NCBI RefSeq assembly: GCF_019801145.1
Contig: NZ_JAHVJQ010000005.1
Coordinates: 310,001-374,000, forward strand
DNA length: 64,000 nucleotides
Origin: Leisingera aquaemixtae
GTDB taxonomy: Bacteria > Pseudomonadota > Alphaproteobacteria > Rhodobacterales > Rhodobacteraceae
Direction of reading: 5' to 3'
The first letter of the stretch is position 1. Each line of letters starts with the position of its first letter. The notes under the pieces were generated by a model. That model ran no database searches and was not told the origin of the DNA. It was given only the letters and a program-made list of their open reading frames with translations. The position numbers were made by a program, and so were the translations under genes. Of this stretch, positions 1 to 64,000 are shown in pieces.

Positions 1-13
1 ATCGCCAAGTCAT
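1..13 (-). CDS. Start of a flavoprotein subunit gene (partial, cut by window edge)
   Basis: Only the first codons are visible: an ATG at 13-11 overlapping the TGA of the 2Fe-2S gene in an ATGA arrangement, encoding Met-Thr-Trp-Arg. In operons with a DadA-like subunit and a small 2Fe-2S subunit, the third gene normally encodes the NAD(P)/FAD-type alpha subunit (HcnB-like, LhpE-like or OoxA-like). That identity is inferred from position only. Confidence 0.5.
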
Positions 14-321
14 ACTGTTGCATTGCCAGCCTCCGCTTCATGCGGGCGGGCAATCCGCATGCCCTCTTCCACTTCCAGCATACAGGCCTGCTGCACACGG
101 CCGCCGGTCTCCACCAAGCATTCAAAACAGGCGCCCATCATGCAGAACGGCGCCCGCGGCGCGCCGGAGACCGGCGTATGGCGGAACACCTGCACGCCAG
201 CGGCCAGCAGGGCGGCAGCCAGGTTGGCGCCTGCGGGCAGCTCAAGCGGCTGCCCGTCGAACCAGACCCGCACCCGGGGCGCGTCGCCTGCCAGCTCAAG
301 AAACGGGGAATCGGTCTTCAC
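10..321 (-). CDS. (2Fe-2S)-binding small subunit of a flavin dehydrogenase
   Basis: About 103 residues. The C-terminal half carries a plant-type 2Fe-2S cysteine pattern (FCMMGACFECLVE, with a later Cys in VQQACMLEVEEG), as in the small subunits of HcnABC, octopine/nopaline oxidases and D-hydroxyproline dehydrogenase. It would pass electrons between the flavin subunits of a membrane-associated dehydrogenase. I chose the GTG at 321, which gives a normal length. A longer in-frame reading to 423 would run deep into the upstream gene. Even so the start overlaps the DadA-like gene by 26 bp, and the stop overlaps the next start by 4 bp, so the three subunits look translationally coupled. Confidence 0.8.
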   Translation of the reverse strand: MKTDSPFLELAGDAPRVRVWFDGQPLELPAGANLAAALLAAGVQVFRHTPVSGAPRAPFCMMGACFECLVETGGRVQQACMLEVEEGMRIARPHEAEAGNATV

Positions 322-1396
322 TGAACACCTCCAGATCAGGGGCGGCCGCAGTGCCTTCGAGCCAGTCGGGCAGGAACAGCGCATGGGCCGCGGCCAGGGT
401 GATGCCGCTGTGGCAGGTGACAAGGTAGGCGCCCGGCAGTTCGGGGCTTTCCTGATAGATCGGCAGCCCGTCGGGCGACAGGATTCGCAAGGCGCCCCAG
501 CTGCGCACCAGCTGCGCGCGGGCCAGCGCCGGATAGGCCGCGATCGCCTCGGCGGCCAAACCGGACAGGCCCGGCTGCGTCACCCCGTCATCCAGCCCCA
601 CCTCTTCGTTGGTGGCGCCGATCTGGATGCCGCCCTCGTCCACCTGGCGGGCAATCAGCGAGGGGCGGTTGATCATCTTCGGCAGCTTCTCGGTGATCAG
701 CACCTGGCCGCGCTGCGGCCGCACCGGCGCCTTGAAGCCCAGCTTGGGGCCAAGCTCCATCGCGCCGAGGCCTGCCGAGAGCACAACCTTTCCGGCCGTG
801 ACGGTGGTGCCATCGCTGCACTGGACCTTGAATGCATCCGGCTTGGAGACAGACGTCACAGTCTTGCCGTTCAGAACCGTGCCGCCCAGCCGCCGGACGT
901 CCTCTGCCAGTGACACCAGCAGCCGCAGCGGGTTTGCGTGGCCGTCCTGGTGATGCAGGATCGCGCCTGCCACCTTGGGGCCGATGTGCGGCTCCTCGCG
1001 GCTGAGCGCATTACGGCCCAGCACCTCGTAGGGGTAGTTGCCGCCCAGCTTGTCCTTCAGCGTGTCATATTGCGCGACGGTCGCGTAAAGCGTTTCCTCG
1101 GAGAAATGCAGGTCATAGCCGCCGTTCTGCTGCAACCCGACAGAGCGGCCGGTGCCGTCTTCCAGTTCCGCCGCAAACCCGCCCCAGGCGGCGGCAGACT
1201 GCTGGCTCCAGCTGGCATAGCGCGGCTGCTTCATCCCCTTTGACTGGACCCAGACCAGGCCGAAGTTGCCGCGGCTGGCCCGGAAGGCGCCGTCATCGCC
1301 ATCCAGCACCGTGATGCGCTTGCCGCGCCTCAGCAGCCCCCAGGCCACCGACAGGCCGACAACGCCGCCGCCGATCACTGCATAATCTGCTTCCAT
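296..1396 (-). CDS. DadA-like FAD-dependent oxidoreductase (beta subunit)
   Basis: 366 residues. The N terminus has the Rossmann FAD motif GGGVVGLSVAWGL (about residues 8-20), and the C terminus has the second FAD-contact region (CHSGITLAAAHA). Length and layout match the DAO/DadA family subunits HcnC, OoxB and LhpB, which oxidise D-amino acids, glycine, cyclic imino acids or opines. The gene follows a TRAP transporter on the same strand and precedes the 2Fe-2S subunit, so the transporter probably imports the substrate. The exact substrate cannot be read from the sequence. The ATG at 1396 is directly followed by the Rossmann fold. Confidence 0.85.
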   Translation of the reverse strand: MEADYAVIGGGVVGLSVAWGLLRRGKRITVLDGDDGAFRASRGNFGLVWVQSKGMKQPRYASWSQQSAAAWGGFAAELEDGTGRSVGLQQNGGYDLHFSEETLYATVAQYDTLKDKLGGNYPYEVLGRNALSREEPHIGPKVAGAILHHQDGHANPLRLLVSLAEDVRRLGGTVLNGKTVTSVSKPDAFKVQCSDGTTVTAGKVVLSAGLGAMELGPKLGFKAPVRPQRGQVLITEKLPKMINRPSLIARQVDEGGIQIGATNEEVGLDDGVTQPGLSGLAAEAIAAYPALARAQLVRSWGALRILSPDGLPIYQESPELPGAYLVTCHSGITLAAAHALFLPDWLEGTAAAPDLEVFSEDRFPVS

Positions 1397-1427
1397 CCTG
1401 CCGATTCTCCGGGGATTGCTTTGTGTG

Positions 1428-1450
1428 CGGGGCGGCGCGCGGCCGCCCCG
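1428..1450. other. GC-rich hairpin between dctP and the dehydrogenase genes
   Basis: A perfect 9-bp inverted repeat (CGGGGCGGC / GCCGCCCCG) with a 5-nt loop lies in the 69-bp gap after dctP. No T tract follows on the minus strand. It is therefore more likely to protect or process mRNA, or attenuate weakly, than to terminate fully. It would leave dctP message more abundant than the dehydrogenase message. Confidence 0.45.
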
Positions 1451-1465
1451 GTCCTTGATACGGGA

Positions 1466-2458
1466 TTACTTGCCGATCTGGTCAAGAATGCCCTGACCCC
1501 AGTCGGCGCCAACGTCTTCCAGAACCACCGGCCAGACGTCCTCGCGCACCTTGGCAGCCATCGCGGCCAGTTCGTCGTCGCTGAGGTCCACTACCTTGGC
1601 ACCCAGCTCATCGGCCAGACGCTGCTCCCATTTGCCCTGGTCCTCTTCGGCGACAGTCCAGCGCTGCGCTTCAAACTCCGCCGCGGCGGCTTTCAGCGCC
1701 TCCTGATCTTCTGCGTCCAGCTCAGCCAGCGAGCCGTTGGAGATGATCATGTACCAGACCTCAAAGTGGGTGTTGGCGGGCACATAAGCCTTGGTCACGT
1801 CGCGGAACGAGGCATAGTAGCCTTCGGCACCAGAGCCGATCACGCCGTCAACCACGCCGGTCTGGATCGCGGTAAAGGCCTCGGAGAACGGGATCGGCGA
1901 CGGGATGTAGCCCAGGGCCTCGCCGGTCAGCTGGAAGCTCTTGATGCCGGGCACCCGCACCTTGATGCCGTTGGACTGCGACGGGTCGCCCGGGTTGACC
2001 GCGTCGGTGTTCAGCGCAATGCCGCCGAAATAGACCGGATAGGCCGCCAGCATGGTGATGTCCTGCTTGGCGTAAAGCTCTGCCATCACGTTGCGCACCG
2101 CGCCGCCGGGGCCGTAGATCTTGCGTGCCTCATCCCAGTTGTTGGCCAGATAGGGGAACGAGCTGATCTGCATCCGGCGGTCCGCCGCGGCGGCTGCGGG
2201 CTGGGTCGCCATGTCGATGGCGCCGACGCTGATGCGTTCCTGAACGGTGGTGTAATCGCCGAGCGCTGAGGCCGGGAAGATGTTGATCGACACGTCGCCG
2301 CCGGTAGCCTCATCCACCTGGGCTGCAAAGGCGCGCAGCTCCTTGTCGATGGTGGTGTCCTGGGGGCGCACGTGGCTCATCTTCAGGTCCGCGGCCGAGG
2401 CGAGGCCCGCCAGCGACATCAGGGCAGCAGCAGCGGTGCCGGTCAGAAAATGTTTCAT
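1466..2458 (-). CDS. dctP: TRAP transporter solute-binding protein, DctP family
   Basis: 330 residues beginning with a Sec signal peptide (MKHFLTGTAAAALMSLAGLASA, cut before ADLKMSH). The body has DctP-family features, including the substrate-carboxylate region around IKVRVPGIKSFQLTGEA and the VVDGVIGSG stretch. It is the periplasmic receptor of the TRAP system whose DctM and DctQ genes lie just upstream on the same strand. Most DctP receptors bind a carboxylate; linkage to the flavin dehydrogenase suggests an amino-acid or imino-acid-like acid, which is inference. Confidence 0.9.
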   Translation of the reverse strand: MKHFLTGTAAAALMSLAGLASAADLKMSHVRPQDTTIDKELRAFAAQVDEATGGDVSINIFPASALGDYTTVQERISVGAIDMATQPAAAAADRRMQISSFPYLANNWDEARKIYGPGGAVRNVMAELYAKQDITMLAAYPVYFGGIALNTDAVNPGDPSQSNGIKVRVPGIKSFQLTGEALGYIPSPIPFSEAFTAIQTGVVDGVIGSGAEGYYASFRDVTKAYVPANTHFEVWYMIISNGSLAELDAEDQEALKAAAAEFEAQRWTVAEEDQGKWEQRLADELGAKVVDLSDDELAAMAAKVREDVWPVVLEDVGADWGQGILDQIGK

Positions 2459-2503
2459 GGGTAGTCTCCTCCGTAGGGTGTCAGGTGTTTGTCAGGGGTG
2501 GGG

Positions 2504-3802
2504 TCAGTAGCCGAAGAAACGCGGCAGAAAGAGCGACAGGTCGGGCCACAGCGAGGTCAGGAAGACCACCGGCACATAGCCCGTCAGGATCAGGATCATC
2601 GCGGGCGGGATCACCTTGGTGACCTTCACATTGCCGATCCGCGCGCCGAGGTAGAGGATCGAGGCATAGGGCGGGGTGACGCCGCCCATCGCGGTGTTGA
2701 CGCCCATGATCGCGGCAAACTGCACCGGGGTGACACCGATCGCCTGCATCAGCGGCAGCAGCAGCGGTGCGATCAGGATGATGGCGGTGACGTCGTTCAC
2801 GACCATGCCGACCAGGAACAGCAGGATATTGATGAAGATCAGCAGCAGCACCTTGTTCTCGGTGACCTCGAAGATCGCGCTGACCATTTTCTGCGGGATC
2901 GCCTCGTAGACGAACATCTGGCTCAGGATCATTGAGAACAGGATCATCACCATGATCGCACCCACGGCGGTGGCGGCCTCCTTGCCGGCCTCCAGGAAGC
3001 TGTCCCATTTCAGGCCCTTGTAGATGAAGAAGCCGACCGGCAGCGCATAGATCACCGACAGCGCGGCGGCTTCGGTCGGGGTCATGATGCCGCCGTAAAT
3101 GCCGCCCAGGATGATCACCGGCATCAGCAGCGCCGGGGTGGCGTTGAAACCCTTCTTCGCCACATCGCCTGCCAGCTCCGAGAAGCTCGGCGCGTCATCC
3201 AGCACCAGGTCGAACTTGCGGCTCATCCACAGGTTCATGGCCGAAAAGTTGAACATGATCAGCAGGCCCGGCCCCAGGGTCGCCAGGAAGCAGGCGAGGA
3301 TCGAGGTATCGGTCACCCAGCCATAGACGATCATGGTGACAGACGGCGGGATCAGCAGCCCCAGGATGGAGGAGTTGGCAATCAGCGCGGTTGCATATTC
3401 CCGCGGATAGCCGCGCTTTTCCATCTCGGGGATCAGCAGCGGGCCGATGGCAGCGATGCCGGTCAGTCCGGAGCCGGAGATCGCGCCGATGATGGCGCAG
3501 CTAACCGCGGCCACAACGCCCAGGCCGCCGCGGACATGGCCGATGAAGGCGTTGACGAAGTTCAAAAGCGAGGCAGCAATGCCGCTGGCCGACATGATGG
3601 TGCCAGCCAGCACGAACAGCGGAATGGCCAGCAGCACCGGGTTGCCCAGCTGCTGGGAACCCCACAGCATCATGCCTTTCATGGTCACATCGCCCAGGAA
3701 ATACATGATCATCAGGGCGGCCCCGAAGCAGTAGGGCAGCGGCACGCCAAGGGTCAGGGTCAGCACCAGGACGGCGATGGCAAGAAGGGCAATCTCGATC
3801 AT
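2504..3802 (-). CDS. dctM: TRAP transporter large permease, DctM family
   Basis: 432 residues, the usual DctM length, with about a dozen hydrophobic segments and the family's repeated Pro/Gly-rich membrane motifs (GLLIPPSVTMIVYGW, GGVTPPYASILYLG). It is the Na+-driven transport subunit in the inner membrane. The start is the ATG at 3802, which overlaps the dctQ stop by 4 bp (ATGA). Reading on to 3988 in the same frame would add only low-complexity residues inside dctQ, so I rejected the longer form. Confidence 0.92.
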   Translation of the reverse strand: MIEIALLAIAVLVLTLTLGVPLPYCFGAALMIMYFLGDVTMKGMMLWGSQQLGNPVLLAIPLFVLAGTIMSASGIAASLLNFVNAFIGHVRGGLGVVAAVSCAIIGAISGSGLTGIAAIGPLLIPEMEKRGYPREYATALIANSSILGLLIPPSVTMIVYGWVTDTSILACFLATLGPGLLIMFNFSAMNLWMSRKFDLVLDDAPSFSELAGDVAKKGFNATPALLMPVIILGGIYGGIMTPTEAAALSVIYALPVGFFIYKGLKWDSFLEAGKEAATAVGAIMVMILFSMILSQMFVYEAIPQKMVSAIFEVTENKVLLLIFINILLFLVGMVVNDVTAIILIAPLLLPLMQAIGVTPVQFAAIMGVNTAMGGVTPPYASILYLGARIGNVKVTKVIPPAMILILTGYVPVVFLTSLWPDLSLFLPRFFGY

Positions 3803-4269
3803 TTTGCGGCTCCGGCGCGCAGGGAATTGATATGGCGCAGCAGGTGCACCGCGGTGTAGAGCATCATCAGCGCCAGTCCGGCCGCCAGAGCCACTTCGGA
3901 ATAGAATGTCGGCAGGTAGAGCGTCGGGCTCTCTTTCCAGACCCGCCAGGCGTACTGGGTGTACTCCCAGGCCCAGCTCAGCAGCCACAGGCCGACGGCC
4001 AGGCTGATGATTTCACCGATGATCGCCAGCACGGTGTGGCCGCGCTCTGTCTTGATGGCGATTTCCAGCACGTTGGCGCGGATGTGGGTGTCCTCGCGCG
4101 AGGCGTTCACGGCGCCAAGGATGTAGAGCCAGATGGTCGGGTAGAGCATGGTCTCCTCCAGCCCCATCACCGGGATCTGCAGCAGATAGCGTGTGACCAC
4201 CTGGACGAACTGGCCCAGGGCCACCAGGCAGATCAGCCCTGTCAGCAGATATTTTGAGAATTTGTCCAT
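3799..4269 (-). CDS. dctQ: TRAP transporter small permease, DctQ family
   Basis: 156 residues with four hydrophobic segments, the standard DctQ layout (MDKFSKYLLTGLICLVALGQ as helix 1). The conserved ETMLYPTIWLYILGA-type region is present. It pairs with DctM in the inner membrane. First gene of the minus-strand operon dctQ-dctM-dctP-flavin dehydrogenase, reading away from the divergent LysR gene at 4382. Confidence 0.9.
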   Translation of the reverse strand: MDKFSKYLLTGLICLVALGQFVQVVTRYLLQIPVMGLEETMLYPTIWLYILGAVNASREDTHIRANVLEIAIKTERGHTVLAIIGEIISLAVGLWLLSWAWEYTQYAWRVWKESPTLYLPTFYSEVALAAGLALMMLYTAVHLLRHINSLRAGAAK

Positions 4270-4324
4270 CTGTCCTCCTTCCGGCGTCCCCTCGCCGGGT
4301 TTGGTGGATTTGGCTGGACAAGCC

Positions 4325-4372
4325 CCATAAGATCAATTTCAAAATATCTGTGACTCCATAAGCTGAATTGAT
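4325..4372. promoter_or_regulatory. Candidate LysR operator in the dctQ/lysR divergent region
   Basis: The 112-bp gap between the divergent dctQ and lysR starts contains two copies of CCATAAG (4325-4331 and 4356-4362), spaced 31 bp apart, close to three helical turns. A wide inverted repeat, ATCAATT (4332-4338) and AATTGAT (4366-4372), interleaves with them. LysR proteins commonly bind such divergent regions. The assignment is positional. Confidence 0.4.
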
Positions 4373-4381
4373 ACCCCTGCC

Positions 4382-5344
4382 ATGAACTTCTCAATCCGCC
4401 AAATCTTCACCTTCCGCGAGGTCATGCGCAGCGGCTCCATTTCCCAGGCCGCGCGCACTGTCGGGCGCACCCAGCCGGCGGTCAGCACGATGATCTCGAC
4501 ACTGGAGGGCGAACTGGGCTTCAGCCTGTTCGTCCGTGAGCAGGGCAAACTCATCCCAACCCCGGAGGCCCGGTTCTTTCTCGAAGAGTGCGAAACCGTG
4601 CTGGAGCGCATCGAGCGGATCGAGCGCACGGTGAGCAAGATCCGCAGCCACGAGGCCGGCAAGCTGCGTGTCGCCTGCCACCCGGCGGCGTCCGGGCTGT
4701 TCATGCCGCGGATTCTAACGGATTTTCTGCAAGGCAAGGATGAGCTTGAGGTCTCTCTCATCATGCGGTCCTCGGACGTGATCGAGGACTTGATTGCCTC
4801 GCAGCAATTCGACATCGGCTTTGCTGAAACCCCGGCTCCGCGCCCCTCCGTCCGGCAGATGGATTTCGATCTCGAATGCGTCTGCGTGGTCCCGGCCAGC
4901 GACCCGCTTGCGCAGGCCGCGGAAATCACGCCGCAGGATCTGGACGGCAAGCCGATGGCGGTGCTGTTCGAAAAGCACCCCTTGACGGTCCAGACAGAGG
5001 CCGCTTTCCACAGAAGCGGCTGCCGGTTCCACAAGCGGCTGGAGCTGCGCACCTGGGCACCCGGCCTGCAGTTTGTTGCTGCGGGCATGTGCTACATGAT
5101 TTGCGACATGATCACCGCCTACAGCAGTCTTCAGCAGCGCCAGACCAAAACTGAACTGGCGATTCGCCGGTTCCGTCCGCGAATCGGCACGGGCGTGTCG
5201 ATTCTGACTCCGGGCTACGCAACACAGTCGCTGACCTCCAAGGCGTTCACGGCGCAGCTGTGCAGCTCCATCGAAAACATGCAGGCGGAAATGGAAACCT
5301 GCCTCGGCCAGCAGGCCGGGGTTCCCCTAGTGCCGCCGCATTAG
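4382..5344 (+). CDS. LysR-family transcriptional regulator
   Basis: 320 residues. The N-terminal winged helix-turn-helix is clear at residues 1-60 (SISQAARTVGRTQPAVSTMI), followed by a linker helix and a type-2 periplasmic-binding-like effector domain. It is divergent from the TRAP/dehydrogenase operon with a 112-bp gap, the classic arrangement for a LysR activator of the neighbouring operon. The inducer is probably the imported substrate or its oxidation product (inference). The ATG at 4382 opens directly into the HTH domain. Confidence 0.88.
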   Translation: MNFSIRQIFTFREVMRSGSISQAARTVGRTQPAVSTMISTLEGELGFSLFVREQGKLIPTPEARFFLEECETVLERIERIERTVSKIRSHEAGKLRVACHPAASGLFMPRILTDFLQGKDELEVSLIMRSSDVIEDLIASQQFDIGFAETPAPRPSVRQMDFDLECVCVVPASDPLAQAAEITPQDLDGKPMAVLFEKHPLTVQTEAAFHRSGCRFHKRLELRTWAPGLQFVAAGMCYMICDMITAYSSLQQRQTKTELAIRRFRPRIGTGVSILTPGYATQSLTSKAFTAQLCSSIENMQAEMETCLGQQAGVPLVPPH

Positions 5345-5469
5345 CACCCTCGCCCAGTGCAAAAGAATTGGACGGAGCGCTCATTTTCTGTGCACTGCGA
5401 GCTTTCCTTCCGGCCGCGCCTGCCTGCCGGGCTTTACAGGTTTTGCCAGCACAGATCATGCTCTGCCGC

Positions 5470-6054
5470 ATGCCAGATGCCCTGTCCATAATCGTCGTCG
5501 AACCCGACCGTGAGCGTGCATTCATGATCGTGGACGGGCTGCGCGGTGCCGGAAACTTCGACATTCAGGTCATCTCCGAGCCTTCGGGCCTTGCCCGCCA
5601 GATACAGGTGCGCGACCCGGACGTCGTCCTGATCGACATCGCCAACCCCTCCCGCGACGTGCTGGAGGAACTGACGCTGGCATCCGGACCCAAGGAACGG
5701 CCGGTGGCGATGTTCACCGACCGCAGCGGGGCCGGGCTGTCCGCCGCCGCTGTGGAGGCGGGTGTCTCGGCCTATGTGGTCGACGGGCTGCAGCCCGCCC
5801 GGCTGAAACCGGTTCTGGACGCCGCCATTGCCCGGTTCCGGCTGTTTCAGCGCATGCGCACGGAGCTCGCCGAAGCCAAACGCGCCCTGGAAGAGCGCAA
5901 GGTCATCGACCGTGCCAAGGGGATGGTCATGAAAGCCCGGGGCATTGGCGAGGATGAAGCCTATGCGCTGCTGCGCAAAGCCGCGATGGACCAGAACAAG
6001 CGCGTCGCCGAGGTTGCGCAGGCGCTGGTCACCGCTGCGGGGTTGCTGGCATGA
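5470..6054 (+). CDS. nasT: ANTAR-domain antiterminator, NasT-like
   Basis: 194 residues: a receiver-like domain (ALSIIVVEPDRERAFMIVDG at the start; VVLIDIANPSR around the usual phospho-acceptor Asp), a coiled linker, and a C-terminal ANTAR RNA-binding domain (KVIDRAKGMVMKARGIGEDE ... AYALLRKAAMDQNKR). In NasTS systems NasT binds a two-hairpin leader and prevents termination upstream of nitrate/nitrite genes. I chose the ATG at 5470; an ATG at 5458 is also possible. The stop overlaps nasS by 4 bp (ATGA), fitting a coupled sensor/antiterminator pair. Confidence 0.9.
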   Translation: MPDALSIIVVEPDRERAFMIVDGLRGAGNFDIQVISEPSGLARQIQVRDPDVVLIDIANPSRDVLEELTLASGPKERPVAMFTDRSGAGLSAAAVEAGVSAYVVDGLQPARLKPVLDAAIARFRLFQRMRTELAEAKRALEERKVIDRAKGMVMKARGIGEDEAYALLRKAAMDQNKRVAEVAQALVTAAGLLA

Positions 6055-7229
6055 GCATGACACGCATTCCTGCCGGCTATCTCCCGCTGACAGATGCGGC
6101 GCCGCTGATTGCCGCCCAGGAAATGGGCTTTGTCGCCGAGGAGCGGCTGACGCTGGATCTGCACCGCGCGCCCTCCTGGTCGTCGCTGCGGGACATGCTG
6201 GCCTTTGGCAAGGTGGACGCTGCACAGATGCTTGCACCGGTTCCGGTTGCCGCGGCGCTTGGCCTGGGCGGCGCCAGTGCGCCGTTTTCAGTTCTGTCCG
6301 TGCTCTCCGTCAATGGAACCGTCATTGTTGTCAGTAACAGCCTGTCTCGCAAAATGGCGGAAGCGGGGCACAGGTTTTCCTTTGATGATGCCGTGACAGC
6401 GGGCAAGGCCCTGATCGCCGCAGCCGGCCCGGACCTGCGGATCGGCGTCCCGTTTCCCTTCTCCATGCATACCGAACTGCTGACATACTGGCTGCGCGGG
6501 CTGGGGCCGGAAACGCCCCGGGGCATCAACATCCTGACGGTGCCGCCGCCGCGGATGGCAGAGGCGATCAAACGCGGTGAAATCGACGCCTTCTGCGTCG
6601 GAGAGCCTTGGGGGTCGATTGCCGTCGAGCAAGGCTCAGGCACGCTTCTGCTTCCCGGCAGGGCGATCTGGTCCTTTGCACCTGAAAAGGTGCTGGCCGT
6701 CCGCAGCGGCTGGGCAGAAACAGAACCCGGCCTGTCCGGCCGCCTGATCCGGGCACTGTGGCGCGCTGGGCGCTGGCTGGCCGACCCCGCCTCCCGCGGG
6801 CTGGCAGCGGAAATCCTGTCGTCCCGGCGGTATCTCGATCTGCCCGCCGAAATCATCGAACGCACGCTTTCCGGGAAGTTCACGGTTTCCGCTCAGGGCC
6901 TGCAGCGGGACGCGCCTGACTTCATCGAGTTTCACAACGGCGCGGCAGGCTTCCCCTGGCGCAGCCAGGCCCAATGGATCGCCCTGCAGCTTGCCGAGCG
7001 GAACGGCCTGGACCGCCAAGCGGCGCTGGAAACTGCCGGGTCCGTCTTCCGCAGCGACCTTTACCGTGCCGCCCTGCGGGGAACCGGGGCGAAGCTGCCG
7101 GGCGCCTCTTCGAAACTGGAAGGTGCGAACACCGCCAGCCTGCAGGCCGCAGGGGAATCGGAAACTGTCAGCTTGCTGCAGAACCGGTTTTTCGATGGCC
7201 GCGTTTTTGATCCCCTGGCCGCGGACTGA
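6051..7229 (+). CDS. nasS: NasS-like nitrate sensor (NrtA/CmpA-family, no signal peptide)
   Basis: 392 residues related to the nitrate-binding proteins NrtA/CmpA (YLPLTDAAPLIAAQEMGF near the N terminus, later KRGEIDAFCVGEPWGS). It has no export signal, so it should be cytoplasmic. Known NasS proteins hold NasT inactive until nitrate or nitrite is bound. Overlap with nasT by ATGA and position just ahead of the terminator-containing leader support this role. A second start, Met at 6057, is equally possible. Confidence 0.88.
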   Translation: MSMTRIPAGYLPLTDAAPLIAAQEMGFVAEERLTLDLHRAPSWSSLRDMLAFGKVDAAQMLAPVPVAAALGLGGASAPFSVLSVLSVNGTVIVVSNSLSRKMAEAGHRFSFDDAVTAGKALIAAAGPDLRIGVPFPFSMHTELLTYWLRGLGPETPRGINILTVPPPRMAEAIKRGEIDAFCVGEPWGSIAVEQGSGTLLLPGRAIWSFAPEKVLAVRSGWAETEPGLSGRLIRALWRAGRWLADPASRGLAAEILSSRRYLDLPAEIIERTLSGKFTVSAQGLQRDAPDFIEFHNGAAGFPWRSQAQWIALQLAERNGLDRQAALETAGSVFRSDLYRAALRGTGAKLPGASSKLEGANTASLQAAGESETVSLLQNRFFDGRVFDPLAAD

Positions 7230-7339
7230 TGAAAAATCAGGCAGCTTTCCGCGCAGCAACGCTGCAATGCAGAATTCTTTGCTGCACCCGCAAAGAAACC
7301 GTTGGCGCGGGACGGGCCTTCCGGCAGTCTGGGATCAGA

Positions 7340-7355
7340 CAGGCAACGGAGCCTG
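7340..7355 (+). promoter_or_regulatory. Candidate ANTAR (NasT) binding hairpin in the nrtA leader
   Basis: A perfect 5-bp stem (CAGGC / GCCTG) closes a six-base loop AACGGA, with A at position 1 and G at position 4. That is the loop rule for ANTAR-protein RNA targets. A second small hairpin lies directly upstream (GTCTG-GGAT-CAGAC, 7328-7340), sharing one base. The site sits 39 bases before the leader terminator, as expected for NasT antitermination. I did not find a convincing second hexaloop with the same rule. Confidence 0.6.
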
Positions 7356-7393
7356 ACTGAGAGTTTTCCCGAAGACCGGGTTTCACTGAGCAA

Positions 7394-7447
7394 AGCCGCT
7401 CGACCCACCGCCACTCCTCCCGGCGGTGCGTGTCAGCGGCTTTTTTC
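7394..7447 (+). terminator. Leader terminator upstream of nrtA
   Basis: A nested stem: outer arms AGCCGCT (7394-7400) and AGCGGCT (7435-7441), inner arms CACCGCC and GGCGGTG, followed by a run of six T beginning at 7441. It is 49 bases ahead of the nrtA ATG, not at the end of an operon. It should therefore stop transcription from nasTS unless NasT antiterminates. Confidence 0.8.
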
Positions 7448-7495
7448 TGTTCCGGCGCCCGCCGCCGGACACAGCTAGGAAAAGGAACCAACCCG

Positions 7496-8863
7496 ATGAA
7501 ACGACTGATGATGGCTCTTGCGGCCTCAACTGCCCTGACCGGACCGGCACTGGCCGCCACCCTGGAGCTGGAAAAGGATGTGCTGACCTTCGGCTTCATC
7601 AAGCTGACGGACATGGCACCGCTAGCAGTGGCCTATGAACAGGGATTCTTCGATGACGAGGGGCTGTTCGTCACCCTGGAAGCCCAGGCCAACTGGAAAG
7701 TTCTGCTGGATGGGGTGATCGACGGCACCCTGGACGGCGCCCACATGCTGGCAGGCCAGCCGCTGGCCGCAACCATCGGCTATGGCACCGAGGCGCATAT
7801 CGTCACCCCGTTTTCCATGGACCTGAACGGCAACGGCATCACGCTTTCGAACGAAGTATGGGAGATGATGAAGCCGAACCTGCCCACAGACGCAGACGGC
7901 AAGATCGCCCATCCGATCTCCGCCTCCCATCTGAAGCCGGTGATCGAGGACTTCAACGCCAAGGGCAAGCCCTTCAACATGGGCATGGTGTTCCCGGTCT
8001 CCACCCACAACTATGAACTGCGCTACTGGCTGGCGGCCGGCGGCATCAACCCCGGCTACTACTCGCCCGAAAACGTGACCGGCCAAATCGGCGCCGAGGC
8101 GTTCCTGTCGGTGACACCGCCGCCGCAGATGCCCGCGACGCTGGAGGCCGGCACGATCTCCGGCTACTGCGTGGGGGAGCCGTGGAACCAGCAGGCCGTG
8201 TTCAAGGGCATCGGCGTTCCGGTCATCACCGATTACGAGCTGTGGAAGAACAACCCGGAAAAGGTCTTCGGCATCACTGCTGAATTCGCCGAGGAAAACC
8301 CGAACACCACGCTGGCAGTAGTCAAGGCACTGATCCGCGCCGCCATGTGGCTGGATGAAAACGACAACGCCAACCGCCCCGAAGCGGTCGAGATCCTGTC
8401 GCGCCCCGATTACGTCGGCGCCGACTATGACGTGATCGCCAACTCGATGACCGGCACCTTCGAGTACGAGAAAGGCGACAAGCGCGACGTCCCGGATTTC
8501 AACGTGTTCTTCCGCTACAACGCCACCTACCCGTTTTATTCGGATGCGGTCTGGTATCTCACGCAGATGCGCCGCTGGGGGCAGATAGCCGAGCCCAAGC
8601 CCGACAGCTGGTATGACGAGGTCGCCCGCTCGGTCTACAAGCCTGAAATCTACCTGGAAGCCGCACAGATGCTGGTGGATGAGGGCCTCGCCAACCCCGG
8701 CGACTTCCCCTGGGACAGCGACGGCTACAAGGCCCCGACGCCCGCAGAGGATATCATCGACGCCATTCCCTTCGATGGCAAAGCGCCCAACGCCTATATC
8801 GACAGCCTGCCGATCGGCCTGAAATCCAGCCAGACAGTTGTCGGCAGCACCGTGCAGGGCTGA
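7496..8863 (+). CDS. nrtA: Nitrate ABC transporter substrate-binding protein
   Basis: 455 residues with a Sec-type signal peptide ([20 protein letters not shown]). The CmpA/NrtA fold follows, with the conserved [12 protein letters not shown] segment shared with NasS. It captures nitrate (possibly also nitrite) in the periplasm for NrtB and the fused ATPase downstream. I chose the ATG at 7496, which has AAAAGGAAC as a ribosome site and the signal peptide directly after it; the frame is open further upstream, but that would run into the terminator. Expression should depend on NasTS antitermination. Confidence 0.92.
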
Positions 8864-8945
8864 CCCCGGACGGGAGGGCGGGCGGGTCGATGCTCCCGCA
8901 GAAGCAAGCGCCGCTCCCCCCCAGAAATCCCCAGAGGACTACACT

Positions 8946-10019
8946 ATGACCATCGCCGACCCCGACACGCTCAGTTCCGAGGCCCGCCAAGCGCGGCTGT
9001 TCACCCGGATCAACAAGCTGGACGCCTGGTTCCAGGTCTTCGGCCTGGCCTGGATCACCCCCGTCTTGAAGGCCGCCGCCGGAGACAACCCCAAGGCGCA
9101 GATGAAGGAAATCTGGCGCCTGCTTGCGGTTCCCGTTATCGCGATTGCCGCCTTCCTCATGCTCTGGGGCACACTGGCACCCAAGGTGCAGACCTCGCTC
9201 GGTGCGATCCCCGGTCCTGCTGCGGTCTGGACCGAAGCCGTGAACCTGCACCGCGACGCGCAGGCCAAGGCCGCCAAGGAACAGGCCCACTACGAGAAGG
9301 TGGAGGCCCGCAACCAGCGCTTCATCGACCGCGGCCAGCCGGAGCGGGTCAAGGACATCCCCTTTACGGGCGCGCCCTCCTACTACCAGCAAATCTGGAC
9401 TTCGATCCAAACTGTCTTCTTCGGCTTCCTGATCGCCTCGGCCGTGGCCATTCCGCTGGGCATCCTTGCCGGGCTTTCACCGGCTGCGAATTCCGCCATC
9501 AATCCGCTGGTGCAGATTTTCAAACCGGTGTCGCCGCTCGCCTGGCTGCCGATCGTCACGATGATCGTCTCCGCCCTATATGCCAGCAACGACGGCTTGT
9601 TCACCAAGTCATTCCTGGTCTCCGCAGTCACCGTGACCCTGTGCTCGCTGTGGCCGACGCTGATCAATACCGCGCTGGGTGTGGCCTCCATCGACAAGGA
9701 CCTGGTGAATGTCTCCAAGGTTCTGAAAATGAACACATATACCAAGATCACCAAGCTGGTGCTGCCGTCGGCGCTGCCGCTGATCTTCACCGGGCTGCGC
9801 CTGTCTCTCGGGGTCGGCTGGATGGTGCTGATCGCCGCCGAAATGCTGGCGCAGAACCCCGGCCTCGGCAAATTCGTCTGGGATGAATTCCAGAACGGCT
9901 CCTCCCAGTCACTGGCCAAGATCATCGTCGCAGTGCTGACCATTGGCATCATCGGCTTTCTCCTGGACCGGGTGATGTACGCGCTGCAGTCGCTCTTCAC
10001 CTTCACAAACAACCGGTGA
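8946..10019 (+). CDS. nrtB: Nitrate ABC transporter permease
   Basis: 357 residues. After a cytoplasmic N terminus there is one hydrophobic segment (LLAVPVIAIAAFLMLWGTLA), then a charged periplasmic or linker stretch, then a typical BPD_transp_1 permease core. The core includes the EAA-like loop (VSKVLKMNTYTKITKLVLPSA) that contacts the ATPase. This long N-terminal form is normal for NrtB. The ATG at 8946 follows CAGAGGAC; earlier in-frame codons at 8838 overlap nrtA and look non-coding. Confidence 0.9.
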   Translation: MTIADPDTLSSEARQARLFTRINKLDAWFQVFGLAWITPVLKAAAGDNPKAQMKEIWRLLAVPVIAIAAFLMLWGTLAPKVQTSLGAIPGPAAVWTEAVNLHRDAQAKAAKEQAHYEKVEARNQRFIDRGQPERVKDIPFTGAPSYYQQIWTSIQTVFFGFLIASAVAIPLGILAGLSPAANSAINPLVQIFKPVSPLAWLPIVTMIVSALYASNDGLFTKSFLVSAVTVTLCSLWPTLINTALGVASIDKDLVNVSKVLKMNTYTKITKLVLPSALPLIFTGLRLSLGVGWMVLIAAEMLAQNPGLGKFVWDEFQNGSSQSLAKIIVAVLTIGIIGFLLDRVMYALQSLFTFTNNR

Positions 10020-10025
10020 GCCGCC

Positions 10026-11708
10026 ATGAGCATTCTTGAGTTCAAAAATGTCTCCAAGAGCTTCGGCGAGGGCACCAGCCGCACGCAAGTTCTGAAAAAC
10101 ATCAATCTCAGCGTTCAAGAGGGCGAGTTTCTGGTGCTTCTGGGCTTCTCCGGCACCGGCAAGACAACCCTGATCAACCTGATGGCCGGGCTGGAGAAGC
10201 CCGCACAGGGGTCGGTTACTTACCGGGGCAGAGAGATCACCGGCCCCGGTCCTGAGCGCGGGGTGGTCTTCCAAAATTATTCGCTGATGCCGTGGCTGAC
10301 GGTGAACGGCAATGTGGCGCTGGCGGTGGACACCGTGTTTCCCGGCCTGCCCAAGGCGGACAAACAGGCGAAGTTGGATCATTACGTGAAAATGGTCGGC
10401 CTCAGCCACGCTGCGAACCACCGCCCGGCGGAGCTGTCGGGTGGCATGCGCCAGCGGGTCAACGTGGCCCGCGCGCTGGCGATGGATCCGGAGATGCTCT
10501 TGCTGGATGAGCCGCTGTCGGCGCTGGATGCGCTGACACGGGCCAATCTGGCGGATGAAATCGAAGCAATCTGGGAGGCGGACAAGAAGACCTGTGTGCT
10601 GATCACCAACGACGTGGATGAGGCCATTCTGCTGGCCGACCGCATCATCGTCCTGAACCCGGACGGCAGCCTGGGGGAAGAGTTCAAGGTCACCATTCCC
10701 CGCCCGCGCGACCGTTCCGCGATGAACACGAACGAGAGTTTCAAGCGCCTGCGGGCGGCGGTCACATCTTGCCTGATGGATGCGGGCATCAAGGCGCGGG
10801 CCGAGGGTTCGAAGATCCTTCCGGATGTGACACCGATCCACGGGCTTCCCTCGGCTGTGGCTGAGGCCGCGAAGTCGATGACCGAAGAGCGGTTTCTGGA
10901 TTTCTCGCAGCTGCACAAGATCTATCCCACCCCCAAGGGGCCGCTGACGGTGGTCGAGGATTTCAACCTCAAGATCAACAAGGGCGAGTTCATCTCGCTG
11001 ATCGGCCACTCGGGCTGCGGCAAATCCACGGTGCTGACCATGGCCGCAGGGCTGAACCCGATCTCCAAGGGGGCGATCAAGCTGGACCGCCGCCATGTAG
11101 AGGGTGCCGACCCGGAACGCGCGGTGGTGTTCCAATCACCCAACCTGTTTCCCTGGCTGACCGCACGGGAGAACTGCGCCATCGGCGTCGACAAGGTTTA
11201 TCCCAAGGCGTCCCAGGCGGAGCGGCAGGACGTGGTCGAATACTACCTGGAGCGCGTCGGCCTGGCGGATGCGATGGACAAGCCTGCGCACGCTATGTCG
11301 AACGGCATGCAGCAGCGGGTCGGCATCGCCCGCGCCTTTGCCCTGTCGCCCAAGCTTCTGTTGCTCGATGAACCCTTCGGCATGCTCGACAGCCTGACCC
11401 GCTGGGAGCTGCAGGAGGTGCTGATGGAGGTCTGGTCCCGTACCAAGGTGACCGCCATCTGCGTCACCCATGATGTCGATGAGGCGATCCTGCTGGCCGA
11501 CCGGGTGGTGATGATGACCAACGGACCCCAGGCCACCATCGGCAAGATCACCGACGTGAAGCTGCCGCGCCCGCGCACCCGCAAGGCGCTGCTGGAACAC
11601 CCGGATTACTACACCTACCGGCAGGAGGTGCTCGATTTCCTGGAGGAATACGAGCACGGGGCGAAACCCAAGCCCAAACCGGCGGCAGACAAGATTGCAG
11701 CGGAGTAA
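10026..11708 (+). CDS. nrtC: Nitrate transporter ATPase with two fused ABC domains (NrtC/NrtD-like)
   Basis: 560 residues holding two complete ABC ATPase domains, about 1-255 and 290-540. Domain 1: Walker A GFSGTGKTT, signature LSGGMRQRVNVARAL, Walker B MLLLDEPLSALD, but the H-loop reads TNDVDEA with Asn for His. Domain 2: Walker A GHSGCGKST, Walker B LLLLDEPFGMLD and H-loop THDVDEA are intact, but the signature is the altered MSNGMQQR. One polypeptide thus supplies both NBDs that other bacteria encode separately as NrtC and NrtD. The NrtA-like sensor domain of cyanobacterial NrtC is absent. It starts 6 bp after nrtB. Confidence 0.9.
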   Translation: MSILEFKNVSKSFGEGTSRTQVLKNINLSVQEGEFLVLLGFSGTGKTTLINLMAGLEKPAQGSVTYRGREITGPGPERGVVFQNYSLMPWLTVNGNVALAVDTVFPGLPKADKQAKLDHYVKMVGLSHAANHRPAELSGGMRQRVNVARALAMDPEMLLLDEPLSALDALTRANLADEIEAIWEADKKTCVLITNDVDEAILLADRIIVLNPDGSLGEEFKVTIPRPRDRSAMNTNESFKRLRAAVTSCLMDAGIKARAEGSKILPDVTPIHGLPSAVAEAAKSMTEERFLDFSQLHKIYPTPKGPLTVVEDFNLKINKGEFISLIGHSGCGKSTVLTMAAGLNPISKGAIKLDRRHVEGADPERAVVFQSPNLFPWLTARENCAIGVDKVYPKASQAERQDVVEYYLERVGLADAMDKPAHAMSNGMQQRVGIARAFALSPKLLLLDEPFGMLDSLTRWELQEVLMEVWSRTKVTAICVTHDVDEAILLADRVVMMTNGPQATIGKITDVKLPRPRTRKALLEHPDYYTYRQEVLDFLEEYEHGAKPKPKPAADKIAAE

Positions 11709-11712
11709 GACC

Positions 11713-14154
11713 ATGACCCAGAAACTCGTCATCATCGGGGCCGGCATGGCCTCTGGCCGGGTGATCGAGCATCTGCTCGACGCGGACCCCGGCGCCTTTG
11801 ACATCACCCTGTTCAACGCCGAGCCGCGCGGCAACTACAACCGCATCATGCTGAGCCCGGTGCTGTCGGGTGAAAAGACCTATGAGGAGATCGTAACCCA
11901 CAGCGACGAGTGGTACGCGGAGCGCGGCATCACCTGCAGGTTCGGCGAGCATGTGGTACGAGTGGACCCGGAGATGAAAGTGGTGGAGGGCGAAAACGGC
12001 CATGTGCCGTATGACAAGCTGGTGATCGCCACCGGCTCAGCCCCCTTTATCATCCCGGTGCCGGGGCACGACCTGCCGGGGGTGATTTCCTACCGCGACC
12101 TGGACGATACCAACGCGATGATCGACGCTGCCGCCAGCGGGGGCAAGGCGGTGGTGATCGGCGGCGGCCTCCTCGGGCTGGAGGCCGCCGCAGGTCTCAA
12201 GGAGCGCGGCATGGATGTGACCGTGCTGCACCTGATGGGCCACCTGATGGAGCGCCAGCTGGATGAGGCCGCGGGCTATCTGTTGCGCAAGGATCTGGAG
12301 GCGCGCGGCATCACCGTGAAAACCCAGGCCTCGACCAAGGCGATCCTGGGCGAAGACCGGGCGCAAGCGGTACTGCTGGAAAGCGGCGAAACGCTGGGGG
12401 CCGATCTGGTGGTGATGGCGGTGGGCATCCGACCGGAAACCCGGCTTGCCAATGACGCGCATCTGGATGTGGCGCGCGGCATCGAGGTGAACGCGCAGAT
12501 GCAGACGTCCGACCCGGATATCTATGCCGTGGGGGAATGCGTGGAGTTTGACGGCCATCTGTTCGGCCTGGTGGCGCCGCTCTATGATCAGGCCAAGGTG
12601 CTGGCAGACAGCCTGCTGGACCAGCCCAACGCCTTTGCGGTCAAGGAACTGGCCACCAAGCTCAAGGTCACCGGCTGCGACCTGTTCAGCGCCGGGGATT
12701 TTGCCGAGGGCGAGGGGCGCGAGGACATTGTCTTCCGCGATCCCTCCCGCGGCATCTACAAGCGGCTGGTGATCGAAGGCGACCGGCTGGTCGGCGCGGT
12801 GATGTACGGCGATACCGCCGACGGCAGCTGGTTCTTCGGGCTGATCAAGGACGGCACTGATATCGAGGAGATGCGCGAGACGCTGATCTTCGGCCCGGCC
12901 TTCCAGGGGGGCGCCTCCGCGGACCCTCTGTCAGCCGTTGCAGCCTTGCCGCCTGAGGCGGAGATCTGCGGCTGCAACGGCGTCTGCAAGGGACAGATCA
13001 CCAGCGCCATCGAAGGCGGCGCAACCGACCTCGGCGCGATCCGCGCCACGACCAAGGCCAGCGCCTCTTGCGGCACCTGCACCGGGCTGGTGGAACAGCT
13101 GCTGGCGGTGACGCTGGGCGATGGCTATGCCGCGCCGCAGGCGCAGCCCGTCTGCGGCTGCACCCATCACACCCACGAGGACGTGCGCCGCCTGATCAAG
13201 GCCCAAGAGCTGAAAAGCCAGGCGGCGGTCTGGCAGGAGCTGGGCTGGACCACCCCCAACGGCTGCCATGTCTGCCGCCCGGCGGTGAACTACTACCTGC
13301 TGGCGGACTGGCCGCTGGAATACCGCGACGATCCGCAAAGCCGCTTCGTCAACGAGCGCAAGCACGCCAACATCCAGAAAGACGGCACCTTTTCCGTGGT
13401 GCCGCGGATGTGGGGCGGCATCACCACCCCGGACGAACTGCGTGCGATTGCCGATGCTGCCGACAAATACGCGGTGCCAACGGTCAAGGTAACTGGCGGC
13501 CAGCGTATCGACCTTTTGGGCGTCAGGGGCGAGGACCTGCCTGCGATCTGGGGTGATCTGAACCGTGCCGGGCTGGTTTCGGGCCATGCCTATTCCAAGG
13601 GGCTGCGCACGGTGAAGACCTGCGTCGGCACCGACCATTGCCGGTTCGGCACCCAGGACTCGACCGGGCTGGGCATCAAGCTGGAAAAGCACCTGTGGGG
13701 GTCCTGGACGCCGCACAAGCTGAAACTGGCGGTCTCCGGCTGCCCGCGCAACTGCGCCGAGGCAACCTGCAAGGACATTGGCGTGGTCTGCGTCGAAAGC
13801 GGTTATGAAATCCACGTCGGCGGTGCCGCGGGCATGGAGATCAAGGGCACCGAGCTGCTGTGTAAGGTGGCAACCGAGGACGAGGCGATCGAGGTGATCT
13901 CGGCGATGACCCAGATCTACCGCGAGAACGCCCGGTACCTGGACCGGATCTACAAATGGCTGGCCAGGGTCGGGCTCGACTGGGTCAAGGCGCAAGTCGT
14001 CGAGGACGCGGAGAACCGCAAGGTGCTGGCGGAGCGGTTTCAGCTGTCGCAGTCCGTTTATCGCAAGGACCCCTGGGCGGAGCACGCGCAGGACAGCACC
14101 ACCCGGGCGCAATACGCCCCCCTTGCCAATCTCACACTGGAGGCTGCGGAATGA
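11713..14154 (+). CDS. nirB: Assimilatory nitrite reductase large subunit
   Basis: 813 residues. Order of domains: FAD/NAD(P)H oxidoreductase (VIIGAGMASGRVIEHLL at the start, VVIGGGLLGLEAAAGL for NAD), two BFD-like Cys clusters (CGCNGVCKGQ ... CGTCTG, then CGCTHHTHE ... CHVC), and a C-terminal sulfite/nitrite-reductase half with TCVGTDHCRFG and SGCPRNCAEATC for the coupled 4Fe-4S/siroheme centre. It reduces nitrite to ammonium with NAD(P)H in the cytoplasm. The 3' end overlaps nirD by 4 bp (ATGA). Confidence 0.95.
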   Translation: MTQKLVIIGAGMASGRVIEHLLDADPGAFDITLFNAEPRGNYNRIMLSPVLSGEKTYEEIVTHSDEWYAERGITCRFGEHVVRVDPEMKVVEGENGHVPYDKLVIATGSAPFIIPVPGHDLPGVISYRDLDDTNAMIDAAASGGKAVVIGGGLLGLEAAAGLKERGMDVTVLHLMGHLMERQLDEAAGYLLRKDLEARGITVKTQASTKAILGEDRAQAVLLESGETLGADLVVMAVGIRPETRLANDAHLDVARGIEVNAQMQTSDPDIYAVGECVEFDGHLFGLVAPLYDQAKVLADSLLDQPNAFAVKELATKLKVTGCDLFSAGDFAEGEGREDIVFRDPSRGIYKRLVIEGDRLVGAVMYGDTADGSWFFGLIKDGTDIEEMRETLIFGPAFQGGASADPLSAVAALPPEAEICGCNGVCKGQITSAIEGGATDLGAIRATTKASASCGTCTGLVEQLLAVTLGDGYAAPQAQPVCGCTHHTHEDVRRLIKAQELKSQAAVWQELGWTTPNGCHVCRPAVNYYLLADWPLEYRDDPQSRFVNERKHANIQKDGTFSVVPRMWGGITTPDELRAIADAADKYAVPTVKVTGGQRIDLLGVRGEDLPAIWGDLNRAGLVSGHAYSKGLRTVKTCVGTDHCRFGTQDSTGLGIKLEKHLWGSWTPHKLKLAVSGCPRNCAEATCKDIGVVCVESGYEIHVGGAAGMEIKGTELLCKVATEDEAIEVISAMTQIYRENARYLDRIYKWLARVGLDWVKAQVVEDAENRKVLAERFQLSQSVYRKDPWAEHAQDSTTRAQYAPLANLTLEAAE

Positions 14155-14483
14155 ACTGGATCGACATCGGCCATATCGACGATATCCCGCTGCATGGCGC
14201 GCGGGTGGTGAAAACCCCCGCGGGCTGCGTTGCCTTGTTCCGCACCGGCGCGGCAGAGGTCTTTGCCGCCGACGACCGCTGCCCGCACAAGGGCGGGCCG
14301 CTGTCTGAGGGCATCGTGCACGGCCAAAGCGTGACCTGCCCGCTGCACAACTGGGTGTTCGATCTGAACACCGGCGCGGCGCAGGGGGCGGATGAGGGCC
14401 GGATCGGCACCTATCCGGTCCGGGTGGACGGCGGCCGCCTGCTGATCGATGGCAATGCCATCGGCAAGCGGAGCGCTGCGTGA
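14151..14483 (+). CDS. nirD: Nitrite reductase small subunit, Rieske type
   Basis: 110 residues with a Rieske-like fold and all four cluster ligands visible: Cys44-Pro-His46 (RCPHKGGPL) and Cys63-Pro-Leu-His66 (CPLHNWVF). Enterobacterial NirD proteins lack these ligands, so this one probably binds a real 2Fe-2S cluster and carries electrons to NirB. It overlaps nirB by 4 bp and touches nasA, so the three are translated together. Confidence 0.92.
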   Translation: MNWIDIGHIDDIPLHGARVVKTPAGCVALFRTGAAEVFAADDRCPHKGGPLSEGIVHGQSVTCPLHNWVFDLNTGAAQGADEGRIGTYPVRVDGGRLLIDGNAIGKRSAA

Positions 14484-17113
14484 TGGCAGGAGCGGCTTGC
14501 CAGGAGGTCCGGTCTACTTGCCCCTATTGCGGCACCGGCTGCGGCGTGCTGCTGCGCCCGGACGGCGCGGGCGGGCTGGCGGTGCGCGGCGACCCGGACC
14601 ACCCGGCCAACCGCGGGCGGCTCTGCTCCAAGGGACTGGCACTGGGGGAAACCCTGGGGCTGGAGGGCCGCCTGCTGGCGCCGCAAGTGAACGGGCAGCA
14701 GACCGATTGGGACAGCGCGCTGGACCTGGTCGCCGCCAGGTTCCGGCAGGCGGTGGAGCAGCACGGCCCGGACAGCGTCGGTTTCTACCTGTCGGGCCAG
14801 ATGCTGACCGAAGATTACTATGTCGCCAACAAGCTGATGAAGGGCTTTCTCGGCTCCGCCAATATCGACACCAACTCGCGCCTCTGCATGGCCTCCACCG
14901 TCGCGGGCCACAAACGTGCCTTTGGCACCGATACGGTGCCCGGCACCTATGAGGATCTGGACGAGGCCGATCTGATCGTGCTGGTGGGCTCCAACTTGGC
15001 CTGGTGCCACCCGGTGCTGCATCAACGCATTCTGGCAGCGCGCGAGGCACGCGGCACCAGGCTGGTGGTAATCGACCCGCGCCGCACCGCCAGCTGCGAT
15101 CAAGCGGACATGCATCTGAAACTGCGGGCAGGCAGCGATGTGGCGCTGTTCAACCGCCTGCTGGCGGCGCTTCACGAAGGCGGCGCGCTGGATGCGGAAT
15201 ATCTGCGGCATGTGAACGGGCTGGGTGAGGCGCTGGACGCCGCCTTTGCTGCCGATGCCGCGGTGACCGGGCTGGAGAGTTCCGAGATCGCAGCCTTCTG
15301 CGAACTGTGGATGCGCACCGACAAGGTGGTGACGATCTTCAGCCAGGGGGTGAACCAGTCCACTTCCGGCACCGACAAGGTAAACGCGATCCTGAACTGC
15401 CATCTGGCCTCCGGCCGGATCGGCAAACCTGGCTGCGGCCCCTTCTCGGTGACCGGCCAGCCCAACGCCATGGGCGGGCGCGAAGTTGGCGGGCTGGCCA
15501 ATATGCTGGCCTGCCACATGGACCTGGAAAACAGCGGCCACCGGGCCGCCGTGCAGGAGTTCTGGGACGCCCCCGCGATGCCCGAACGCGCAGGCCTGAA
15601 GGCGGTCGACCTGTTCCGTGCCGCGGGCGACGGACGGCTCAAGGCGCTGTGGATCATCCACACCAACCCCGCCGTCACCATGCCGGAGGCCGATGCTGTT
15701 GCCGCGGCCATCAAGACCTGCGAGTTCACTGTGGTCAGCGACATCACAGCCGCAACCGACACCGCCCGTCTGGCGGATGTGCTGCTGCCCGCTGCCGGTT
15801 GGGCGGAAAAGGACGGCACCGTCACCAATTCGGACCGCACCATCAGCCGCCAGCGCGCCGCCCTGCCGCCGCCGGGTGAGGCCCGCGCCGACTGGGACAT
15901 CCTGGCCGATGCGGGCCGGCGCATGGGCTGGGGCGCTGCGTTTGATTATCAGTCTCCGGCGCAGATCTTCCGTGAACATGCGGCCTTGTCCGGGCTGGCT
16001 GGCAGCTTCGGGCTGGACTTCGATATCTCCGGCCTCAGCGGCCTGTCCGACTCTGACTACGAAGGGTTGCGCCCGGTCCGCTGGCCGGTCAGCCGCAGCC
16101 GCCAGGGCGGGCGCTTCTTTGCGGACGGGCAGTTCTTTCACCCGGACGGCAAGGCCCGCATGCTGCCCGTCCGCTGCCGACCGCCTGCCGCCTCACAAGA
16201 CCGCCAGTATCCGTTCCGCCTGAACACCGGCCGCATCCGCGACCAGTGGCACACGATGACCCGCACCGGCAAAGCGCCGCGCCTGTCGGCCCACCTGGCG
16301 GAACCCTTTGCCGATATCCATCCGGAGGACGCCCGGCGGCTGGGGGTCCAGCCTGCGGACCTGCTGCGGCTCAGCAGTCCGCACGGGCAGGCCATCCTGC
16401 GCGCCCGTATCACAGCGGACGTGCAGCCCGGCGACCTGTTTGTGCCGATCCACTGGACCGGCGAAACCGCCCCTTCGGCGCGCATCGATACGCTTGTCGC
16501 TGCGGCGGTTGATCCGGTTTCGGGGCAGCCCGAAAGCAAGGCCGCCGTCGTCGCGGCGGAGCGCTGGCAGGCCGCCTGGTACGGCTTTGCAGTCTCGCGC
16601 CGACCGATGGCGCCCCGGACGGACTACTGGGCCATGACCCGCACCAAAACCGGATACCGGGCCGAATTGGCCGGATCGCCGCCCCTCGGCGACGCCGAAG
16701 CCGCGGCCCGGACCTTGTTCGCGATGCCGGACGCGGAGCTGCAGATGATGACGGACAGCAGCAGGGGCATTACCCGGCTGGCCCTGTGCCGGGACGGCAG
16801 GGTCCAGGCAGCGCTGTTCACCGCGCCGGAGCCAGTGGCCGTCAGCCGGGATTACCTGGCCGGGCTGCCAGGCACCTGCGCAAGCGGCATCCTGACTGGA
16901 GTTCCGGCGGCGGACCAGCCGGATCCCGGCCCGCTGGTTTGCGCCTGCTTCAACGTCGGCGCCAGCAGCATTCTTCAGGCCATCGAAACAGGCGGTTTGC
17001 TGAGTGTCGCAGATGTCGGCGCAGCCCTTCAGGCCGGCACAAATTGCGGCTCCTGCCGTTCCGATATCGCAGCCCTGCTGGCCCGGGCTGCCGTCCCGCA
17101 TGCCGCAGAATAG
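14483..17113 (+). CDS. nasA: Assimilatory nitrate reductase catalytic subunit
   Basis: About 876 residues. The N-terminal 4Fe-4S ligands are Cys13, Cys16, Cys20 (TCPYCGTGCG) and a Cys near 48 (RLCSKG). The molybdopterin-guanine-dinucleotide domain and the molybdopterin dinucleotide-binding domain follow (RLNTGRIRDQWHTMTRTGKA). A BFD-like 2Fe-2S tail (LVCACFNVG ... TNCGSCRSD) closes the protein, as in single-subunit NasA enzymes. It reduces nitrate to nitrite for NirBD. I chose ATG 14483; a GTG at 14480 in an overlapping GTGA is equally plausible. No separate NasC-type reductase is seen. Confidence 0.94.
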   Translation: MAGAACQEVRSTCPYCGTGCGVLLRPDGAGGLAVRGDPDHPANRGRLCSKGLALGETLGLEGRLLAPQVNGQQTDWDSALDLVAARFRQAVEQHGPDSVGFYLSGQMLTEDYYVANKLMKGFLGSANIDTNSRLCMASTVAGHKRAFGTDTVPGTYEDLDEADLIVLVGSNLAWCHPVLHQRILAAREARGTRLVVIDPRRTASCDQADMHLKLRAGSDVALFNRLLAALHEGGALDAEYLRHVNGLGEALDAAFAADAAVTGLESSEIAAFCELWMRTDKVVTIFSQGVNQSTSGTDKVNAILNCHLASGRIGKPGCGPFSVTGQPNAMGGREVGGLANMLACHMDLENSGHRAAVQEFWDAPAMPERAGLKAVDLFRAAGDGRLKALWIIHTNPAVTMPEADAVAAAIKTCEFTVVSDITAATDTARLADVLLPAAGWAEKDGTVTNSDRTISRQRAALPPPGEARADWDILADAGRRMGWGAAFDYQSPAQIFREHAALSGLAGSFGLDFDISGLSGLSDSDYEGLRPVRWPVSRSRQGGRFFADGQFFHPDGKARMLPVRCRPPAASQDRQYPFRLNTGRIRDQWHTMTRTGKAPRLSAHLAEPFADIHPEDARRLGVQPADLLRLSSPHGQAILRARITADVQPGDLFVPIHWTGETAPSARIDTLVAAAVDPVSGQPESKAAVVAAERWQAAWYGFAVSRRPMAPRTDYWAMTRTKTGYRAELAGSPPLGDAEAAARTLFAMPDAELQMMTDSSRGITRLALCRDGRVQAALFTAPEPVAVSRDYLAGLPGTCASGILTGVPAADQPDPGPLVCACFNVGASSILQAIETGGLLSVADVGAALQAGTNCGSCRSDIAALLARAAVPHAAE

Positions 17114-17125
17114 AAGGCCGCGGCA

Positions 17126-17160
17126 TGACAGCAGTCTCAAAAAATGGGCGCCCGCTGTCA
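17126..17160. terminator. Inverted repeat between convergent nasA and dctM
   Basis: TGACAGC (17126-17132) pairs with GCTGTCA (17154-17160), with an AAAAAA tract and GGGCGCCC inside the loop. It fills the 44-bp gap between two convergent genes and could end both transcripts, but the stem is short and the T run poor. Confidence 0.4.
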
Positions 17161-18708
17161 GAAAATCGCGGCGGGCAGCCAGGTTGCAAGGCCGGGGATC
17201 AGCCAGACCAGCAGAACACCCAGCGCCTGCAGCCCGATGAACGGCACCACCCCCTGATAGATCTGGCGGGTGGTAACCTCCTTCGGGGCGGCGCCGCGCA
17301 GGTAGAACAGCGAAAAGCCAAAGGGCGGTGTCAGGAAGCTGGTCTGAAGGTTGATCGCGATCAGGATGCCCAGCCAGACCGGGTCATGTCCCATCAGGAT
17401 CAGGGCCGGCGTCACCAGCGGCAGCACGATGACAGAGATTTCGACAAAATCGAGGAAGAAACCCAGCACAAAGATGAACAGCATGCAGAACAGCAGCGCG
17501 CCGGTCGGCCCGCCGGGCATGCTGCCCAGGAAGTGCGCCACCCGCTCCTCGCCGCCCAGGCCAATGAACACCAGGGAAAACATGCCCGCCGCCAGGATGG
17601 TGGCAAAGATCATCGCCGTCATCGTCGCGGTTGAGGTGACGGCATCATGCAGAATGCGCTTCTGCAAGCCGCTGCGCAGGGCGGCCAGGATGGCAAAGGC
17701 CCCTGCCCCGGCCAGCAGCGCATAGAAGACCCCTGCCGCCAGATCGCCGCCGCCCAGGTCGCTGCGCTGCAGCCGGACAGGATGGACCCCGGCGAGGATG
17801 CCCAGCAGGATCAGCGCCGCCGCTCCGAACAGGATCAGCCGGGCCGGGCCGCCCGCTCGCGCGCCCGCCATCAGCAGGGCACCGATGCCGCCTACTGACG
17901 CGGCCTCAGTCGGGGTGGCAACACCGCCCAGGATGGCGCCGAGCACGGCAAAGATCAGCAGGATCGGCGGCACCACCGCGCGCACAACTTCGCCGCCGTT
18001 CGGGCGGGCCACCCCGGCCGGAGCCGACGGCATGTCCTGCGGCCGCAGCAGGCCTCGGATCAGGATATACAGAAGATAAAGCACCACCAGCACCAGCCCC
18101 GGCACCAGCGCCGCGGCAAAGAACTGGCCCACCGACAGGGCCTCGACCGAGAACTTGCCCTGCTCGTACTGGGCCTGCTGGTAGGCGTTCGACATCACGT
18201 CGGCCAGGATGATCAAAAGCGTCGAAGGCGGAATAATCTGCCCCAGCGTGCCTGCAGTGCACACGATGCCCGAGGCCACCCGCGGATCATAGCCCGCGCG
18301 CAGCATGGCTGGCAGGGCGATCATGCCCATCGCCACCACTGTCGCGCCGACAATGCCGGTTGAGGCCGCCAGCAGCGCCCCCACCAGTACAACCGAAATG
18401 CCCAGACCGCCCTTCAGCTGGCCGAACAGCCGCCCCATGGTGTCCAAGAGCTCTTCTGCGATGCGGCTTTTCTCAAGGATCGCCCCCATCAGCACAAACA
18501 GCGGAATGGCGATCAGCACCTCGTTGCTCAGCAGGCCGAATGCCCGCTGGCCCAGCGCCCCCAGCAACGAGACGTCCATCACCCCCAGCACCCAGCCGAG
18601 GTAGGCAAAAACCACCGCAACCCCGGCAATGGAGAAGGCGACCGGAAACCCCATGAGGATCGCCGCCATCAGCGCGGCAAACATGATCAGGTCAAGGTAG
18701 GCGGTCAT
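17158..18708 (-). CDS. TRAP transporter large permease, DctM family (long form)
   Basis: 516 residues, longer than the roughly 430 of classic DctM. The N-terminal half resembles DctM (GFPVAFSIAGVAVVFAYLG; GTLGQIIPPSTLLIILADV). An insertion rich in Pro and Gly lies in the middle (DMPSAPAGVARPNGGEVVR). This long form is typical of the mannitol/chloroaromatic-type TRAP subfamily, matched here by the DctP at 19266. The start codon overlaps the dctQ stop by one base (TGATG). Confidence 0.88.
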   Translation of the reverse strand: MTAYLDLIMFAALMAAILMGFPVAFSIAGVAVVFAYLGWVLGVMDVSLLGALGQRAFGLLSNEVLIAIPLFVLMGAILEKSRIAEELLDTMGRLFGQLKGGLGISVVLVGALLAASTGIVGATVVAMGMIALPAMLRAGYDPRVASGIVCTAGTLGQIIPPSTLLIILADVMSNAYQQAQYEQGKFSVEALSVGQFFAAALVPGLVLVVLYLLYILIRGLLRPQDMPSAPAGVARPNGGEVVRAVVPPILLIFAVLGAILGGVATPTEAASVGGIGALLMAGARAGGPARLILFGAAALILLGILAGVHPVRLQRSDLGGGDLAAGVFYALLAGAGAFAILAALRSGLQKRILHDAVTSTATMTAMIFATILAAGMFSLVFIGLGGEERVAHFLGSMPGGPTGALLFCMLFIFVLGFFLDFVEISVIVLPLVTPALILMGHDPVWLGILIAINLQTSFLTPPFGFSLFYLRGAAPKEVTTRQIYQGVVPFIGLQALGVLLVWLIPGLATWLPAAIF

Positions 18709-19202
18709 CAGGTGTCACTTTCGAAAAACAGGCGGATCAGCAGCGCCAGGGACTGCAGCATCACCAGTACGCAGAACGCCGGGATCAGCGATTTCAGCAG
18801 GAACACAGCCTCGATGCCGCCAACAGCCAGCGGGCCTTCAAGAATGGACCAGGAATTGCGCACCGACGGCCAGGACCAGTAGAGCAGCGCCGCCATCGAG
18901 GGCAGCAGCAGGAACAGGTGGCCGAAGATGTCGATGCGGCGCTGCGCCCTGCGGCTGAGGCCGGCATAGAACACATCCACCCGCACGTGCTTGTCGACCA
19001 GCAGCGTGTAGCCCGCAGCCAGCATGAACAGGGCGGAGTGCATGTAAAGGACACTTTCCTGCGCGGCGATCGAGTTCACACCGAATACATAGCGCCCGAC
19101 CACGATGGCAAACTGCGCCAGCACCATGGTCAGCGCCAGCCATCGCACCACATGCGCCAGCCCCCGGTTCACCCCGTCCAGCGCATCTGCAACCCGTTGC
19201 AT
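18708..19202 (-). CDS. TRAP transporter small permease, DctQ family
   Basis: 164 residues, four hydrophobic segments (WLALTMVLAQFAIVVGRYVF as the first; SVLYMHSALFMLAAGYTLL next). It pairs with the long DctM immediately downstream. The ATG at 19202 lies 18 bases beyond the strong hairpin that separates it from dctP, so its transcript must read through that hairpin or start afresh. Confidence 0.87.
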   Translation of the reverse strand: MQRVADALDGVNRGLAHVVRWLALTMVLAQFAIVVGRYVFGVNSIAAQESVLYMHSALFMLAAGYTLLVDKHVRVDVFYAGLSRRAQRRIDIFGHLFLLLPSMAALLYWSWPSVRNSWSILEGPLAVGGIEAVFLLKSLIPAFCVLVMLQSLALLIRLFFESDT

Positions 19203-19219
19203 CCTGCTTTCTCCCCATC

Positions 19220-19251
19220 AAAAAACCGGCGCCCGCTGCGGCGGGCGCCGG
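19220..19251 (-). terminator. Strong intrinsic terminator between dctP and dctQM
   Basis: Read on the minus strand: an 11-bp perfect GC stem (CCGGCGCCCGC with GCGGGCGCCGG, 4-nt loop), followed directly by TTTTTT. It sits inside a TRAP operon, between the receptor gene and the two permease genes. Partial read-through would give a large excess of receptor over permease. Confidence 0.85.
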
Positions 19252-19265
19252 CTGTCTTTCCGGTC

Positions 19266-20351
19266 TCAGTAGCCCATCACCGAGGCACGGGCGTTCATCT
19301 GGCCATTGTCGGCATAGCTCATGTAGCCGCCGACGCTGTCGCGGTAGGCCAGGAAGCTTTCGGTGATACGGCGCACCAGCTCATCCTCGTCCTCCTGCAG
19401 CTCTGCGACCACCTCCTTGGCGGCGGCGCCCATTGCGGCGATCACATCCTCCGGGAACATCTTCACCTGCACACCATCCTCGTCGACCATCTTCTTGAGG
19501 GCCAGCGCGTGTTTGGTGGTGTATTCGGTCCAGACCGGATTGTAGAGGCTCTCGCAGGCCAGCGACACCACCTGCTGCAGGTCCTCGGGCAGCTCGGCAA
19601 AGACATTGGCGTTGACGCCGCATTCCTCAGCCGAGGACGGCTCACCCACGCCGGGCCAGTAGTAGTTCTTGGCCACCTGGTAGTAGCCAAGCGCGCTGTC
19701 GGTCCAGGGGCCGATGAACTCACCGGCATCCAGCGCGCCGGTCTGCAGGCCCTGGAACATCGCCGGGCCGCTGGTGGCCTCTGCCGCCATGCCCAGTTTC
19801 GAGGCCATCTCCGACGCGAGGCCGGTGGTGCGGAATTTCAGACCCTTCAGGTCTTCGGCAGAGTTGATCTCGGTCTTGAACCAGCCGCCCCACTGCGGGC
19901 CGGAGTTGCCGCACAGGAACGGCTTGATGCCAAAGCGGCCGTACATCTCGTCATAGAGCGCCTGGCCGCCGCCGTGGTACATCCAGCCGAACTGCTCGTC
20001 CGCACGCAGGCCGAACGGCTGCGAGCCGAACAGCAGGATGCCCTTGGACTTGGACCCCCAGTAGGCCGGCACCGCGTGGTAGAGCTCAGCCGTGCCTTCG
20101 GACACCGCGTCGAACACGCCGCGGCCCGGCACCAGTTCGCCCGCGGCAAACAGCTTCACCTCGATCCGGCCGCCCGACAGGGTGGTGATCCGGTCGGCCA
20201 GCATCTGCGCCGCCACACCCGGTCCCGGCAGGTTCTTGGGCCAGGCCGTGACCATTTTCCACTGCATCTTGCCCTGGGCAATGGCCGGGCTCGCCAGCGT
20301 CGCCGCTGCCGCGCCCATTGCGCCGGCTTTCAAGAATGCGCGTCTTTCCAT
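19266..20351 (-). CDS. TRAP transporter solute-binding protein, mannitol/chloroaromatic type
   Basis: 361 residues. The N terminus is a Tat-like signal (MERRAFLKAGAMGAAAATLA, ending SPAIAQ); this subfamily often uses Tat. The mature part begins MQWKMVTAWPKNLPGPG, a hallmark of the family, and has the conserved WGGWFKTEI and GLKFRTTGLASE regions. It binds an organic acid in the periplasm; the ligand cannot be named. First gene of the dctP-dctQ-dctM operon, divergent from the GntR gene. Confidence 0.9.
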   Translation of the reverse strand: MERRAFLKAGAMGAAAATLASPAIAQGKMQWKMVTAWPKNLPGPGVAAQMLADRITTLSGGRIEVKLFAAGELVPGRGVFDAVSEGTAELYHAVPAYWGSKSKGILLFGSQPFGLRADEQFGWMYHGGGQALYDEMYGRFGIKPFLCGNSGPQWGGWFKTEINSAEDLKGLKFRTTGLASEMASKLGMAAEATSGPAMFQGLQTGALDAGEFIGPWTDSALGYYQVAKNYYWPGVGEPSSAEECGVNANVFAELPEDLQQVVSLACESLYNPVWTEYTTKHALALKKMVDEDGVQVKMFPEDVIAAMGAAAKEVVAELQEDEDELVRRITESFLAYRDSVGGYMSYADNGQMNARASVMGY

Positions 20352-20433
20352 ATCTCCAGTCCTCCGTCTGTCGGTGCATCTGCAGCAGGCCGGTGGCGGC
20401 AGTGCAGACTCATTTTTTGTACGCGCTTTACAT

Positions 20434-20453
20434 TAATATGTAGCTACATATTA
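20434..20453. promoter_or_regulatory. Perfect 20-bp palindrome, probable GntR operator
   Basis: TAATATGTAGCTACATATTA is a perfect palindrome in the 198-bp divergent region between the TRAP operon and the gntR gene, in a local AT-rich stretch. HutC-group GntR repressors bind short palindromes of this kind, so it is probably the operator controlling both the TRAP operon and gntR. Confidence 0.65.
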
Positions 20454-20549
20454 TTGTCAATCACGGTTGCGCGGTTCCAAGTCGCCTTTCCGCGCAGGAT
20501 GCAATATGGAGCGGCGAAGCGCATTTTCCCGTTTGGCCTGGGGAGGACG

Positions 20550-21251
20550 ATGACGGATAAGCAGCGGCATTCCTGGGTGAGCATCCGGGACAGCATCCGG
20601 GAGATGATCCTGAACTCCACCTACGGGCCGGGGGACAAGCTGCCGCGGGACGAGGAGTTCGCCGCCCGCTTCGGCTGCGCCCGATCCACCGTTCACCGGG
20701 CGATGCGCGACCTGGCCCAGAGCGGTCTGGTGGAACGGCGCCGCAAGGGCGGCACCATGGTGCGGCGCGATCCGGTGACCCGCGCAACGCTCGATATCCC
20801 GATCACCCGGCTTGAGGTCGAGCAGAAGGGCAGCACCTACGGTTACCAGCTGATCCGGCAGTCTGTGCAGCCTTCCAGCCCGGCCATTATGGCCAATTTC
20901 GGCCTGCCGGAGGCCCGCCCGATGCTGCGCGTCGAAGCTTTGCACCTGGCCGACAGCCGCCCCTATATTTTCGAGGACCGCTGGATCTGTCTGGAAACCG
21001 TGCCGGAGATCACCTCGGTGGACCTGACCCGCGAAAGCGCCAACGAATGGCTGGTCCGCAACCGCCCTTACAGCCGCTGCGACCTGCGCCTCTACGCCCG
21101 TCCCGGCACCCCCAGCGATAGCGAAATCCTCCAGAGCTCCCCCGGTGATGCGCTTTTCGTAATGGAGCGCACCACCTGGATCGGCGACGCGCCGATTACC
21201 AGCCTCTGTGCCGTTGCCCACCCGGGCTACCAGCTTTTCACCCGGGGCTGA
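20550..21251 (+). CDS. GntR-family regulator, HutC subgroup
   Basis: 233 residues. The GntR winged helix is at residues 8-75 (ILNSTYGPGDKLPRDEEFAA, then RFGCARSTVHRAMRDL). The C-terminal UTRA effector domain shows the usual FEDRWICLE and ERTTWIGDAPI segments. It resembles histidine-utilisation repressors, but no hut genes are visible here, so the TRAP operon is the likelier target. The ATG at 20550 follows GGGGAGGACG. The reading frame is open far upstream without coding character, so a longer protein is rejected. Confidence 0.87.
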   Translation: MTDKQRHSWVSIRDSIREMILNSTYGPGDKLPRDEEFAARFGCARSTVHRAMRDLAQSGLVERRRKGGTMVRRDPVTRATLDIPITRLEVEQKGSTYGYQLIRQSVQPSSPAIMANFGLPEARPMLRVEALHLADSRPYIFEDRWICLETVPEITSVDLTRESANEWLVRNRPYSRCDLRLYARPGTPSDSEILQSSPGDALFVMERTTWIGDAPITSLCAVAHPGYQLFTRG

Positions 21252-21370
21252 CGGAAAGCACCGCGCCAGAGGCCGGATCCGGACTGCCGGTGCCATTGCC
21301 GCGCGCACCTCACGGCTGGCAGCCGTGCCCAGCCATTCAGCTTCCGAATCACTGCACCGCGCCCGCCGCG

Positions 21371-21390
21371 ACCCTCCCGCGCGGGAGGGT
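21371..21390. terminator. Hairpin after gntR
   Basis: ACCCTCCCGCGCGGGAGGGT is a perfect GC-rich palindrome 120 bp downstream of gntR, followed by TTG only. It could terminate gntR or act as a mobile palindromic repeat. The rest of the 272-bp gap to 21524 shows no gene. Confidence 0.5.
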
Positions 21391-21523
21391 TTGCACGGCA
21401 GTGCGGGCGTTAGCGGCCGCTGCGAAAAAAGCAGGGATAACAGGTCCGGAACACGCAAATTCGAGCTCCGAATGCATGATTACCGTCTTGACGCCGGTCG
21501 GACCGGTCAGGAGAAATAGCCCC

Positions 21524-21913
21524 ATGGCGTTTCCGGCACATATCCTCCGGCTCATCAGGGTGGCTGCTGCATTTGCAGTGATCCTTGTACTGGGGTTTTC
21601 ACTGCCATCCGCCGCGCATTCCATTGCGGGTCATCACGGCGATGCCGCGGTCTCGCATACCGGCGACAACCATGCCGGTGCAGCCATGCCCGGTGCGGCG
21701 CATGACGCTGCCGGCACCGGCGCGCAGGATGGCCAGGATGCGCCCCGGAATGCCGACGGCGCGAACTGCTGTGCGGGCGCCTGCATGGCAGTTGCTGTGC
21801 TGTCTTTGCAGCCGGAAGAAATCTCCGTGACCCAGTCTGTGCGCTGGAAGCAGGAGAATTCGCAGCTGCCGTCCAGGGAACAGCTCGCACTGCTGCGCCC
21901 GCCAAGAGCCTGA
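21524..21913 (+). CDS. Secreted Met/His/Cys-containing protein, copper operon start
   Basis: 129 residues. An N-terminal hydrophobic signal (RVAAAFAVILVLGFSLPSAA) is followed by a His-rich stretch (HSIAGHHGDAAVSHTGDNHA) and a CC...C patch (GANCCAGACMAVAVL). No family is recognised with confidence. The metal-ligand residues and its place as first gene of a copper operon suggest a periplasmic metal-binding or sensing role. The ATG at 21524 follows AGGAGAAAT; codons upstream in the frame look non-coding. Confidence 0.65.
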   Translation: MAFPAHILRLIRVAAAFAVILVLGFSLPSAAHSIAGHHGDAAVSHTGDNHAGAAMPGAAHDAAGTGAQDGQDAPRNADGANCCAGACMAVAVLSLQPEEISVTQSVRWKQENSQLPSREQLALLRPPRA

Positions 21914-21922
21914 GACATCTGA

Positions 21923-21968
21923 ACCGTTTCAACGGTCTCTAAAACCCTCCTGCACGCAGATGCAGGAG
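21923..21968 (+). other. Two small hairpins between the first two copper genes
   Basis: ACCGTT-TC-AACGGT (21923-21936) and CTCCTGCA-CGCAGA-TGCAGGAG (21947-21968) are both perfect stems in the 83-bp gap. Neither is followed by a T run. They may stabilise mRNA ends or regulate the downstream lipoprotein gene. Confidence 0.4.
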
Positions 21969-21996
21969 CCGTGCAGACATACCTCAGGAAAACCAC

Positions 21997-22218
21997 ATGA
22001 AATCTCTCTTTCTGGCCGGGGCGGGCGCCCTGCTGCTGGGGGCGTGCGCAAGGACACCGGCGGCACTGCCCGATACGGCAGCCTTGCAAACTGCCGCCGC
22101 ACCTTCCGGCCCATACCGTTCCTTAAAGTACCAGTCTCCGCTCAAGGGGTTTGAAACATACCAGCCCAGCGGCCCCGCGTCCTGGCGCGGTGTCAACAAG
22201 CAGCAGGAGAGCCAATGA
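21997..22218 (+). CDS. Small lipoprotein of the copper operon
   Basis: 73 residues. A lipoprotein signal with lipobox LLGAC (MKSLFLAGAGALLLGACART) predicts a mature protein of about 55 residues. The remainder is Pro/Ser/Tyr-rich (SLKYQSPLKGFETYQPSG) with no family recognised. It overlaps the TolC-like gene by 4 bp (ATGA). It could assist the outer-membrane channel or hold metal in the periplasm; both are guesses. Confidence 0.65.
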   Translation: MKSLFLAGAGALLLGACARTPAALPDTAALQTAAAPSGPYRSLKYQSPLKGFETYQPSGPASWRGVNKQQESQ

Positions 22219-23678
22219 TGACAGCGAAAACTTGGAGCGTCCTTCTGGCGCCGCCCCTGGTGCTGGCCGCCTGCTCGGCCGCGGTGCCGGAAAAATTCAC
22301 CAGCCCGCAGGCCGGGTATCAGGAGGTCGCCAGCCAGACCTCGGCCGCCATCGGCAAGCGCACGGCCTTTGCCCAGACACAGGCGCAGAACGAGGCGCTG
22401 GCAAGGGAAGTCCGGCAACTGGTCCATGGCAAGACGATCTCCGCCGATACTGCGGTGCAGGCCGCGCTTTTGAACAACAAGGGCTTGCAGGCGTCGTATG
22501 CCGCGGTCGGCCTTTCGGCGGCAGAGGCCTGGCAGCAGATGACGCCGGAAAACCCTGTGGTCTCGATCGGCCTGATGGGGATCGGCGCGCCGGAACTGGG
22601 CCTGTACCGGGCGCTGGAATCGACCATCGCCGTGAACCTGCTGGACGTGAAGACCCGCAAGCAGCGCGTCGCCGTGGCTGAGGCGCAGTTCCAGCAGGCG
22701 CAGCTGAACGCGGTGAACGACACGCTGGCGCTGGCCGGGCAGACCCGGGCGGCCTGGATCAATGCCGTGGCCGCGTTTGAACGGCTGAGCTACTTGCGCC
22801 AGGCCAGCGGGACAGCGGCAGCGGGGGCCGAGCTGGCCAGCCAGCTGGGCAAGACCGGTGCGTTGAACAAGGCGGGCCAGGCGCGCGAGTTTGCCTTCAA
22901 TGCCGAACTGGCCGGCCAGGTCGCCCGTGCCCGGCTGGAAGCGCAGCTCGCCAAGGAGGAGCTGACGCGGCTGATGGGCCTTTGGGGCAGCGACGCCAAC
23001 TACTATGTGCCGGATGCGCTGCCGCCACTGCCAAAGTCCCTGCCGCGGGTCGCTTCGATCGAAGCGGCGGCATTGCGGAACCGGGTTGATCTGAAGGTCG
23101 CCAAGCTCGGGCTGGAGGCGCAGGCCCGCGCCTTTGGCCTGACTGACCGGACCCGGCTGGTCACCGATCTGGAACTGATTGCCGGGGCCGAGGCCGAGCG
23201 CGAGCGGGAAGACGGGGCGACGAACACCGAAACCCTGCCGCAGCTGGAGCTGGAGTTTGCCATTCCGGTGTTCGACACCGGCAAGGCGCGGATGCGCAAG
23301 GCGGAGCTCACCTACCTGCAAGCGGCCAACGTTCTGGCCGAACGGGCGGTCAGTGTCCGATCTGAGGCCCGCAGCGCAGAGCTGGCCTATCACTCATCTT
23401 ACGAGATCGCGCGCCACTACCGCGACGTGCTGGTGCCGCTGCGCCGGACAATCGAGGAGGAAGGGCTTCTCAGCTATAATGGCATGATCACCAGCACCTT
23501 CGAACTGCTCACCGGCGTGCGCGACAAGCTGGCGGGCTCGCTGGAGGCGGCCAATGCCAAGCGCGATTTCTGGCTGGCCCAGGCCAATGTCAGCGCCGCG
23601 ATCTATGGCGGCGGCACGGGTTCCGCACCGCAGAACGGCAGCGAACAGATTGCCGCCGCCGGCGGTGCAGGCCATTGA
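22215..23678 (+). CDS. TolC/CusC-family outer-membrane efflux lipoprotein
   Basis: 487 residues with lipobox LAAC near residue 18 (VLLAPPLVLAACSAAV), like CusC/OprM-type channels. The body has long amphipathic helices in two repeats typical of the OEP family (SAAEAWQQMTPENPVVSIGL; ARMRKAELTYLQAANVLAER). It would form a trimeric tunnel in the outer membrane. No RND pump or membrane-fusion protein accompanies it here, which is unusual, so its inner-membrane partner must be elsewhere or unconventional. Confidence 0.82.
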   Translation: MMTAKTWSVLLAPPLVLAACSAAVPEKFTSPQAGYQEVASQTSAAIGKRTAFAQTQAQNEALAREVRQLVHGKTISADTAVQAALLNNKGLQASYAAVGLSAAEAWQQMTPENPVVSIGLMGIGAPELGLYRALESTIAVNLLDVKTRKQRVAVAEAQFQQAQLNAVNDTLALAGQTRAAWINAVAAFERLSYLRQASGTAAAGAELASQLGKTGALNKAGQAREFAFNAELAGQVARARLEAQLAKEELTRLMGLWGSDANYYVPDALPPLPKSLPRVASIEAAALRNRVDLKVAKLGLEAQARAFGLTDRTRLVTDLELIAGAEAEREREDGATNTETLPQLELEFAIPVFDTGKARMRKAELTYLQAANVLAERAVSVRSEARSAELAYHSSYEIARHYRDVLVPLRRTIEEEGLLSYNGMITSTFELLTGVRDKLAGSLEAANAKRDFWLAQANVSAAIYGGGTGSAPQNGSEQIAAAGGAGH

Positions 23679-23692
23679 AAGGATCACATGAC

Positions 23693-25051
23693 ATGATGAA
23701 CAGACGTCAACTGATTGGGGCCGGCGCCGCGGGTGCTGCGCTGGTGTCCAGCCAGGCCTGGGGCAAGACCCTAAACATGGGCCTGCCCGAAGCCGCCAGC
23801 ATGGCCAGCGCCGCCACCCAGCCGCCGCTGGCTCCCACGACAGGGCCGGACTACAACCCTGTGGTCACCCTGAACGGCTGGACCCTGCCGTTCCGGATGA
23901 ACAACGGGGTGAAGGAGTTCCATTTGGTCGCCGAGCCGGTCGAGCGCGAGCTGGCCGACGGCATGATCGCGCATCTGTGGGGCTACAACGGCCAGTCCAC
24001 CGGCCCCACGATTGAGGCGGTAGAAGGCGACCGGGTCCGCATCTTTGTCACCAACAAACTGCCGGAACATACCTCCGTGCATTGGCACGGGATGATCCTG
24101 CCTTCGGGCATGGACGGGGTGAGCGGCCTCAGCCATCCGGGCATCCCGCCAGGCAAGACCTTTGTCTATGAGTTCGACCTGATCAAATCCGGCACCTTCA
24201 TGTACCACCCGCACGCGGATGAGATGGTGCAGATGGCGATGGGCATGATGGGCATGTTCATCGTGCACCCCAAGGACCCGGCCTTCATGCCCGTCGACCG
24301 GGATTTCCTGATCATGCTCAACGCCTTCGATATTGATCCCGGGTCCTATGTGCCGCGGGTGATGGAAATGACGGACTTCAACCTGTGGTGCTGGAACAGC
24401 CGGATCTTCCCGGACATCGACCCGCTGGTGGTCAATCAGGGCGACCGTGTGCGCGTCAGGACCGGCAACCTGACCATGACCAACCACCCGATCCACATGC
24501 ACGGCTACGACTTCGAGGTCACCTGCACCGACGGCGGCTGGGTGCCCGAAAGCGCCCGCTGGCCGGAAGTCTCGATCGACATTCCTGTCGGCGCCATGCG
24601 CGCCTATGAGTTCGATGCGGTGCATCCGGGCGACTGGGCGATCCACTGCCACAAGTCGCACCACACGATGAACGCCATGGGCCATGACATTCCGACTTTC
24701 ATCGGCACCGACAAGCGCAAGCTGACCGGCCAGATCCGCAATCTGCAGCCCGAATACATGCCGATGGGCACCGCCGGCATGGCCGACATGGGCGAGATGT
24801 CGATGCCGCTGCCCGACAACACCGTTCCGATGATGGCCGGCTGGGGCCCGCACGGGCCGCTGGAAATGGGCGGCATGTTCTCGGTCGTGAAGGTGCGCGA
24901 AGGCATCGACGCAAACGACTACAGCGATCCCGGCTGGTACGAGAATCCGCCCGGCACCCAGGCCTATGAGTGGACCGGTGAACTGCCGGACTTTGCCCGC
25001 GCCGAAAACGCGCAGACCCGCATTACACCAAAACCAACCGCCAAGGGCTGA
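23693..25051 (+). CDS. Multicopper oxidase, exported
   Basis: 452 residues with a Tat-like N terminus (MMNRRQLIGAGAAGAALVSS). Copper sites are complete: HWHGMILP, YHPHADEM, HPIHMHGYDF and WAIHCHKSHHTMNAMG, giving the type 1 and the trinuclear type 2/3 ligands. A Met-rich tail region (YMPMGTAGMADMGEMSMPLP) is like that of copper-resistance oxidases. It probably oxidises Cu(I) to the less toxic Cu(II) in the periplasm. The ATG at 23693 keeps the twin-arginine near the N terminus; Met at 23675 would also be in frame. Confidence 0.9.
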   Translation: MMNRRQLIGAGAAGAALVSSQAWGKTLNMGLPEAASMASAATQPPLAPTTGPDYNPVVTLNGWTLPFRMNNGVKEFHLVAEPVERELADGMIAHLWGYNGQSTGPTIEAVEGDRVRIFVTNKLPEHTSVHWHGMILPSGMDGVSGLSHPGIPPGKTFVYEFDLIKSGTFMYHPHADEMVQMAMGMMGMFIVHPKDPAFMPVDRDFLIMLNAFDIDPGSYVPRVMEMTDFNLWCWNSRIFPDIDPLVVNQGDRVRVRTGNLTMTNHPIHMHGYDFEVTCTDGGWVPESARWPEVSIDIPVGAMRAYEFDAVHPGDWAIHCHKSHHTMNAMGHDIPTFIGTDKRKLTGQIRNLQPEYMPMGTAGMADMGEMSMPLPDNTVPMMAGWGPHGPLEMGGMFSVVKVREGIDANDYSDPGWYENPPGTQAYEWTGELPDFARAENAQTRITPKPTAKG

Positions 25052-25092
25052 ACGGCCCCTGGAACAAATCCAAACCTGACGAGGAGACAGAC

Positions 25093-25791
25093 ATGAACAA
25101 AATTCTTTCCGCAGCCCTTATTGGCGCTCTTTCCACCGCTCCGGCCTTTGCCGCCGGCACTCACGGCGGCGGCCACCATGATGAGATGGACGTCGGCAAG
25201 CCCGGCGAGGCCGCCCATGCGGACCGCGAAGTCGCTGTCACCATGAGGGAGACAGACGACGGCGAAATGCTGTTCGAGCCGTCCAGCTTTTCCTTTGCCA
25301 AGGGCGAGACGGTTAAATTCGTGATCACCAACGCGGGCGAGCTGGAGCATGAGTTCGTGCTGGATACGGCGGAACGCAATGTCCACCACAAGGCGATGAT
25401 GGCCAAGATGGAGATGGAGCATGACGACCCGAACTCTGTGCGCCTGGACCCGGGCGCCAGCGGCGAAGTGGTCTGGACCTTCACCAACGCCGGCACCTTT
25501 GAGTTCGCCTGCCTGATCCCCGGCCACTACGAATCCGGCATGCACGGCCCGGTGGCGGTGCTGGACGGCAGCGGCGGCACCTTCACCGCGGGTACGGTCA
25601 AGAAGATCGACGCCAAGTCCGGCAAGGTCACGATCATTCACGAGGAGCTGGTTGATCTGGAGATGCCTGCGATGACCATGGTGTTCCGGGTCGCCGATGA
25701 CGCGATGCTGGATCAGCTGAAAGCCGGCGACGCCATCGAATTCGTTGCCGAGCGGATCAAGGGCAAGCTGACCCTCACCGCGCTAAAGTAA
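25093..25791 (+). CDS. Cupredoxin fused to a CusF-like copper chaperone domain
   Basis: 232 residues. Signal peptide MNKILSAALIGALSTAPAFA; a His-rich linker (GTHGGGHHDEMD); a cupredoxin domain (about 45-160) with ligand region ELEHEFVL and the loop FEFACLIPGHYESGM supplying Cys, His and Met; then a CusF-like domain (about 170-232, LEMPAMTMVFRVADDAMLDQ) with the MPAMTM motif. It probably binds both Cu(II) and Cu(I) in the periplasm and serves the adjacent oxidase. Fusion of the two folds saves a separate chaperone gene. Confidence 0.85.
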   Translation: MNKILSAALIGALSTAPAFAAGTHGGGHHDEMDVGKPGEAAHADREVAVTMRETDDGEMLFEPSSFSFAKGETVKFVITNAGELEHEFVLDTAERNVHHKAMMAKMEMEHDDPNSVRLDPGASGEVVWTFTNAGTFEFACLIPGHYESGMHGPVAVLDGSGGTFTAGTVKKIDAKSGKVTIIHEELVDLEMPAMTMVFRVADDAMLDQLKAGDAIEFVAERIKGKLTLTALK

Positions 25792-25802
25792 GCCCCGGGG
25801 GC

Positions 25803-25826
25803 GGAAGGCAGGCCTGCCTGCCTTCC
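25803..25826 (+). other. Perfect hairpin inside the copper operon
   Basis: GGAAGGCAGGC (25803-25813) and GCCTGCCTTCC (25816-25826) form an 11-bp stem around CT, directly after the cupredoxin gene. Only CCTA follows, so full termination is doubtful. It may reduce expression of the ABC-like and cytochrome genes downstream. Confidence 0.55.
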
Positions 25827-25849
25827 CCTAAGCGCAACAGAGTTCACCA

Positions 25850-27112
25850 ATGCCGGAATTCCACACTCTCGCCCACGACGCGGCAGCGGCGCTGGGGTTC
25901 AGCTACGACAGCACGGCGCCCGCCTGGCTGCATCCGATGATGCACTTGGTGCTGGTCCTCGCCCCTGCTCTGCTGGCGTCGACACTGGCGGTTCAGGCGG
26001 CCTTGCTGCTGCGCAGGCGCTTTCAGGCTCCGGCAGCTGATCCCGCGGCACAAGAGCAAGCGGCGGGCATCTGGGCCAGCCTGCCGCGCTGTATCCTGCG
26101 CGCAACGGGACGGCAGCAGGCAGCCCTGGTCGTGCTCAGCCTGACCGCGATGCCGATCCTTTACCTGACTCTCGAATTGCCCAAGCAGATCGTGAACCGT
26201 GTCTTTGAGAGCCAGGACGGTGCGGGGCCAGTTCTGGGATTCGACCTGCCGCAAGTCTCGCTGCTGTTTCTGCTCTGCGGCGCCTACCTGGCGGCCATTT
26301 CGCTCAACGGTCTCAACAAATACTGCCTGAACATCCGCAAGGGCCGGGTTGCCGAAAGCTTTGTGCGCCGGCTCCGCCTTGCCGTCTACCGCCAGTGGAG
26401 GCGCGACCAGCCTGCACATCGCCAGCCTGCCATCATGCCCGTTCTCGGCCCCGAGGTGGAGCCGGTCGGCGGCTTTGCCTCTGAACTGCTGACCGTCCCG
26501 CTGCTGCAGGGCGGGACGCTGGCGACGATCCTTTTGTTCATGTTCGTGCAGGACCCGATCCTCGCCGCGGCTGCTCTGACGGTCCTGCCTTTGCAGTTGA
26601 TCATCGTGCCGCGGCTGCAGCGGCGGGTGAATGCGGTCTCGCGCAAGCGGATCCGCGAGATGCGCCTGCTCGGCGGCCTTCTGGACCGGCAAATGCGGGC
26701 GGGCGGCCCGGGCGCGCTGCCGGTTGCGCGCAGCTTCCGGCAGCTGCAGGAACACCGCCTGCAGATCCACCGGCTGAAATTCCTGGCAAAGGCAATCAAC
26801 AACTTCCTGACCGCCCTGACCCCGTTCCTGTTCTATTCCCTGGGCGGCTACTTCGTGCTGCAGGAGCGGGTTTCGCTGGGCGCACTTGTGGCGATGCTGT
26901 CGGCGCACAAGGAATTCTCATCCCCGCTGAAGGATCTGTTCCGTTTCTACCAGCAAAGCGAGGACGTGCGGATCCGGTACCAGGAGATCTGCGCTTTCGC
27001 GTTCCGCCCCGGCGGGCTGCCAGGAGCGGCCTCCGGTGCTGGCCGCCACCCGTATCAGCCCGCCCCGCGCGCGGCATTTCAGCCCCTCAATAAGAGAAAG
27101 CAAACCTCATGA
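25850..27112 (+). CDS. ABC-type exporter membrane domain lacking an ATPase domain
   Basis: 420 residues. Hydrophobic segments at about 28-50, 85-110, 130-150, 220-260 and 310-345 and the connecting loops look like an ABC exporter transmembrane domain (LGALVAMLSAHKEFSSPLKD is the typical end of the sixth helix region). No Walker A, signature or Walker B motif follows; the protein stops about 45 residues later. No ATPase gene is adjacent. It may use an ATPase encoded elsewhere or work as a non-ABC membrane partner of the cytochrome. The stop overlaps the cytochrome start by 4 bp, so it is not simply a broken gene. Confidence 0.7.
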   Translation: MPEFHTLAHDAAAALGFSYDSTAPAWLHPMMHLVLVLAPALLASTLAVQAALLLRRRFQAPAADPAAQEQAAGIWASLPRCILRATGRQQAALVVLSLTAMPILYLTLELPKQIVNRVFESQDGAGPVLGFDLPQVSLLFLLCGAYLAAISLNGLNKYCLNIRKGRVAESFVRRLRLAVYRQWRRDQPAHRQPAIMPVLGPEVEPVGGFASELLTVPLLQGGTLATILLFMFVQDPILAAAALTVLPLQLIIVPRLQRRVNAVSRKRIREMRLLGGLLDRQMRAGGPGALPVARSFRQLQEHRLQIHRLKFLAKAINNFLTALTPFLFYSLGGYFVLQERVSLGALVAMLSAHKEFSSPLKDLFRFYQQSEDVRIRYQEICAFAFRPGGLPGAASGAGRHPYQPAPRAAFQPLNKRKQTS

Positions 27113-27549
27113 ACAAAAATATAGCCATCTCAGCAGCCGCGGCCTTGGCAGCGGCGGCAGCCTACTTCGTCTACAGCAGCACCGGCGGAAAGGATGCAAC
27201 TTCGCCGCGCGCCGTTCTGGAACCCGGCGCCCCGCTTGCCGAAGTTCAGCTGCCGCCGGAACTGAGTGAAACCGCGATGACCGGGAAACGCGCCTTTGAC
27301 GCGGTCTGCGCCGACTGCCACGGAGACAACGCAGCGGGCCGCAACGGCATGGGACCGCCGCTGGTTCACAAGATCTATGAACCTTCGCACCACGGCGACG
27401 CCGCCTTCCTGCTTGCGGTCCGCAACGGCGTGCGGGCGCATCACTGGAAATTCGGCAACATGCCCGCCCAGCAGGGTCTGACCGATGGCGACGTCAAAGG
27501 CATCACTCAATATGTGCGGGAACTGCAGCGCGCGAACGGGATCAATTAG
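27109..27549 (+). CDS. Membrane-anchored or periplasmic c-type cytochrome
   Basis: 146 residues. An N-terminal hydrophobic segment (ISAAAALAAAAAYFVYSS) is an anchor or signal. One haem site, CADCH, lies at about residues 68-72 (DAVCADCHGDNAAGRNGMGP), with a possible distal Met in KFGNMPAQQGLT. It is a class I cytochrome. Coupled translation with the ABC-like membrane protein and proximity to the multicopper oxidase suggest it takes part in periplasmic copper redox chemistry; that is inference. Confidence 0.85.
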   Translation: MNKNIAISAAAALAAAAAYFVYSSTGGKDATSPRAVLEPGAPLAEVQLPPELSETAMTGKRAFDAVCADCHGDNAAGRNGMGPPLVHKIYEPSHHGDAAFLLAVRNGVRAHHWKFGNMPAQQGLTDGDVKGITQYVRELQRANGIN

Positions 27550-27560
27550 CCGGCAAGTGA

Positions 27561-27586
27561 AAGCCGGGCAGGAAACAGCCCGGCTT
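27561..27586. terminator. Hairpin between convergent cytochrome and tetR genes
   Basis: AAGCCGGGC (27561-27569) pairs with GCCCGGCTT (27578-27586) around an 8-nt loop, 12 bp after the cytochrome stop. It ends the copper operon and, read from the other strand, could end the tetR transcript. Confidence 0.6.
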
Positions 27587-27651
27587 CCGCCACCTGAGAT
27601 GCCTTGCGCCCAGCAGCCGGACCGGATGGGTGAGATCCGAGAACACGTTGT

Positions 27652-28293
27652 TCAGCCCGGGTTCAGGATCGACTGGATCTCATCTATGCGGGCCTTTGCA
27701 GCCAACCGCTCGGGGCTGTTGGGGAACAGGGACTCCATAAGCAATTCCATTTGCTGCAGGGCGGTCTCGCGGCCGATGCCGCCTTCATGCAGCCCGCACC
27801 GCAGCCACAGCCCGTCAATCATTACCGAAATCGCCAAGGCGACCTCCTCAGCCCGTTCCCGCTCTGCCAGCTGTTCCAGCGCATGCATCAGGTTTGAGCG
27901 CATCCGCTGGTGAATGGCGGTCTGTATCCTCTGGTAGCTTGGATTGTACGGGATCTCCGCGAGCAGCGACAGCCAGGCATGCGCGATCTTGGGAGTGAAA
28001 AACTGGCGCGAGAAGTTGGCTTCGATCACTGAATAGACCCTCTCCCACGGCGTGTTTGAGCGAATCAAGAGCGCGCTGACTTCGCGGGCCAGGTCCGCGT
28101 TGCCGTAACGCATGGCCATTTCCAGCAGCCGGGCCTTGTTTCCGAAATAGTGCAGGACGTTGGTCTTGGAGACGCCTGCGCGCTTGGCGACCTTCTCCAC
28201 GGTGGTTCCGGAAAGCCCTTCTTCACTAAGGGTTTCGAAGGCAGCCTTGGAATATTCCTCGGTCCGTAGCCTCCACAGTTTGTTCCGCTTCAT
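27652..28293 (-). CDS. TetR-family regulator, BetI-like
   Basis: 213 residues. The TetR helix-turn-helix is at residues 15-60 (TTVEKVAKRAGVSKTNVLHY). The C-terminal region (HAWLSLLAEIPYNPSYQRIQ, ISVMIDGLWLRCGLHEG) resembles BetI, the choline-sensing repressor. It is divergent from the choline transporter operon across a 109-bp region with two inverted repeats. It probably represses that operon until choline is present. Confidence 0.85.
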   Translation of the reverse strand: MKRNKLWRLRTEEYSKAAFETLSEEGLSGTTVEKVAKRAGVSKTNVLHYFGNKARLLEMAMRYGNADLAREVSALLIRSNTPWERVYSVIEANFSRQFFTPKIAHAWLSLLAEIPYNPSYQRIQTAIHQRMRSNLMHALEQLAERERAEEVALAISVMIDGLWLRCGLHEGGIGRETALQQMELLMESLFPNSPERLAAKARIDEIQSILNPG

Positions 28294-28329
28294 CCGTCTC
28301 TCCCAGAGCTGGCCGGAGTAAATATTTCG

Positions 28330-28345
28330 TTGACTCGAGTGTCAA
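28330..28345. promoter_or_regulatory. Inverted repeat, candidate BetI-like operator 1
   Basis: TTGAC-TCGAGT-GTCAA is an inverted repeat with 5-bp arms and a 6-bp spacer in the divergent tetR/choX region, 37 bp from the tetR start. It would suit a TetR dimer. Confidence 0.5.
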
Positions 28346-28365
28346 TGTGTACCTATCAGACTATT

Positions 28366-28385
28366 TATAGACCAGTGAGTCTATA
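28366..28385. promoter_or_regulatory. Inverted repeat, candidate BetI-like operator 2
   Basis: TATAGAC-CAGTGA-GTCTATA has perfect 7-bp arms and a 6-bp spacer and ends 17 bp before the choX ATG, overlapping the expected promoter or ribosome site. It has the same 6-bp spacing as operator 1, and both arms share the GAC/GTC core. Confidence 0.6.
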
Positions 28386-28402
28386 AAAATTGGGAGGAAA
28401 AA

Positions 28403-29329
28403 ATGAAGGCATTCTCGATTTCAGCTGCCCTTGGCATTTCGCTTCTGGGGGCGGGTTTGGCTGAAGCATCCTGCGAAAAAGTCCGGATGGCGGAGCCGGG
28501 CTGGACGGACCTGGCGCTCACTTCAGGCGTGGCATCCGTGCTGCTGAAGGGGCTGGGGTATGAGGCGGAAACAAAGGTGCTCGGCACCACGGTCACCTAT
28601 GAGGCGATGGTCAACGGCGATCTGGATCTGTTCCTGGGATACTGGGACCCTGCCATGGCAACCTATTTCGCGCCCTATATCGAGGGCGATGCCATCGAGA
28701 CGGTGAACCAGAACCTGGAAGGGGCGAAGTACACCTTTGCCGTGCCGAAGTACGTGTATGAGGCGGGCGTCACCAGCTTTGCCGACCTGGCCGCCCACTC
28801 AGAAAAGTTCGGCAGCCGCTTCTACGGCATCGAACCCGGCTCAAACACGCAGATGATGGATATCATCGACACGAATGCCTTCGGGCTGGGCGGCTGGAAT
28901 GTCGTTGAAAGCTCGGAGCAGGGCATGCTGGCGCAGGTGCGCAGGGCCGTATCGCGGGAGGATTGGGTCGTGTTCCTCGGGTGGGCCCCGCATCCGATGA
29001 ACGTGGAATTCGACATCGAGTACCTGAGCGGCGGAGACGACTATTTCGGTCCGGACTTCGGGGCCGCGACAGTACATACCCAGACCCGCGCGGGCTATAC
29101 CGAGGAATGCCCGAACATCGGGCGCCTGATCGCCCAGCTGGACTTTACCGTGCCGATGGAAAGCGAGGGCATGGGGTACATCATCAACGATGGCGAAGAT
29201 CCCGAAGAGGCTGCGATGCGGCTGATCAAACAGCACCCGGACATGCTGGACGGTTGGCTGGACGGAGTGTCCACCCTTGCAGGCGGCCCGGGACTGCCCG
29301 CAGTCCGCACCTATGCCGGGCTGGAGTGA
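28403..29329 (+). CDS. choX: Choline/betaine ABC transporter substrate-binding protein (ChoX-like)
   Basis: 308 residues with a Sec signal (AALGISLLGAGLAEA). It belongs to the OpuAC/ProX family, and aromatic ligands for a quaternary amine cage are evident (MAEPGWTDLAL, FLGYWDPAM, VVFLGWAPHPMNV). This pattern and length fit ChoX of rhizobia and roseobacters better than ProX. It delivers choline (or a close analogue) to ChoW/ChoV encoded downstream. The ribosome site GGGAGGAAAAA precedes the ATG at 28403. Confidence 0.88.
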   Translation: MKAFSISAALGISLLGAGLAEASCEKVRMAEPGWTDLALTSGVASVLLKGLGYEAETKVLGTTVTYEAMVNGDLDLFLGYWDPAMATYFAPYIEGDAIETVNQNLEGAKYTFAVPKYVYEAGVTSFADLAAHSEKFGSRFYGIEPGSNTQMMDIIDTNAFGLGGWNVVESSEQGMLAQVRRAVSREDWVVFLGWAPHPMNVEFDIEYLSGGDDYFGPDFGAATVHTQTRAGYTEECPNIGRLIAQLDFTVPMESEGMGYIINDGEDPEEAAMRLIKQHPDMLDGWLDGVSTLAGGPGLPAVRTYAGLE

Positions 29330-29334
29330 CCATC

Positions 29335-30267
29335 ATGGAGTGGCTCATTCCTCACACCGCCAAGGCAAATGGCCAGCCGGTGCAGCTTAGCTACTGGGAG
29401 GCCGGTGATCCGGCTGCCCATCCCGTTGTCCTCTTGGTCGGGCTAGGCATGCAGGCGATCGAGTGGCCCGCGGATTTTATCCGGCAGCTGTCGGAAACCC
29501 GCCGGGTCATCTGCATTGACAACCGCGATGCTGGAAAGTCGCCGTGCTGCGGTGAAGACAGCGAGCCGCTTGCTGCCGGGATCTGGATGCAGGGCGATAC
29601 CGCGGCCGCCCAGGATCTGGCCCCTTACTCCCTCTTTGACATGCGGGATGATGTCCTGGCGCTGCTGGACCGCCTGCAGGTCGGCACCTTCGACATCATC
29701 GGGTTCTCCATGGGCGGCATGATCAGCCAGCTGGTTGCTGCCGCCGCGGGCCCGCGGGCCGGACGCTTTGTGCAGCTGGCCAGCAACGACGGAACCGCCG
29801 AAGTCGATGGCGACGCGGATTCCAGGTGCCGGATGGCGCGTTTGTTCACCCGGCCTTCGGATCCGGAACTGATCCGGACATACCTGCTGGAAGACGCTTT
29901 GGCCTATGGCGCGGGCCGCCTCACCGACACGCCGGAGCTTCGGAGCGAAGTCAACGCCGCTTTCTCCGCGGGGTATTCTTGCGGCGGTGCAGCCCGCCAC
30001 GCACTTGCGGTTCTGACCACACCGGACCGGCGGCCGCTGCTCAAGTCAATCCAAAGCCGGACATTGGTTCTGCACGGCGACCGCGACAGCTGCATTTCCC
30101 CGCAACGGGGCGCGGCAGCGGCTGCGCTGATCCCGGAGGCCCGCTTCGAGCTGCTGCCGGGCGTCGGGCATGTTCTGGATCCCATGATGTGCGATGCCGC
30201 CCTCAACTGGCTGGAGCCGGCTGCAGGCACAAGGACAAGAATTGGAGAAAGCCATGGAGTGGCTTGA
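29335..30267 (+). CDS. Alpha/beta hydrolase embedded in the choline transporter operon
   Basis: 310 residues. The alpha/beta-hydrolase fold shows the strand-turn DNRDAGKS, the nucleophile elbow GFSMGGM (Ser near residue 123), an acid in LVLHGDRDSCISP and a late His in PGVGHVLDP. No signal peptide, so cytoplasmic. It sits between choX and choW, with a 14-bp overlap with choW, so it is co-expressed with choline uptake. It may cleave a choline ester or related compound after import (inference). I chose the ATG at 29335; a GTG at 29326 overlaps the choX stop. Confidence 0.8.
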   Translation: MEWLIPHTAKANGQPVQLSYWEAGDPAAHPVVLLVGLGMQAIEWPADFIRQLSETRRVICIDNRDAGKSPCCGEDSEPLAAGIWMQGDTAAAQDLAPYSLFDMRDDVLALLDRLQVGTFDIIGFSMGGMISQLVAAAAGPRAGRFVQLASNDGTAEVDGDADSRCRMARLFTRPSDPELIRTYLLEDALAYGAGRLTDTPELRSEVNAAFSAGYSCGGAARHALAVLTTPDRRPLLKSIQSRTLVLHGDRDSCISPQRGAAAAALIPEARFELLPGVGHVLDPMMCDAALNWLEPAAGTRTRIGESHGVA

Positions 30268-31087
30268 AACACATAAGATCCCGGTCGGCCATTGGGCAAA
30301 GCTGATGGTCGACTGGCTGACCGGCAACATGGCCTGGTTCTTTGACGGGCTGTCAGAGGTGATCGGAGCCATCGTCGCAGGCACTCTTTGGCTGCTGCAG
30401 ATGCCGCATCCGCTGGTGCTGGTCGGCCTGGTTTCAGGGCTGGCCTGGTATTTGCACCGCTCGCTGGCCTTGACTGCCTTTGCGGCACTCGGCCTGCTTC
30501 TGATCATCAACCAAGGGTACTGGATCGAGACCACAGAAACACTTTCTCTGGTGCTCGCGGCAACCACTATGTCGATGCTGATCGGCGTGCCTGTCGGGGT
30601 TCTGGCTGCCGGGCGGCCTTGGCTCTACCGGCTTCTGCAGCCGCTTCTGGATCTGATGCAGACGATCCCCACCTTCGTTTACCTGATCCCGGCGCTGGTG
30701 CTGTTTGGTCTCGGTGCCGTTCCGGCCCTGATTGCAACAGTTGTGTTTGCCGTCCCCGCCCCGATCCGGCTGACTTACCTTGGCATCTCCTCAACGCCGC
30801 ATGCGCTGGTGGAAACTGCGGATGCCTTTGGCGCCACCCCGGCGATGGTGCTGTGGAAGGTGAAGCTGCCCTGGGCCATGCCTCAGATCCTGGCCGGATT
30901 GACCCAGACCATCATGCTGTCGCTGTCGATGGTCGTTGTGGCTGCGCTTGTCGGCGCCAGCGGGCTGGGCGTTCCCACCCTGCGCGCGCTCAACCAGGTC
31001 AATGTCGGCAAGGGCTTCGAAGTTGGCATTGTAATTGTTATCGTTGCGATCCTTCTGGACCGCCTGCTGAAAGCCGGGAGGAGCTAA
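30254..31087 (+). CDS. choW: Choline ABC transporter permease (ChoW-like)
   Basis: 277 residues with about six membrane helices and the BPD_transp_1 EAA loop (LVETADAFGATPAMVLWKVK). The N terminus (MEWLETHKIPVGHWAKLMVD) is typical of ProW/ChoW/OpuAB permeases. It works with ChoX and ChoV. Its start lies 14 bp inside the hydrolase gene, so the two are probably translated together. Confidence 0.88.
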   Translation: MEWLETHKIPVGHWAKLMVDWLTGNMAWFFDGLSEVIGAIVAGTLWLLQMPHPLVLVGLVSGLAWYLHRSLALTAFAALGLLLIINQGYWIETTETLSLVLAATTMSMLIGVPVGVLAAGRPWLYRLLQPLLDLMQTIPTFVYLIPALVLFGLGAVPALIATVVFAVPAPIRLTYLGISSTPHALVETADAFGATPAMVLWKVKLPWAMPQILAGLTQTIMLSLSMVVVAALVGASGLGVPTLRALNQVNVGKGFEVGIVIVIVAILLDRLLKAGRS

Positions 31088-31088
31088 T

Positions 31089-32120
31089 ATGGAACAGCCG
31101 GTCATCAAGTTCGAATACGCCAGCATCGTGTTCGGCGACAATCCGAAATCCGCACTGCCGCTGATGGACGCGGGCCTGAGCCGGGAAGAGGTCCGGGCCG
31201 AAAGCGGGCAGATCCTGGGGGTCCACAACTGTTCGCTCGAGGTGCAGGAAGGTGAGATCGTGGTGCTGATGGGCCTGTCCGGCTCCGGCAAGTCGACCCT
31301 GCTGCGCGCCTCCAACCGGCTCAATCCGCTGGCTGCCGGCACCGTGCATCTGCGCAGCAAAGGCGGGCTTGTGGACCTGGCCGCCGCCTCTGCCGCAGAA
31401 TTGCGGAGCCTCCGCCGCCATGACGTGTCGATGGTGTTTCAGCAGTTTGGCCTGCTGCCTTGGCGCAGCGTGCTGGAAAATGCGGCCTTCGGGTTAGAGG
31501 CTGCCGGTGTGCCACGGGAGGAGCGGCTTCAGCGGGCCATGCGGCAGCTGGAGAAGGTGCATCTTGGGCAATGGGCCAATACCAATGTCTCTGAGCTTTC
31601 GGGCGGTATGCAGCAGCGGGTGGGCTTGGCCCGCGCCTTTGCCACCGACGCGCCTCTCCTGCTGATGGATGAGCCGTTCTCGGCGCTGGACCCGCTGATC
31701 CGCAACGAGCTGCAGGACGAACTGCTGGAGCTTCAAGCAGACCTGAAAAAGACGATCCTTTTCGTCAGCCACGATCTGGACGAGGCGATCAAACTTGGCA
31801 ACCGGATTGCGATCATGGAAGGCGGCCGCATCGTGCAGCTGGGCACACCGCAGGAAATCGTGCTGAAGCCGGCCACGGACTATGTGCGGAACTTCGTGTC
31901 CCACATGAATCCGATGAATGTGCTTCATGCAGCCGAAATCATGAAGCCGGTCAACGGTACCATCCCCTCCGGCGCGCGGGTGCGCGATGCCGGCACGACG
32001 GTAAAGGACCTGATGCGGGCGCAGCTGAACGACGGCGGAGAGTACTTCGTGTCCAATGGCCGCGACATCATTGGCAGGCTGGATCATTCCGATATCTTCA
32101 AGGCACTGCTGCGCGAATAG
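31089..32120 (+). CDS. choV: Choline ABC transporter ATP-binding protein (ChoV-like)
   Basis: 343 residues. Walker A GLSGSGKST, signature LSGGMQQRVGLARAF, Walker B LLLMDEPFSALD and H-loop VSHDLDEA are all intact. The C-terminal tail (after FVSHMNPMNVL) is a short regulatory extension like those of ProV/OpuAA, possibly a reduced CBS-type region. It energises choline uptake. It begins one base after choW ends. Confidence 0.9.
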   Translation: MEQPVIKFEYASIVFGDNPKSALPLMDAGLSREEVRAESGQILGVHNCSLEVQEGEIVVLMGLSGSGKSTLLRASNRLNPLAAGTVHLRSKGGLVDLAAASAAELRSLRRHDVSMVFQQFGLLPWRSVLENAAFGLEAAGVPREERLQRAMRQLEKVHLGQWANTNVSELSGGMQQRVGLARAFATDAPLLLMDEPFSALDPLIRNELQDELLELQADLKKTILFVSHDLDEAIKLGNRIAIMEGGRIVQLGTPQEIVLKPATDYVRNFVSHMNPMNVLHAAEIMKPVNGTIPSGARVRDAGTTVKDLMRAQLNDGGEYFVSNGRDIIGRLDHSDIFKALLRE

Positions 32121-32216
32121 CGCAGCAGGGTTCCCCGGCGCAAATGCAACTTATTGCTTAGAAAAAACAAAGGTGTGGCGACCCGCTCCCATTTTCCTTA
32201 AAGGCGCAGCTTGAAA

Positions 32217-32234
32217 TACCCCTACATAGGGATA
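32217..32234. promoter_or_regulatory. Candidate MarR operator ahead of the marR operon
   Basis: Imperfect palindrome TACCCCTACATAGGGATA, with a perfect core CCCTA-CA-TAGGG at 32220-32231, starting 29 bp upstream of the marR ATG. MarR regulators commonly bind such short palindromes over their own promoters. Confidence 0.5.
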
Positions 32235-32245
32235 AATACCAAAGC

Positions 32246-32710
32246 ATGAAACGAAACACACATGACCGCGAAAACATGGCCCTGGTTCTGGCCCTCCTGC
32301 GCAGTGCCCAGCAGTTCCATCGGGCGATCGGCCCGGTGTTCCGGGCCGCAGGCCTGACCGCGTCGCAATGGGACGTGCTGGAAACCCTCAGCAACAAAGG
32401 CCCGATGACCGTGAATGCGCTGCTGGAAAGGGCACTTGGAACCTCCGGCAACTTGGATGTGGTGATCAAGAACCTGATCCGCTCCGGGCTTGTCGAAAAA
32501 ACGGTCAGCGGTACGGACCGGCGCAGCCGCGTCCTGTCCCTGACAACCGAAGGCAGGGCAAAGGTCGAAACCTTCCTGCCCGCCCACAACGCCGCTCTGG
32601 CGGAGATCTTTGAAGGCCTGCCCGCCGACGGCAAGCGCCAGGCCATCCGGATGCTGAACCGGCTCCGCCGCAGCATGCACCACCCCCGAAAGGACCAACC
32701 CGATGAGTAA
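32246..32710 (+). CDS. MarR-family regulator
   Basis: 154 residues with the MarR winged helix (LTASQWDVLETLSNKGPMTV; the wing lies around KTVSGTDRRSRVLSLT). It probably represses its own operon with the membrane protein and the YdhR-like monooxygenase, responding to a small aromatic or oxidant ligand. The stop overlaps the next start by 8 bp. Confidence 0.87.
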   Translation: MKRNTHDRENMALVLALLRSAQQFHRAIGPVFRAAGLTASQWDVLETLSNKGPMTVNALLERALGTSGNLDVVIKNLIRSGLVEKTVSGTDRRSRVLSLTTEGRAKVETFLPAHNAALAEIFEGLPADGKRQAIRMLNRLRRSMHHPRKDQPDE

Positions 32711-33077
32711 CCGCACCTTCCTGACAGCGCACAGCGTGATCTACGCTTTCTTCGCGCTGGCGCTGTTCTTTGCGCCCGGCCTGTTGTGGCCGAACTACGG
32801 CGTCGAGCTGAACGACCGCTACGCCTGGTTCCTGTCGCAGCACAACAGCATCTTTCTGGGCGGCATCGCGGTCATCAGCTTTCTGTTCCGTGATGCGCCC
32901 TCCGGCAGCGGCGAGGGCCGCAAGATCCTGACCGGCCTGATGTGGACCAACCTTCTGGGCCTCGCTGTCACCTTCTACGCCGGTGCCGCAGGCATCTTCA
33001 CCGGCTTCGGCTGGTCGGATCCGGCTTTCTTCGCCCTGCTCTCGCTTCTGTGCTTCCTGCAGCTCCGCAAGGGCTGA
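32703..33077 (+). CDS. Small membrane protein, four predicted helices
   Basis: 124 residues with four hydrophobic stretches (VIYAFFALALFFAPGLLW, IFLGGIAVISFLFR, LLGLAVTFYAGAAGIFTGF, FFALLSLLCFLQL). No specific function is recognised. It overlaps marR and precedes a YdhR-like gene, which suggests a shared stress or detoxification role. Confidence 0.7.
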   Translation: MSNRTFLTAHSVIYAFFALALFFAPGLLWPNYGVELNDRYAWFLSQHNSIFLGGIAVISFLFRDAPSGSGEGRKILTGLMWTNLLGLAVTFYAGAAGIFTGFGWSDPAFFALLSLLCFLQLRKG

Positions 33078-33136
33078 CCCGCTACAACGCAAACACCGCA
33101 ACACGTTTTCCCTCAACTCCTCAAAAGGACCCACGC

Positions 33137-33457
33137 ATGAGCACTCAGAAAATCTGGGACATCCACCTCACCTATGATGGCCCCGTCACCGAAGAATTCC
33201 TTCAAGGCGCCAAACAGCTTGCCGAGAGCATTGCCCAGGAACCGGGCGTTGTCTGGAAAATCTGGACCCATGAGGCCGGCACCAATCACTTTGGTTCCAC
33301 CTATCTGTTCAAGGATCTGGAGCATCTGGAGGCCTACAAGGCCATGCATATCCCGCGCCTGAACGCGATCGGCATCGAGGTCGTCAGCGACCACGTGTTC
33401 GACGTGATGGAAGAGCTCAGCCAGATCAACCGCGCGCCAGTTGGGACAAGTTCGTAG
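33137..33457 (+). CDS. YdhR-like putative monooxygenase
   Basis: 106 residues resembling the YdhR family of dimeric ferredoxin-like monooxygenases (MSTQKIWDIHLTYDGPVTEE; HEAGTNHFGSTYLFKDLEHL). Such small proteins may oxidise aromatic or quinone-like compounds without a cofactor. The ATG at 33137 follows AAAAGGACCC; the frame is open further upstream across the membrane protein gene but without coding sense. Confidence 0.78.
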   Translation: MSTQKIWDIHLTYDGPVTEEFLQGAKQLAESIAQEPGVVWKIWTHEAGTNHFGSTYLFKDLEHLEAYKAMHIPRLNAIGIEVVSDHVFDVMEELSQINRAPVGTSS

Positions 33458-33476
33458 ACTGGGCCGTTTCGTGTTC

Positions 33477-33507
33477 ACGCCTCTCCTGAGCTCCACAGGA
33501 GAGGCGT
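33477..33507 (+). terminator. Terminator-like hairpin after the marR operon
   Basis: Perfect 12-bp stem ACGCCTCTCCTG / CAGGAGAGGCGT around a 7-nt loop, 20 bp after the YdhR-like gene. There is no clear T run, but stem strength and position fit an operon end. It also marks the left limit of the AT-richer accessory block. Confidence 0.65.
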
Positions 33508-33850
33508 CCTCTACCAGTAGATCAATGCCTGCACTGGAGAAGCCGCAATGCAGTATCGGTCCCACAAGTTGACGGCAGCTGTCGGCCAGGCCTGTCTCTC
33601 ACAATTTCGCTGCGGCTGCGAAATGCTGCAACTGCTCGCTCGGCAAATTTGTCTCCTCGGTAGCTTTCGCTGCATTTCTGAAGACCAGCTGAAATGGTGG
33701 CAGGATGAGACTGCCGCCTTTTTTGTTAGGCCAGCGGGATTTGGGCTAGGCTCGCCACCCGTTACGACAGGTGCCCGAAGGTCTTTCTCTCAGCCGTCGC
33801 GCTAGCCGCCGCCGTCATCTTCTGGCTCTGAAACTTTATGAGTCTGGAGC
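33508..33850. other. Gap without a supported gene
   Basis: About 340 bp between the hairpin and the azoreductase gene. A short open frame at 33548-33805 has no recognisable family and no good ribosome site. Composition changes here towards more A and T, so this may be a junction of transferred DNA. Confidence 0.5.
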
Positions 33851-34510
33851 CTAGGCAAGCTCACGCGCAATGTGACGTGCCTGGGCCTGAGCTGAGGCGA
33901 CCGAAGCTTTGTGACGCTCATCGGCGAATTCCTGATACTCGGCCGCAGCTTCGAACATGCGTTCTGCGCCCAGGTACTTGCGCAATGTGCTGATATGCGC
34001 AGAAAGGTGACCCGAGTCATTGCGAATTCCACCCTCCTCAAAGCCGAATTCGCCAGCCGATGTCAGCAGCACCAGGGTTTTGCCGGACATGATCGGTTCC
34101 AGAGGGAAGTCGCCGCGCGCCAAATCAAACGTAAATGTCTTGTTGATCCGGATGATCTGATCAAACCAAGCCTTTAGGGCTGCGGGCATGCCGTAGTTGT
34201 ACATGGGCGTCGAAATCAGAAGGATGTCGGAGCGGTCGAGCTCGTCAATCAGCGTATCAGACAAGCTGACCAAAGCGCTCTGTTCAGGAGTGCGTTCCTC
34301 TTCTGCTGTAAAGACGGACGCAATCCAATCGTTGGAAATAAAATCCGGCGGGGTCATTCCGACGTCACGCAGAATAATTTCGACGTCCGGATCAACCGTT
34401 TTCCATTCTTCCACGAAACTGTCCGCCAAAGCGCGGGAAATGGAGTTATAGGCCGCAACAGGGTTGTCGGTGCGGCGCACGCTGGCGTCAATTCTCAGGA
34501 TTGTGGTCAT
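33851..34510 (-). CDS. FMN-dependent NADH:quinone/azo oxidoreductase, AzoR family
   Basis: 219 residues of flavodoxin-like fold: the FMN-phosphate loop follows ILRIDASVRR, and the STPMYNYGMPAALKAWFD segment is the AzoR-family flavin-binding motif. It reduces quinones or azo compounds with NAD(P)H in the cytoplasm. It stands alone on the minus strand, downstream of the catabolic operon, with a 95-bp gap from it, and shares that block's more AT-rich composition. Confidence 0.85.
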   Translation of the reverse strand: MTTILRIDASVRRTDNPVAAYNSISRALADSFVEEWKTVDPDVEIILRDVGMTPPDFISNDWIASVFTAEEERTPEQSALVSLSDTLIDELDRSDILLISTPMYNYGMPAALKAWFDQIIRINKTFTFDLARGDFPLEPIMSGKTLVLLTSAGEFGFEEGGIRNDSGHLSAHISTLRKYLGAERMFEAAAEYQEFADERHKASVASAQAQARHIARELA

Positions 34511-34605
34511 CTTGTCACCTAGTCAGTTTGCAATGAACCATTCAAAGGTGAAGCCAGTGACGCGCAGGTACAAATGAAGAGAATTCTGAATAGAGTGAAC
34601 TGACT

Positions 34606-35877
34606 TCACCCATCTCTAATCGCCGAAAAAATCTTCTCCAGATGAGACGCCGTCGCAAGTACATCCGCGTCCCTGTTTGCGCCGCCGCTCAAGGATAGGC
34701 TGCTCCCCGGTCTCCGTTCTCCAAATGGAATGGAAATTGTTGGGGCATTGAGGAAAGCGGCTTTCATCGATACCGACAGGATAAGGGCGTTTTCCCGTGC
34801 AAAGACCCCCTTATCGCGGGTCACGGCCTGAACAGACGGCGGGTACGACGGCAATGTCGGGTAAAGCAGCATCTTCCCTGCCAGTTCCCTGTCAAAGTCC
34901 GGGATGAGGGCCCGCCGGATTTCCAGCAATGCCTGCAGATCTGTGCCAAGGATTGAAGCCGCCTGAGCAAGGCGATCCTGCACATTTGGGTCCAGTCTGG
35001 CCTGCTGGTCTCCGACCAAACTTGGCAGAAGACGAAAGGCTTCGGCACTCACCAGCGTTCCATAGGTTTGGAAGATCTCCGTGACACAAGTGAAACTTCG
35101 GATGTCAACCCTTTCCAATTCGATGCCATGACCGGACAAATGCTGCAGGACATGTTCGTACATTGCTTTGATTTCCGGGGTAAATCCCGCTAGGGCATCT
35201 TCCCTCAGGCACAGAATTTGACGGCAGGCGTGCCCGGTTTCTTTGCAATCCGACAAAACGCGATCCACAGCGCAAATCTGACTGACGTTTAAAGCGAGTG
35301 AGCCTGGCGTATCCAGAGAAGGCGCCAGAGGTAAAATCCCGGCGCTTTCATAGCGGTCCATAGTTGGGCGAAACCCCACCAGGCCCTGACAGGCGGCCGG
35401 AATGCGCACGGAGCCGGAGGTATCTGTGCCCAAGGCGATGTCGGCCAAGCCCAAGGCAACGGCTGACGCCGATCCGCTCGAGGACCCTCCAGGCACCATT
35501 GTGCTATCCAACGCATTCAGAGGGGTGCCGAAATGCGGATTGACTCCGAGCCCGGAGAAGGCGAACTCCGACATGTTCACATGGCCCAGAATGATCGCGC
35601 CCGCAGAACGGAGCCTGGCCACGATCGGGGCGTCATTGTCTGCTGGCTGAGGATCGATGGCCAAAGATCCCGCATGGCTTCGGAGCGCTTGCACGTCGAT
35701 ATTGGCCTTCACCGCAAGAAACTGGCCGTCCAACGGGCCAAGCAGCTTCCCTGCGGCCTGCCGCGCGGCGGCGGATCGGGCATCCTGCAACAGTCTATCT
35801 GGCGCAACGCCAAGGAATACCTCGCGCTGCGCGTCGAGCGAAGCCAGGAAGTCGCGCGCTCGTTGAAGGATATTCAT
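34606..35877 (-). CDS. Amidase, amidase-signature family
   Basis: 423 residues. The Ser-cisSer-Lys triad is visible: Lys in FLAVKANIDVQ, cis-Ser in PGGSSSGSASAVALG and nucleophile Ser in GTDTSGSVRIPAACQG. It lacks the C-terminal domain of long allophanate hydrolases. Last gene of the minus-strand operon DUF1989-amidohydrolase-deacetylase-amidase. It probably releases ammonia from an open-chain amide such as a ureido or carbamoyl acid made by the upstream enzymes (inference). The start overlaps the deacetylase stop by 4 bp. Confidence 0.85.
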   Translation of the reverse strand: MNILQRARDFLASLDAQREVFLGVAPDRLLQDARSAAARQAAGKLLGPLDGQFLAVKANIDVQALRSHAGSLAIDPQPADNDAPIVARLRSAGAIILGHVNMSEFAFSGLGVNPHFGTPLNALDSTMVPGGSSSGSASAVALGLADIALGTDTSGSVRIPAACQGLVGFRPTMDRYESAGILPLAPSLDTPGSLALNVSQICAVDRVLSDCKETGHACRQILCLREDALAGFTPEIKAMYEHVLQHLSGHGIELERVDIRSFTCVTEIFQTYGTLVSAEAFRLLPSLVGDQQARLDPNVQDRLAQAASILGTDLQALLEIRRALIPDFDRELAGKMLLYPTLPSYPPSVQAVTRDKGVFARENALILSVSMKAAFLNAPTISIPFGERRPGSSLSLSGGANRDADVLATASHLEKIFSAIRDG

Positions 35878-36761
35878 GTCGTCAGGACCGGAGCCTGATA
35901 ATAGGGCAGCTCTTCAACCCGTACGCTTTGCCGGTCTGCCTCATATTGCGTGCGCACGTGCTGCGCGATCTCTCCGAGAGTGGCGAACCAGACGTCGCCC
36001 CTGTTCAAGATAGTTTCCATCCAGTCTTCCACCTGCCGCCACCGCGCCAAACGCCCGGTCAGGAAGGGATGCCAGATGCCAATCCAGAAGCCACCTTCTT
36101 CGTATTGGGCTTCGAATTCCTCCCAAAATGGGGTCAGCCCGGCGCGTGGCCCGGCGACGGGCATCATGTAGCCAATCTCCTCAAAATGGGCGAATTGCGG
36201 CCAGTCGTCGGTCCCCCAATGCGATGGAAGTTCGACCAAAGTCCGCCCGCCGGATCGCATGAGATATGGCACATCATCCGCCATCAGCGAACTGTCATAG
36301 TCGAATTCATGCTTGTTCAGCAAGTCGATGACGGCTTGCGTCACATTGTAAACCGGCGCGCGATAGCCTTTTGGCACATTGCCCAGAACCCGCTTATGCG
36401 ACTCCAGCGCGCGTTCAAACCAATAGGCTTGTTCAGACGCGCTATGGTTTGTTGGATCTTCGTGCAAATAGCCATGATGGCCGATTTCATGACCATCATT
36501 CAGGATGGCTTGCATAGCATCTGGATATTGCTCCACGACCCATCCGGGGGCGAAGAAGGACTGTTTCAGCCCGAGACGTTTGTAGGTTTCCAGAATCCGA
36601 GGGATGGCAACCGTCGGCCCGTAGCGCCCCATGGAGATCGGATAGAGACGATCATGCCCGTCGACCGGCTTTGCGATATGGATCAGGCTGTCCGCATCGA
36701 TATCAAAGGTGATCGCACAGGCGCATCGCGCGCCGTTCGGCCAGATAATTTTCTTCTGCAT
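35874..36761 (-). CDS. Polysaccharide-deacetylase-fold hydrolase, PuuE-like
   Basis: 295 residues of the NodB/CE4 fold. Metal ligands are suggested by TFDIDADS near the start and GHEIGHHGYLHEDP (HxxxH) in the middle; IGIWHPFLTGR supplies a late His. No signal peptide, so it acts in the cytoplasm. Together with the conserved tryptophan-rich region this points to the PuuE/allantoinase-like or cyclic-imide hydrolase branch and not to a cell-wall deacetylase. In this operon it would open a ring or cleave a cyclic amide (inference). Confidence 0.78.
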   Translation of the reverse strand: MQKKIIWPNGARCACAITFDIDADSLIHIAKPVDGHDRLYPISMGRYGPTVAIPRILETYKRLGLKQSFFAPGWVVEQYPDAMQAILNDGHEIGHHGYLHEDPTNHSASEQAYWFERALESHKRVLGNVPKGYRAPVYNVTQAVIDLLNKHEFDYDSSLMADDVPYLMRSGGRTLVELPSHWGTDDWPQFAHFEEIGYMMPVAGPRAGLTPFWEEFEAQYEEGGFWIGIWHPFLTGRLARWRQVEDWMETILNRGDVWFATLGEIAQHVRTQYEADRQSVRVEELPYYQAPVLTT

Positions 36762-36776
36762 GGTCTTGCTCCTCTG

Positions 36777-38288
36777 TCACAATTGCGGGGCGTTGTTCGT
36801 CAGCCAATCGTCATACCAGCGCTGCAATGCGGATTTGACGGCGCCATATTCACTGGCGCTCAGCCTTTGATCCGCAGCGCGCTGCATGCCGTCGGTGATG
36901 TTCTGAAGAATTTTCCTTTCGTCGCACTTTTTGGCTTCGCCATGCGAAACGGCCAGTTGTCCGCCGGTGAAGACGCTCTGGATATCCGTGGATTTTGCCG
37001 AGCTGACCAACAGCTCAACCGGATCAATGCCGGGGTCCAACCAGGGCCCTTCAAGACGGCCCAGGCGCAGGATCACAAAGTCGGCGCGTTTGCCGACGGA
37101 CAGGCTTCCGATGCTGTGATCCATACCCATCAAACGCGCGCCACCCATAGTGGCCATGTCGAAAACATCCTTCGCGGTCAGGCTGGGGTTCGCCCGATCA
37201 CTTGACCAATAAAGGCTTTGCGCCAGACGCATTTCGGCGAACATATCGTCATCGCCTGCCAGGCTGGTCCCATCCATCCCCAGTGCGAGGTTAATGCCCA
37301 TCCGCTTCATCAATGGCGCGGGTGCAATGCCGGACCGCAGCCGCAAATTGGAGCTGGGATTGCACACGATATGCGCGCGCGCCTCGGCCACTCGCGCCAG
37401 ATCTTTTTCGTCCGCCCAGACCATATGCGCCAAGGATAAGCCGTCAGAGAGCAGGCCAGCTTTGCTCAGTTCTGCGATAGCACCCTGAAAACTCCAGGCC
37501 GTAGCGGACAGGTGTTGCAGCCGAGACTCCTCGGCATGGGTGTGAATGCGCTGGCCGCTTTCGCGAACCTCCCTGGCGATGTCGCGCAGGGTGTCTTGGC
37601 CCGTCCAATGCGGTGCCGTGGGGCCAAACCACACATCAGCGCATTCAGAAGCCCTGTATTCGGCATGCATCCGGGACAGAAGCCGCACAAAGCATTGCGG
37701 ATCAATACGTGCGCGCGCAACGTGCTGGCGCTGCAGTTTGCATCGCAGAACCTCGGGCAAGGTGGTCAGAAACGACTGGCTTTGCCCGTATGGATGCACA
37801 AGCTGGTTGTGCCATCTCTCGCCCGGCGCGATGGCACAGGACAGGCCAAGCCCATTATATACCGCGATTTTGTCCCTTATCTTCGCTTCGGCAAAGGCCG
37901 CTGTGTGACCCGCGGTGCAGGCATCCACAACAGCTATTACCCCATTCTTCAGCAAGCGCATTGCCGCGTATTCGGTGGCGAGGCGCGGCGCAACGTCAGC
38001 TGCGCCAGCGGAGGCGAAAATCCAAGGCTCTAACAGGTCATCCCGTATCCCTTGGTTGATCAGGTTCACCCCATAGCAATGGTGATGCGCATTCACAAAC
38101 CCGGGCTGGATCGCAGTGTTTGTGCCCGAGTGCACCCTTGCGCCGGGATAACGTGACTTTAATTCGGCCAGAGGCGCCAAGCCAGCTATTCTGCCGTCTA
38201 GAACATAAAGCGCGTAGTCGTTGTGACTGTGAAAGGCATCTTCGATGATCCAGCGGGCGGAAAATATGTCGCCGCCATCAGCCGTCAT
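36777..38288 (-). CDS. Metal-dependent amidohydrolase, TRZ/ATZ (chlorohydrolase/deaminase) type
   Basis: About 503 residues. Amidohydrolase motifs in order: PGFVNAHHHCYG, HTHAEESRLQH, LAHMVWADE, and LALGMDGTSLAGDDD, supplying the His/Asp metal and catalytic residues; the C terminus has the family's VGKRADFVILRLG. The fold covers atrazine chlorohydrolase, guanine/8-oxoguanine and isocytosine-type deaminases. The substrate is probably a nitrogen-rich aromatic ring. I chose ATG 38288; Met at 38297 is in frame and both overlap the upstream DUF1989 gene slightly. Confidence 0.85.
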   Translation of the reverse strand: MTADGGDIFSARWIIEDAFHSHNDYALYVLDGRIAGLAPLAELKSRYPGARVHSGTNTAIQPGFVNAHHHCYGVNLINQGIRDDLLEPWIFASAGAADVAPRLATEYAAMRLLKNGVIAVVDACTAGHTAAFAEAKIRDKIAVYNGLGLSCAIAPGERWHNQLVHPYGQSQSFLTTLPEVLRCKLQRQHVARARIDPQCFVRLLSRMHAEYRASECADVWFGPTAPHWTGQDTLRDIAREVRESGQRIHTHAEESRLQHLSATAWSFQGAIAELSKAGLLSDGLSLAHMVWADEKDLARVAEARAHIVCNPSSNLRLRSGIAPAPLMKRMGINLALGMDGTSLAGDDDMFAEMRLAQSLYWSSDRANPSLTAKDVFDMATMGGARLMGMDHSIGSLSVGKRADFVILRLGRLEGPWLDPGIDPVELLVSSAKSTDIQSVFTGGQLAVSHGEAKKCDERKILQNITDGMQRAADQRLSASEYGAVKSALQRWYDDWLTNNAPQL

Positions 38289-38967
38289 GAACAACAAATT
38301 CCAGCGCGCTCGGCTTGCCTTCGTCCCCGTTGACTGGAGTGATATCCTGCGGGCAGGCCGACATCACGGCGTAGACTGGCATCTCAGCTTTGAAGGTCAT
38401 GCTGTCCCCCGGCTTTGACACTGGCGCAGCCCAGGCAAGGCTGCCATCAGGGTGAACCGGGACGTTCATCCACAGATTGAAGGGCGCAGGCACATGCGGT
38501 GCTTTTTTCCCGATAGCAAGCAAGGCCTGCCTCAAGTTGTCGGCGCAATTGTCGTGGTAATCAGTGACGCCCAATTGCTTGTACCGGTTGGCATCGCAAG
38601 CGGCGATCGTTGTGTCATGAACTCCCGGCGATGTGTCTTGGGTCAGCGTCAAGAGAGGATTGCGCAGATTGCTGACCAACCTGTCACCGACCTTTGGGAA
38701 AACAGACAGAAGATCCGTATGCACGTGCGGCATTGACATATATTCATGCAGCTCTGCCGCATTGAACGCCCAGAAATCGCAGACTTGCCAGCCGGTCGGA
38801 TTGGTGATGGTCAAAGTCTGCCCGGCTGTCAAACGCACCGCGACACCGCAACGTGCTGGCACTGTATACCGTTCTGCAATGACCGGGACGCCGTCGGCAG
38901 AGACCGTGCTGTCCAGTGTTTGATTGAAACCATCGGGTTGGGAAGGGTCAAAACTTTGCATGCGCAA
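38278..38967 (-). CDS. DUF1989 (urea-carboxylase-associated) family protein
   Basis: 229 residues with DUF1989 features: VPARCGVAVRLTAGQTLTI, WQVCDFWAFNA, the Cys/His-bearing DYHDNCADNLRQAL and NLWMNVPVHPDG. Members accompany urea carboxylase or guanidine/allophanate enzymes and some bind metal; a carboxyguanidine-type activity is known for relatives. No urea carboxylase is present here. It is the first gene of the catabolic operon and overlaps the amidohydrolase. Confidence 0.82.
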   Translation of the reverse strand: MRMQSFDPSQPDGFNQTLDSTVSADGVPVIAERYTVPARCGVAVRLTAGQTLTITNPTGWQVCDFWAFNAAELHEYMSMPHVHTDLLSVFPKVGDRLVSNLRNPLLTLTQDTSPGVHDTTIAACDANRYKQLGVTDYHDNCADNLRQALLAIGKKAPHVPAPFNLWMNVPVHPDGSLAWAAPVSKPGDSMTFKAEMPVYAVMSACPQDITPVNGDEGKPSALEFVVHDG

Positions 38968-39058
38968 GAACTCCTGATTAGGGGTTCAGAAACGCATGCT
39001 TCTCGGCAATTTAGAAATGACAAAAATTCAAGCGACGGATTAGATCGTTGCCGACGCG

Positions 39059-39985
39059 CTAATCTTCAAAAAACCTTTGACCGACGGCGCTGTCGCGAAA
39101 CTCATCTGCTTGGTCCAATAGCCATTCCCGGAACACACGAACGCGTGCACGATTGGCGTAAGTTTCCGGGCAGACGAGAAAATAGCTCTTGTTCTTCAAT
39201 GCCGTGTCAAAGGGAGCGACCAGCATATTGCGTTCCAGAAAACGCGCGGCGGCCAAAAGACTGACCAGGGCCACACCATGACCATCGCTTGCCGTCAGCA
39301 AGCAGATGTGTTCCTCGGAATAGGTGACATAGGGCTCGACATCACCAGTCTGCAAGCCAGCCGCGTCCATCCAGCGCTCCCAACTCGGATCCGCATCGGA
39401 AAACCCGCTCCATCGGTATTCGATCAGACGAGACTTCAGAAGATCTTCGGGGGAGCTCAGTGACTTCGCCTTTTCCACGCTGCAGACAGGGGCCACCCAG
39501 TCATTCAAGACCCAAGCCACATTGCTGTCAGGATAATCGCCAAAGCCATACCGAATGGCCACATCCACATCGCTGGATTTGAAGTCCACCAGTTGATCGC
39601 TTGACAGAACCCTTACCGAAATCTCTGGGTATTTCTCGTAAAAGCCTCGCAGCCGCGGGCTAAGCCAATTGGCGGCAAAAGACCCGGTTGTGGAGATTGT
39701 CAATGTGCCCGCAAGGTCGTCTTCCTCCAGCGCGAGAGAGGCGGCTTCGATGTTCTTGAAGGCCTCGATGATGTGGGGCGCGTAATTGGCCCCATCCTCC
39801 GTCAGTTTCAAGGCGCGGGTCAGCCGGTGGAACAGGGGCACCCCAAGTTGATCCTCCAGCGACTTGATCTGATGGGAAATGGCAGTCGGAGTAACGCATA
39901 ATTCTTCGGCGGCATCCTTGAAACTCAGATGCCGGCAGGCCGCTTCGAAGGCCTGAATGCTTTTCAACGACGGAATCTTCGCCAT
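39059..39985 (-). CDS. LysR-family regulator, GcvA-like
   Basis: 308 residues. HTH at residues 18-45 (LSFKDAAEELCVTPTAISHQ), a GcvA-like linker (IKSLEDQLGVPLFHRLTRAL) and an effector domain. It lies upstream of the catabolic operon on the same strand and divergent from the BMP transporter operon, so it may control both. The 91-bp gap to the DUF1989 gene allows a separate promoter. Confidence 0.87.
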   Translation of the reverse strand: MAKIPSLKSIQAFEAACRHLSFKDAAEELCVTPTAISHQIKSLEDQLGVPLFHRLTRALKLTEDGANYAPHIIEAFKNIEAASLALEEDDLAGTLTISTTGSFAANWLSPRLRGFYEKYPEISVRVLSSDQLVDFKSSDVDVAIRYGFGDYPDSNVAWVLNDWVAPVCSVEKAKSLSSPEDLLKSRLIEYRWSGFSDADPSWERWMDAAGLQTGDVEPYVTYSEEHICLLTASDGHGVALVSLLAAARFLERNMLVAPFDTALKNKSYFLVCPETYANRARVRVFREWLLDQADEFRDSAVGQRFFED

Positions 39986-40067
39986 GACGCGCGGCTTTGC
40001 TCTCCTGATGCGACGCTATTTCGTCGCTCTACTCTAACCCGATTGCCAGTTCACATGTGGGCGAAAT

Positions 40068-40087
40068 TCTCAGCTGTGAGGTGAAAA
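40068..40087 (+). promoter_or_regulatory. Repeated motif upstream of the transporter ATPase gene
   Basis: TCTCAGCTGTGAGGTGAAAA, 81 bp upstream of the TTG start, recurs at 43698 with 17 of 20 bases identical and at a similar distance (88 bp) ahead of the BMP receptor gene. It contains CTCA-GCTG-TGAG, an inverted repeat. A shared operator for the LysR protein or a shared leader element are the main options. Confidence 0.5.
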
Positions 40088-40148
40088 CATCTAATTTGAG
40101 AAGATAGGGCATTCTCTCTTGAATTTGCGTGGAAGTTGGGAGGTTGTC

Positions 40149-41678
40149 TTGGATCCATTTTTGAAAGTCACCGGCATCTGCAAGTCGTTTGGCGCCGTTC
40201 GTGCATTGCACAACGTCAATCTGCTGGCCTCGAAGGGCGAGTGCATTGCGATTTTGGGCGAGAACGGAGCGGGGAAAACCACGTTCGCAAGCGTTCTGAT
40301 CGGTTTGTATCAGCCCGATAACGGCGAAATCAAACTGGGCGGAACACCTGTTTCGGTGACCAGCCCGGCAAGAGCAATTGAGCATGGGATCGGCATGATC
40401 CACCAGCATTTCAGTCTGGTCGGCGCGATGACCGCCGAAGAGAACATTCTGATCGGCTTGCCCAGCACAAAGAGGGGTGCCGAAGCGCGGGCGCGCATTC
40501 GGCAGCTTTGCAGCGACTTTGACTTTAACATCGATTTCGACATCCGCGTCACGGAAATGCCTGTGGGCATGAAGCAAAGGGTGGAAATCCTTAAGGCGCT
40601 GTTTCGCGATGTATCGATCCTGATCCTGGATGAACCCACCAGCGTTCTTGCCCCGACCGAAGTCGCGCCGTTTCTCAAAGGGGTGCGCAAGCTGGTCGCC
40701 AACGGCTGCCTTGTTTTTTTCATCAGCCACAAGCTCGATGAAATCCGCGAAATTGCCGATCGCGTCATGATAATGCGCCATGGGCGTGTCGAGGGAGTTC
40801 TTCCGGTTGCGACCACGCCCATGGCCCATATGTCAGCGCTTATGATGGGAGAAAAGTCGACCGGCGAAACGGTCGATACGCCCAAGGCCAAAAAGGCGCG
40901 CAACGACACCAGCTCAGCACCGGACGCTCTGGTTGTCTCTGATGTCTGCCTGACCGATCCAGGCGGCGCGGAAATCCTGCAAGATGTGACCCTCTCCGTG
41001 AAAGCTGGCGAAATCCTTGGAATCGCCGGGATCGACGGCAATGGCCAGACGGAGTTGAGCGAGGTGATCACCGGCCTCAAAAGGCAAACCAGCGGCACCA
41101 TCCACCTAAATGGCACGGAGATATCAAGCGCCTCCATCGCTTCGCGCATTGCAGATGGCATAGGCTTCGTGCCCGAGGACCGCCATGCCGAGGGCTTGGT
41201 CCTGTCGCTCAGTGTCGAAGAAAATATGGCATTTCGATCCATTGGCGAAGACAGGTTCATGTCTGGCGGTCTGATTTCCCGGCGCGCGATGCACGAGATC
41301 GCAAGCGACGTGGTCGCGGCCTTTGACATTAGGCCCCCAGACCCGAAATTGAACGCCTCGGCTTTATCCGGCGGCAATCAACAAAAAATCGTTCTGGCCC
41401 GTGAAGTGGCCCGGGCGCGCAATCTCTTGGTCGTCGTACAGCCGACTAAAGGGCTTGATGTCGGCGCAACGGAATTTGTTCAGAACCAGATCCGTGCTGT
41501 CGCCCAAAGCGGCGTGGGGGTTCTCTATATCTCCACTGAACTTGAACATGTGCTCGACATCTCTGACCGCGTCGCCGTGATGGCCTTTGGCCGGATCACG
41601 GGTGTTGTCGATCCAGAAAACACAACTCTTCAAGACATCGGGCTCTTGATGACTGCAGCGCCGGAGGAGGTACAATGA
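40149..41678 (+). CDS. BMP-type ABC importer ATPase, two ABC domains
   Basis: 509 residues with two ABC domains in sugar/nucleoside-importer style. Domain 1 has Walker A GENGAGKTT and Walker B ILILDEPTSVLAP. Domain 2 has GIDGNGQTE in place of Walker A, signature LSGGNQQKIVLAREV and VVVQPTKGLDVG in the Walker B region. It energises the two permeases that follow. I chose TTG at 40149: GGGAGG lies five bases upstream and the sequence opens directly with MDPFLKVTGICKSFG. An earlier TTG at 40119 lacks such a site. Confidence 0.87.
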   Translation: MDPFLKVTGICKSFGAVRALHNVNLLASKGECIAILGENGAGKTTFASVLIGLYQPDNGEIKLGGTPVSVTSPARAIEHGIGMIHQHFSLVGAMTAEENILIGLPSTKRGAEARARIRQLCSDFDFNIDFDIRVTEMPVGMKQRVEILKALFRDVSILILDEPTSVLAPTEVAPFLKGVRKLVANGCLVFFISHKLDEIREIADRVMIMRHGRVEGVLPVATTPMAHMSALMMGEKSTGETVDTPKAKKARNDTSSAPDALVVSDVCLTDPGGAEILQDVTLSVKAGEILGIAGIDGNGQTELSEVITGLKRQTSGTIHLNGTEISSASIASRIADGIGFVPEDRHAEGLVLSLSVEENMAFRSIGEDRFMSGGLISRRAMHEIASDVVAAFDIRPPDPKLNASALSGGNQQKIVLAREVARARNLLVVVQPTKGLDVGATEFVQNQIRAVAQSGVGVLYISTELEHVLDISDRVAVMAFGRITGVVDPENTTLQDIGLLMTAAPEEVQ

Positions 41679-42760
41679 ACAGATTTACCATGCAACGCCG
41701 GATTGCGATTGCTTTGCTTTTAGCACTGAGTGCTGGCGGGGTGCTGATCCTGCTGGACGGGCACAACCCGTTTGAGGCCTATAAGGTTCTGTTTCTGGAA
41801 TCCTTCCTGAATTACTGGGGTTTCTCCAATACTTTGGTCAAAGCCTCGCCGATGCTTCTGGCGGGGCTGGCCGTGATCATTCCGATGCGCGCCGGTGTGT
41901 TCAACATCGGTGGCGAGGGACAGATCTATATTGGCGGGTTGTTCGGCGCCGTCTTTGCTTTGGCGGTCCCCGATCTGCCCGGTCTATTGGGCGTGCCGCT
42001 GATATTTTTCGCCGCCGCCGTCGGCGGGGCGTTCTGGGCGGCAATTCCTGCTTATCTCAAAGCCTATCGGGGCACGAATGAGGTCATTGTCACGCTGCTG
42101 ATGAACTTCATTGCGATCCACATCGTCAGCTACGCCGTGGCCGGGCCGCTATTGGCCGAAGGCGCGCCATATCCTTATTCGGAGGAAGTCTCAGAAGCCT
42201 ATCGCCTGCCTATTCTGATGCCGCGATCTGATACCCATGTGGGCTTTGTGTTCGGGCTGGCCATGACGGTCATCTTGTATTTCTGGCTGCGCTTCACGCC
42301 ATCGGGTTTCCAGCTGGACCTTGTGGGGCGTAATGCGCGCGCTGCGGCCTATGCCGGTGTGGACCAGAAAAAGACCGTCATCCGCGCCATGTTGATTGGC
42401 GGCAGCCTTGCAGGCATGGCCGGCGCAATCGAGGTGATCGGGTTGAAGTACCGCCTGTTCCACCTGTTTAGCGATGGCTACGGCTATGACGGAATTGTCG
42501 TCGCATTCCTTGCGGCTCTTAACCCAATTGTCGCGCCTTTGACCGCGCTGTTCCTTGCCGGGCTCTCTGCCGGCGCGGGAACGATGCAACGTGCCGTCGG
42601 GGTCGACAGTTCCGTCATCGAAGTGGTCGAGGGGCTCGTCGTGGTTCTTGTCGCCGCCGCCCTCGTGACACCGCGAACCAGGTCAACATCCATTCTGAAA
42701 CCCCTGGCAAGAAACCTGCGGCTGCGCCGCCAAACACAGCGCCAAAAGAAAGAGGCATAG
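41675..42760 (+). CDS. BMP-type ABC importer permease 1
   Basis: 361 residues, about nine membrane segments, BPD_transp_2 family (AGLAVIIPMRAGVFNIGGEG; KAYRGTNEVIVTLLMNFIAI). These permeases import nucleosides or related compounds in YufP/NupP-type systems. It overlaps the ATPase by 4 bp and is preceded by GGAGG. A basic tail (RLRRQTQRQKKEA) is cytoplasmic. Confidence 0.88.
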   Translation: MNRFTMQRRIAIALLLALSAGGVLILLDGHNPFEAYKVLFLESFLNYWGFSNTLVKASPMLLAGLAVIIPMRAGVFNIGGEGQIYIGGLFGAVFALAVPDLPGLLGVPLIFFAAAVGGAFWAAIPAYLKAYRGTNEVIVTLLMNFIAIHIVSYAVAGPLLAEGAPYPYSEEVSEAYRLPILMPRSDTHVGFVFGLAMTVILYFWLRFTPSGFQLDLVGRNARAAAYAGVDQKKTVIRAMLIGGSLAGMAGAIEVIGLKYRLFHLFSDGYGYDGIVVAFLAALNPIVAPLTALFLAGLSAGAGTMQRAVGVDSSVIEVVEGLVVVLVAAALVTPRTRSTSILKPLARNLRLRRQTQRQKKEA

Positions 42761-42763
42761 GCT

Positions 42764-43696
42764 ATGATTGATCTTGTTTTGCTGGGCGACGTCCTTGCCG
42801 GAACCGCCCGATTGGGTACGCCAATTGCTTTTGCTGCCCTTGGCGGGGTGATTGCGGAACGTGGCGGGCTGTACAACATCGGCCTCGAAGGTCAGATCCT
42901 AGCCGGAGCGCTTGGTGCTGCTGCTGGTTCTTTCGCAACGGGCTCCGCCGTGATCGGGCTCGGATGCGGGATCATTTGCGGCCTGATCTCTGGCCTGCTG
43001 CTTGGGTATATGTCGGTCCGGCTGCGCATCAACCAGCTGGTTGGCGGTATCGCGCTCAACCTGCTGCTGGCCGGTCTCACAGCTTTTCTGTCCCGTCAGA
43101 TATTCGGGGCTCAGGCCGGAGGGGCGCGGGTAAAGGGGTTCTCGCAGATCGATATTCCCTTCTTGTCAGATCTTCCCGTCGTTGGCCCGTCCCTGTTTTC
43201 CCAGGATCCGCTGTTCTACCTTTTGATCGGATTGGCAATAGCAGCCTGGTTCTGGCTGATGAAATCCCACAAGGGTCTGGACCTGCGCGCCGTTGGCGAA
43301 AACCCGAAGGCTGCGGACTTGGCCGGGGTGCCTGTCTTTCGCATGCAATATCTCGCAATTGCAGTCAGCGGAGCCCTCGCGGCGCTGGCCGGGGTGCATC
43401 TGGTCTTGTCGCAAGTCTATGTGTTTGCGGAAGGCATGAGCGCGGGCAAAGGCTTCATAGCGCTTGCGGCAATCATCTTGGGACGTTGGTCGCCCATTGG
43501 CGCGATTTGCGCGGCGCTTTTCTTCGGCTTCTGTGATGCGGTGCAGTTCAAACTGCAATTCACCTCGCCAGAGATTCCCTATCAGCTCTTCCTGATCTTG
43601 CCTTACCTCGCATCGCTCATCGCACTCGTAGTCCTCGGCGCCAAGGCCAGCGCACCTGCAAGCGTCGGACTGCCCTACGACCGGGAGCATCGATAA
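42764..43696 (+). CDS. BMP-type ABC importer permease 2
   Basis: 310 residues of the second BPD_transp_2 permease (AFAALGGVIAERGGLYNIGL; GENPKAADLAGVPVFRMQY). It forms the heterodimeric channel with permease 1. It begins 3 bp after permease 1. Its stop is 2 bp before the repeated motif at 43698. Confidence 0.88.
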   Translation: MIDLVLLGDVLAGTARLGTPIAFAALGGVIAERGGLYNIGLEGQILAGALGAAAGSFATGSAVIGLGCGIICGLISGLLLGYMSVRLRINQLVGGIALNLLLAGLTAFLSRQIFGAQAGGARVKGFSQIDIPFLSDLPVVGPSLFSQDPLFYLLIGLAIAAWFWLMKSHKGLDLRAVGENPKAADLAGVPVFRMQYLAIAVSGALAALAGVHLVLSQVYVFAEGMSAGKGFIALAAIILGRWSPIGAICAALFFGFCDAVQFKLQFTSPEIPYQLFLILPYLASLIALVVLGAKASAPASVGLPYDREHR

Positions 43697-43697
43697 A

Positions 43698-43717
43698 TCT
43701 CAGCCGTGACGTGAGAA
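43698..43717 (+). promoter_or_regulatory. Second copy of the repeated motif, upstream of the BMP receptor gene
   Basis: TCTCAGCCGTGACGTGAGAA, 88 bp upstream of the BMP receptor ATG and directly after the permease 2 stop. It matches the copy at 40068 at 17 of 20 positions, suggesting the receptor has its own promoter under the same control. Confidence 0.5.
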
Positions 43718-43785
43718 ACCATCGTTTTTCACGTCGCGATCCTCCCGTCACCCTGACAACACATATCCAATATGGGAGAACAACA

Positions 43786-44739
43786 ATGCAATTGATGTCC
43801 AAACTATTGGCGGGGCTTGCGGCACTGATGTTGGCCGGGCCTGCGGCCGCTGACGGGATCGAACGCGCCGCGATCGTTATGCCCGGATCGATTTCTGATA
43901 ATGGCTGGAACCAAGCCGGATTCGAAGGTCTCACCAAGGCAGGTGAAGCGCTTGGCTTTGAAGCCGCCTTTTCCGAAAGCGTGCATCAGCCGGAACAAAT
44001 CGAAGTCCTGAGTGACTACGCACGCCGGGGATATGACCTTGTGATCGGTCACGGCGGAGAATTCCAGGACGCAGTGGAACGTGTCGCAGCCCGCTTCCCG
44101 GAAACCATGTTTATGGTGAACAACGGACTGGGCACAAAAGACAACATTGCCAACGCGGATTTCTATTTCAGCCAAATCGCTTATCTGATGGGCTACGTTG
44201 CAGGCTCCATGTCAGACACAGGCACCATCGGCATCATCGCGGCGCAGCAGTTCAAGTTCACGACCGACACGGTTGCTGGCTACGAAGCGGGCGCCAAAGC
44301 GGCCAATCCGGACGTCAGAGTTCTGGTTACCTGGACCGGCGACTGGGATGACATCGCCAAGGGCAAAGAAGCTGCCTTGAACCAAATTTCCCAAGGCGCC
44401 GATGTCGTCTGGCCGACAATGGACAGTGCGACGCTGGGCTCCATGCAGGCCGTTCAGGAAAAAGGCGTGTATGGCATCGGCATCTATCGTGATGCGATCA
44501 ACGAATGGCCGGAAATCCTGCAGTCCGCTATTCTGGATGTCCGAGGCAACATGCGGTCCTACCTGGAACTGGCAGCTGCCGGCAAACTGGAAGGTGCGCT
44601 CTACCGGGCGGATATGGGCAATGAATTGGCCATGCGGATCGGGTCGTTCCACCCAGATATCCCGGTGGGCGTTGTGGATGAAGTCAACAAACTGATCGAC
44701 GCCATGAAGTCCGGCACTTTGGTTGTAAATCCACAATAA
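43786..44739 (+). CDS. BMP-family (PnrA-like) substrate-binding protein
   Basis: 317 residues. Signal peptide MQLMSKLLAGLAALMLAGPA with AAA before the mature start DGIERAA. BMP-family features: MPGSISDNGWNQAGFEGL, GHGGEFQDAVERVA and DVVWPTMDSATLG. Members bind purine nucleosides, nucleobases or similar ligands. It is the last gene of the importer operon but has its own 89-bp leader and motif. The ATG at 43786 follows TGGGAGAAC. Confidence 0.88.
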   Translation: MQLMSKLLAGLAALMLAGPAAADGIERAAIVMPGSISDNGWNQAGFEGLTKAGEALGFEAAFSESVHQPEQIEVLSDYARRGYDLVIGHGGEFQDAVERVAARFPETMFMVNNGLGTKDNIANADFYFSQIAYLMGYVAGSMSDTGTIGIIAAQQFKFTTDTVAGYEAGAKAANPDVRVLVTWTGDWDDIAKGKEAALNQISQGADVVWPTMDSATLGSMQAVQEKGVYGIGIYRDAINEWPEILQSAILDVRGNMRSYLELAAAGKLEGALYRADMGNELAMRIGSFHPDIPVGVVDEVNKLIDAMKSGTLVVNPQ

Positions 44740-44773
44740 TGCATCCCTAATAATCGCTCCTCCTTTTACCCTC

Positions 44774-44797
44774 GCCCCCAAGTCTGGGGGCTTTTTT
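44774..44797 (+). terminator. Intrinsic terminator of the importer operon
   Basis: GCCCCCA-AGTC-TGGGGGC stem followed by TTTTTT, 34 bp after the BMP receptor stop. A textbook terminator. Confidence 0.88.
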
Positions 44798-44849
44798 ATA
44801 GCTAGAGAAGTCAATTGATCAGCCCCACCTGAGTGGTCCGGTTTGATTG

Positions 44850-45775
44850 TTAGTGCATGACCGGCCTTTGATCCATCAGAACGATGGTTTCCGGCGCGGG
44901 TGGGCGATACCCCAGAGCACTGTGTGGTCGCTTGGTGTTGTAGTGTTTCCTCCACTTTTCGATCAGGATTTGAGCCTCGCGGAGGCTGTAGAATATCTCA
45001 CCGTTGAGCAGTTCATCCATTGCCCGGCAGGCGCATGCAAAGCATGCTGCCGAAAGGGGCGGAGCCGGGCGTTGAAGCTTTCCCAGTACCCGTTCTCCCA
45101 GGGTGATCCAGGCTCGATGTAAGCGGTTTTGGCACCAACGGCTGCAATCCAGTCCCGGACAGCCTGGGCGACGAACTCAGGCCCGTTGTCAGACCGGATA
45201 CAGGCCGGGATACCGCGCAGGATGAACAGGTCGCTCAAGGCGTCGATCACGTCACCTGAGTTCAGCTTGCGCTTCACCCGGATCGCCAGGCATTCCCGAC
45301 TGAACTCATCGAGGATGTTCAGCGTGCGGAAGACCTTGCCATCCTCCGTCCGGCAATGGACAAAGTCATAGCTCCAGACGTGATGCCGGTATTCTGGCCG
45401 CAGCCGGACACAGGAGCCGTCATTCAGCCACAGACGCCCCTTCTTAGGTTGTTTCATTGGCACTTTCAGCCCCTCCCGCCGCCATAGTCGTTCGCCCCGT
45501 TTGTCGTTGACCTGCCAGCCTGCCCCTCTCAGCAATGCTGCGATCCGCCGATAGCCGTAGCGGCCATACTGGCGGGCAAGCACGATCATGTCCGCAACCA
45601 GGCGTGCTTCGTCCGCCCGGCTCTTGGGCGGCTTGCGCTGCGTGGATCTGTGTTGCTTCAGGGCGCGGCAGGCGCGCCGCTCAGACACCCTGAACAGGCT
45701 GCGCACATGGTCGAGGCAGGCCCGGCGGCGGGCGGGGCTCAGGGGCTCCGCCCGTTCAGGCCTGAATTGATCCAC
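44850..45775 (-). pseudogene. IS3 OrfB transposase, frameshifted by a small palindrome
   Basis: The DDE integrase core is recognisable (HHVWSYDFVHCRTEDGKVF; CIRSDNGPEFVAQAV; SPWENGYWESFNARLR). After Asn-Ala-Arg-Leu-Arg, 41 extra bases shift the frame, and the current protein ends at 44963 with unrelated residues. In the other frame the expected ending resumes beyond the insert (DELLNGEIFYSLREAQILIE, then HYNTKRPHSALGY) and stops at 44850. The enzyme should be inactive or much weakened. Confidence 0.85.
45018..45058. repeat. 41-bp palindromic insert inside transposase
   Basis: The insert contains CGGCAGGCGCATGC (45025-45038), AAA, GCATGCTGCCG (45042-45052): a stem with a 3-nt bulge. Removing about 41 bp restores the transposase frame across the junction, so the piece was gained by the element. 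It resembles a small palindromic repeat of the REP/MITE kind; the class is not identified. Confidence 0.65.
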
Positions 45776-45786
45776 AGGATCAATTC

Positions 45787-46071
45787 CTAGACGGCCATCA
45801 CTCCCTTCGCAGCTTCCGTCAGGATGAGCTTGTCCAGGGTCAGGTCCGAGACGGTACGACGCAGCCTTTCGTTTTCTTTCTGCAATCGTTTGAGTTCCCT
45901 GAGTTGGTCGGTTCCCTTCCCGCCATACTGTTTGCGCCAGTGGTAATAGGTCTGCTCGGTGATGCGCACTTCGCGGATCGCATCCACCCGCGCCATCCCT
46001 TGCCCGACAAGCACCTCAACCTGCCGCAGCTTCGTGACAATTTCTTCGGGTTTGTGCCGCTTCGTTCCCAT
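45787..46071 (-). CDS. IS3-family OrfA, helix-turn-helix protein
   Basis: 94 residues: an HTH (VGQGMARVDAIREVRITEQT, then YYHWRKQYGG) followed by a leucine-zipper-like helix (LRELKRLQKENERLRRTV), the standard OrfA of IS3 elements. It would pair with OrfB through a programmed frameshift, but OrfB is broken here. Confidence 0.87.
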   Translation of the reverse strand: MGTKRHKPEEIVTKLRQVEVLVGQGMARVDAIREVRITEQTYYHWRKQYGGKGTDQLRELKRLQKENERLRRTVSDLTLDKLILTEAAKGVMAV

Positions 46072-46200
46072 TCTGATCCTCCGTTTAACTAAACATAACG
46101 GCGGACCACTTCACTGGGGGAGGATCAGGGGCGCGCGGATTGCATATCCCAGGAGTCGTGGCAGGGCATCGACGGGCTGCGCCCACCCTGCTTTGCCCTC

Positions 46201-46221
46201 CGGAAGACACGAGGTCTTCCG
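46201..46221. other. Hairpin in the gap between IS and tRNA-Arg
   Basis: CGGAAGAC-ACGAG-GTCTTCCG, perfect 8-bp arms. The surrounding 46128-46348 contains no supported gene; short open frames on the minus strand have no recognisable family. The hairpin lies downstream of the tRNA on its strand and could end that transcript. Confidence 0.4.
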
Positions 46222-46348
46222 AAGTGAAAATCAGGGAAGGCTTCGCCACTGGCGGAACAGGAGGCGCGAGCGGGGATGTTGGAGACACGAAAAAGGAAAG
46301 GTTCTGTCTCTAATGGCAAAACTATGTGTCGCCCGACAAATTGGGAAG

Positions 46349-46425
46349 TGGCGGACCGAGGAGGATTCGAACCCCCGACCCCTTGATTCGTAGTCAAGTA
46401 CTCTATCCAGCTGAGCTATCGGTCC
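46349..46425 (-). tRNA. tRNA-Arg (anticodon ACG)
   Basis: 77 nt including encoded CCA. The 7-bp acceptor stem is GGACCGA / TCGGTCC; the D arm is AGCTCAGCTGGATAGAGT; the anticodon loop CTACGAA reads ACG within the stem CTTGA/TCAAG; the T arm contains GGTTCGAATCC. The 3' end faces the accessory block at lower coordinates, the usual orientation for islands inserted at a tRNA. Confidence 0.95.
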
Positions 46426-46525
46426 ACTGCGGCGGGGTTTAATCATAGCATCGCAGAGTCGCAACCCCAAAAACAAAAATAGTGCCCTGCCCTGCAACTT
46501 TCCGGCGCAGGCGCCCCAGACTGGG

Positions 46526-47911
46526 TCAAAGCGTGCCGTCCCCCTTGGGCAGGCAGATCTCGAACACGGTGCCCTCGGGGCCGGTTTTCTGCAGCTTCAC
46601 GGTGCCGCCGTGGCCGCGGGCCAGTTCGTCGGCAATTGCCAGCCCCAGACCGGTGCCGCCCTTGCGGGCGCCGCCCTGGAACGGGGTGAACAGGTTGTCC
46701 TGCGCCCGTTTCGGCAGCCCCGGACCGGTGTCCGCCACAGTGATGTACCAGGCGTCTTCCTCTTCGCGCGCATCCACTGTGATCTGCCCCGGCTTGCCGG
46801 CCGCCGCGATGGCCTGGCGGGCATTGCGCACCAGGTTCAGGACGATGCGGAACAACTGCTCCGGGTCGGCGCGCAGCATCATCGGCTTGGGCACCGCGTT
46901 GACGATCTCCACCGTCTCGCTGTCCGCCGCCAGCAGCTCGCTCTCGGCGATATCGGCAGTGATTTCATGCAGGCAGACCACGCCGAAGGTCGGCGACGGC
47001 TCTTCTGCCCGGCCGAAGGCCAGGGTGCCCTCGCACAAGGACACCGCGCGGGTGATCGAATTCACCAGCTTCGGCGCCAGGCGGCGCACCAGCGGGTCCT
47101 CGCTCATCTCGATGCGGTCGGTGAACAGCTGCGCCGAGGTCAGGATGTTGCGCAGGTCGTGGCTCACCTTGGCCACCGCCCCGCCCAATTGCGCCAGCCG
47201 CTCGCGCTGCTTCAGCGCATGGGTCAGCTCGGTCTGCAGCTGCATCAGCGCTTCCTCAGCCTCGCGCAGCTCCGCCACGCTGGAGCTGGGATGGATGATG
47301 CCGCGCGCATCCTCCGGCGCCGCCGCATAGCGCTGCATGTAGCCGACCACGCTCTTGATCGGCTTCACCAGCACGATGCGCACCGCCCCGAACAAGAGCA
47401 CCGCGGTAATGACAGAGATCACCGCCGACAGGATCAGGATCCGCACCCCGTAGTCGATCATCGCCGCGCGCAGCGGCGCGGTTTCCATGGTGACCTCGAT
47501 CAGCAGGCCCGCCTCGCGCACCGGCGCGCCGATCACCCGGATGACCTCGTTGCCGGGCGTCACCAGCCGCAGCAGCGCATCGCGGATCAGCGTCATCGCC
47601 CCGGCCATGCGCAGGTCATAGGTGGCGGTGATCTGCCCCGGGATCGGCGAGGCCAGCATCAGCTGGCGGATCTCGTCGCGGCGCAGCACCACGTTGTAAA
47701 CGCCCGCGTTCTCCAAGAGCTCCGCTTCCAGCTCGGTCTCCAGCATGTCATCGGCCAACAGCGCGAGCGACGCGATCTGCGCCCGTTCCAGCCGGTCGGC
47801 CAGGTAGTCCTCGCGGAACCGCGCGATCGAGGGGACAAAGATCAGCACCTCGGCCAGCATCACGAAGACCGTGGTCAGGATCAGGAATCTGCCCGATAGC
47901 GTGTTGAGCAT
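46526..47911 (-). CDS. Membrane sensor histidine kinase (orphan)
   Basis: 461 residues. Two membrane segments (about 8-30, ILTTVFVMLAEVLIFVPS; and 182-205, ILILSAVISVITAVLLFGAV) flank a periplasmic sensor domain; a HAMP-like linker follows. The H-box is GAVAKVSHDLRNILTSAQLF with the phospho-His near residue 255. ATP-binding motifs are NLVRNARQAI (N box), DTGPGLP (G1) and GGTGLGLAI (G2). No response regulator is adjacent. The signal is unknown. Confidence 0.87.
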   Translation of the reverse strand: MLNTLSGRFLILTTVFVMLAEVLIFVPSIARFREDYLADRLERAQIASLALLADDMLETELEAELLENAGVYNVVLRRDEIRQLMLASPIPGQITATYDLRMAGAMTLIRDALLRLVTPGNEVIRVIGAPVREAGLLIEVTMETAPLRAAMIDYGVRILILSAVISVITAVLLFGAVRIVLVKPIKSVVGYMQRYAAAPEDARGIIHPSSSVAELREAEEALMQLQTELTHALKQRERLAQLGGAVAKVSHDLRNILTSAQLFTDRIEMSEDPLVRRLAPKLVNSITRAVSLCEGTLAFGRAEEPSPTFGVVCLHEITADIAESELLAADSETVEIVNAVPKPMMLRADPEQLFRIVLNLVRNARQAIAAAGKPGQITVDAREEEDAWYITVADTGPGLPKRAQDNLFTPFQGGARKGGTGLGLAIADELARGHGGTVKLQKTGPEGTVFEICLPKGDGTL

Positions 47912-47926
47912 GAAGCGGCCTTCAGT

Positions 47927-49345
47927 TCATGAAATCCAGCGCTGAACAAAGCGCACGGCGCGTTTAACAAAGTTACTCTCAAACAGGCGCGGAGAAAAAT
48001 AGGCCCCCGCCGCCCGTTTGTTAATCTCGCTTATACTGGGATAAGGCGCAACCATTGCAGCAACTTGGCTCATTTTCAGATTGTTGGCGATGGCCATTGA
48101 CCACAACCCGATCAGCTCTCCTGCCTGATGGCCCGCGATGGTGGCGCCGACCGGGCGGCCCTTGAACACCATCACCTTGATGAAGCCCGCGGCCTTGCGC
48201 TCGGCAATGGCGCGGTCGTTGTGGTTGTAGCCGAACCGCGCCACCTCCAGCTTGACGCCATAGCGGTCGCGCGCCTGCATCTCGGTCAGCCCAACCTGCG
48301 CCAGCTCAGGGTCGGTATAGGTGGCCCAGGGGATATGGCTGGTCTTCGTCTTCGACGGCAGGCCGAACAGGGCGGAGCGGATGATGACGCTGGCGTGATA
48401 GCCCGCCACATGGGTGAACTGCATCCCCCCCGCCACATCGCCGATGGCATAGACACGCTTGTTGGTGGTGAGCAGGCTCTCGTCCACCTTGATGCCATTG
48501 CTGTGCGTTTCGATTCCCGCCGCCGCAAGGTTCAGCCGCTCTATGTTGACCTTGCGCCCCACCGCCATCAGCAGATGCGAGCCTCGGAACATGCTGCCGT
48601 CCCTGGTTTCGACCTCGATCGCGCCCGCCTGCCCGCCAACGCGGGAAACCATGGCGCCCTCGGCAATCTCCACGCCTTCATTGCGCAAGGCATCCAGCAC
48701 CAGCGCCGCGGCCTCCGGGTCGTCCTTGCCCAGCGCCCTGAAGCCTTCGATCACCGTCACCTTGCAGCCCAGCCGCACATGCGCCTGCGCCATCTCCATG
48801 CCGATCGGGCCGCCGCCGACGATCAGCAAATGCGCAGGCTTCTCGCGCAGGTCGAACAGCGTTTCATTGGTTTCATAGGGCACCTTGTCCAGCCCCGGAA
48901 CCGGCGGCACCAGCGGCGACGACCCAGTGGCAATCACCACCCGCCGCGCGGTGATGCGGTAGTCTCCGGCGGCTACCTCAGTTTCCGAAATAAAATGCCC
49001 GTACTCGCGGATCACCCGCACGCCGAGACCCTCGAACCGCTCCTGGCTGTCGACCGGGGCGATGGTTTCGATGACCTGATGCACATGGTCCTTGGCCGCC
49101 GTGTAGTCCGGTTGCGCAGCCTGATCCGCAACGCCGAAATCCGCAGTATGCGACTGGCCATAAGCCGCCTTGGCGCTTGCCAGCAGCGCCTTGGAAGGCA
49201 CACAGCCGTAATTCAGGCAGTCGCCGCCCATCTTGTGGCCTTCCAGCAGCACCACATCGGCGCCCATCTGGCTGGCCCCGGCCGCCACCGACAGCCCGCC
49301 GGAGCCGGCCCCGATGACCAGAAGATCGCATGTGATGCTATTCAT
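47927..49345 (-). CDS. FAD-dependent pyridine-nucleotide disulfide oxidoreductase, mercuric-reductase-like
   Basis: 472 residues. FAD motif LLVIGAGSGGLSVAAG, redox-active pair in GGDCLNYGCVPSKALL, NAD(P) motif LIVGGGPIGMEMAQ and second FAD site VYAIGDVAGG. The dimerisation domain ends with APYPSISEINKRA; the catalytic His of glutathione/lipoamide enzymes (His before Pro) is Tyr here. It pairs with a TVP38/TMEM64 membrane gene 2 bp away, a conserved partnership of unclear function. I chose ATG 49345; the frame is open to 49462, but that part overlaps the membrane gene. Confidence 0.87.
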   Translation of the reverse strand: MNSITCDLLVIGAGSGGLSVAAGASQMGADVVLLEGHKMGGDCLNYGCVPSKALLASAKAAYGQSHTADFGVADQAAQPDYTAAKDHVHQVIETIAPVDSQERFEGLGVRVIREYGHFISETEVAAGDYRITARRVVIATGSSPLVPPVPGLDKVPYETNETLFDLREKPAHLLIVGGGPIGMEMAQAHVRLGCKVTVIEGFRALGKDDPEAAALVLDALRNEGVEIAEGAMVSRVGGQAGAIEVETRDGSMFRGSHLLMAVGRKVNIERLNLAAAGIETHSNGIKVDESLLTTNKRVYAIGDVAGGMQFTHVAGYHASVIIRSALFGLPSKTKTSHIPWATYTDPELAQVGLTEMQARDRYGVKLEVARFGYNHNDRAIAERKAAGFIKVMVFKGRPVGATIAGHQAGELIGLWSMAIANNLKMSQVAAMVAPYPSISEINKRAAGAYFSPRLFESNFVKRAVRFVQRWIS

Positions 49346-49347
49346 GT

Positions 49348-50133
49348 TCAGCTGTCCTTCCGTGCTTGGCCGCGCAGGTTGCCGCGCACCGCTTTCACCA
49401 GGATCGGCATCGCCGCCAGCACGCACAGCCCCAGAATCGGCCCGATCACATGCGGCTCCCACAACAGGCTCAGGTCCGGATCGCCGCCGCGGTCAAAGAC
49501 CGAGCCGACGCCGACACCAATCCAGGTAAACACGATGGCACCGGGAATGATGCCCGCCGCGGTGGTCCACAGGAAGTTGCGGAACTTCACCCCGACCAGC
49601 GCGGGCAAGAGATTCGCCACGAAGAACGGCACTGCCGGCACCAGCCGCAGCAGCAAAAGCACCTCGACCTCGTTTTCCCGCAGCGCCTGTTTCAGCATCT
49701 GCACCCGGCCCTCTGCCGCTTCGATCTTGGCGGTCAGAACCGCCCCCAGCCCCATGCGCGCCGCCAGAAAGATGCCCGCCGCGCCGATGGTGGCAGAGAT
49801 CACGTTGAACGCGGTGCCGGCCGCCAGCCCGAACAGGAAGCCGCCGGTGACAGAGGCCACCGCCGCGCCGGGCAGCGAAAACACCACGATCACGATGTAA
49901 ATTCCCATGAACAGCGCCACCAGGCCAAGATAGTTCTGGTCCCGGAAGCCCATCAGCGCCTCGCGGTTGTCGCGCAGCGTATCGAAGGTCAGGTAATCCT
50001 TCAGCACCACCGCGCCAAGCAGCGCCACCGCCACCACCGCAATCAGCGGCAGATGCCGCGCCAGGCCCGGCTTGGCGCCGTCCTGTTCCTTGGGCTGGGA
50101 TTCGGTCTCCGGTATCTCTGTCATGCTGCTCAT
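49348..50133 (-). CDS. TVP38/TMEM64 (DedA-like) family membrane protein
   Basis: 261 residues. About five membrane segments, with the family's core FSLPGAAVASVTGGFLFGLA and a long hydrophilic loop (AKIEAAEGRVQMLKQALREN). It is a SNARE-associated/VTT-domain protein, possibly a lipid scramblase or transporter. I chose ATG 50133; another Met at 50124 is possible. Directly upstream of, and co-oriented with, the flavin disulfide oxidoreductase. Confidence 0.82.
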   Translation of the reverse strand: MSSMTEIPETESQPKEQDGAKPGLARHLPLIAVVAVALLGAVVLKDYLTFDTLRDNREALMGFRDQNYLGLVALFMGIYIVIVVFSLPGAAVASVTGGFLFGLAAGTAFNVISATIGAAGIFLAARMGLGAVLTAKIEAAEGRVQMLKQALRENEVEVLLLLRLVPAVPFFVANLLPALVGVKFRNFLWTTAAGIIPGAIVFTWIGVGVGSVFDRGGDPDLSLLWEPHVIGPILGLCVLAAMPILVKAVRGNLRGQARKDS

Positions 50134-50455
50134 CAGGTCCGTTTCAATTGCGCTGTGTCTGTTGCTACGTGTTAAATGGCTGTTCCGCGAGGGAGGTTCC
50201 GCCTGCCTCACAGGTGCTTGATCGCATTCCCGGATTCCGTGAGGTTTATGGCAGAATCAGCCGCCCCATGTTACGTCCGCACCGTCCGGGCAGGCCGTCC
50301 GGGGGCGGATTTTGGCAGAAATGTTGCACTTTGCCCGGAAAAGGCGGCTTGCGGGGTTTGACTTAGCCGCCATTCCCTCCTAAAGACCGGGCTTCGAGAT
50401 AGACCCCGGGCGGGCGATTCCGCGCACCCGAAGAAAAAATGTGGAGACCGGAGCG
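50134..50455. other. Divergent intergenic region ahead of rpmH
   Basis: About 320 bp without a supported gene. It must contain the start of the minus-strand TVP38/oxidoreductase transcript and the rpmH promoter. Apart from the sigma-70-like site at 50358 I see no repeats or origin-like boxes. Confidence 0.6.
50358..50386 (+). promoter_or_regulatory. Candidate sigma-70 promoter of rpmH-rnpA-yidD
   Basis: TTGACT (50358-50363), 17 bp, TAAAGA (50381-50386), 70 bp upstream of the rpmH ATG. Good -35 and spacing for a strong housekeeping promoter; the -10 is a moderate match. Confidence 0.55.
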
Positions 50456-50590
50456 ATGAAACGCACCTATCAGCCTTCGAACCTGGTTCGCAAACGCCGC
50501 CACGGCTTCCGTGCGCGCATGGCCACCAAGGCAGGCCGCAAGATCCTGAACGCACGCCGCGCCCGCGGCCGCAAAGAACTGAGCGCATAA
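50456..50590 (+). CDS. rpmH: 50S ribosomal protein L34
   Basis: 44 residues, beginning [20 protein letters not shown] and ending GRKELSA, the full L34 sequence pattern and exact family length. It is part of the large ribosomal subunit. A ribosome site GGAGACCGGAGCG precedes the ATG. It is followed by rnpA, the universal bacterial arrangement. Confidence 0.97.
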
Positions 50591-50613
50591 GCTCAGTTCC
50601 CGTTCTGACGGAC

Positions 50614-51039
50614 ATGACACCGCCGGAGGCCCCCAAGGACGGCAACGCTGCCCGCGGGGACACGCCTCCGGCGGTGTCCGTTTGCGCATCTGATGCGCAA
50701 AAAATCGAGATCATGGCCAAGCGCCGTGATTTCCTCGCCTGCGCCCGCCCGCCTGCCCGCAAACAGGGCACCAAGGCGATGATGCTGCAGGGCCGGAACC
50801 GCCGTGATGACGGCGGCATCCGCATGGGCTTCACCTGCTCCAAGAAGGTCGGCAACGCGGTCGCCCGCAACCGCGCCAAGCGCAGATTGCGCGAGGCGGC
50901 GCGGATGATTCTGCCAACCCACGGCCGCCCCGGCTGGGATTACGTGCTGATCGGCCGCGCCAACGAGACCGCCCAGCGCCCGTTCGAGGAACTGAAGCGC
51001 GACCTGATCTACGCGCTGAAGAAGATCCACGGCCAGTAA
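50614..51039 (+). CDS. rnpA: Ribonuclease P protein component
   Basis: 141 residues. The RNR motif is clear (FTCSKKVGNAVARNRAKRRL, then REAAR). It binds RNase P RNA and helps trim tRNA 5' ends. The N terminus is about 30 residues longer than in many bacteria; the conserved part begins at MAKRRDFLACARP near residue 34, so a later start cannot be excluded. It starts 23 bp after rpmH. Confidence 0.93.
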   Translation: MTPPEAPKDGNAARGDTPPAVSVCASDAQKIEIMAKRRDFLACARPPARKQGTKAMMLQGRNRRDDGGIRMGFTCSKKVGNAVARNRAKRRLREAARMILPTHGRPGWDYVLIGRANETAQRPFEELKRDLIYALKKIHGQ

Positions 51040-51102
51040 GGCCGCGCAAGCCCGGCCGTTGGCCGCATTGCCACCCGGCCGCCCTGCCCCTATCTATCCG
51101 CC

Positions 51103-51339
51103 ATGACCCCGCTGGCCCATCTCCTTGCAATTCCCGTGCGCGCCTACCGGCTGCTGTTCAGCCCCTGGGTCGGCTTCAACTGCCGCTACCAGCCCACTTG
51201 CTCGGCCTACGCCCTGGAAGCGCTGGAGAAACACGGGGCGCTGAAAGGCGCGTGGCTGACCGCGCGGCGCATCGGGCGCTGCCACCCTTTCGGCGGCGAC
51301 GGCTTTGACCCGGTGCCGGACAATAAAGACAGCAAGTGA
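51103..51339 (+). CDS. yidD: Membrane protein insertion efficiency factor
   Basis: 78 residues with the YidD signature ([18 protein letters not shown], then [15 protein letters not shown]). It is a small membrane-bound protein that assists YidC-dependent insertion. Position after rnpA is conserved across bacteria; yidC itself lies about 3.7 kb further on, separated by an inserted hydrolase, ttcA and an EAL gene. Confidence 0.94.
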
Positions 51340-51345
51340 CAACCG

Positions 51346-52302
51346 TCAGATCAGGGCACGTTTGCCTTGCGCCGTGAAGCCGCGCGACGGAATGGCGTCG
51401 CGGTCGATCTTGCCCAGCAAGCTGTGGTTCAAATCCTCGTAGAACCGGGACGCTTCGAAATACCAGCGATGAGACCAGCTTGCCGCCGCCCCCGGGTTCG
51501 CGATGTTGTCTTTAAAGTATTCCCCGCAGGACAGGTTGACGGCCTTCCGCGGATGCCCTGACGGCAGGCCGATGCGCCCCAGGCGCGGCGAAACGCCGAC
51601 CCGCTTCACCTCCGAAACCGACAGGGTTTCATCATAGAGGCTGTAGTAATTCGTCAGCCGCGCGCAGCGGCGGTAAAGCGAGCTTGAATTCGCATTCCCC
51701 GCTCGCATCGACTTTTGCGAGATATCAGCCGCTACAAACGCCATCTGGCTCACCAGCCAGCCGGACTGCGCGGTTTCATGATCGTCGTCGGCATAATCGC
51801 AGGCCTCCCGCACCAGAAAGCAGCCCATCGAATGCGCCAGCACATGCACGTTATAAGCGCAATCCGCCCTCTGCATCCGGCCCAGCCAGCGGATCCCGTG
51901 AAAAAACAGCTCCTCAGCGGCCCGCCGCGCATCGCGGCGGTCGGATGCATAGCCGAGCACCGAGCCGTTGCTGGGCCAGTCGTAGCTCACAACGGCTCCC
52001 GGGAAGCCATGCGCCGCCAAGCCCCGCCGGATGAGCCGGTGCCGTTCAAGCATGTCGAACTGGTCCGTATTGAAACCATGCACAAAGATCAGGATGTGCC
52101 CCTTGTCCAGAACCGTCCCGTCGGCAAGGCGCTGGCACCCGGAGGCATCCTGCACCCCGGCCAGCCACTCCGTCCGCCGGACTTCCTGCCCCCGATGCAG
52201 ATGGCCGGCCCCGCCCGGAACCGCCAGGAATTTCACCGCTCCTTCCCGATTGGAATATCCGGAGCCATCCCGGCCGCGCACAGACAAAAAGTAGTCCATC
52301 AC
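51346..52302 (-). CDS. Alpha/beta hydrolase, DUF900-like
   Basis: 318 residues. The fold begins after about 65 residues with ILIFVHGFNTDQ; the nucleophile elbow is LAHSMGCFLVREA (Ser near 159). It resembles the DUF900 group of esterase-like proteins. No signal peptide. It sits on the opposite strand between yidD and ttcA, interrupting the usual order, with its stop 6 bp from the yidD stop. The substrate is unknown. Confidence 0.75.
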   Translation of the reverse strand: MMDYFLSVRGRDGSGYSNREGAVKFLAVPGGAGHLHRGQEVRRTEWLAGVQDASGCQRLADGTVLDKGHILIFVHGFNTDQFDMLERHRLIRRGLAAHGFPGAVVSYDWPSNGSVLGYASDRRDARRAAEELFFHGIRWLGRMQRADCAYNVHVLAHSMGCFLVREACDYADDDHETAQSGWLVSQMAFVAADISQKSMRAGNANSSSLYRRCARLTNYYSLYDETLSVSEVKRVGVSPRLGRIGLPSGHPRKAVNLSCGEYFKDNIANPGAAASWSHRWYFEASRFYEDLNHSLLGKIDRDAIPSRGFTAQGKRALI

Positions 52303-52450
52303 CCTAACCCCTTACACTTGAAACCGCGCTCTCAGCGTCTCCCTCCGGCTGAGCATGTGTCAAGGTTGAAGAAAATGACGGTGCAGGCCGGCGGCCGGTC
52401 CTGCTCCTTTTTTCCTTGGCAAAACCGCGCGCCTCGGCTAGGGCGCGCCC

Positions 52451-53338
52451 ATGCTTGATGATGATCTGGACGAAATCCACCCGCTGTTTGCCGGCGCCCC
52501 CTCGACCACTGAGTTCAAGAAGCTCAGGAAGCGCATCGTGCGCTATGCGCGCGAGGCGATCGAGCAATACGGCATGGTGGAGCGCCGCGAGGACGGCAGC
52601 ACGCCGAAATGGCTGGTCTGCCTGTCGGGCGGCAAGGACAGCTATACTCTGCTGGCGGTGCTTTACGAGCTGAAATGGCGCGGCCTCCTGCCGGTGGATC
52701 TGCTGGCCTGCAACCTGGATCAGGGGCAGCCCGGCTTCCCGGCCACGGTGCTGCCGGAGTTCCTGGAAAAGATGGGCGTGCCGCACCGGATCGAATACCA
52801 GGACACCTATTCCATCGTCGTCGACAAGGTGCCGCAGGGGCGCACCTATTGCGCGCTGTGCTCGCGCCTGCGCCGCGGCAACCTCTACCGCATCGCCCGC
52901 GAAGAGGGCTGCTCGGCCGTGGTGCTGGGCCATCACCGCGACGACATCCTGGAAACCTTCTTCATGAACCTGTTCCACGGCGGCCGCCTGGCGACCATGC
53001 CGCCCAAGCTGGTCAACGAAGAGGGCGACCTGTTCGTGTTCCGCCCGCTGGCCCATGTGGCAGAGGCCGACTGCGAGAAATTCGCCCGGTCCATGAACTA
53101 TCCGATCATCCCCTGCGACCTCTGCGGCAGCCAGGACGGGCTGCAACGCCAGCAGGTGAAACAGATCCTCGACCAGTGGGAATCAAACTCGCCCGGACGC
53201 CGCCAGGTGATGTTCCGGGCGCTGATGAATGCGCGCCCGTCGCACCTTCTGGACCCGAAATTGTTCGATTTCGCGGGTTTGGAACTGAAGAATGGCGAAT
53301 CTGAGCCGGAAATTTCCGCAATTCCCAGGCTGCGTTAA
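52451..53338 (+). CDS. ttcA: tRNA 2-thiocytidine(32) synthetase
   Basis: 295 residues. PP-loop [19 protein letters not shown] near residue 55, the TtcA Cys pair in [17 protein letters not shown] and the distal [14 protein letters not shown], and [15 protein letters not shown]. It installs sulfur at C32 of certain tRNAs using ATP and a 4Fe-4S cluster. Length and motifs are complete. Confidence 0.94.
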
Positions 53339-53404
53339 CTCCCGGGTTAGATCAGCGCCTTAGTCTCAGCCCCGAATGAACGGCTGCAGACGAAAGGTCT
53401 GAGA

Positions 53405-54946
53405 ATGAAGATTACGGGTTCAGGCTTTCTGGAACGGCTCCGGCATTTCCTCGCCACGGCGCTTGTCGGACCGCCGATGCTCGCCTTTCTGCCTGCCCTG
53501 ACCCTCGCGACCTTCTGGCTTGGCGGCGAAACGGCGCTGCTGGCCGTTGCCCTTGGCCTGCCGGTGCTGATTGCCGCGGCCGGCGGCTTCTCCAAGCGCG
53601 GCAGCAGCGTGCCGCGCGATGCCGTCACCGGCATGATGCTGCGCGATGGGTTTGAGCATGAGACCGCCCGGCTGTACCACGACTGCGCCGAGGCCGGCCT
53701 GCGGTCGGCGGTCTTTGTGCTGGAACTGGACGAGTACAAGGAACTGACCGACCGCCACGGCCAGGAGGCAGGCGACCGCATCATGCAGCACTGCGGCGCG
53801 CAGATCGTCTCTGCCCTGCGCCAGAATGACACCATCGCCCGGATCAGCGACAACCGCTTTGCCATCTGCCTGGCACCCACCCTGCAGCTGGACCTGGAGC
53901 TGTGCATCCAGTTGGCCGGGCGCATGCAGGCCGCGGCCGAGGAGCCGCTGGCGCTGGATGGCACCACCGTCTACATGACCGCCTCGATCGGCTTCTGCCA
54001 GCGCAGCCGCGCGCCGGGCAGCAGCAGCGCAGAATGGATCAGCGCCGCCGTTTCCGCCCTGTCGGAGGCGCATGGAAACGGCCCCGGCGGCATCCGCGCC
54101 TACTCCAGCGATATGCCGGCCCGCGGCAGCAGCCGCGCCAGCCTGCGCGAGGAAGCCGCGGCGGCGCTGGAAACCGGCCAGATCCAGGCCTGGTTCCAGC
54201 CGCAGATCTGCACCGACACCGGCCGGGTCTCGGGGTTCGAGGCGCTGGCGCGCTGGCTGCACCCGGTGCAGGGGCTGATCCCGCCCTCCACCTTCCTGCC
54301 CGCGCTGGAAGAAGCCGGACTGATGGACCGGCTGAGCCAGGTAATGCTCTACAACGCGCTGGTCGCCATCAAGGCCTGGGATGAGGCCGGGGTGACTGTG
54401 CCCTGCGTCGGCGTCAATTTCGCCACCCAGGAGCTGCGCAACCCAGGCCTCGCGGGGCGCGTCAAATGGGAGCTGGAGCGCTTCGGCCTGCCCGCGGACC
54501 GCCTCTGCGTCGAGATCCTGGAAACCGTGATGACCGACCAGCCCGACGATGTGGTCACCCGCAACATCCTTGCCCTCAGCGAGCTGGGCTGCCCGATCGA
54601 CCTCGATGATTTCGGCACCGGCCATGCCTCGATCTCCGCCGTGCGCCGCTTCAACATCTCCCGCATCAAGATCGACCGCACCTTTGTGATGAAGGCGGAC
54701 CAGGATCCCGAGCAGCAGAAACTGATCTCCGCCATCCTGACGATGGCAGAGCGGCTGGACCTCGACACCCTGGCCGAAGGGGTGGAAACCGCGGGCGAGC
54801 ATGCGCTGCTGGCGCAGCTCGGCTGCGGCCACGTGCAGGGCTTCGGCATCGGCCGCCCGATGCCCTTTGATCAGACCCTGGACTGGATCACCGCCCACGA
54901 GGCCAAGCTGCAGGATGCGCCGGTGATCGGCCGCCAGACGCCCTGA
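53405..54946 (+). CDS. Degenerate GGDEF plus EAL domain protein, probable c-di-GMP phosphodiesterase
   Basis: 513 residues. Two N-terminal membrane segments (about 18-35 and 43-63), a GGDEF-fold domain (75-225) in which the active-site GGDEF is replaced by ISDNRF, so synthesis is unlikely, then a full EAL domain (245-500). EAL catalytic motifs are present: FEALARW, VNFATQEL, ILETVM, DLDDFGTGHAS, KIDRTFV and AEGVET. It should hydrolyse c-di-GMP at the membrane; the GGDEF remnant may sense GTP or regulate. Confidence 0.9.
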   Translation: MKITGSGFLERLRHFLATALVGPPMLAFLPALTLATFWLGGETALLAVALGLPVLIAAAGGFSKRGSSVPRDAVTGMMLRDGFEHETARLYHDCAEAGLRSAVFVLELDEYKELTDRHGQEAGDRIMQHCGAQIVSALRQNDTIARISDNRFAICLAPTLQLDLELCIQLAGRMQAAAEEPLALDGTTVYMTASIGFCQRSRAPGSSSAEWISAAVSALSEAHGNGPGGIRAYSSDMPARGSSRASLREEAAAALETGQIQAWFQPQICTDTGRVSGFEALARWLHPVQGLIPPSTFLPALEEAGLMDRLSQVMLYNALVAIKAWDEAGVTVPCVGVNFATQELRNPGLAGRVKWELERFGLPADRLCVEILETVMTDQPDDVVTRNILALSELGCPIDLDDFGTGHASISAVRRFNISRIKIDRTFVMKADQDPEQQKLISAILTMAERLDLDTLAEGVETAGEHALLAQLGCGHVQGFGIGRPMPFDQTLDWITAHEAKLQDAPVIGRQTP

Positions 54947-55027
54947 ACGCTCAATTCCTTTGATTTTCTGCCGCACCGGGACCGCTTGACGCCCCGGTGC
55001 ACCGCGATTCTGCTTGACCTTTGCGGC

Positions 55028-55070
55028 CCACCTCTGTTGAACCCCTCGTGTCCTTCCCTACACGAGGTGG
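55028..55070 (+). promoter_or_regulatory. Hairpin(s) covering the yidC ribosome binding site
   Basis: Stem CCTCGTGT (55044-55051) / ACACGAGG (55060-55067), loop 8 nt. Its 3' arm includes GAGG of the likely Shine-Dalgarno GAGGTGG (55064-55070), nine bases before the yidC ATG. CCACCTC at 55028-55034 can also pair with the whole GAGGTGG. Both alternatives would mask the ribosome site, so yidC translation may be controlled. Confidence 0.5.
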
Positions 55071-55079
55071 CAGTCCCCA

Positions 55080-56885
55080 ATGGACGATCAGAACAAAAAT
55101 CTTATTCTCGCAACCGTACTCAGCTTTCTGGTGATCCTCGGGTGGTATACCTTCTTCCCGCCGCCGGAACCGGAACAGGCGCCGGAAACCGCGATCAGCG
55201 AAACCGCCCCGGCAGGCGACACCGCCGCCGCGCCCAGCGCCGCGGGCGCCGATGCGGTGGCAGACACCGCCCCGGAACAGGCCGCCGCCCCGGATGCGCC
55301 GCGCGTTGCCATCGACACGCCCCGCGTCACCGGCAGCATTTCGCTGCAGGGCGGCCGGATCGACGACCTGTCGCTGAAGGACTACCGCGAGACGCTGGAC
55401 GAAGATTCCCCGATCGTCAAACTGCTGAAACCGGTGGGCGAGGCCGGCGCCTATTACGCGCTCTACGGCTGGGCACCGGGTGCAGGCCTCACGCTCAGCG
55501 ACGTGCCGGGCGCCAACACCCTCTGGTCGGCTGCGGACGGCGCCACCCTGTCCGCCGACAGCCCGGTCACGCTCACCTGGGACAACGGCAAGGGCCTGAC
55601 CTTCTCGCGCACCATCGCGGTGGATGAGGACTACATGTTCTCGGTCACCCAGTCGGTTGCCAACGCCTCCGGCGGCACCGTGTCGCTGGCGCCCTACGGC
55701 ACCCTGGCCCGCCACGGCCAGCCCGAGGGGCTGAAGAACTTCTTCATCCTGCACGAAGGCCTGGTCGGCATGACCGACGGCGAGCTGGCAGAGACCGACT
55801 ATGACGACATGGCCGACTTTGAGCCCGACCCGCGCGACGGCTCCAAGTCCAGCGTCAAGCAGGTCGAGGCGAACGGCTGGATCGGCTTCACCGACCACTA
55901 CTGGATGTCCACCCTGGTGCCCGCACCGGGCCAGGGCTTCCGCTCGATCGCCAAGTTCGACGAGCGCCGCGAAATCTACCAGACCGACATCGTGCTGCCG
56001 ACCGTCACCGTGGCAGAGGGCCAGTCCTCGGAAGTCACCACCCAGCTGTTTGCCGGCGCCAAGGAATGGGAAGCCATCCGCGGCTACGAGAAGGCGGGCA
56101 TCGAGGGCTTCCTGGACGTGATCGACTGGGGCTGGTTCTTCTTCCTGACCAAGCCGATGTTCTGGCTGCTGCACAACCTCAACGTCCTGATCGGCAACAT
56201 GGGCTGGGCGATCATCGGCCTCACCGTGGTGATCAAGATCCTGGTGTTCCCGCTGGCCTACAAATCCTACGCCTCGATGGCCAAGATGAAAGAGCTTCAG
56301 CCGGAGATGGAGAAGCTCAAGGAGCGCGCCGGCGACGACCGCCAGAAGATGCAGAAGGAGATGATGGAGCTCTACAAGCGGGAGAAAGTGAACCCCGCCG
56401 CGGGCTGCCTGCCGATCCTGATCCAGATCCCGATCTTCTTCTCGCTCTACAAGGTGATCTTCGTCACCCTGGAACTGCGCCACGCCCCGTTCTTCGGCCC
56501 GTTCCAGGACCTCAGCGCGCCGGATCCGACCTCGATCATGAACCTCTTTGGCCTGCTGCCCTTTGCGGCTCCGGCGCCGGAAAGCGTGCTGGCGCTGGTC
56601 TTCATCGGTATCCTGCCGATCCTGCTCGGCATCTCGATGTGGCTGCAGCAGAAGCTGAACCCGGCGCCCACCGACCCGACCCAGCAGATGATCTTCGCCT
56701 GGATGCCCTGGGTGTTCATGTTCATGCTCGGCGGCTTTGCCTCCGGCCTGGTGGTCTACTGGATCGCCAACAACACGATCACCTTCACCCAGCAGTACCT
56801 GATCATGCGCAGCCACGGCTACACGCCGGACGTGTTCGGCAACATCAAGTCGAGCTTCAAGAAGAAGCCCAAGGCTGACAGCTGA
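55080..56885 (+). CDS. yidC: Membrane protein insertase
   Basis: 601 residues. N-terminal membrane anchor (LILATVLSFLVILGWYTFF), a Pro/Ala/Glu-rich linker, a large periplasmic beta domain (about 85-340) and five-helix insertase core (from about 350) with the conserved NMGWAIIGLTVVIKILVFPL and a cytoplasmic coiled loop (MEKLKERAGDDRQKMQKEMM). It inserts proteins into the inner membrane with or without Sec. The basic tail (KSSFKKKPKA) favours ribosome contact. The stop overlaps the MOSC gene by one base. Confidence 0.96.
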   Translation: MDDQNKNLILATVLSFLVILGWYTFFPPPEPEQAPETAISETAPAGDTAAAPSAAGADAVADTAPEQAAAPDAPRVAIDTPRVTGSISLQGGRIDDLSLKDYRETLDEDSPIVKLLKPVGEAGAYYALYGWAPGAGLTLSDVPGANTLWSAADGATLSADSPVTLTWDNGKGLTFSRTIAVDEDYMFSVTQSVANASGGTVSLAPYGTLARHGQPEGLKNFFILHEGLVGMTDGELAETDYDDMADFEPDPRDGSKSSVKQVEANGWIGFTDHYWMSTLVPAPGQGFRSIAKFDERREIYQTDIVLPTVTVAEGQSSEVTTQLFAGAKEWEAIRGYEKAGIEGFLDVIDWGWFFFLTKPMFWLLHNLNVLIGNMGWAIIGLTVVIKILVFPLAYKSYASMAKMKELQPEMEKLKERAGDDRQKMQKEMMELYKREKVNPAAGCLPILIQIPIFFSLYKVIFVTLELRHAPFFGPFQDLSAPDPTSIMNLFGLLPFAAPAPESVLALVFIGILPILLGISMWLQQKLNPAPTDPTQQMIFAWMPWVFMFMLGGFASGLVVYWIANNTITFTQQYLIMRSHGYTPDVFGNIKSSFKKKPKADS

Positions 56886-57637
56886 TGACGCACCAAGTTA
56901 CAGACATCTGGCGCCACCCGCTCAAATCCCACGGGCGGGAAGCGCTGGAGAGAGTAACCCTGACCGCCGGGCAGACCATGCCCGGCGATCGCGTTTGGGC
57001 GGTTGCAAACGAGCAGTCCAAGGCCGACGGCAGCAAATGGGTGGTCTGCGGCAACTTCTCCCGCGGGTCGCAGTCCCCTGCCCTGATGGCCATTGATGCC
57101 CGGCTGGACGACGCCAGCGGCCAGCTGACGCTGACCCACCCGCAGCGGCCTGACATCACCTTTGATCCCGAGAACCCGGCAGACCTCCAGCGCTTTCTCA
57201 ATTGGGAAAAGCCGCTGCTGCCGAGCACCGCCCGAGCCTCAGCCCGCATCGTCCGGGTGCCGGGCCGCGGCATGACCGACACCGATTTCCCCTCCATCAC
57301 CCTGTGCAATTGGGCCTCCCACCGCGCGGTGGAGCAGGCCATCACCCACAAACTGTCGCCCCTGCGCTGGCGCGGCAACATCTGGTTCGACCTGGATGAT
57401 CCTTGGGCCGAAAACGATTGGCTGGGCCGCGAGGTGCAGATCGGCACGGCCGTCTTTGCGGTGCGCGAGCGGGTGGTGCGCTGCCTGGCGACCACTGCCA
57501 ACCCCGAAACCGGCGAACGCGACGCCGATACGCTCAAGACCCTGAAAGAGAATTGGGGCCACCAGGATTTCTCGGTCTACGCCGAGGTGGTGCGCGGCGG
57601 TGAAATCCGCCTGGGCGACGCGGTAAAGGTGCTGTGA
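56885..57637 (+). CDS. MOSC domain protein
   Basis: 250 residues: an N-terminal MOSC-N beta-barrel (IWRHPLKSHGREALERVTL) and the MOSC core with the conserved Cys (ERVVRCLATTANPETG) that binds Mo-cofactor or sulfur. It resembles proteins related to YcbX/mARC. Its exact reaction is unknown; the yidC-MOSC-engB order recurs in Rhodobacteraceae. It is coupled to yidC (TGATG) and to engB. Confidence 0.88.
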   Translation: MTHQVTDIWRHPLKSHGREALERVTLTAGQTMPGDRVWAVANEQSKADGSKWVVCGNFSRGSQSPALMAIDARLDDASGQLTLTHPQRPDITFDPENPADLQRFLNWEKPLLPSTARASARIVRVPGRGMTDTDFPSITLCNWASHRAVEQAITHKLSPLRWRGNIWFDLDDPWAENDWLGREVQIGTAVFAVRERVVRCLATTANPETGERDADTLKTLKENWGHQDFSVYAEVVRGGEIRLGDAVKVL

Positions 57638-58284
57638 TGCAGATGCAATTTTCCCTGGCCGAAGCGCCGGACGACATTTCCGCCGAAAAGGGCCGCAAGC
57701 TGTTTGCGGGCGAGACCGAGTTCCTCAAGGGCGTGGTGGCGATGAACGGCCTGCCGGACGCTGACCGGGTGGAGGTCTGCTTTGCCGGCCGGTCCAACGT
57801 CGGCAAGTCGAGCCTGATCAACGCGCTGACCGGCACCAAGGGCATTGCGCGCGCCTCCAACACACCGGGCCGCACACAGGAGATCAACTTCTTCACCCAG
57901 GGCCCCGACCTGTACCTGGTCGACCTGCCCGGCTATGGCTATGCCAACGCGCCGCTCAAGGTGGTGGAGCAATGGCAGAAGCTGCTGAAACGCTACCTAA
58001 GCGGCCGCCAGAACCTGCGCCGCGCCTTTGTGCTGATCGACAGCCGCCACGGCGTGAAGGCGGTGGATGACGAGATCATGAAGCTGCTGGACAGCTCTGC
58101 CGTCACTTTTCAGTGTGTGATGACCAAGGCCGACAAGGTCAAGGAAAAGGACCGCGCCAAGGTGCTGGAGCAGGTGAAGGGCGCGCTGGCCAAACACCCG
58201 GCGGCCTATCCGGAGATCGTGCTGACCTCCTCCGAGAAGGGCGACGGCATCGCCACCCTGCGCTCGATCATCGCCGGGCTGTAA
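57637..58284 (+). CDS. engB: Ribosome biogenesis GTPase EngB/YihA
   Basis: About 215 residues. G motifs: G1 GRSNVGKSSLIN, G2 TPGRTQ, G3 DLPGYGYA, G4 TKADKV, G5 TSSEKG. It assists assembly of the large ribosomal subunit. I chose the ATG at 57637, one base overlapping the MOSC stop; a GTG at 57634 is in frame. Confidence 0.93.
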   Translation: MQMQFSLAEAPDDISAEKGRKLFAGETEFLKGVVAMNGLPDADRVEVCFAGRSNVGKSSLINALTGTKGIARASNTPGRTQEINFFTQGPDLYLVDLPGYGYANAPLKVVEQWQKLLKRYLSGRQNLRRAFVLIDSRHGVKAVDDEIMKLLDSSAVTFQCVMTKADKVKEKDRAKVLEQVKGALAKHPAAYPEIVLTSSEKGDGIATLRSIIAGL

Positions 58285-58289
58285 CAGAC

Positions 58290-58655
58290 GTGCTCAGCCG
58301 CCTGCCCTCCCTGCTGGTTGTGATCGCCCTGGCCGTGGCCGGGCTGATCCCGTCCGGCTGGATGCCGGGCACGGCGCAGGGCGGCAAGGTGCTCCTGGTG
58401 ATCTGTACCGGCCACGGGCCGGTGGAAACCTGGGTTGATCTGGACAGCGGCGAACCCCACGCACCTGCCGAGCAGATGGAGGACCGCAGCTGTCCCTTTG
58501 CGGCCCTTGGCGCGGTGGCGCTGCTGCCGGACAGCCTGATTGATCTGAACCTGGAAACACCTCTCAGCGACCGCTGGTCGCGCGAGGCCTTCACCCATCA
58601 CACCGCCGGTTTCCACTGGCGCTATGACGCCCGCGGCCCGCCCGCACTCTCCTGA
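58290..58655 (+). CDS. Secreted DUF2946-type protein
   Basis: 121 residues with a GTG start at 58290. A hydrophobic N terminus (LLVVIALAVAGLIPSGWMP) followed by VLLVICTGHGP and DRSCPFAALGAVALLP, the DUF2946 pattern with two conserved Cys. Such proteins often accompany metal uptake or PepSY genes, as here. Function unknown; a copper or iron link is inference. Confidence 0.7.
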   Translation: MLSRLPSLLVVIALAVAGLIPSGWMPGTAQGGKVLLVICTGHGPVETWVDLDSGEPHAPAEQMEDRSCPFAALGAVALLPDSLIDLNLETPLSDRWSREAFTHHTAGFHWRYDARGPPALS

Positions 58656-58726
58656 TTTTCTGAACACTTCTGACTTTTTCGCCGGCGCCCCGCGCGACCG
58701 ACCCCGTTCCGGTATGGAGAGACCCA

Positions 58727-60124
58727 ATGGCAACCAGCCAACCGCATTCCGCGGGCCAGATGCGCCCGCTTACCGAGAAATTTTACTTCGCCGTCTGGCG
58801 CTGGCATTTCTATGCCGGCCTGTTTGTGATCCCCTTCCTGATCATGCTGGCCGTCACCGGACTGATGATGATGTTCATCACCCAAGTAGACGGCCGCGAC
58901 GGCGAGAAGATCACCGTCACCCAGGGCGCCGCCGAACTGAGCATCCCCGCGCAGGAGGCCGCCGTATTGGCCGCGCAGCCCGGCACCATCGCCGAATGGA
59001 TCGGCCCCAAGGCCCCGGATCTGGCCACCGTGTTCCGGGTAAAAACAGATGAGGGCCAGCGCCTGGTCGCCCTTGACCAGTACAGCGGCGAGGTGATCAA
59101 GGTCTGGGACCGCCGCGCAGGCTGGTACGACTTTGCCGACAACATCCACTCCACCTTGCTGATCGGCGACACCGGCGACCGGCTGATCGAGATTGCTGCG
59201 GGCCTTGGCATCGTGCTGGTGCTGACCGGGCTTTACCTGTGGTGGCCGCGCGGCAATGCCGTCAGCGCCTTTGTCCCCAACGTCCGCGCGCGCGGCCGCG
59301 CCCTATGGAAGAACCTGCACGCGGTGACCGGTTTCTGGATGTCGGCGCTCTTGGTGATCTTCCTGATTTCGGGCCTGTCGTGGACCGGCATCTGGGGCGG
59401 ACAGATGATGCAGGCCTGGAGCACCTTCCCCGCCGCGAAATGGGACAACGTGCCCTTGTCGGATGACATCCACGCCAGCATGAACCACGGGTCCACCAAC
59501 GACGTGCCCTGGGCGCTGGAACAGACCCCGATGCCCGCTTCCGGCTCTGACGCGGGCATCACCGGCACGGCGGAGGGCGTCCCCGTCGATGCTGCCAACC
59601 TGATCGCCCTGGGCCGGAGCCTGGGGATGGAGGGCCGCTTCCGCCTCGCCTACCCCGGCGGCGAAACAGGCGTCTGGACCCTCAACCGCGACAGCATGAG
59701 CGGCGACGGCGACAGCCCCTTCATCGACCGCACCGTGCATGTCGACCAGTACAGCGGCAGGATCCTCGCCGACGTGAAGTACGAAGACTACTCCTGGGCG
59801 GGCAAGGCGATGGCCGTCAGCATCCCCTTCCACATGGGGCTGATGGGCACCTGGAGCTTCGTGCTGAACGTGGTGTTCTGTCTCGCGGTGATCTTCGTCT
59901 GTATCTCCGGCCTGGTGATGTGGGTCAAGCGCCGCCCCGCCGGTGCCGCCCGCCTGGCCGCGCCGCCGGAACCGGCAGAGATGCCGTTCTGGAAAGGCGC
60001 TGCGCTGATCGCCGTTCTGGTCTCGCTGGCCTTCCCGCTCACCGGCCTGGCGCTGCTGGCCGCGCTGGCCTTTGACGTGCTGCTGCTCGGCAACCTGCCG
60101 GTGCTGAAACGCGCGGTGAGCTGA
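58727..60124 (+). CDS. PepSY-associated membrane protein (PiuB-like)
   Basis: 465 residues. Four or more membrane helices (WHFYAGLFVIPFLIMLAVTG; AAGLGIVLVLTGLYLWWPR; FVLNVVFCLAVIFVCISGLV) with two PepSY-type periplasmic domains (around 85-130 and 290-350). Conserved His residues in RWHFYAG and DNIHSTLL are typical of the iron-uptake-linked PiuB/FsqB group that may bind haem and reduce siderophore iron. Probably in an operon with the DUF2946-type gene. Confidence 0.85.
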   Translation: MATSQPHSAGQMRPLTEKFYFAVWRWHFYAGLFVIPFLIMLAVTGLMMMFITQVDGRDGEKITVTQGAAELSIPAQEAAVLAAQPGTIAEWIGPKAPDLATVFRVKTDEGQRLVALDQYSGEVIKVWDRRAGWYDFADNIHSTLLIGDTGDRLIEIAAGLGIVLVLTGLYLWWPRGNAVSAFVPNVRARGRALWKNLHAVTGFWMSALLVIFLISGLSWTGIWGGQMMQAWSTFPAAKWDNVPLSDDIHASMNHGSTNDVPWALEQTPMPASGSDAGITGTAEGVPVDAANLIALGRSLGMEGRFRLAYPGGETGVWTLNRDSMSGDGDSPFIDRTVHVDQYSGRILADVKYEDYSWAGKAMAVSIPFHMGLMGTWSFVLNVVFCLAVIFVCISGLVMWVKRRPAGAARLAAPPEPAEMPFWKGAALIAVLVSLAFPLTGLALLAALAFDVLLLGNLPVLKRAVS

Positions 60125-60135
60125 CGAAAAACTGA

Positions 60136-60199
60136 GGGCAGCGCCCGACCCTGGGTGGGTGCGAAAGCGCCCTCCCGCGGGGAGGGTCGGGCGCTGCCC
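60136..60199. repeat. Long inverted repeat at a convergent gene junction
   Basis: Perfect 17-bp arms GGGCAGCGCCCGACCCT (60136-60152) and AGGGTCGGGCGCTGCCC (60183-60199), with a second stem CCTCCCGC/GGGGAGG nested in the loop. It lies between the PepSY gene and the convergent SDR gene and can act as a bidirectional terminator. Its composite structure resembles dispersed palindromic elements. Confidence 0.7.
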
Positions 60200-60225
60200 G
60201 GCGCGCTTCGCGCTTGTTCCGGGCT

Positions 60226-60954
60226 TTAAACGTGCTGCGCGCCGTTCACCTCGATCTCGGTGCCGGAGATATAGGAACTCTCTTGCGAGCACAGGAAGTA
60301 GATCGCCGCCGCCACTTCCTCCGGCTGGCCCAGCCGCTGCATCGGCAGCTTCTCGACGATTTTCTCGGTGCCGGGCGACAGGATCGAGGTTTCCACCTCG
60401 CCCGGGGCAATCGCATTCACCCGCACGCCCAGCGGCCCGAAATCATGCGCCATCTCCCGCGTCAGCGCCGCCAGTGCCGCCTTGGAGGTGGCATAGGCGG
60501 CGCCGGCAAAGGGATGCACCCGGCTGCCCGCGATCGAGGTCACATTTACCACCGAGCCCTTGGCCGCCGCCAGTTCCTCCTTCAGGCCGCGGGCCAGCAC
60601 CACCGAGGCAAAGAAGTTCACATGGAACACCTTGCCCCAGTCCATCAGATCGGTGTCCAGCGTGCTCAGCCGTTCGCCGTTCGGCCCCTTGGGCGAGATG
60701 CCCGCATTGTTGACCAGCGCGTCCAGCCGCCCGTCCAGCAGTTCCTGGATCTGGCCCACCGCGTTGATCGTGTCCGACGGGTCCGACAGGTCCAGCTGCA
60801 CATGGTTCTCCTGGCCGCCGCCCCAGGGGCATTCCACGGGGAACGGATGGCGCGAGCAGGTGATCACCCGCCAGCCCTCGGCATTGAAGCGGCGCACGGT
60901 GGCATGGCCGATGCCGCGGCTGGCGCCCGTCAGCAATAGTGTCTTCTGGCGCAT
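60226..60954 (-). CDS. Short-chain dehydrogenase/reductase
   Basis: 242 residues. NAD(P) motif TGASRGIGHATV at residues 9-20, NNAGISPKG, catalytic Ser region SIAGSRVHPF and YATSKAALAAL (Tyr-x3-Lys). A classical SDR; the substrate is not evident. It is monocistronic, divergent from argB across a 134-bp gap. Confidence 0.9.
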   Translation of the reverse strand: MRQKTLLLTGASRGIGHATVRRFNAEGWRVITCSRHPFPVECPWGGGQENHVQLDLSDPSDTINAVGQIQELLDGRLDALVNNAGISPKGPNGERLSTLDTDLMDWGKVFHVNFFASVVLARGLKEELAAAKGSVVNVTSIAGSRVHPFAGAAYATSKAALAALTREMAHDFGPLGVRVNAIAPGEVETSILSPGTEKIVEKLPMQRLGQPEEVAAAIYFLCSQESSYISGTEIEVNGAQHV

Positions 60955-61088
60955 GGCGCCCTCCTGATGAGAGAATCTGCGCCGAGCCTAGCATCCGCGC
61001 CGCCATCTGCAACGGGGTGCGCCAAAGCCTCCCCTTGGCAGCGGCGCCGGAACCCCGTAACACATTCTGACCAAGGGATGATGCAGCA

Positions 61089-61949
61089 ATGAAGAAACAA
61101 GATATGAACCGCGATTGGATTGCCACCGCCGAAACCCTCTCCAGCGCGCTGCCCTATTTCCAGCGCTTTGCGGGGGCGATTGTCGTCATCAAGCTCGGCG
61201 GCCACGCCATGGGCAGCGACGAGGCGATGGAGACCTTTGCCCGCGACATCGTGCTGATGCGCCAGGTCGGGGTGAACCCGGTGATCGTGCATGGCGGCGG
61301 GCCGATGATCAACGCGATGCTGGAAAAGCTGCAGATCAAATCCGATTTCGTGAACGGCAAGCGGGTCACTGATGCCGCCACCATGGAAGTGGTGGAGATG
61401 GTGCTGTCCGGCGTCGTTAACAAGCGCATCGTGCAGGCGATCAACAGCCAGGGCGGCCGCGCCGTCGGCCTGTCGGGCAAGGACGCGAACCTGATCACCT
61501 GCGATCAGGCCGACCCGGATCTGGGCTTTGTCGGCGCGCCTGCGGAAATGGACCCCAAGGTGCTGCACGGGCTGTTTGAGAAGAACATGATCCCGGTCAT
61601 TGCCCCCATCGGCGCGGGCCGGGGCGGCGAGACCTACAACATCAACGGCGACACCGCTGCCGGCGCCATTGCCAAGGCGCTGCAGGCCGACCGCCTGCTG
61701 CTGCTGACCGATGTGGCCGGCGTCAAGAACGCCGACGGCGAAGTGGTCACCGAACTGAAGGCCGCGGATGTCGAGGAGATGACCGCCGGCGGCGTCATCG
61801 CCGGCGGCATGATCCCCAAGACCGAAACCGCGCTGGACGCGGTCCGGGGCGGCGTGCGCGCCTGCATCATCGTCGACGGGCGGGTGCAGAACGCGGTGCT
61901 GCTGGAGCTTTACACCGACCACGGCGCAGGCTCTATGATCCGCGCCTGA
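61089..61949 (+). CDS. argB: Acetylglutamate kinase
   Basis: 286 residues. Phosphate-binding Lys motif [11 protein letters not shown], substrate loop [14 protein letters not shown], and the C-terminal [17 protein letters not shown]. It performs the second step of arginine synthesis. The ATG at 61089 or Met at 61104 may be used. Its place near engB is common in Rhodobacteraceae. Confidence 0.95.
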
Positions 61950-61969
61950 CGGCGCGCCGCGCGAAACTC

Positions 61970-61990
61970 AAGAGGGGCGCTGCCCCTCTT
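61970..61990 (+). terminator. Terminator-like hairpin after argB
   Basis: AAGAGGGGC-GCT-GCCCCTCTT, a perfect 9-bp stem with 3-nt loop, 20 bp after argB. Only a short T pair follows; good stem and position. Confidence 0.65.
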
Positions 61991-62050
61991 GGTCACGCGG
62001 GCCATTCCGAGCCGGAAAATTTTCAGCCGGATGAGCAGGAGATCCTGCCC

Positions 62051-62383
62051 TCAGCTTCCCGGCGCCTTGTAAGCACCCGCGATGGAGCCCGCCTTTTTCT
62101 GGATTTCGGTGAATTCATCCGAGGTGAAGGCCCGGACGGTCTTGAGGTTGCTGACCGCGCCGCTGGCGCCGGTCGCCAGCAGGCCCGCCAGCAGGCTGGA
62201 CACATCATCAATCGTGACCTTGATCGCGAAATCATGGTCCCCCGTGGTCAGATAGAATGTCTCCAGCTTTCCGCCCGCCGCCTCGACAAGGGCGCGGGCC
62301 GCGGCCTCGCGGTCGCTGGGGCTGTCGATCATCGCCTTCATCGCAGAAGACGTGTAGTTCCCGGTCACGATAAATCTTGGCAT
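62051..62383 (-). CDS. GYD-domain protein
   Basis: 110 residues of the GYD family (MPRFIVTGNYTSSAMKAMID; LTTGDHDFAIKVTIDDVSSL), a ferredoxin-like small fold of unknown role often annotated near signalling or stress genes. It is convergent with argB. The GXY-type motif is present as GNY. Confidence 0.8.
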   Translation of the reverse strand: MPRFIVTGNYTSSAMKAMIDSPSDREAAARALVEAAGGKLETFYLTTGDHDFAIKVTIDDVSSLLAGLLATGASGAVSNLKTVRAFTSDEFTEIQKKAGSIAGAYKAPGS

Positions 62384-62556
62384 TCAGTCTCTCCCTGGGG
62401 CGGAAGATGCAGGCCAGCTGCAGGCACGATGCCGGATATTCCGGCCTGCATGCCCCGCGCGGATCATAGCATGGATCACGCTTCCGGCATATGAGGAAGC
62501 CCGGCCTTGCCTGCGGGGGGCTTGCCTTTGGCCCGATATTGCGCATCGCTGGCGTT

Positions 62557-63351
62557 ATGGAGCATGAAACCCTGATCCGCCTTGCGATCTTTCTGGCCCT
62601 GTTTGCGCTGCTCGCCGCGGCAGAGGCCCGGGCGCCGCGGCGCGCGCGCAGCCTGCCGCGGCGCCGCCGCTGGCAGACCAATCTGCTGATGACCGTGCTC
62701 AACACGCTCACCCTGCGGGCGCTGGCCCTGGGCCTGCCGCTGCTGGCGGTGGGCGCGGCGCTGGACGCGGCAGAGCACGGCTGGGGGCTGCTGAATGCGC
62801 TGGCTTGGCCCGCCTGGGCAGAGCTGCTGCTGGCGGTGCTGGTGATGGATTTCGCGATCTGGCTGCAGCATCTGCTGACCCACAAGGTGCCCGTCCTGTG
62901 GCGGCTGCACCGGGTGCACCACGCCGACCGGGACATGGATGTGACCACCGCGGTGCGCTTTCATCCCGTCGAGATCGCGCTGTCGATGCTGGTGAAGATC
63001 GGGCTGGTGTACCTGCTGGGGCCGTCCGCCCTGGCCGTTGTCCTGTTCGAGGTGCTGCTGAACGGCACCGCGCTGTTCACCCACGCCAACCTGGCGCTGC
63101 CGCCGCGGCTCGACCGGGCGCTGCGCCTGCTGCTGGTTACCCCGGACATGCACCGGGTGCATCATTCGCAGCTGCGCGCCGAGCATGACAGCAATTACGG
63201 CTTTGCCCTGTCGGTCTGGGACCGCCTGTTCGGCACCTATGTGGCGCAGCCCGGCCGCGGCCACCACGGCATGACGGTGGGGCTGGAATGGCAGGACGGC
63301 CGCCCGGCGCAGCTGGGCTGGAGCCTGCTCTTGCCGTTCCGCCGCCGCTGA
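62557..63351 (+). CDS. Sterol-desaturase/fatty-acid hydroxylase superfamily protein
   Basis: 264 residues. Hydrophobic segments near 5-25, 50-75 and 85-110; the di-iron His clusters are complete (QHLLTHK, HRVHHADRD, HRVHHSQLRAEHDSNYG). It acts on a membrane lipid, perhaps a carotenoid, hopanoid or ornithine lipid. I chose ATG 62557; the open frame upstream to 62491 is less likely. Confidence 0.85.
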   Translation: MEHETLIRLAIFLALFALLAAAEARAPRRARSLPRRRRWQTNLLMTVLNTLTLRALALGLPLLAVGAALDAAEHGWGLLNALAWPAWAELLLAVLVMDFAIWLQHLLTHKVPVLWRLHRVHHADRDMDVTTAVRFHPVEIALSMLVKIGLVYLLGPSALAVVLFEVLLNGTALFTHANLALPPRLDRALRLLLVTPDMHRVHHSQLRAEHDSNYGFALSVWDRLFGTYVAQPGRGHHGMTVGLEWQDGRPAQLGWSLLLPFRRR

Positions 63352-63463
63352 GAAGCGGCAGCGGGATGACGCCGGCAGGCCCCGTCCCGGCGCTTTTGCC
63401 CTGCACCGTCCGTGCGCCGCTGCTAGGCTGCTGCAAACCCACCCGCTCCGGAGCCCCGCCCAG

Positions 63464-64000
63464 ATGAGCCTGACCGGCACCCCCGCCCCCCGCCGCAGCG
63501 GCGCCCCGTCTTATGCCGCCGCAGAGGCCGCCGCGGCAGAGGCCGGGCTGGCCGTCCAGGGTGCGCTGCACCCCGCCCGCCAGCCGGTCCAGGCGCTGGA
63601 GGGCGGCACCCTGCTGCTCCTGGGCACGGACCGCAGCTTCTGGCCGCTGCTGAAGGCTGCCCCGGAATACCGCGACGGCGCCCCGGACCCGGTCGACCGC
63701 TGGTCGGTGCGGGTGGTCGGGGCGCTGGCAGAAACTCTGGGCGGCAGCGCGTATTTTCCGTTCGGCGGGCCGCCCTACACGCCCTTCATCAACTGGGCGC
63801 TGGCGTCGGGCCGGTTTTTCACATCGCCGTCACAGATGATGGTGCATGATCAGGCCGGCATGATGATTTCCTTGCGGGGGGCCATTCATTTTGAACAGGA
63901 ATTTGACATCCCCCCTCCGCCTTTGGCAAAGTCGCCCTGCCTTAGCTGCCCTACCCGTCCCTGCCTTGCCGCCTGCCCGGTTTCGGCGCTGTCGGACGGA
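63464..64000 (+). CDS. Ferredoxin-like protein, 3' end cut by window edge
   Basis: At least 179 residues from ATG 63464. After an N-terminal domain (SAYFPFGGPPYTPFINWALA) a 4Fe-4S cysteine cluster appears at about residues 163-174 (CLSCPTRPCLAACPVSAL). The layout resembles QueG-like or nitroreductase-associated ferredoxins common in roseobacters. The gene continues past the window. Confidence 0.75.
   Translation, partial: MSLTGTPAPRRSGAPSYAAAEAAAAEAGLAVQGALHPARQPVQALEGGTLLLLGTDRSFWPLLKAAPEYRDGAPDPVDRWSVRVVGALAETLGGSAYFPFGGPPYTPFINWALASGRFFTSPSQMMVHDQAGMMISLRGAIHFEQEFDIPPPPLAKSPCLSCPTRPCLAACPVSALSDG

What the first reader, a model, noticed from the sequence alone, without database searches (positions are those of the whole stretch)
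34606..44739. Uncharacterised catabolic block for a nitrogen-rich ring compound
A minus-strand operon (DUF1989, TRZ/ATZ-type amidohydrolase, PuuE-like CE4-fold hydrolase, amidase) lies beside a LysR gene and a divergent BMP-family ABC importer. The logical series is import, deamination or dechlorination, ring opening, amide hydrolysis. BMP importers take nucleosides or bases, and the enzyme folds fit purine, pyrimidine, triazine, hydantoin or creatinine-like chemistry. The combination lacks urea carboxylase, urease or uric acid enzymes, so it does not match a standard pathway I know. The substrate is not determined.
Basis: partly seen in the sequence, partly recalled or inferred. Interest (0 to 1): 0.7.

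Follow-up and report, generated by a model that had tools for sequence, protein, structure and literature searches.

The report
Mobile nitrogen-ring breakdown gene cassette
A marine bacterium carries an 11-kilobase block of genes, recently passed between species, that most likely imports a small nitrogen-rich ring molecule and cuts it up by hydrolysis to harvest its nitrogen; the molecule itself is still unknown.

Summary
The block is larger than reported: a fifth enzyme gene, an FMN/NAD(P)H reductase (azoR, 33851-34510), belongs to it. The unit 33852-44815 recurs at 95.7-97.0% DNA identity in five Ruegeria/Roseobacter genomes without the window's flanks (neighbouring chromosome in three relatives: 72-74%), so it moved recently; all ten genes look purifying-selected. 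Comparison gives a core of azoR, amidase, CE4 and DUF1989 that recurs in Rhodobacterales and Hyphomicrobiales with interchangeable importers (BMP, NCS1, Pot, Liv). The amidohydrolase is the variable part: it is not beside the core on an Aminobacter plasmid whose BMP importer has the same five pocket residues, and related CE4 genes pair instead with a FCY1-type cytosine deaminase, twice near creatinase. The CE4 enzyme is not PuuE: it keeps the metal ligands of the HpPgdA/cyclic-imidase group, whose fungal relative HxnM works with an amidase. Best reading: import of a nucleobase-sized amino-N-heterocycle, deamination to a cyclic imide or ureide, ring opening by CE4, amide hydrolysis. DUF1989 (conserved zinc-site residues) and the reductase have unassigned steps. 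No substrate is shown; the paper searches run found no characterised pathway with this gene set.

The parts
33852..44815 (.). Mobile unit (cassette): stretch shared at 95.7-97.0% DNA identity with five other genomes, in which the window's flanks do not align
33851..34510 (-). azoR: flavodoxin-fold FMN-dependent NAD(P)H reductase, last gene of the operon
   Evidence: PF02525; kept in types A, A', C and on three rhizobial plasmids
34606..35877 (-). Amidase-signature hydrolase (Lys57, Ser132-134 and Ser156 motif)
   Evidence: PF01425; residues
35874..36761 (-). CE4-fold hydrolase with metal ligands Asp24, His96, His100 and Asp22, His231: putative cyclic imide/ureide hydrolase
36777..38288 (-). 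Amidohydrolase (TRZ-ATZ/deaminase type), 503 aa, putative deaminase; His67, His69, His250, Glu253, His287, Asp338 kept (numbered on the 502-aa read 36777-38285)
38278..38961 (-). DUF1989 protein, 227 aa, with Zn-site residues Cys124, His138, Cys141, Cys205, Asp208 (numbered on the 229-aa ORF)
38968..39058 (.). LysR-DUF1989 gap with a conserved stretch TGAATTTTTGTCATTTCT; candidate operator (inference)
39059..39985 (-). LysR regulator, GcvA subfamily
   Evidence: PRK11139 304.9 bits against cut-off 288
39986..40118 (.). Divergent LysR-ABC intergenic region with conserved blocks; candidate operator/promoters (inference)
40119..41678 (+). ABC importer ATPase (two ABC stretches)
41675..42760 (+). 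ABC permease 1
42764..43696 (+). ABC permease 2
43786..44739 (+). BMP/PnrA-family solute receptor; aromatic pair Trp66/Trp212 and Asp238 in the AtzT-aligned pocket (numbered on the 342-aa ORF from 43711)
44816..46128 (-). IS3-type element (family name recalled) abutting the unit, transposase ORF 44963-45775; flank, not part of the pathway

Best explanation
The block is a horizontally moved nitrogen-scavenging cassette for a nucleobase-sized N-heterocycle. The BMP-type ABC importer takes up a planar ring compound (inferred from the aromatic pair and the family). The amidohydrolase removes an exocyclic amino group (inferred from fold and motifs) and leaves a cyclic amide, imide or ureide. The metal-dependent CE4 enzyme opens that ring by hydrolysis (inferred from residues and the HxnM precedent). 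The amidase splits the resulting half-amide or ureido acid and frees ammonia (inferred). DUF1989 is a Cys/His/Asp metal enzyme of the pathway core, most likely a second C-N hydrolysis (deimination) step; the FMN reductase probably reduces a ring or quinone-like intermediate (both guesses). LysR switches both transcription units (inferred). Shown: gene content, conservation of order, selection, mobility, conserved catalytic residues. Not shown: any substrate, any activity, the order of steps.
Against: On three rhizobial plasmids the core has no amidohydrolase in the stretches viewed, so it may not act on the imported ring, or the deaminase there is unlinked. Relatives of the amidohydrolase at 33-36% identity show none of the partners (0 of 13 loci, some of them short). 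The CE4 enzymes of the hydantoin-racemase loci are a different, PuuE-like subgroup, so they do not support ureide chemistry for this one. One CE4 relative at 45% sits with a flavin monooxygenase and a deacylase instead. Apart from LysR, none of the NCBIfam rows shown for these proteins (at most 25 each) passes its cut-off. All chemistry is by homology.
Confidence: 0.6

Rival explanations
1. Creatinine/hydantoin-type substrate: the amidohydrolase deiminates a cyclic guanidine (creatinine, glycocyamidine or a natural analogue) to a hydantoin, CE4 acts as an ATP-independent hydantoinase, and the amidase as carbamoylase.
For: Related CE4 genes pair with a cytosine-deaminase-type gene; in L125 and L128 a GbdR-like regulator (below its cut-off) and a creatinase (done on the L125 protein; the L128 one is 86% identical) lie close by, and in L133 a creatinase lies near a related set. 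A ureohydrolase joins CE4 in 5 of 9 type-D loci. Distant amidohydrolase relatives lie near hydantoin racemase-family genes in 13 of 80 loci, four of these weakly.
Against: Creatinase occurs in 19 of 19 genomes checked, so only closeness counts, and it is seen in 2 of 10 type-B loci. No creatinase in the window block; the own creatinase is on another contig. Type B lacks amidase and azoR in the mapped stretches. CE4 of the hydantoin-racemase loci is another subgroup.
Confidence: 0.22
2. Aminopyridine/hydroxypyridine-type substrate: the ring is deaminated, a quinone-like intermediate is kept reduced by azoR, a cyclic imide such as a glutarimide is opened by CE4 and split by the amidase, as in the fungal nicotinate pathway.
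For: HxnM (CE4) plus HxnN (amidase) plus an FMN reductase HxnT in the fungal nicotinate pathway (PMC9304392 and PMC8478523, passages). azoR in the core. SnoaL-like cyclase and VOC genes in the sister operon; PMC9304392 says that Rhodococcus and Arthrobacter open trihydroxypyridine with a polyketide cyclase.
Against: No ring hydroxylase or oxygenase in the block; HxnT is OYE-related and azoR is flavodoxin-type; HxnM belongs to the HpPgdA-like group, and the one such row in the CE4 tree (L017) lies on a very long branch. The molybdenum enzyme on pSR7 is of the DMSO-reductase kind, not a hydroxylase (Pfam; kind recalled).
Confidence: 0.18
3. s-Triazine-like pathway (melamine, ammeline, hydroxyatrazine) with an AtzT-like importer.
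Against: No cyanuric acid hydrolase among the ten genes; amidase far below AtzE and allophanate hydrolase cut-offs; AtzT residues Glu165, Asn218 and Asn220 are replaced by Phe, Thr and Asp in the alignment.
Confidence: 0.05
4. Nucleoside or nucleobase salvage rather than ring breakdown.
For: BMP and NCS1 families import nucleosides or bases (family knowledge; NCS1).
Against: No nucleoside hydrolase, phosphorylase or phosphoribosyltransferase among the ten genes; CE4 and amidase have no salvage role known to me.
Confidence: 0.05

Closest known systems
Fungal nicotinate pathway lower part: HxnM cyclic imidase + HxnN amidase (Aspergillus nidulans)
   Same: A CE4-fold hydrolase opens a cyclic imide and an amidase-signature enzyme splits the half-amide; an FMN reductase is in the pathway
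   Different: HxnM is HpPgdA-like; there are oxygenases and dehydrogenases; no DUF1989, amino-group deaminase or BMP importer in the passages seen
s-Triazine pathway with AtzT importer (Pseudomonas ADP)
   Same: BMP receptor, TRZ/ATZ-type amidohydrolase and amidase-signature enzyme
   Different: No AtzD here, and no AtzE- or AtzF-grade amidase; has CE4, DUF1989 and azoR; receptor pocket residues differ
Uric acid/allantoin pathway (PuuE allantoinase)
   Same: CE4 fold on the PuuE/HpPgdA side of the family
   Different: CE4 scores 70.6 bits against a 424.6 cut-off and keeps metal ligands; no urate enzymes in the block
Carboxyguanidine deiminase CgdAB and TMAO demethylase (DUF1989 enzymes)
   Same: DUF1989 domain and zinc-site residues
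   Different: One DUF1989 gene only; no guanidine carboxylase; no GcvT domain; below all three cut-offs
Creatinine/creatine breakdown
   Same: A related CE4 gene lies beside a cytosine-deaminase-type gene, and twice near creatinase, in other genomes
   Different: No creatinase or creatininase in this block

Membership tests
PuuE allantoinase | NCBIfam TIGR03212 curated cut-off (424.6 bits) | tested here: not met
   70.6 bits
PuuE allantoinase | Active site without a bound metal (PMC3084791: HpPgdA binds a metal 'at variance with PuuE') | tested here: not met
   Ligand residues Asp24, His96, His100 are present; metal binding itself not tested
HpPgdA/HxnM cyclic imidase group | Metal ligands Asp14, His86, His90 and Asp12, His247 | tested here: met
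   Aligned residues Asp24, His96, His100, Asp22, His231; kept in 29 of 29 type A-D rows
HpPgdA/HxnM cyclic imidase group | Same sequence subfamily | tested here: inconclusive
   3qbu E 2e-29, but 3rxz ('Polysaccharide deacetylase') is nearer, E 4e-54; the HpPgdA-like row of L017 lies on a long branch
HpPgdA/HxnM cyclic imidase group | Imidase activity | not testable with these tools
   needs an assay
s-Triazine pathway (AtzE/AtzF/TRZ-ATZ hydrolase) | Curated cut-offs for AtzE (425.75), allophanate hydrolase (511.05), TRZ/ATZ family hydrolase (540) | tested here: not met
   156.2, 178.4 and 199.2 bits
AtzT purine/hydroxyatrazine receptor | Aromatic sandwich Tyr45/Trp194 | tested here: met
   Trp66/Trp212 by alignment; chain-to-paper numbering offset of 5 worked out by me
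AtzT purine/hydroxyatrazine receptor | Base-reading residues Glu165, Asn218, Asn220 | tested here: not met
   Phe183, Thr236, Asp238 by alignment
Carboxyguanidine deiminase CgdAB (UAAP1/2) | TIGR03424 (284.7 bits) or TIGR03425 (205.95 bits) | tested here: not met
   101 and 55.7 bits
DUF1989 zinc enzymes | Zn residues Cys263, Cys279, Cys343, with His276 and Asp346 nearby (Tdm numbering, PMC12560246) | tested here: met
   Cys124, Cys141, Cys205, His138, Asp208; kept in 21 of 21 rows (window and 20 chosen loci)
GcvA-type LysR regulator | PRK11139 cut-off 288 bits | tested here: met
   304.9 bits
Putative vitamin B6 BMP importer | NF047927 cut-off 400 bits | tested here: not met
   118.7 bits
Amidohydrolase superfamily, deaminase type | HxH, HxxE, H and D active-site motifs (recalled) | tested here: met
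   His67/His69, His250/Glu253, His287, Asp338, same in 11 of 11 rows

The most novel reading that the evidence does not exclude
A hydrolytic N-heterocycle pathway not yet described: a core of azoR, DUF1989, a new metal-dependent CE4 ring-opening clade and an amidase, spread over at least two orders on plasmids and mobile units, into which importers and first-step deaminases (amidohydrolase or FCY1 type) are plugged; DUF1989 would be a third kind of activity of that family, a ring or guanidine deiminase.
Probability: 0.35. Interest if true: 0.65.

Novelty: new variant of a known kind. Interest (0 to 1): 0.48.

Why it matters
It would give a function to a DUF1989 branch that includes the solved but functionally unassigned structure 3oru/3siy and to a CE4 clade annotated as polysaccharide deacetylase in the plasmid records viewed, and it would name a nitrogen compound used by marine and root-nodule bacteria. 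The receptor, whose five aligned pocket residues are the same in the one Hyphomicrobiales copy compared, makes the substrate directly testable by a ligand screen.

Tried and rejected
Dechlorination: no evidence; by fold the triazine hydrolases are level with deaminases. PuuE/allantoin: rejected by score and metal ligands. Molybdenum hydroxylase as an alternative first step on pSR7: I expected this from the annotation, but Pfam shows a DMSO-reductase-type enzyme, so dropped. Hydantoin-racemase loci as direct support: weakened because their CE4 is another subgroup. Creatinase as a genome marker: useless, 19 of 19 genomes have it. Creatininase family: 7 of 19 genomes; the own copy's surroundings show no tie to this operon. 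Transposon ends: no terminal inverted repeats in the three loci tested and no convincing target repeat (one 5-base match in L015). Unit in the plasmid collection at DNA level: no match. Empty site beside tRNA-Arg in two relatives: only the tRNA and the far flank align, so the insertion point is not defined. CE4 hits not mapped: 6 of the 30 places (G101, G174, G206, G223, G285, G352); 5 of 8 new places (L176-L180) were mapped but fit no type; of 429 plasmid records with a CE4 match I viewed 9, one of them unannotated. Part of the output was cut. Literature; only open-licence PMC papers are held.
Full report
What is there. The divergent plus-strand unit is a BMP-type ABC importer (40119-44739). 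DUF1989/amidohydrolase and amidase/CE4 overlap by 11 and 4 bases. G+C is 0.57-0.58 in the three 4-kb steps from 32 to 44 kb and 0.61-0.67 in the others.

Mobility and selection. Window 33852-44815 aligns at 95.7-97.0% identity with L012-L016 (Ruegeria atlantica HKCCD9150, Roseobacter insulae, Ruegeria sp. 2205SS24-7, Ruegeria sp. R13_0, R. arenilitoris; the L014 match ends at 44797), and no other window stretch over 150 bases aligns with these loci, which hold at most 10 kb on either side. Among the five themselves the shared piece is 11.0-11.5 kb in 7 of 9 pairs compared, with the same azoR-side end in 6, and 12.8-13.0 kb plus a further 1.5 kb in the pairs L015-L014 and L015-L016. A 2.8-kb piece of the window's flanking chromosome is only 72-74% identical to three relatives. 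So the unit moved recently. No recombinase lies among its ten genes; an IS3-type element abuts it in the window. dN/dS against L012-L016 is 0.03-0.40 for every gene; the amidohydrolase (0.24-0.40) and the amidase (0.21-0.33) are highest.

How common. At E <= 1e-60 the amidohydrolase occurs in 6 of 390 genomes of the order, own genome included. The CE4 protein at E <= 1e-50 occurs in 29 of 390 and at E <= 1e-90 in 9 of 385 of the class sample, own genome included in both.

Operon types (labels are mine). Type A, this block: 6 of the 7 loci with amidohydrolase identity of at least 60%; the seventh, L017, has LysR-DUF1989-amidohydrolase only. Type A': DUF1989-amidohydrolase-CE4-amidase-(NTF2/SnoaL-like)-azoR with SnoaL, VOC and SDR genes in most and a Liv- or Pot-type importer: L019-L021, L122 and plasmids of Alisedimentitalea scapharcae and strain M382. 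Type C: Pot importer-amidase-CE4-DUF1989 with azoR on the other strand: L124, L126 and a Leisingera methylohalidivorans plasmid; L123 lacks amidase and azoR. Rhizobial forms: Aminobacter sp. SR38 pSR7 has BMP importer-azoR-amidase-DUF1989-CE4; R. leguminosarum WSM1325 and Phyllobacterium plasmids have azoR-amidase-CE4-DUF1989 beside an NCS1 permease (PF02133) and a VOC gene; the Phyllobacterium azoR match is in two pieces. Type B: Pot importer-CE4 in 10 loci (L125, L127-L132, L173-L175), cytosine-deaminase-type gene next to CE4 in 8 of 10, DUF1989 near in 3, creatinase near in 2. Type D, nine loci L133-L141: SDR genes in 8, a Ssu-type permease in 6, a close ureohydrolase in 5. Core across A, A', C and rhizobial forms: azoR, amidase, CE4, DUF1989. 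Six of the 30 CE4 places were not mapped, and five of eight new places fit no type.

Reading. Importers of the BMP and NCS1 kinds, two unrelated deaminases going with the same CE4 kind, and an imidase-amidase pair point to a nucleobase-sized ring that is deaminated, opened and de-amidated for nitrogen. The substrate stays open: creatinine- or hydantoin-like and pyridine-like rings are both possible.

Results against. The core occurs without it beside it on three rhizobial plasmids. A CE4 relative (45%) on an Aminobacter niigataensis plasmid sits with a flavin monooxygenase and a deacylase. Creatinase is in every one of 19 genomes checked. No NCBIfam row shown passes its cut-off except LysR's.

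Known or new. Searches of open-licence papers for the gene set gave no paper; the DUF1989 list (20 of 26 shown, three opened at passages) shows no such operon in titles or abstract starts. Each enzyme kind is known; the combination and the core are, as far as these searches go, undescribed.

Noticed in passing
L017:1505-7837; L159:14589-18879; L180:7960-9434: A second, unrelated cluster in Ruegeria profundi (NCS1-like permease, amidase, HpPgdA-like CE4, small MCGLCGIFG protein, CobW-type GTPase, solute-binding protein); parts recur on a Leisingera methylohalidivorans plasmid and in G556. Looks like a bacterial cyclic-imide pathway near HxnM. Several family names are read by eye.
   Followed up: no
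window 44816-46128 and 46349-46425: IS3-type element directly at the end of the unit, then tRNA-Arg(acg); a possible insertion hotspot
   Followed up: partly
L056, L058, L062, L065, L068, L070, L072, L086, L088: Distant amidohydrolase relatives in clusters with hydantoin racemase-family genes and, in some, PuuE-like CE4, amidase, hydantoinase or carbamoylase genes: perhaps undescribed hydantoin/ureide clusters (names partly by eye)
   Followed up: partly
L133 region; also CE4 hits in G223 and G285: CE4 matches with an in-frame TGA, perhaps decaying copies
   Followed up: no
G000:C3:514255-514695 (L152): Own genome has a stand-alone cytosine-deaminase-type gene (87% to the type-B one), with no CE4 gene in the 19 kb viewed
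   Followed up: partly
L125, L127, L128, L130-L133, L135, L174, L175: APRT-like and BtpA-like genes lie with the Pot-CE4 set; role unknown
   Followed up: no
L161:5840-11762 (Aminobacter niigataensis DMFA1 plasmid p1): CE4 relative (45%) between a 4-hydroxyphenylacetate-3-hydroxylase-type monooxygenase, flavin reductases and an ArgE/DapE deacylase: another ring-breaking cluster
   Followed up: no
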